Assembly: GCA_005786815.1 (NCBI GenBank)
Contig: SYDB01000176.1
Span: 1 to 11,200, forward strand
Reading direction: 5' to 3'
DNA: 11,200 nucleotides
Source of the DNA: Burkholderiales bacterium
GTDB lineage: Bacteria; Pseudomonadota; Gammaproteobacteria; Burkholderiales; Burkholderiaceae_C
Shown: positions 1 to 11,200 of the stretch, piece by piece
How the letters are laid out: every line of letters begins with the position of its first letter
Position numbering within the stretch: the first letter of the stretch is position 1
Notes under the pieces: generated by a model
The model's input: the letters and a program-made list of their open reading frames with translations, nothing else
Database searches by the model: none
Told to the model about the DNA's origin: nothing
Translations under genes and position numbers: made by a program

Positions 1-486
1 ATCTGACAGAAAATAGGAGCGATAAAGCACTTCGCCCTTAGGAATGAGACTGATACTGCGAAATACAGGGCATTGTTCGTTATGCACACAGGCTTTGAGA
101 CGCGTAGCGTTTGTATAAAGATGAATGCTGACGCGTCCTGGCGTCAAACTACGGGAAGTTCCAATGCTAACGACACAGGCATCGCCCTTAACGAAGGGCA
201 ACTCGTTCAATTCTGCGAAATAGTTCATTTCAGCGACTACCAGCTCGCGGAACCAAGGTGCGACAATGCCATCGCAGTCGTAGTAGTCCATTTTGGTGGT
301 GTTGAGTAGTGGCTCGGAGTAGGGCTTTTTCTTGGGCCCTAAGAGCAGCATAGGTTCTTTTCCGCTTTGTGGCGGTCTGGCCAAAATGGCTCGAGAGGCA
401 TTCGGGGGCTCAACCTTAGTTTGCGCTTGAGCTTGACTCCAAAAGGAAATAAACAAGCAAATCAAGATGCAAAACTTATTAAACAT
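1..486 (-). CDS. Secreted hypothetical protein, 3' end cut by window edge
   Basis: I read this frame directly on the minus strand. It is open from the ATG at 486 to the window edge, giving 162 codons with no stop. The first 21 residues form a clear Sec signal peptide: a short basic start (MFNK), a hydrophobic core rich in I, L, C and F, and an Ala-Gln-Ala ending consistent with signal peptidase I cleavage. The mature part starts with a Pro/Lys-rich stretch (about residues 25-60), followed by a more globular region with a MDYYDCDG segment near 66-73 and cysteines near 72, 103, 132 and 139, which suits a periplasmic or exported protein with disulfides. I recognise no family. There is no strong Shine-Dalgarno before the ATG. 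It is divergent from the lipoprotein gene starting at 588, about 100 bp away. Confidence 0.7.
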   Translation of the reverse strand, partial: MFNKFCILICLFISFWSQAQAQTKVEPPNASRAILARPPQSGKEPMLLLGPKKKPYSEPLLNTTKMDYYDCDGIVAPWFRELVVAEMNYFAELNELPFVKGDACVVSIGTSRSLTPGRVSIHLYTNATRLKACVHNEQCPVFRSISLIPKGEVLYRSYFLSD

Positions 487-519
487 GGCATTAGACAGGT
501 CGGTTGGAACAGGGATAAC

Positions 520-547
520 TTTATCAGTAACAGCCTACGGGTTTCAA
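520..547 (-). promoter_or_regulatory. Candidate sigma70 promoter of the secreted-protein gene
   Basis: On the minus strand TTGAAA (542-547) is followed by a 16-nt spacer and GATAAA (520-525). This matches the -35 and -10 consensus at 4 of 6 bases for the -10 and 5 of 6 for the -35. Transcription would start near 513, leaving a leader of roughly 27 nt before the ATG at 486. It is the best candidate I see in the 101-bp divergent gap (487-587). I found no convincing plus-strand promoter for the lipoprotein in the same gap. Weak evidence only, by eye. Confidence 0.3.
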
Positions 548-587
548 GTTGCTCTAGAAAGAGGGCGGTTGGTCGATCCTAGTACTT

Positions 588-1583
588 ATGCGAACTAATT
601 TATCCAAATTTCTTTTATGCTGGGCGCTACTGTTTTTGAGTGGTTGTGGAGGCGGCGGCGGCGGATCTTCTAGTTCTAGCAGTACATATACCGCTTCGCC
701 ATCAGTTTTCATAAATAGCTCGACTATAAGTAATGTCGTATCTCTTGGTTATCTTAGGCAAATGTTTTTTGACGGCACTTACTTGTACGTAGTCAACTCT
801 ACAGATGCCGATCAAACAACTTCAAGTGGTGGAAAGATTTATAAGTTTGATACATCTGGCGCCTATGTCTCATCTATAGGTACATCCATAAAGTGGCCAT
901 TTTCTGTTTCCGTTTTTAACAGCAATGTATTCACAGTCGCAACAGATACGGTTGGCGGTAATTCGGGATTGATTAACTTAACTTCAAGTACAACACCAGT
1001 AGTGACTGCACTTTCAAGTCCGTATGGTGTTGGTATCGATAGTACTAATTCAAGAGTCTTCATCTCTGATGTGGGCAGCGGCACATACGCAGATGGAGTT
1101 GTGATTTATAACATCGGATCCTATACTTCTGTGGTTGCATCAGTAACTGTTGGTTCAAAACCTAGCGGTCTTGCATATGAAAGTTCGCTAGGCTATATGT
1201 TTGTGACTAGGTATAGCGGTGGCACTGCCGGAGTTTGGAAGATATCTACTGCTTCTCCCTATACGGCCTCTGCTTTTGCAACATCTTCATTGTTTAATAA
1301 TCCGATTGGAATAGCAGTCCGATCAACTTATAAAGAAGTCTATGTTGCCAACACAGGAACAACTGCTGGTGACACAGACAGTAGTATTTTAAAAATCACC
1401 TATGACAGCTCAGGTAACGCAACTGCAGTGACTACCTTCCTAAGTGGAACATCTACTAGCAGCATGTTGTGCGGACCAGTGGGATTGGCCATCAACGGTA
1501 ATGTTCTTTATATTTCAAATGGAACATGCACGACCAATGGTGCTTACGCAAAGTCAGTTATCAAAGTTACGTTAGATAGCTAA
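588..1583 (+). CDS. Poly-Gly/Ser lipoprotein with NHL/YVTN-like beta-propeller
   Basis: A 331-residue lipoprotein precursor. The signal peptide ends in a lipobox (Leu-Ser-Gly-Cys, lipidated Cys at residue 20), followed directly by six Gly and six Ser, a flexible tether. The rest is built of repeated units in which a Pro-x-Gly-(hydrophobic)-Ala/Gly turn leads to a strand such as YLYVVN, RVFISD, YMFVTR, EVYVAN or VLYISN (near residues 65, 156, 203, 250, 306). That is the pattern of NHL or YVTN propeller blades, about six in number. Cys295 and Cys314 could form a disulfide closing the last blade. No catalytic motif is visible, so the role is probably binding or surface structure (inference). Codons are AT-richer than in the flanking metabolic genes, rich in AGT, ACA and AAT, which hints at different ancestry or relaxed expression. 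The start is set by the signal peptide; there is no obvious Shine-Dalgarno. Confidence 0.85.
   Translation: MRTNLSKFLLCWALLFLSGCGGGGGGSSSSSSTYTASPSVFINSSTISNVVSLGYLRQMFFDGTYLYVVNSTDADQTTSSGGKIYKFDTSGAYVSSIGTSIKWPFSVSVFNSNVFTVATDTVGGNSGLINLTSSTTPVVTALSSPYGVGIDSTNSRVFISDVGSGTYADGVVIYNIGSYTSVVASVTVGSKPSGLAYESSLGYMFVTRYSGGTAGVWKISTASPYTASAFATSSLFNNPIGIAVRSTYKEVYVANTGTTAGDTDSSILKITYDSSGNATAVTTFLSGTSTSSMLCGPVGLAINGNVLYISNGTCTTNGAYAKSVIKVTLDS
651..662 (+). repeat. GGC x4 triplet tract coding the Gly tether
   Basis: Four perfect GGC copies lie between two GGA codons (648-665), just after the lipidated cysteine codon (645-647). Copy-number change by slippage would stay in frame and alter only the tether length. 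Many proteobacterial lipoproteins carry such a Gly run after the lipobox. Confidence 0.6.
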
Positions 1584-3208
1584 AAGTTCAACCGCAACTG
1601 CCTCTTCATCACCTTCCCGTTCGCGTTCCGAGGCAACGGAGTTTCTAACCAAGTAATCGTCTCCGGCACCTTGTAATCTGCCAAAGCTTGTGTGCAATGC
1701 GCGGTGACGATTTCTTGTGACATAGCCTGATTAGGCGCATAGATAAAAGCATGCACCCGTTCCCCTAAAACAGGGCAAGGCTTACCAACAATGGCCGCTT
1801 CTAGCACGCCTGGTATTCCCATTAAGCAGTTCTCAACTTCAACCGAGTAGATCTTGAAACCACCTCGGTTGAGCATGTCTTTTTTGCGGTCGAATATTTT
1901 GACGAAACCTTCTTCGTCCATACAACCCAAATCACCAGAGTGCCAATAGCCTGCAGTAAAAGACTGGGCTGTGGCAGCTGGGTTATCCCAATATCCAGGC
2001 ACCACCATGGGGCCATTGATCCAAAGTTCTCCTGTTTCACCAAATGGAACTTCTTGCCCCGCATCGTTCATGATGCGCACATCAGCACATGGCAAAACTC
2101 GACCAACACTGTCCAAATGTGCGTCATTCATGCCAGCAGGAATTAATGTGACCGGAGAGGTGGTTTCTGTCGCTCCATAGGCATTGCGCAAATCCAAATT
2201 GGGTAAATATTTGGCTAATTGCTCAATCACAGCAACAGGCATAGGTGCGCCACCATAGCCACCAATGCGCCAGTGCCCTAATGCATCAGCGCTGAAGGTG
2301 GGTTCTAACAAGCACAGGCTGTACATGGCTGGCACCATGAGCGTGTGCGTCATATTTTCTTGCGTGGCGAAATCTAAGAACTGCTTTGCCCTAAATTCAC
2401 GCATGATCAATGTGGCGCCGCCGACATTCACCATGGTGGCGATGTTAGCGATCAATCCTGTGACATGGCTGGCAGGAACGGCCAAGATAGAGGAATCGTT
2501 TTCAGTTAATTGCATACCGTATTGGTAATGCATCACCGAATGAGCGATGTTGGCATGCGTGATCATGGCGCCCTTGGGATTACCTGTGGTGCCAGATGTA
2601 TAAAGAATCACCGCCACATCAAATTCATTTGCCGAATAAGCTGGGACATCAATTTTGAATGGCTGATTCAATAAGCTAGGTAACGCAGCCGTTTGCAAGT
2701 AATTGCGTGACTGCGTATAGACATCGCCATCAATACAAATACGGTGTTCCAAAGATGGAACGTCTGATTGAAAAGGAATACGATCTGCCAAACTTTCATC
2801 AAACGCAACAGCCTTGGCTTTGCATTGATTCATGATGTAAGTCAGTCCTGGGCGTTGCTCGCGAATACCCACTGGCACTGCAATTGCGCCAAGATACTGA
2901 ATGGCAAACAATAAGAAAAAGAACTCAGAGCGATTGCTAACAAATAGAACCACTCTGTCCTGCGGTCTTAGACCTAAGTTATGCAGAACTTGCGCGTAAC
3001 GCTCTACAGAACTCCAAACCTCTTGGTAAGTCCAGCGCTGCGATTCAAATACGAGAGCTTTTCGGCTTCCATGTTTCGACACTGCAGTTTGCAGCAAGGA
3101 CAAAAAGCTTGTGGGGCGTTCTACAAAGCAGCGAGTTAGTCGGTCGTTTCCCCAGCTTTCGACTCTTGTTTTAGGTAATCGCGAATCTTTCCAAAATATT
3201 TGTTGCAT
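1580..3208 (-). CDS. AMP-forming acyl-CoA ligase (ANL superfamily)
   Basis: A 542-residue cytoplasmic adenylate-forming enzyme: acid + ATP + CoA gives acyl-CoA + AMP + PPi. All core motifs are present in order: the P-loop YTSGTTGNPKG (203-213), YGATE (344-348), the ATP-ribose Asp in SGDLG (424-428, D426), the hinge segment DRKKDMLNRGGFKI (440-453) and the adenylation lysine K532 in NANGKVMKR. Length is normal for acyl- or aryl-CoA ligases. It lies last in the kinase/dehydrogenase/GST cluster, 45 nt after the GST gene, so it likely activates the free acid fed into that pathway, as LvaE does in levulinate catabolism (inference). Chain length cannot be read from sequence. The ATG lacks a recognisable Shine-Dalgarno, but no later Met or Val start fits the family N-terminus. 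Its stop codon overlaps that of the convergent lipoprotein gene (shared CTAA at 1580-1583). Confidence 0.9.
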   Translation of the reverse strand: MQQIFWKDSRLPKTRVESWGNDRLTRCFVERPTSFLSLLQTAVSKHGSRKALVFESQRWTYQEVWSSVERYAQVLHNLGLRPQDRVVLFVSNRSEFFFLLFAIQYLGAIAVPVGIREQRPGLTYIMNQCKAKAVAFDESLADRIPFQSDVPSLEHRICIDGDVYTQSRNYLQTAALPSLLNQPFKIDVPAYSANEFDVAVILYTSGTTGNPKGAMITHANIAHSVMHYQYGMQLTENDSSILAVPASHVTGLIANIATMVNVGGATLIMREFRAKQFLDFATQENMTHTLMVPAMYSLCLLEPTFSADALGHWRIGGYGGAPMPVAVIEQLAKYLPNLDLRNAYGATETTSPVTLIPAGMNDAHLDSVGRVLPCADVRIMNDAGQEVPFGETGELWINGPMVVPGYWDNPAATAQSFTAGYWHSGDLGCMDEEGFVKIFDRKKDMLNRGGFKIYSVEVENCLMGIPGVLEAAIVGKPCPVLGERVHAFIYAPNQAMSQEIVTAHCTQALADYKVPETITWLETPLPRNANGKVMKRQLRLNF

Positions 3209-3253
3209 TTGGAATGACTAGTTTTACGTTTAAACCTAGAAATCGAGAAAAAT

Positions 3254-3961
3254 TTATCTAGATTTATATTGCGTTGATCCAAACAACATTTCATTGGCTT
3301 TCGGGTCGTTTTGTATAGGTTTGCGCAAATTTGCCAATACTTCAACACCGCGTTGCACGGCAGGTCTTGCAGCGATCACATCAAACCACTTTTTCAAGTT
3401 TGGGTAATCAGCCCAGTCCATGCCTTGGTTCTGCCAATTGCGCAGCCAGGGGAATATGGCCATATCGGCGATGCTGTATGCATTACCAGCAATAAATTTA
3501 GTCGAGGCTAGTTGTTTGTCCATCACACCATACAAACGTTTGGCTTCGTTGGTATAGCGGTTTACGGCATATTCAATTTTTTCTGGTGCGTACTGTCTGA
3601 AATGGTGGTTTTGACCGAGCATGGGTCCCACACCACCCATTTGGAACATCAGCCATTGCAAAACTTCAAACTTTGCACGGTCTCCCTTGGGTAAGAACTT
3701 GCCAGTTTTAGATGCCAAGTACAAAAGAATAGCGCCCGACTCAAACAAACTAATGGGCTCTCCATTTGGCCCATTTGGGTCAACCATCGCTGGTATTTTG
3801 TTATTTGGGCTTATTTTTAAAAACCCAGCCTCAAATTGGTCGCCATTACTAATATTGATGGGGTGCGCTAACCAATCCTTACCAAGGCGGTAGCCACATT
3901 CTTCCAACATGATGTGCACTTTATGCCCGTTGGGCGTGGCCCAAGAATAGACGTCAATCAT
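3254..3961 (-). CDS. yfcG: Nu-class glutathione S-transferase (YfcG/YghU-like)
   Basis: A 235-residue cytoplasmic GST. The N-terminal thioredoxin-like domain opens with the Nu-class active-site TPNGHK (T9, N11), as in E. coli YfcG, then NNKIP with the cis-proline P57 and the glutathione-binding FESGAI (73-78). The all-helical domain carries the family segment GPMLGQNHHF (112-121) and the N-capping box SIADMA (163-168). Known members are glutathione-disulfide-dependent disulfide-bond reductases that bind two thiols rather than classical conjugating transferases; assignment of that activity here is by family. The gene starts 2 nt after the acyl-CoA dehydrogenase stop, so it is almost certainly co-translated with it. 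Being locked between dehydrogenase and CoA ligase suggests a role tied to that pathway, perhaps protecting thiols from electrophilic enoyl or hydroxyalkenal intermediates (inference). Confidence 0.9.
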   Translation of the reverse strand: MIDVYSWATPNGHKVHIMLEECGYRLGKDWLAHPINISNGDQFEAGFLKISPNNKIPAMVDPNGPNGEPISLFESGAILLYLASKTGKFLPKGDRAKFEVLQWLMFQMGGVGPMLGQNHHFRQYAPEKIEYAVNRYTNEAKRLYGVMDKQLASTKFIAGNAYSIADMAIFPWLRNWQNQGMDWADYPNLKKWFDVIAARPAVQRGVEVLANLRKPIQNDPKANEMLFGSTQYKSR

Positions 3962-3963
3962 GA

Positions 3964-5226
3964 TTAAGTTCCTCTCGTAATTGGCATTTCAACATCATGC
4001 GGCATCGTTGCAATGTGGCGCGCTAATTCGAGCTTAGCAATCGAGTTACGGTGCACTTCATCCGGACCATCCGCCAAACGCAATGTGCGTTGGTGGGCAT
4101 AGGCGTAGGCGAGGGGGAAGTCATCGCTGACACCACCACCACCATGGGCCTGAATCGCCCAGTCAATGATTTGCGTTGCCATATTAGGTGCAATCACTTT
4201 GATCATCGCAATTTCTGATTTAGCAACTTTGTTACCGACGGTGTCCATCATGTAAGCCGCTTTGAGTGTCAGTAAGCGCGCTTGTTCAATCATGATACGT
4301 GCATCGGCAATACGCTCGTGCCACACACCTTGGCTGGAGACTGGCTTACCAAATGCAACGCGGGTATTGAGACGTTTGCACATGAGTTCCAAAGCGCGCT
4401 CAGCAATACCGATGGTTCGCATGCAATGGTGAATGCGTCCTGGGCCTAAGCGGCCTTGTGCGATTTCGAATCCACGGCCTTCGCCCAGCATTAAGTTACC
4501 CACAGGAACGCGAACGTTTTTCAATTCAACTTCCATGTGACCGTGGGGTGCATCGTCATACCCAAACACAGTGAGTGGGCGCAAAATTTTGATGCCAGGT
4601 GTATTGGCAGGTACGACGATCATGCTTTGTTGTGAATGGCGAGGTGCTTCAGGGTCTGTTTTACCCATCACAATGTAGACGGCGCAACGTGGGTCACCCG
4701 CGCCAGAACTCCACCACTTCAAACCATTGATGACGTATTCATTTCCTTCGCGTTTAATGCTGCACTGGATATTGGTAGCGTCAGAAGACGCGACAGCAGG
4801 CTCCGTCATCAAGAACGCGGAGCGTATTTCGCCGCGCAACAATGGCTCTAGCCACTGGTCTTTGATCTCTTCACTGGCATAACGCTCTAGTGTTTCCATA
4901 TTGCCTGTGTCAGGTGCTGAACAATTAAATATCTCAGCCGCAAACGGCACGCGTCCCATGATTTCGCACAAAGGTGCGTATTCCAAATTGGTCAAGCCTT
5001 GGGGTGCGCGCTTGCTGTGGGGTAAAAATAAATTCCATAAACCAGCTTTATTGGCTTTGGGTTTGAGTTCTTCCACAATTTTTGTGGGGATCCATGCATT
5101 GCCTTTGGCGCGGTTTTCTGCGATTTCAGCAAAAAATCTTTTTTCGTTGGGATAAATATGCGCGTCCATGAAGGCGAGCAAGCGTGCTTGCATATCCTTG
5201 ACTTTATCGGTGTAGTCGAAATTCAT
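3964..5226 (-). CDS. ACAD10/11-type acyl-CoA dehydrogenase (LvaC-like)
   Basis: A 420-residue FAD enzyme of the acyl-CoA dehydrogenase superfamily. The flavin and substrate motifs are present: FLMTEP (138-143), SSDATNI (147-153), [10 protein letters not shown] (167-176), [13 protein letters not shown] (261-273), [11 protein letters not shown] (359-369). The C-terminal ADGPDEVHR (385-393) marks the ACAD10/ACAD11 branch. In medium-chain dehydrogenases the catalytic base is the Glu of an EGT motif; here the aligned residue appears to be Asp386 (by-eye alignment). Bacterial and mammalian relatives working beside an APH-fold kinase act on 4-phospho-acyl-CoA and remove the phosphate (LvaC, ACAD11). 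The kinase gene lies 27 nt upstream, so that role is likely here, though ordinary dehydrogenation of an unusual acyl-CoA remains possible. Start chosen by a strong Shine-Dalgarno. Confidence 0.92.
3970..3975 (-). promoter_or_regulatory. Shine-Dalgarno of the GST gene
   Basis: AGAGGA on the minus strand lies 8 nt before the ATG at 3961 and inside the last codons of the acyl-CoA dehydrogenase. It fixes the GST start and supports translational coupling across the 2-nt gap. Confidence 0.65.
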
Positions 5227-5232
5227 GAAGAG

Positions 5233-5237
5233 CTCCT
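5233..5237 (-). promoter_or_regulatory. Shine-Dalgarno of the acyl-CoA dehydrogenase gene
   Basis: AGGAG on the minus strand lies 6 nt before the ATG at 5226, in the 27-nt gap after the kinase stop. It is the strongest ribosome binding site in the cluster and fixes the start. Confidence 0.75.
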
Positions 5238-5253
5238 AGAGTGATGTGTGTAT

Positions 5254-6339
5254 TTAAGCGAGTTGTGCAAATTTCCAGGCCAATTCAGCCATGGGTCGGG
5301 CGCCAGCACCAGAGGTTTTAGCTTGTTCGCTAGACGCGGTTCCTGCTTCCACACGTTTGGCAATGCCTTGCAAAATGGCAGCAATGCGAAACATGTTGTA
5401 AGCCAGATAAAAATTCCAATCGGTTTTTAAATCGCTGGGCGTTGCCAAGCCTGTGCGGTCACAGTACTTGTGAATATATTCAGATTCAGTGGGGATGCCA
5501 ATAGCAGCAACATCAACACCACCAATGCCTCTAAAAGTACCTGGTGGTATGTGCCACGCCATACAGTGGTAACTGAAGTCGGCCAATGGGTGACCAACGG
5601 TGGAGAGTTCCCAGTCCAACACGGCCATGACTTTGTTGTCGGTGGGATGGAATATCAGATTGTCTAAACGATAGTCCCCATGCACGATGCTGACTTTAGA
5701 AGCATCCAATGCACTTGCAGGCATATTCGCTGGCAGCCATTGCATCAGGTTGTTCATTTCTGCAATGGATTGGGTTTCAGACGCAACATATTGCTTACTC
5801 CAGCGACCAATTTGACGCTCAAAGTAATTGCCAGGTTTGCCGTAATCCGCCAAGCCGCATTCTTTGTAGGCGACCTTGTGCAGCGCTGAAATGACTCGGT
5901 TCATTTCGTCGTAAATACCAGCACGTTGCGCATTGCTCAATTCGGGCAAAGTCTGGTCCCACAACACGCGGCCTTGGACAAACTGCATGACATAGAACGC
6001 ACGACCAATGACAGACTCGTCTTCACACAACACATGCATTTTGGCGACGGGCACATCGGTGTTTTGTAGACCTTGCATGACTTTGAATTCACGCTCGACT
6101 GCATGCGCTGAAGGCAGTAGTTTGGCAACAGGGCCAGGCTTGGCACGCATCACATAACTTTGCGACGGTGTAACGAGTTTGTAGGTGGGATTGGATTGCC
6201 CGCCTTTGAACATTTCTAAGGTCAACGGGCCTTTGAAACCAGGCAAATGTTGGCTCAGCCAAGCTTGGAAAGCTGATTCATCAAACTGGTGCGCGCCACT
6301 AACTGCCTTAGTGCCTTCGAAGTTCTCGTAGCGACTCAT
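5254..6339 (-). CDS. APH-fold kinase, ACAD10/11 N-terminal type (LvaA-like)
   Basis: A 361-residue aminoglycoside-phosphotransferase-fold kinase. Visible motifs: the glycine-rich nucleotide loop FKGGQSNPTY (44-53), the ATP-binding lysine in VMRAKP (K67), the hinge GRAFYVMQF (112-120), the catalytic loop HGDYRLDN (220-227, base D222) and the Mg-binding Asp in DWE (D242). The GGQSNPTY and DWELSTVGHPLAD forms are those of the ACAD10/ACAD11 kinase domain and of LvaA, which phosphorylates 4-hydroxyacyl-CoA, and not those of antibiotic kinases. It sits directly upstream of the matching dehydrogenase, 27 nt apart. A longer reading back to 6468 exists, but its first 43 residues lie inside the regulator gene in another frame. 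The ATG at 6339 has a good Shine-Dalgarno and leaves a 13-nt gap, so it is preferred. Confidence 0.9.
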   Translation of the reverse strand: MSRYENFEGTKAVSGAHQFDESAFQAWLSQHLPGFKGPLTLEMFKGGQSNPTYKLVTPSQSYVMRAKPGPVAKLLPSAHAVEREFKVMQGLQNTDVPVAKMHVLCEDESVIGRAFYVMQFVQGRVLWDQTLPELSNAQRAGIYDEMNRVISALHKVAYKECGLADYGKPGNYFERQIGRWSKQYVASETQSIAEMNNLMQWLPANMPASALDASKVSIVHGDYRLDNLIFHPTDNKVMAVLDWELSTVGHPLADFSYHCMAWHIPPGTFRGIGGVDVAAIGIPTESEYIHKYCDRTGLATPSDLKTDWNFYLAYNMFRIAAILQGIAKRVEAGTASSEQAKTSGAGARPMAELAWKFAQLA

Positions 6340-6347
6340 TGAGTGAG

Positions 6348-6353
6348 CCCTTT
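6348..6353 (-). promoter_or_regulatory. Shine-Dalgarno that decides the kinase start
   Basis: AAAGGG on the minus strand lies 8 nt before the ATG at 6339, at the very end of the upstream regulator gene. It supports the short form of the kinase over a start at 6468. Confidence 0.6.
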
Positions 6354-7072
6354 CAATGGTCGGCCTCGCTGATGCGCAAAAGTGCATCGCGGTTGCGGAT
6401 GACCAAACCACCTGGCTCGATCCGAATCGCGTCTTCGCGCTCCATCGCTTTGAGTTCTTGATTGACACGTTGGCGCGACGCTCCCAACAACTGGGCCAGT
6501 TCTTCTTGCGCTAAATGCAGACCGATACGAATTTCCTCGCCGTTTGAGAGCGAAGGTACTCCGTAACTGCGCACGAGATGCAATAACTGCTTGGCCAAGC
6601 GCGAACGCAGAGGCAGGGTGTTGAGATCTTCCACCAAGCCAAACAATTGGCGAATGCGTCTGGCTTGTAAGCGCAACATGGCTTCGTAAAACTCGACGTG
6701 TTGGCTGAGTATTTTTTGAAAGTCGGCTTTGGCAACGCACAAAATTGTTGTCTCGCCATGCGCGTAGACATCGTGGGTTCGACGATCGCCGTCCAGTATG
6801 GCCACGTCGCCGAACCAGATGCCTGGTTCCACGTAGGTGAAAGTGATTTGCTTGCCCGATAGCGATGTCGAACTCACCCGCACTGCGCCTTTGGCGCACG
6901 CCATCCACTCTTCGGGCGGGTCTCCACGCGCCGCGATTAATTCGCCGTCTTTGCATCGTTTGGCGTAAGCGCATCTAAGAATGTCGTGTCTAAGTGAAGG
7001 TGAAAGGGATGAGAACCAACGGCCGGCGTTGATTGACTCGCGTTCTTCGATAGTAAGAATGGGTTCTTCCAT
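6353..7072 (-). CDS. Crp/Fnr-family transcription regulator
   Basis: A 239-residue regulator. Residues about 20-115 form a cyclic-nucleotide-binding-like beta-roll, with a phosphate-cassette-like stretch GIWFGDVAILDGDRR (84-98) that differs from the true CRP cassette. A dimerisation helix follows (about 118-150), then a winged helix-turn-helix with recognition helix around LAQLLGASRQRVNQELK (192-208). Cysteines are at 34, 40, 59 and 112 and do not form the clustered N-terminal pattern of oxygen-sensing FNR, so the ligand is open. It lies inside the cluster, 89 nt after the crotonase gene and 13 nt before the kinase, so it probably controls its own operon (inference). A TTG start at 7096 is possible, adding 8 residues, but ATG at 7072 gives a family-like N-terminus. 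Neither has a good ribosome site. Confidence 0.9.
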   Translation of the reverse strand: MEEPILTIEERESINAGRWFSSLSPSLRHDILRCAYAKRCKDGELIAARGDPPEEWMACAKGAVRVSSTSLSGKQITFTYVEPGIWFGDVAILDGDRRTHDVYAHGETTILCVAKADFQKILSQHVEFYEAMLRLQARRIRQLFGLVEDLNTLPLRSRLAKQLLHLVRSYGVPSLSNGEEIRIGLHLAQEELAQLLGASRQRVNQELKAMEREDAIRIEPGGLVIRNRDALLRISEADH

Positions 7073-7107
7073 AGCCTGTCTTGTGTGTGACCTCAAATTG
7101 ATTCATT

Positions 7108-7138
7108 GTCGCGAGGGAGACCTCTTACACGAAGCGAC
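7108..7138. repeat. Inverted repeat upstream of the Crp/Fnr gene
   Basis: GTCGC-GAGG (7108-7116), a GAGA loop, CCTC (7121-7124), a 9-nt bulge and GCGAC (7134-7138) can fold into a two-part stem. It lies in the 89-bp gap between crotonase and regulator, the only sizeable gap within the cluster. It has no T-run on the minus strand, so it is not an intrinsic terminator. It could be an operator, a leader structure, or chance; the stems are short. Confidence 0.3.
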
Positions 7139-7161
7139 CCTAGCGTAAAACGGGGGTGGGC

Positions 7162-7941
7162 TTACTTGTAGGTGGGTTTTTCTTTGTTCAAAAAGGCAGA
7201 AATGCCAAGCCCCGCGTTAGCGTGGTGTAAGTTTTTTACAAAGTGGTTGCGTTCTTGGGTTAAGTGGACATGGAGGCTCTGGGTCGGTGCATCATTGATC
7301 AACTCTTTGATGCTTTGCATAGCATTGGGCGCACGCGCATTGATACGTTCAGCTAAATCTAGTGCCTGTGTCAAAGCGGTTCCCGATTCCACCAAACGAT
7401 TCACGCTACCCAAAGCATGGAGGCGTTCCGCGCTAATTCGCTCGCCCAACAACATGAGTTCTGCGGCCAATTGGCGAGGTAAGGCTTGAGACAAGTTCCA
7501 ACTTCCGCCTCCGTCAGGAGATAAAGCAATGCTGCTGTAGGCCATGATAAAAATACTGTCTCTTGCAGCTACAACCAGATCGCACATCAACACTAAAGAG
7601 AAACCTGCACCCGCGGCAGCGCCTTCGACCGCGGCAATGACGGGTTTGGGAAAGGTGTGAATGGCTTCTATCCAGGTATGCAATCCATCAATGCTTTGCG
7701 CTTGAACTTCCGTGGGTTGTTCACGGTTCGCCAATAAGCGTTGCAGATTTCCGCCTGCACAAAAGTGCGCGCCTTCACCCGTGATGATGACGCTACGTAT
7801 CTCAGGATTGCCTTCGGCGGCATTCAAAGCTTCGATGCCAGCGGTATAGATTTCAGGGCCTAAGGCATTGCGAAGCGTTGGGTTGGAGATGGTCAAAACC
7901 AGCGTTTGACCGTGCACTGCACTTTTGAGTTGCCCAATCAT
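7162..7941 (-). CDS. PaaG-like enoyl-CoA hydratase/isomerase (crotonase family)
   Basis: A 259-residue crotonase-fold protein, normal family length. The oxyanion-hole segments are intact: HFCAGGNLQ (59-67) and EGAAAGAGFSL (106-116). The two glutamates of rat enoyl-CoA hydratase are both replaced, by Ser115 and, by my alignment, Tyr135. An Asp in SPDGGGSW (141-148, D143) sits where PaaG, the ring-1,2-epoxyphenylacetyl-CoA isomerase, carries its catalytic Asp. That pattern favours double-bond isomerisation over plain hydration. No other phenylacetate gene (paaABCDE, paaZ, paaK) is nearby, so the substrate is more likely the enoyl-CoA produced by the neighbouring dehydrogenase (inference). The ATG follows the stop of the 3-hydroxyacyl-CoA dehydrogenase directly (TAAATG), implying translational coupling. 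Confidence 0.9.
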   Translation of the reverse strand: MIGQLKSAVHGQTLVLTISNPTLRNALGPEIYTAGIEALNAAEGNPEIRSVIITGEGAHFCAGGNLQRLLANREQPTEVQAQSIDGLHTWIEAIHTFPKPVIAAVEGAAAGAGFSLVLMCDLVVAARDSIFIMAYSSIALSPDGGGSWNLSQALPRQLAAELMLLGERISAERLHALGSVNRLVESGTALTQALDLAERINARAPNAMQSIKELINDAPTQSLHVHLTQERNHFVKNLHHANAGLGISAFLNKEKPTYK

Positions 7942-9462
7942 TTATTGCTCGATGTGGGTCAAACTCAAACCAATGGCGCCGCGACGGCGCAACCATGGGC
8001 TTGGGCGATAGCGTGGGTCACCGTAAACGGTTTGCACATTGAAAAGCACTTCCAGAATTTCTGTGGGTCCATACAAATCACCCATAGCCAAAGGGCCCAT
8101 CGGATATCCCAGACCCAAAGTCACTGCAGTTTCTAAATCTTGAGGGCTACAAATGCCTTGCTGGCAAATATCGCAGGCAATATTGACGATATTGGCAACG
8201 ACCCGCTGGGTCACAAACCCACCGCTGTCACGGATAACGCTGACGGCTTTACCGTCGCGAGCAAACAATGCATGCGCTGCTTCGCGCATATCAACACGTG
8301 TCGCGGGGTTGGTGGCAAGCACACGGCGCTTGGTCAACTTGTCGTCGATTAAAAAATCAATACCGACGGTGCGCGCAGGGTCCAAACGTTCGACGATCGC
8401 AACGGTAGTGACATCAAAGCCCAGTGGCGCCACGATGGACAGCGCTTGCGCAGATGGAGAAGCACCAGTTTCAATCTTGGCGCCCAAGTTCTTAAGCAGT
8501 AGCAGCAGTTCAGCACGCCTTACCGCGCGGGTTGACACCCAGACTGGTGGCATTTCGTGGACTTCGGGGATGGGTGGTTCAGCAGGGATTTGCGCTACAC
8601 CGTTTTCATACTTGTAGAAACCATCTGCGACTTTTTTGCCGAGCACACCGCCCGCCAAGCGCTGTGCGGTGATAACACTCGGACGGTAGCGAGGCTCTTC
8701 GTAGTACTGCTGGTAAATGGATTCCATGACTGGATGCGAGACATCCAGGGCAGTTAAGTCCATAAGCTCAAAGGGCCCGAGTTTGAAACCAGCTTGGTCT
8801 TTCAAAATGCGGTCAATAGTGGCGAAATCTGCAATCCCTTCGGACACGATACGCAGCGCTTCCGTGCCGTAACCACGTCCCGCATGGTTCACGATGAAAC
8901 CCGGTGTGTCTTGGGCATTAACCGCTTTGTGGCCCATTTGCTTGGCATAGTCGCTCAATCTTGTGCAAACGCTGGGGTTGGTTTTAAGGCCGGCAATGAC
9001 TTCCACCACTTTCATCAGGGGAACGGGGTTGAAGAAGTGATAACCAGCAAATTGCTCTGGGCGCTTGAGGGCTGCAGCGATTGCAGTGACTGAGAGGGAC
9101 GATGTGTTGGTTACCAGCACTGCGCTGGGGTCCACCAATTGTTCGAGTTCAGCAAAGAATGATTTTTTGATGTCTAGGCGTTCAACAATGGCTTCAATCA
9201 CCAAATCGCAGTCGCTCAAGTCGCTTAACTGACCGGCACTTTGAAGATTGGCTTTAAATTGCGTAACTTGTTCTAAGGTAAATCGGTTTTTCTCTAGCAG
9301 TTTGTCCCACTGCTGTTGAATATTTTTGGAGGCTTTGGCCACGGCCTGCGCTTGCACGTCATACAGTTTGACAAGACTGCCAGCTTGCGCTGAGATTTGA
9401 GCGATCCCTTGTCCCATGGCACCAGTCCCTACAACGCCAACAGTTTGAAAAGTAGATTTCAT
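7942..9462 (-). CDS. 3-hydroxyacyl-CoA dehydrogenase, two C-terminal domains (PaaH/HbdA type)
   Basis: A 506-residue NAD-dependent enzyme oxidising (S)-3-hydroxyacyl-CoA to 3-ketoacyl-CoA. The Rossmann domain opens with GVVGTGAMGQG (9-19). The catalytic residues are visible: S121/S122 in TNTSSLS, H142 in GYHFFNP, E154 in VVEV and N192 in GFIVNH. A first 3HCDH C-terminal domain (about 188-285) is followed by a degenerate linker domain and a second copy (about 413-505). The duplication shows in EEPRYRPS (255-262) against GDPRYRPS (481-488). This architecture is that of PaaH and of polyhydroxybutyrate-type dehydrogenases, longer than the 280-residue single-domain form. A TTG start at 9507 would add 15 residues of poor quality, so ATG at 9462 is chosen, although it lacks a Shine-Dalgarno. 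It is the first gene of the central cluster and abuts the crotonase gene with no gap. Confidence 0.92.
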   Translation of the reverse strand: MKSTFQTVGVVGTGAMGQGIAQISAQAGSLVKLYDVQAQAVAKASKNIQQQWDKLLEKNRFTLEQVTQFKANLQSAGQLSDLSDCDLVIEAIVERLDIKKSFFAELEQLVDPSAVLVTNTSSLSVTAIAAALKRPEQFAGYHFFNPVPLMKVVEVIAGLKTNPSVCTRLSDYAKQMGHKAVNAQDTPGFIVNHAGRGYGTEALRIVSEGIADFATIDRILKDQAGFKLGPFELMDLTALDVSHPVMESIYQQYYEEPRYRPSVITAQRLAGGVLGKKVADGFYKYENGVAQIPAEPPIPEVHEMPPVWVSTRAVRRAELLLLLKNLGAKIETGASPSAQALSIVAPLGFDVTTVAIVERLDPARTVGIDFLIDDKLTKRRVLATNPATRVDMREAAHALFARDGKAVSVIRDSGGFVTQRVVANIVNIACDICQQGICSPQDLETAVTLGLGYPMGPLAMGDLYGPTEILEVLFNVQTVYGDPRYRPSPWLRRRGAIGLSLTHIEQ

Positions 9463-9468
9463 GAAGGA

Positions 9469-9474
9469 ATTATC
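9469..9474 (-). promoter_or_regulatory. Possible -10 box implying a leaderless start
   Basis: GATAAT on the minus strand matches the sigma70 -10 consensus at 5 of 6 bases and ends 6 nt before the ATG at 9462. Transcription from it would start at or next to the A of the ATG. The matching -35 position is poor, so this is weak. Confidence 0.25.
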
Positions 9475-9521
9475 GCTGAGCCCTTTTAGCCTTATGACCG
9501 AGGACAAGGGCAGTTTTAGAT

Positions 9522-9623
9522 TTAAAGAAATTTTCTAAAACGATGCGTGGCATGCGCTGCCAACAGGCTGGTTACTATCGATAACATAACGCCACCCAAG
9601 GCAAACCAATGCAACTGGTCCAT
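9522..9623 (-). CDS. Possible 33-residue membrane peptide
   Basis: A short minus-strand frame beginning at an ATG at 9623 and ending TAA. It encodes a single hydrophobic segment (about residues 5-24, WFALGGVMLSIVTSLLAA) followed by a basic tail (HATHRFRKFL), the layout of a small inner-membrane protein with a cytoplasmic positive end. A GGGAGG lies about 18 nt upstream, too far for an ideal ribosome site, and a shorter out-of-frame ATG is closer to it. It fills the gap between the D-2-hydroxyacid dehydrogenase and the 3-hydroxyacyl-CoA dehydrogenase. It could be chance coding; I recognise no family. Confidence 0.3.
   Translation of the reverse strand: MDQLHWFALGGVMLSIVTSLLAAHATHRFRKFL
9534..9563 (-). 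promoter_or_regulatory. Candidate sigma70 promoter of the dehydrogenase operon
   Basis: TTGGCA (9558-9563, 5 of 6 to the -35 consensus), an 18-nt spacer and TTTAGA (9534-9539, 3 of 6 to the -10). Transcription would begin near 9527, leaving a leader of about 65 nt. It competes with the -10-like box at 9469-9474. It also lies inside the doubtful 33-codon ORF; at most one of the two is likely to be functional. Confidence 0.3.
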
Positions 9624-9676
9624 ATGTCATTGTGCGATTAACCTCCCGCCACCGGCGAGAGACGATGCATCTCTTT

Positions 9677-10684
9677 TTATCTGCGAACTTGAAGTGCGCC
9701 AGGGTTGACGATATTGGTTGGGGTACCTTTGATGAAATTAACTACGTTGTCAAACGCAGCCCCAAAGTACAGCTCGTAACTTTCTTGTTCAACGTAGCCA
9801 ATGTGAGGGGTGCAAATGCAGTTTTCCAAACGCAATAAAGCATGGCCTTGCAAGATGGGTTCGCTCTCGAATACGTCTATGGCCGCCATACCGGGTCGGC
9901 CTCGGTTGAGCCCAGCGATCAATGCGTCTGGAGCCAATAGTTCGGCGCGTGATGTGTTGACAAGCAAAGCCGTGGTTTTCATAACTTGGAGGTCTGCCAA
10001 CGTGACGATGCCTCGGGTGCTGTCATTCAAACGAAGGTGCAAGCTCAAGATGTCGGATTGGGTAAAAAACTCTTCTCGGGTTGCTGCTGCTTCGAACCCA
10101 TGCTCCACGGCTAGGGCTCGCGATGCTTCGCTTCCCCAAAGCAACACCCGCATTCCAAAAGCTTTGCCGTAACCTGCCAATAGCTGGCCAATTTTTCCGT
10201 AACCCCAAATGCCCAAGGTTTTGCCTTTCAAAACTTGGCCTAAAGCAAAGTTGGTAGGCATAGCGCTTGATTTCAAACCCGATTGTTGCCAAGCACCGTG
10301 TTTGAGATTGTTTATGTATTGGGGCAATCGGCGCATAGCAGCCATGATCAAGGCCCATGTCAACTCTGCAGGGGCAACGGGAGAGCCAGCACCTTCAGCC
10401 ACCACAATACCGCGCTCTGTGCAGGCGGTGACATCCACGTGGCTTCCGATCTTGCCAGTCTGCGAGATCATTTTGAGCTTGGGCAGTTTTTCAATAAGTT
10501 GACGCGTGATGTGCGTGCGTTCACGAATCAGCACTAAGATTTCAGCGTCTTTTAGTCGGACCGACAACTGACCAACACCTTTAATCGTGTTGGTGAAAAC
10601 CTTGGCTGGATAGGCTTCTAACTTATTGGAGCAATTGAGTTTTCTGACGACGTCTTGGTAGTCGTCAAGGATGATGATGTTCAT
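9677..10684 (-). CDS. D-2-hydroxyacid dehydrogenase, NAD(P)-dependent
   Basis: A 335-residue enzyme of the D-isomer-specific 2-hydroxyacid dehydrogenase family (SerA/LdhA/GhrA type), reversibly reducing a 2-keto acid to a D-2-hydroxy acid. The split catalytic domain flanks a Rossmann domain with LGIWGYGKIGQ (157-167). The catalytic triad is intact: R246 in NTSRAELL, E275 in DVFESEP and H294 in TPHIGYV, with R-to-E spacing of 29 as in SerA. It lacks the C-terminal ACT domain of many SerA proteins, so it is not obviously the serine-pathway enzyme. Substrate cannot be told. A GTG at 10705 would add 7 residues, but the ATG at 10684 gives the usual MNIIILDDYQD opening. It lies 35 nt after the 81-residue gene downstream of lexA, so it may be co-transcribed with lexA. 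Confidence 0.9.
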   Translation of the reverse strand: MNIIILDDYQDVVRKLNCSNKLEAYPAKVFTNTIKGVGQLSVRLKDAEILVLIRERTHITRQLIEKLPKLKMISQTGKIGSHVDVTACTERGIVVAEGAGSPVAPAELTWALIMAAMRRLPQYINNLKHGAWQQSGLKSSAMPTNFALGQVLKGKTLGIWGYGKIGQLLAGYGKAFGMRVLLWGSEASRALAVEHGFEAAATREEFFTQSDILSLHLRLNDSTRGIVTLADLQVMKTTALLVNTSRAELLAPDALIAGLNRGRPGMAAIDVFESEPILQGHALLRLENCICTPHIGYVEQESYELYFGAAFDNVVNFIKGTPTNIVNPGALQVRR

Positions 10685-10719
10685 CCCCCAATTGTGCCTT
10701 GCCACTCAGGGGCAAGGGC

Positions 10720-10965
10720 TTAGTGTCTGTTTTCGATCTCTGCTAATCGGTCGAGTTCAGCGCATACATCAGCCATCCGACCAGATATCACCATTCGACC
10801 GGCGCTTTGGCGGTTTTGTTGGGCTTCCATGACGCGTGCAACGCGCAGAGGGATGGGCGTTGCAAATACAGGGGCACTTTGCATCGCTTGGACAGGCATA
10901 AAGCTGCGATAGGCAGAGTTGAGGGGGTTGAGTAAGCGGTAAGCGCTAAAAAAGGCGATGTTCAT
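10720..10965 (-). CDS. Small hypothetical protein between lexA and the dehydrogenase
   Basis: An 81-residue protein starting 12 nt after the lexA stop. The N-terminal half is non-polar with aromatics (FFSAYRLLNP) and looks disordered. The C-terminal half has a compact amphipathic stretch GRMVISGRMADVCAELDRLAEIE (56-78), which looks like a conserved helix and argues for a real gene. A weak GAAAG precedes the ATG by 6 nt. I recognise no domain and no transmembrane segment. Position right behind lexA suggests co-transcription and possible SOS induction, but it does not resemble SulA or ImuA in any motif I can point to. Confidence 0.65.
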   Translation of the reverse strand: MNIAFFSAYRLLNPLNSAYRSFMPVQAMQSAPVFATPIPLRVARVMEAQQNRQSAGRMVISGRMADVCAELDRLAEIENRH

Positions 10966-10977
10966 GGGGTGCTTTCT

Positions 10978-11200
10978 TTACATCAGAAAATTGTTACGAA
11001 TAAGGCCAACAGCCAAGCCTTCGATTTCAAAAGGTTCGTCGTTTTGCACGATGATGGTTTTAAAGTCTGGGTTTTCGGCGTGCAACTCAATGCGGTCTGA
11101 TTTACGTTCAAACCTTTTCACAGTGACGTCATCGCCCAAGCGTGCCACCACAATTTGGCCGTTTTTCGCCTCGCGGGTGGATTGAACGGCTAACAAGTCG
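10978..11200 (-). CDS. lexA: LexA repressor, C-terminal part (5' end beyond window)
   Basis: The last 74 codons of lexA, entering from the right edge with one base of a further codon. The fragment aligns without gaps to the start of the E. coli LexA S24 peptidase core ([20 protein letters not shown]), and ends with the family signature [11 protein letters not shown]. The lysine in VTVKRF is the general base of the Ser-Lys self-cleavage dyad; the serine, the cleavage site and the DNA-binding domain lie outside the window. LexA represses SOS genes until RecA filaments trigger self-cleavage. Promoter and operator are not in the window. The gene is followed 12 nt later by the 81-residue gene. Confidence 0.95.

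Follow-up and report, generated by a model that had tools for sequence, protein, structure and literature searches.

The locus described here raises the question of what reactions a compact block of bacterial genes carries out, which the initial annotation had read as a set for the catabolism of 4-hydroxy acids through phosphorylated acyl-CoA, and of which genes belong to that set. Comparison of the sequences suggests that the cluster probably breaks down 4-hydroxy fatty acids. It lies in a stretch of 11,200 nucleotides (the window) from a bacterium related to Limnohabitans, the genome of which is 59% complete. The five genes named originally, for a kinase, an acyl-CoA dehydrogenase, a CoA ligase, a crotonase and a 3-hydroxyacyl-CoA dehydrogenase, are all present between positions 1580 and 9462, co-directional on the minus strand and with strong Pfam matches. 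Inside the block are two further co-directional genes that had been overlooked, for a Crp/Fnr regulator (6353-7096) and a glutathione S-transferase (GST; 3254-3961). With seven genes counted, the gaps between them are 0, 65, 13, 27, 2 and 45 bp; the tiny gaps described earlier thus hold for the seven genes (0-65 bp) and not for the five alone. From upstream to downstream, the features are the following.

9522..9670, minus strand: remnant of an MFS transporter gene (coordinates derived from alignment to the relatives L078, L079, L080 and L081)
7942..9462, minus strand: 3-hydroxyacyl-CoA dehydrogenase, 506 aa, two 3HCDH stretches (Pfam 3HCDH_N, 1e-58)
7162..7941, minus strand: crotonase-superfamily protein of the "alternative oxepin-CoA hydrolase" family (Pfam ECH_1, 3.6e-49)
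6353..7096, minus strand: Crp/Fnr-family transcriptional regulator, TTG start as called (Pfam cNMP_binding, 6.5e-17; HTH_Crp_2, 4e-14)
5254..6339, minus strand: APH-fold kinase, ACAD11 kinase-domain type (Pfam APH, 3.7e-50)
3964..5226, minus strand: acyl-CoA dehydrogenase, ACAD11 type (Pfam Acyl-CoA_dh_1, 2.1e-36)
3254..3961, minus strand: glutathione S-transferase-family protein (Pfam GST_N/GST_C)
1580..3208, minus strand: AMP-forming acyl-CoA ligase, a lineage-specific neighbour (Pfam AMP-binding, 7.9e-86)

The best solved homologue of the kinase is 3dxp (540 bits), followed by mouse ACAD11 (8v3v/8v3u, 270 bits), with the kinase domain of which it shares 44% identity and the catalytic aspartate, here Asp222. 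For the dehydrogenase the best solved homologues are human ACAD11, mouse ACAD11 and 4hr3; it is 57% identical to the mouse protein and carries all four signature residues, Arg259, His267, Arg270 and the catalytic Asp386. Residues Asp220, Arg626, His634, Arg637 and Asp753 of mouse ACAD11 have been tied to catalysis and to recognition of the 4-phosphoacyl-CoA (PMC12440821), and in our alignment the counterparts of all five are kept in the window proteins. The kinase tree places the window kinase and ACAD11 in one clade of 47 of the 57 rows (SH-aLRT 100, no bootstrap), and in the dehydrogenase tree the 48 of 55 rows that bear the Arg/His/Arg/Asp signature form a single clade, the seven proteins without it including three paralogues from the source genome. 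Within its own clade neither window protein is the direct sister of ACAD11. The phylogenetic check proposed with the initial annotation, run against ACAD11, hence groups both proteins with it, and by nearest solved homologue, tree and active-site residues both are assigned to the ACAD11 type, as had been claimed.

Kinase matches occur in 135 of the 150 genomes of the family, and we compared the surroundings of the gene at 92 distinct loci where the kinase shares 73% identity or more with that of the window (close loci) and at 18 more distant loci in the 63-73% identity band. A Crp/Fnr regulator lies directly upstream of the kinase at all 89 testable close loci, the dehydrogenase adjoins it at 81 of the 83 close loci where this could be tested and at 9 of the 18 more distant ones, and the 3-hydroxyacyl-CoA dehydrogenase is upstream at 73 of 76 close loci, with a GST downstream at 35 of 72. 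Because the same order recurs in loci across many genera, the arrangement is beyond chance, and the layout of the block is ordinary for its family. The exception is the ligase, found at only 5 of 64 close loci and none of the 18 more distant ones, and its place in a conserved set, assumed at first, is not supported.

The crotonase exceeds the cut-offs of two NCBIfam models, NF046063 for the alternative oxepin-CoA hydrolase (382.6 bits, cut-off 300) and NF005700 for a generic enoyl-CoA hydratase family (390.0 bits, cut-off 274). Its best solved homologue is 4jfc and its second E. coli PaaG (4fzw_C), with which it shares a Pro-Asp-x-Gly-Gly motif at 142-146. In an alignment with another crotonase from the source genome, in which both glutamates are intact, the position of Glu144 is taken by Ser115, that of Gln162 by Met133 and that of the second hydratase glutamate, which we take to be rat Glu164, by Tyr135. 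The catalytic hydratase residues are replaced, and the ordinary hydration step of β-oxidation that had been proposed for this protein is therefore doubtful. The adjoining 3-hydroxyacyl-CoA dehydrogenase scores above the cut-off of NF006124 (722.8 bits, cut-off 508) and falls under the PaaH equivalog cut-off (434.3 versus 669.4 bits).

A possible, if less probable, reading is that the crotonase, possibly together with the 3-hydroxyacyl-CoA dehydrogenase, serves phenylacetate degradation as an alternative oxepin-CoA hydrolase and stands beside 4-hydroxy-acid genes by chance. The score over the NF046063 cut-off favours such a role, and this family carries the name of the function of H281DRAFT_04594, a protein that Paraburkholderia bryophila needs for phenylacetate and in which Ser118 and Met135 occupy the positions of the window serine and methionine, so that both proteins depart from the catalytic site of enoyl-CoA hydratase in the same manner (PMC9007349, available text). 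The source genome moreover has a PaaA/PaaC-family gene pair, and in one genome devoid of any kinase match (G038) the crotonase gene is 5.3 kb from paaA/C. Unlike H281DRAFT_04594, however, the window crotonase belongs to a kinase-linked block, one that is found in paa-less genomes too. It lies beside the kinase in 73 of the 82 genomes having both. Among 124 kinase-bearing genomes, the kinase locus includes the crotonase in 54 of the 88 that are paa-positive and in 19 of the 36 that are paa-less (Fisher P 0.42, shared ancestry uncorrected), whereas of 61 genomes with the crotonase and paaA/C a single one has the crotonase no more than 20 kb away from the best paaA/C hit (likewise uncorrected). 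Its presence instead tracks the kinase, with 82 of 125 genomes that have a kinase against 6 of 25 that do not (P 2e-4, again uncorrected for shared ancestry). An impression gained by eye from 36 genomes, that the crotonase follows the paa genes, was not confirmed across the 124 kinase-bearing genomes and survives only as the alternative given here. We tentatively put forward, as a joint proposal, that at least in paa-less genomes the crotonase works in the ACAD11-type route as its dedicated third enzyme, for example an isomerase acting on 3-enoyl- or 2,4-dienoyl-CoA that the dehydrogenase releases, and that a dedicated Crp/Fnr regulator governs the whole block; if both hold, Comamonadaceae and their relatives would have in this block their standard 4-hydroxy-acid regulon.

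From the genes themselves, their homology, their active-site residues and their conserved order, we consider it likely that the block encodes an ACAD11-type route feeding 4-hydroxyacyl-CoAs into β-oxidation. By the mechanism described in PMC11342911, the kinase would phosphorylate the 4-hydroxyl of the CoA ester of a 4-hydroxy acid, and the dehydrogenase would oxidize C2-C3 and then eliminate phosphate, after which its own FADH2 would reduce the dienoyl-CoA to the 2-enoyl-CoA, with no net electron transfer. A later 3-hydroxyacyl-CoA would be the substrate of the 3-hydroxyacyl-CoA dehydrogenase; the crotonase probably acts on a by-product or intermediate of the route, in an isomerase-like manner and not as a standard hydratase, and expression of the block is probably under the Crp/Fnr regulator. 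The ligase near the block in this lineage, and the Liv-type ABC and MFS transporters that accompany the block in the nearest relatives, probably bring in the substrate from the exterior. In the source organism each of these reactions is inferred from homology and gene context, as are the substrate and what the crotonase, the transferase and the regulator do. Counted against this route are the unconserved ligase, a window contig without transporters, the lack of a thiolase among the ten genes of the contig scanned with Pfam, and the nine of 18 loci of the 63-73% band at which the dehydrogenase is not beside the kinase; phenylacetate use is also the sole phenotype that we found in print for the crotonase family (PMC9007349, available text).

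It is rather improbable that the block instead clears endogenous 4-hydroxy lipids arising from peroxidation, with the GST handling 4-hydroxyalkenal conjugates and with no growth on an external substrate. The GST gene begins 2 bp after that of the dehydrogenase and a GST recurs downstream at 35 of 72 close loci, the spread of the kinase through the family is as for a housekeeping function, and the ligase is not conserved. Against this, no GST was found downstream at 37 of the 72 close loci, the closest NCBIfam models of the window GST are GSH-dependent disulfide oxidoreductases, albeit under the cut-off (228.5 versus 332), and the nearest relatives combine the block with a ligase and with genes for uptake. 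In L078 and L080 a five-gene Liv-type ABC transporter lies between GST and ligase; L087 has the ligase at the same distance from the GST, and L081, L097 and L098 have no transporter-sized gap there. The adjacency of GST and ligase, which varies in this way among relatives, was rejected as a sign of one operon. An MFS gene is found upstream of the block in L078, L080 and L081 (MFS_1 6.6e-41 in L080), of which about 1.02 kb is absent from the window contig, and both transporters of the nearest relatives are missing from that contig. Ligase matches in five other kinase-bearing genomes are 27-36% identical.

In the lva operon the kinase has a small partner, LvaB; no such gene lies beside the window kinase, the flanking gaps of which are just 13 and 27 bp. 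DUF6285, which we take to be LvaB, has no match in the incomplete source genome and matches in 7 of 274 genomes of the class. A distant APH kinase is within the fetched flank of all 10 DUF6285 loci listed, and these ten kinases stand apart from the window clade in the kinase tree; none could be shown to be LvaA. It appears unlikely that the block, like the lva operon, has levulinate or another 4-keto acid as its physiological substrate and relies on a ketone reductase gene at another place in the genome. The core chemistry would be identical, and a levulinate cluster of Pseudomonas citronellolis likewise has no LvaB in the region analysed (PMC6692424). The ten scanned window genes, however, have no Pfam domain of an LvaD-like SDR reductase or of an LvaR sigma-54 regulator, and the kinases that do have SDR neighbours are different: they are 32-35% identical to that of the window, all three annotated loci include a histidine phosphatase besides two SDRs, and the two of the three included in the tree fall on another branch of the window kinase's clade. 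LvaB and an LvaD-like reductase are thus missing, as first noted, and yet their absence says little about the substrate and does not point to a ready-made 4-hydroxy acid, because the analysed region of the P. citronellolis cluster has no LvaB, because LvaB goes unmentioned in the main text of PMC11342911, where a Burkholderia kinase is active, and because a reductase could lie elsewhere in a genome of this completeness. An aminoglycoside-modifying enzyme, which weak matches of APH(3') models to the kinase might suggest, was ruled out on the scores (35.1 bits against a cut-off of 205, compared with those to 3dxp and ACAD11), and the fixed, catabolic context also speaks against it.

Together these data indicate that the ACAD11-type pair is very common in a large family of bacteria, where its neighbourhood is often fixed and includes a regulator, a 3-hydroxyacyl-CoA dehydrogenase and a crotonase devoid of hydratase residues. 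The locus provides testable candidates for extra steps in 4-hydroxy-acid breakdown and, where a genome has no phenylacetate genes, ground to doubt the name oxepin-CoA hydrolase that databases give to such a crotonase.

With the lva operon the window shares a kinase, an acyl-CoA dehydrogenase and a CoA ligase, and presumably a 4-phosphoacyl-CoA intermediate; the ligase is AMP-forming and reaches the cut-off of none of the best 25 of 107 matched NCBIfam models, so that no specific family is assigned. The window differs in lacking LvaB, LvaD and the sigma-54 regulator and in having a Crp/Fnr regulator, a GST, a crotonase and a 3-hydroxyacyl-CoA dehydrogenase. Plasmid searches turned up ACAD11-type dehydrogenases, next to a kinase in Sphingobium and Paraburkholderia and with no neighbouring kinase in Cupriavidus, and no lva operon was seen in the three plasmid regions opened. 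Mammalian ACAD11 and ACAD10, to which this chemistry was assigned in papers of 2024 and 2025 (PMC11342911, PMC12440821), have the same kinase and dehydrogenase families, the catalytic aspartate in both and the Arg/His/Arg signature, but as one chain, whereas the window encodes two separate adjacent polypeptides within a bacterial block that adds the regulator, GST, crotonase and 3-hydroxyacyl-CoA dehydrogenase. Also close is the Burkholderia pair of a kinase (Q63VL0) and a dehydrogenase, presumably orthologous to the window genes as judged by their likeness to the mammalian domains. These proteins act on 4-hydroxyhexanoyl-CoA, are described as nearer to ACAD10 than their P. putida counterparts, and each substituted for the matching ACAD10 domain in vitro (PMC11342911). 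Hence, because a pair described as LvaA/LvaC orthologs performs the reaction in print, the core chemistry of the block is already known.

The block comprises seven co-directional genes on the minus strand (9462 to 1580), in the order 3-hydroxyacyl-CoA dehydrogenase, crotonase, Crp/Fnr regulator, APH kinase, acyl-CoA dehydrogenase, glutathione S-transferase (GST) and AMP-forming ligase, with intergenic gaps from first to last of 0, 65, 13, 27, 2 and 45 bp. The five genes on which the initial annotation had built a 4-hydroxy-acid route are all present, but the regulator and the GST had been overlooked. The coordinates of features taken up below are as follows.

7162-7941, minus strand, crotonase
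6353-7096, minus strand, Crp/Fnr regulator
5254-6339, minus strand, APH kinase
3964-5226, minus strand, acyl-CoA dehydrogenase
588-1583, plus strand, lipoprotein-like protein with a poly-Gly/Ser start, convergent with the ligase

A Pfam and NCBIfam scan gave no matches for the lipoprotein-like protein, which has a counterpart at two related loci (L080 and L081) and none at two others (L087 and L098). The window spans an entire contig of 11,200 bases, and the source genome is incomplete (1.29 Mb, 249 contigs, 59% complete). The closest records bear Burkholderiales and Comamonadaceae titles, with Limnohabitans named in several, and the closest relative locus, L078, encodes a kinase 98% identical to that of the window.

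Against solved structures the kinase scored 540 bits with 3dxp and 270 with mouse ACAD11, and the dehydrogenase scored 488, 484 and 461 bits with human ACAD11, mouse ACAD11 and 4hr3, respectively, the next acyl-CoA dehydrogenase reaching only 128 bits. Identity to mouse ACAD11 is 44% for the kinase (146/335 aligned residues) and 57% for the dehydrogenase (223/389). The residues named as catalytic or substrate-recognising in the available text of PMC12440821, Asp220 in the kinase domain and Arg626, His634, Arg637 and Asp753 in the dehydrogenase domain, are all kept in the alignment to mouse ACAD11, in which the ACAD11 chain is numbered one below that source, as Asp222 in the window kinase and Arg259, His267, Arg270 and Asp386 in the dehydrogenase. 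This four-residue dehydrogenase signature is present in 48 of 55 aligned sequences, which form a single clade (SH-aLRT 96), and absent in seven, including three paralogues from the window's own genome. In the kinase tree, the window protein, ACAD11 and 3dxp share a clade of 47 of the 57 rows (SH-aLRT 100), with ten DUF6285-linked kinases outside. Both trees come from quick searches and carry no bootstrap values, with some long-branch rows and 22/54 and 12/51 inner branches open; inside both clades the window proteins sit with relatives from their own bacterial family and do not pair directly with ACAD11. The solved homologues, key residues and shared clades bear out the proposed ACAD10/11-type assignment, and the pair is very probably, as judged from sequence, an ACAD11-type 4-hydroxyacyl-CoA system. 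The dehydrogenases at close kinase loci (L038-L157) fall into two groups by identity, 68-72% and 80-99%, which are two sister clades among the rows placed in the tree, as would result if some genera had swapped one copy for another.

Kinase matches (E up to 0.001) occur in 135 of 150 genomes of the window's family, at 63% identity or more in 124, plus one partial. Our neighbourhood survey covered 117 distinct kinase loci (120 fetched, three duplicates removed), 92 of them with a kinase at least 73% identical; counting only those with sufficient flanking DNA, the regulator lies directly upstream of the kinase at 89/89, the crotonase upstream at 73/79, the 3-hydroxyacyl-CoA dehydrogenase upstream at 73/76 and the acyl-CoA dehydrogenase directly downstream at 81/83, with a GST at 35/72 and the ligase at 5/64 (a relative at 7/92 when short-flank loci are included). 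At the 18 loci in the 63-73% band we counted the regulator 16 times, acyl-CoA dehydrogenase and GST nine each, crotonase six, 3-hydroxyacyl-CoA dehydrogenase two and ligase none, and the seven loci below 63% have none of the six partners. The regulator is the kinase's most constant partner. The ligase, which had been counted as part of the gene set, is only a local neighbour; matches to it in five other kinase-bearing genomes are merely 27-36% identical. One contig titled Akkermansia muciniphila (L136) bears a typical Comamonadaceae block and is probably mislabelled.

Two stretches of DNA present in relatives are missing from the window. L078 and L080 carry five genes between GST and ligase, which in L080 are components of a Liv-type ABC transporter (Pfam) and in L078 align with these in sequence and order. 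The GST-to-ligase distance in L087 is the same, the sequence of L079 stops short of the expected ligase position, and the more distant L081, L097 and L098 have no such gap. At 9522-9670, in the interval from the D-2-hydroxyacid dehydrogenase to the block, ∼1.02 kb is missing, most of an MFS transporter gene that is present in L078, L079, L080 and L081 and of which just the two ends are left here. Either deletion may be a real loss or an assembly error; if the relatives represent the usual state, the block would be coupled to import from the surroundings. In L078 the gene for the periplasmic binding protein of the Liv-type transporter (13173-14454) is read as two frames, against one 434-residue frame in L080, through either a broken gene or a sequence error.

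The crotonase scores over the cut-offs of both NF046063 (oxepin-CoA hydrolase, alternative type; 382.6 against 300) and the generic NF005700 (enoyl-CoA hydratase family protein; 390.0 against 274). Among solved structures it is closest to 4jfc, deposited as an enoyl-CoA hydratase, followed by E. coli PaaG, with which it shares a Pro-Asp-x-Gly-Gly motif. In an alignment to another crotonase of this genome, one with both catalytic glutamates retained, Ser115 and Tyr135 occupy these positions in the block's crotonase, with Met133 two residues ahead of the second. In H281DRAFT_04594 of Paraburkholderia bryophila, according to the text available from PMC9007349, Ser118 and Met135 replace Glu144 and Gln162 of rat enoyl-CoA hydratase. 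Because of these similar replacements, the ordinary hydration step assumed in the initial annotation is doubtful.

H281DRAFT_04594 is required for phenylacetate utilization, with oxepin-CoA hydrolase activity proposed (PMC9007349, in part), and the window crotonase could likewise be a phenylacetate-pathway enzyme, but the genomic distribution does not agree well with this reading. The 150 genomes include 88 with NF046063 matches (E up to 1e-70), 84 over the cut-off. All P values given here count genomes as independent, although they are related. Crotonase is significantly associated with the kinase (82/125 with against 6/25 without, P 2e-4) and not with paa genes (61/97 against 27/53, P 0.17). 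Where a close kinase and crotonase co-occur, the crotonase is encoded upstream at a distance of up to 6 kb and in the same orientation in 73 of 82 genomes, and its presence at the kinase locus is similar in paa-positive and paa-negative genomes (54/88 against 19/36, P 0.42); a paa link hinted at by the first 36 genomes was gone in this larger set. Of 61 genomes with both crotonase and paaA/C matches, only one (G038, which has no kinase match) has the crotonase and the best paaA/C match no more than 20 kb apart.

In the wider class, counting the window's own genome, 32 of 274 genomes have ACAD11-type dehydrogenases (E up to 1e-60) and 35 have kinases (E up to 1e-10). DUF6285 proteins adjoin a distant APH kinase at all ten loci listed (L158-L175), where the dehydrogenases of L172, L174 and L175 have the Arg/His/Arg/Asp signature and those of L168-L171 lack it. 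Cupriavidus necator H16 pHG1 (L235:8001-9227) encodes an ACAD11-type dehydrogenase with 76% identity to that of the window; it neighbours cytochrome c maturation genes, and the gene table there, which is incomplete, shows no kinase within 8 kb. In a second arrangement the kinase shares 32-35% identity with that of the window and is accompanied, at 3/3 annotated loci, by two SDR genes plus a histidine phosphatase; this arrangement resembles the Pseudomonas citronellolis levulinate cluster, in which, according to the available part of PMC6692424, no lvaB was found. The absence of LvaB alone, which the initial annotation had taken together with that of LvaD as a hint of a ready-made 4-hydroxy acid or lactone, is therefore no sign of a different substrate. 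Phosphorylation in P. putida is credited to LvaA and LvaB jointly (PMC9399607, in part).

No title or passage that we retrieved from the open-access literature, outside which most subscription papers lie, describes the Comamonadaceae block with regulator and crotonase. The core reaction is already published for a bacterium of the window's order: in the accessible text of PMC11342911, Burkholderia orthologs of LvaA (Q63VL0) and LvaC each substitute for the matching ACAD10 domain on 4-hydroxyhexanoyl-CoA. The mechanism given there is oxidation, phosphate elimination and internal reduction without an outside electron acceptor, a sequence that the dehydrogenase of the block would follow. The Burkholderia proteins are described in that paper as closer to ACAD10 than those of P. 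putida, and the window kinase, judged by its 44% identity to mouse ACAD11, appears to be of the closer kind. Crotonase and regulator merit experimental work; the kinase-dehydrogenase pair itself would add one more example of known chemistry, in an arrangement ordinary for its family.
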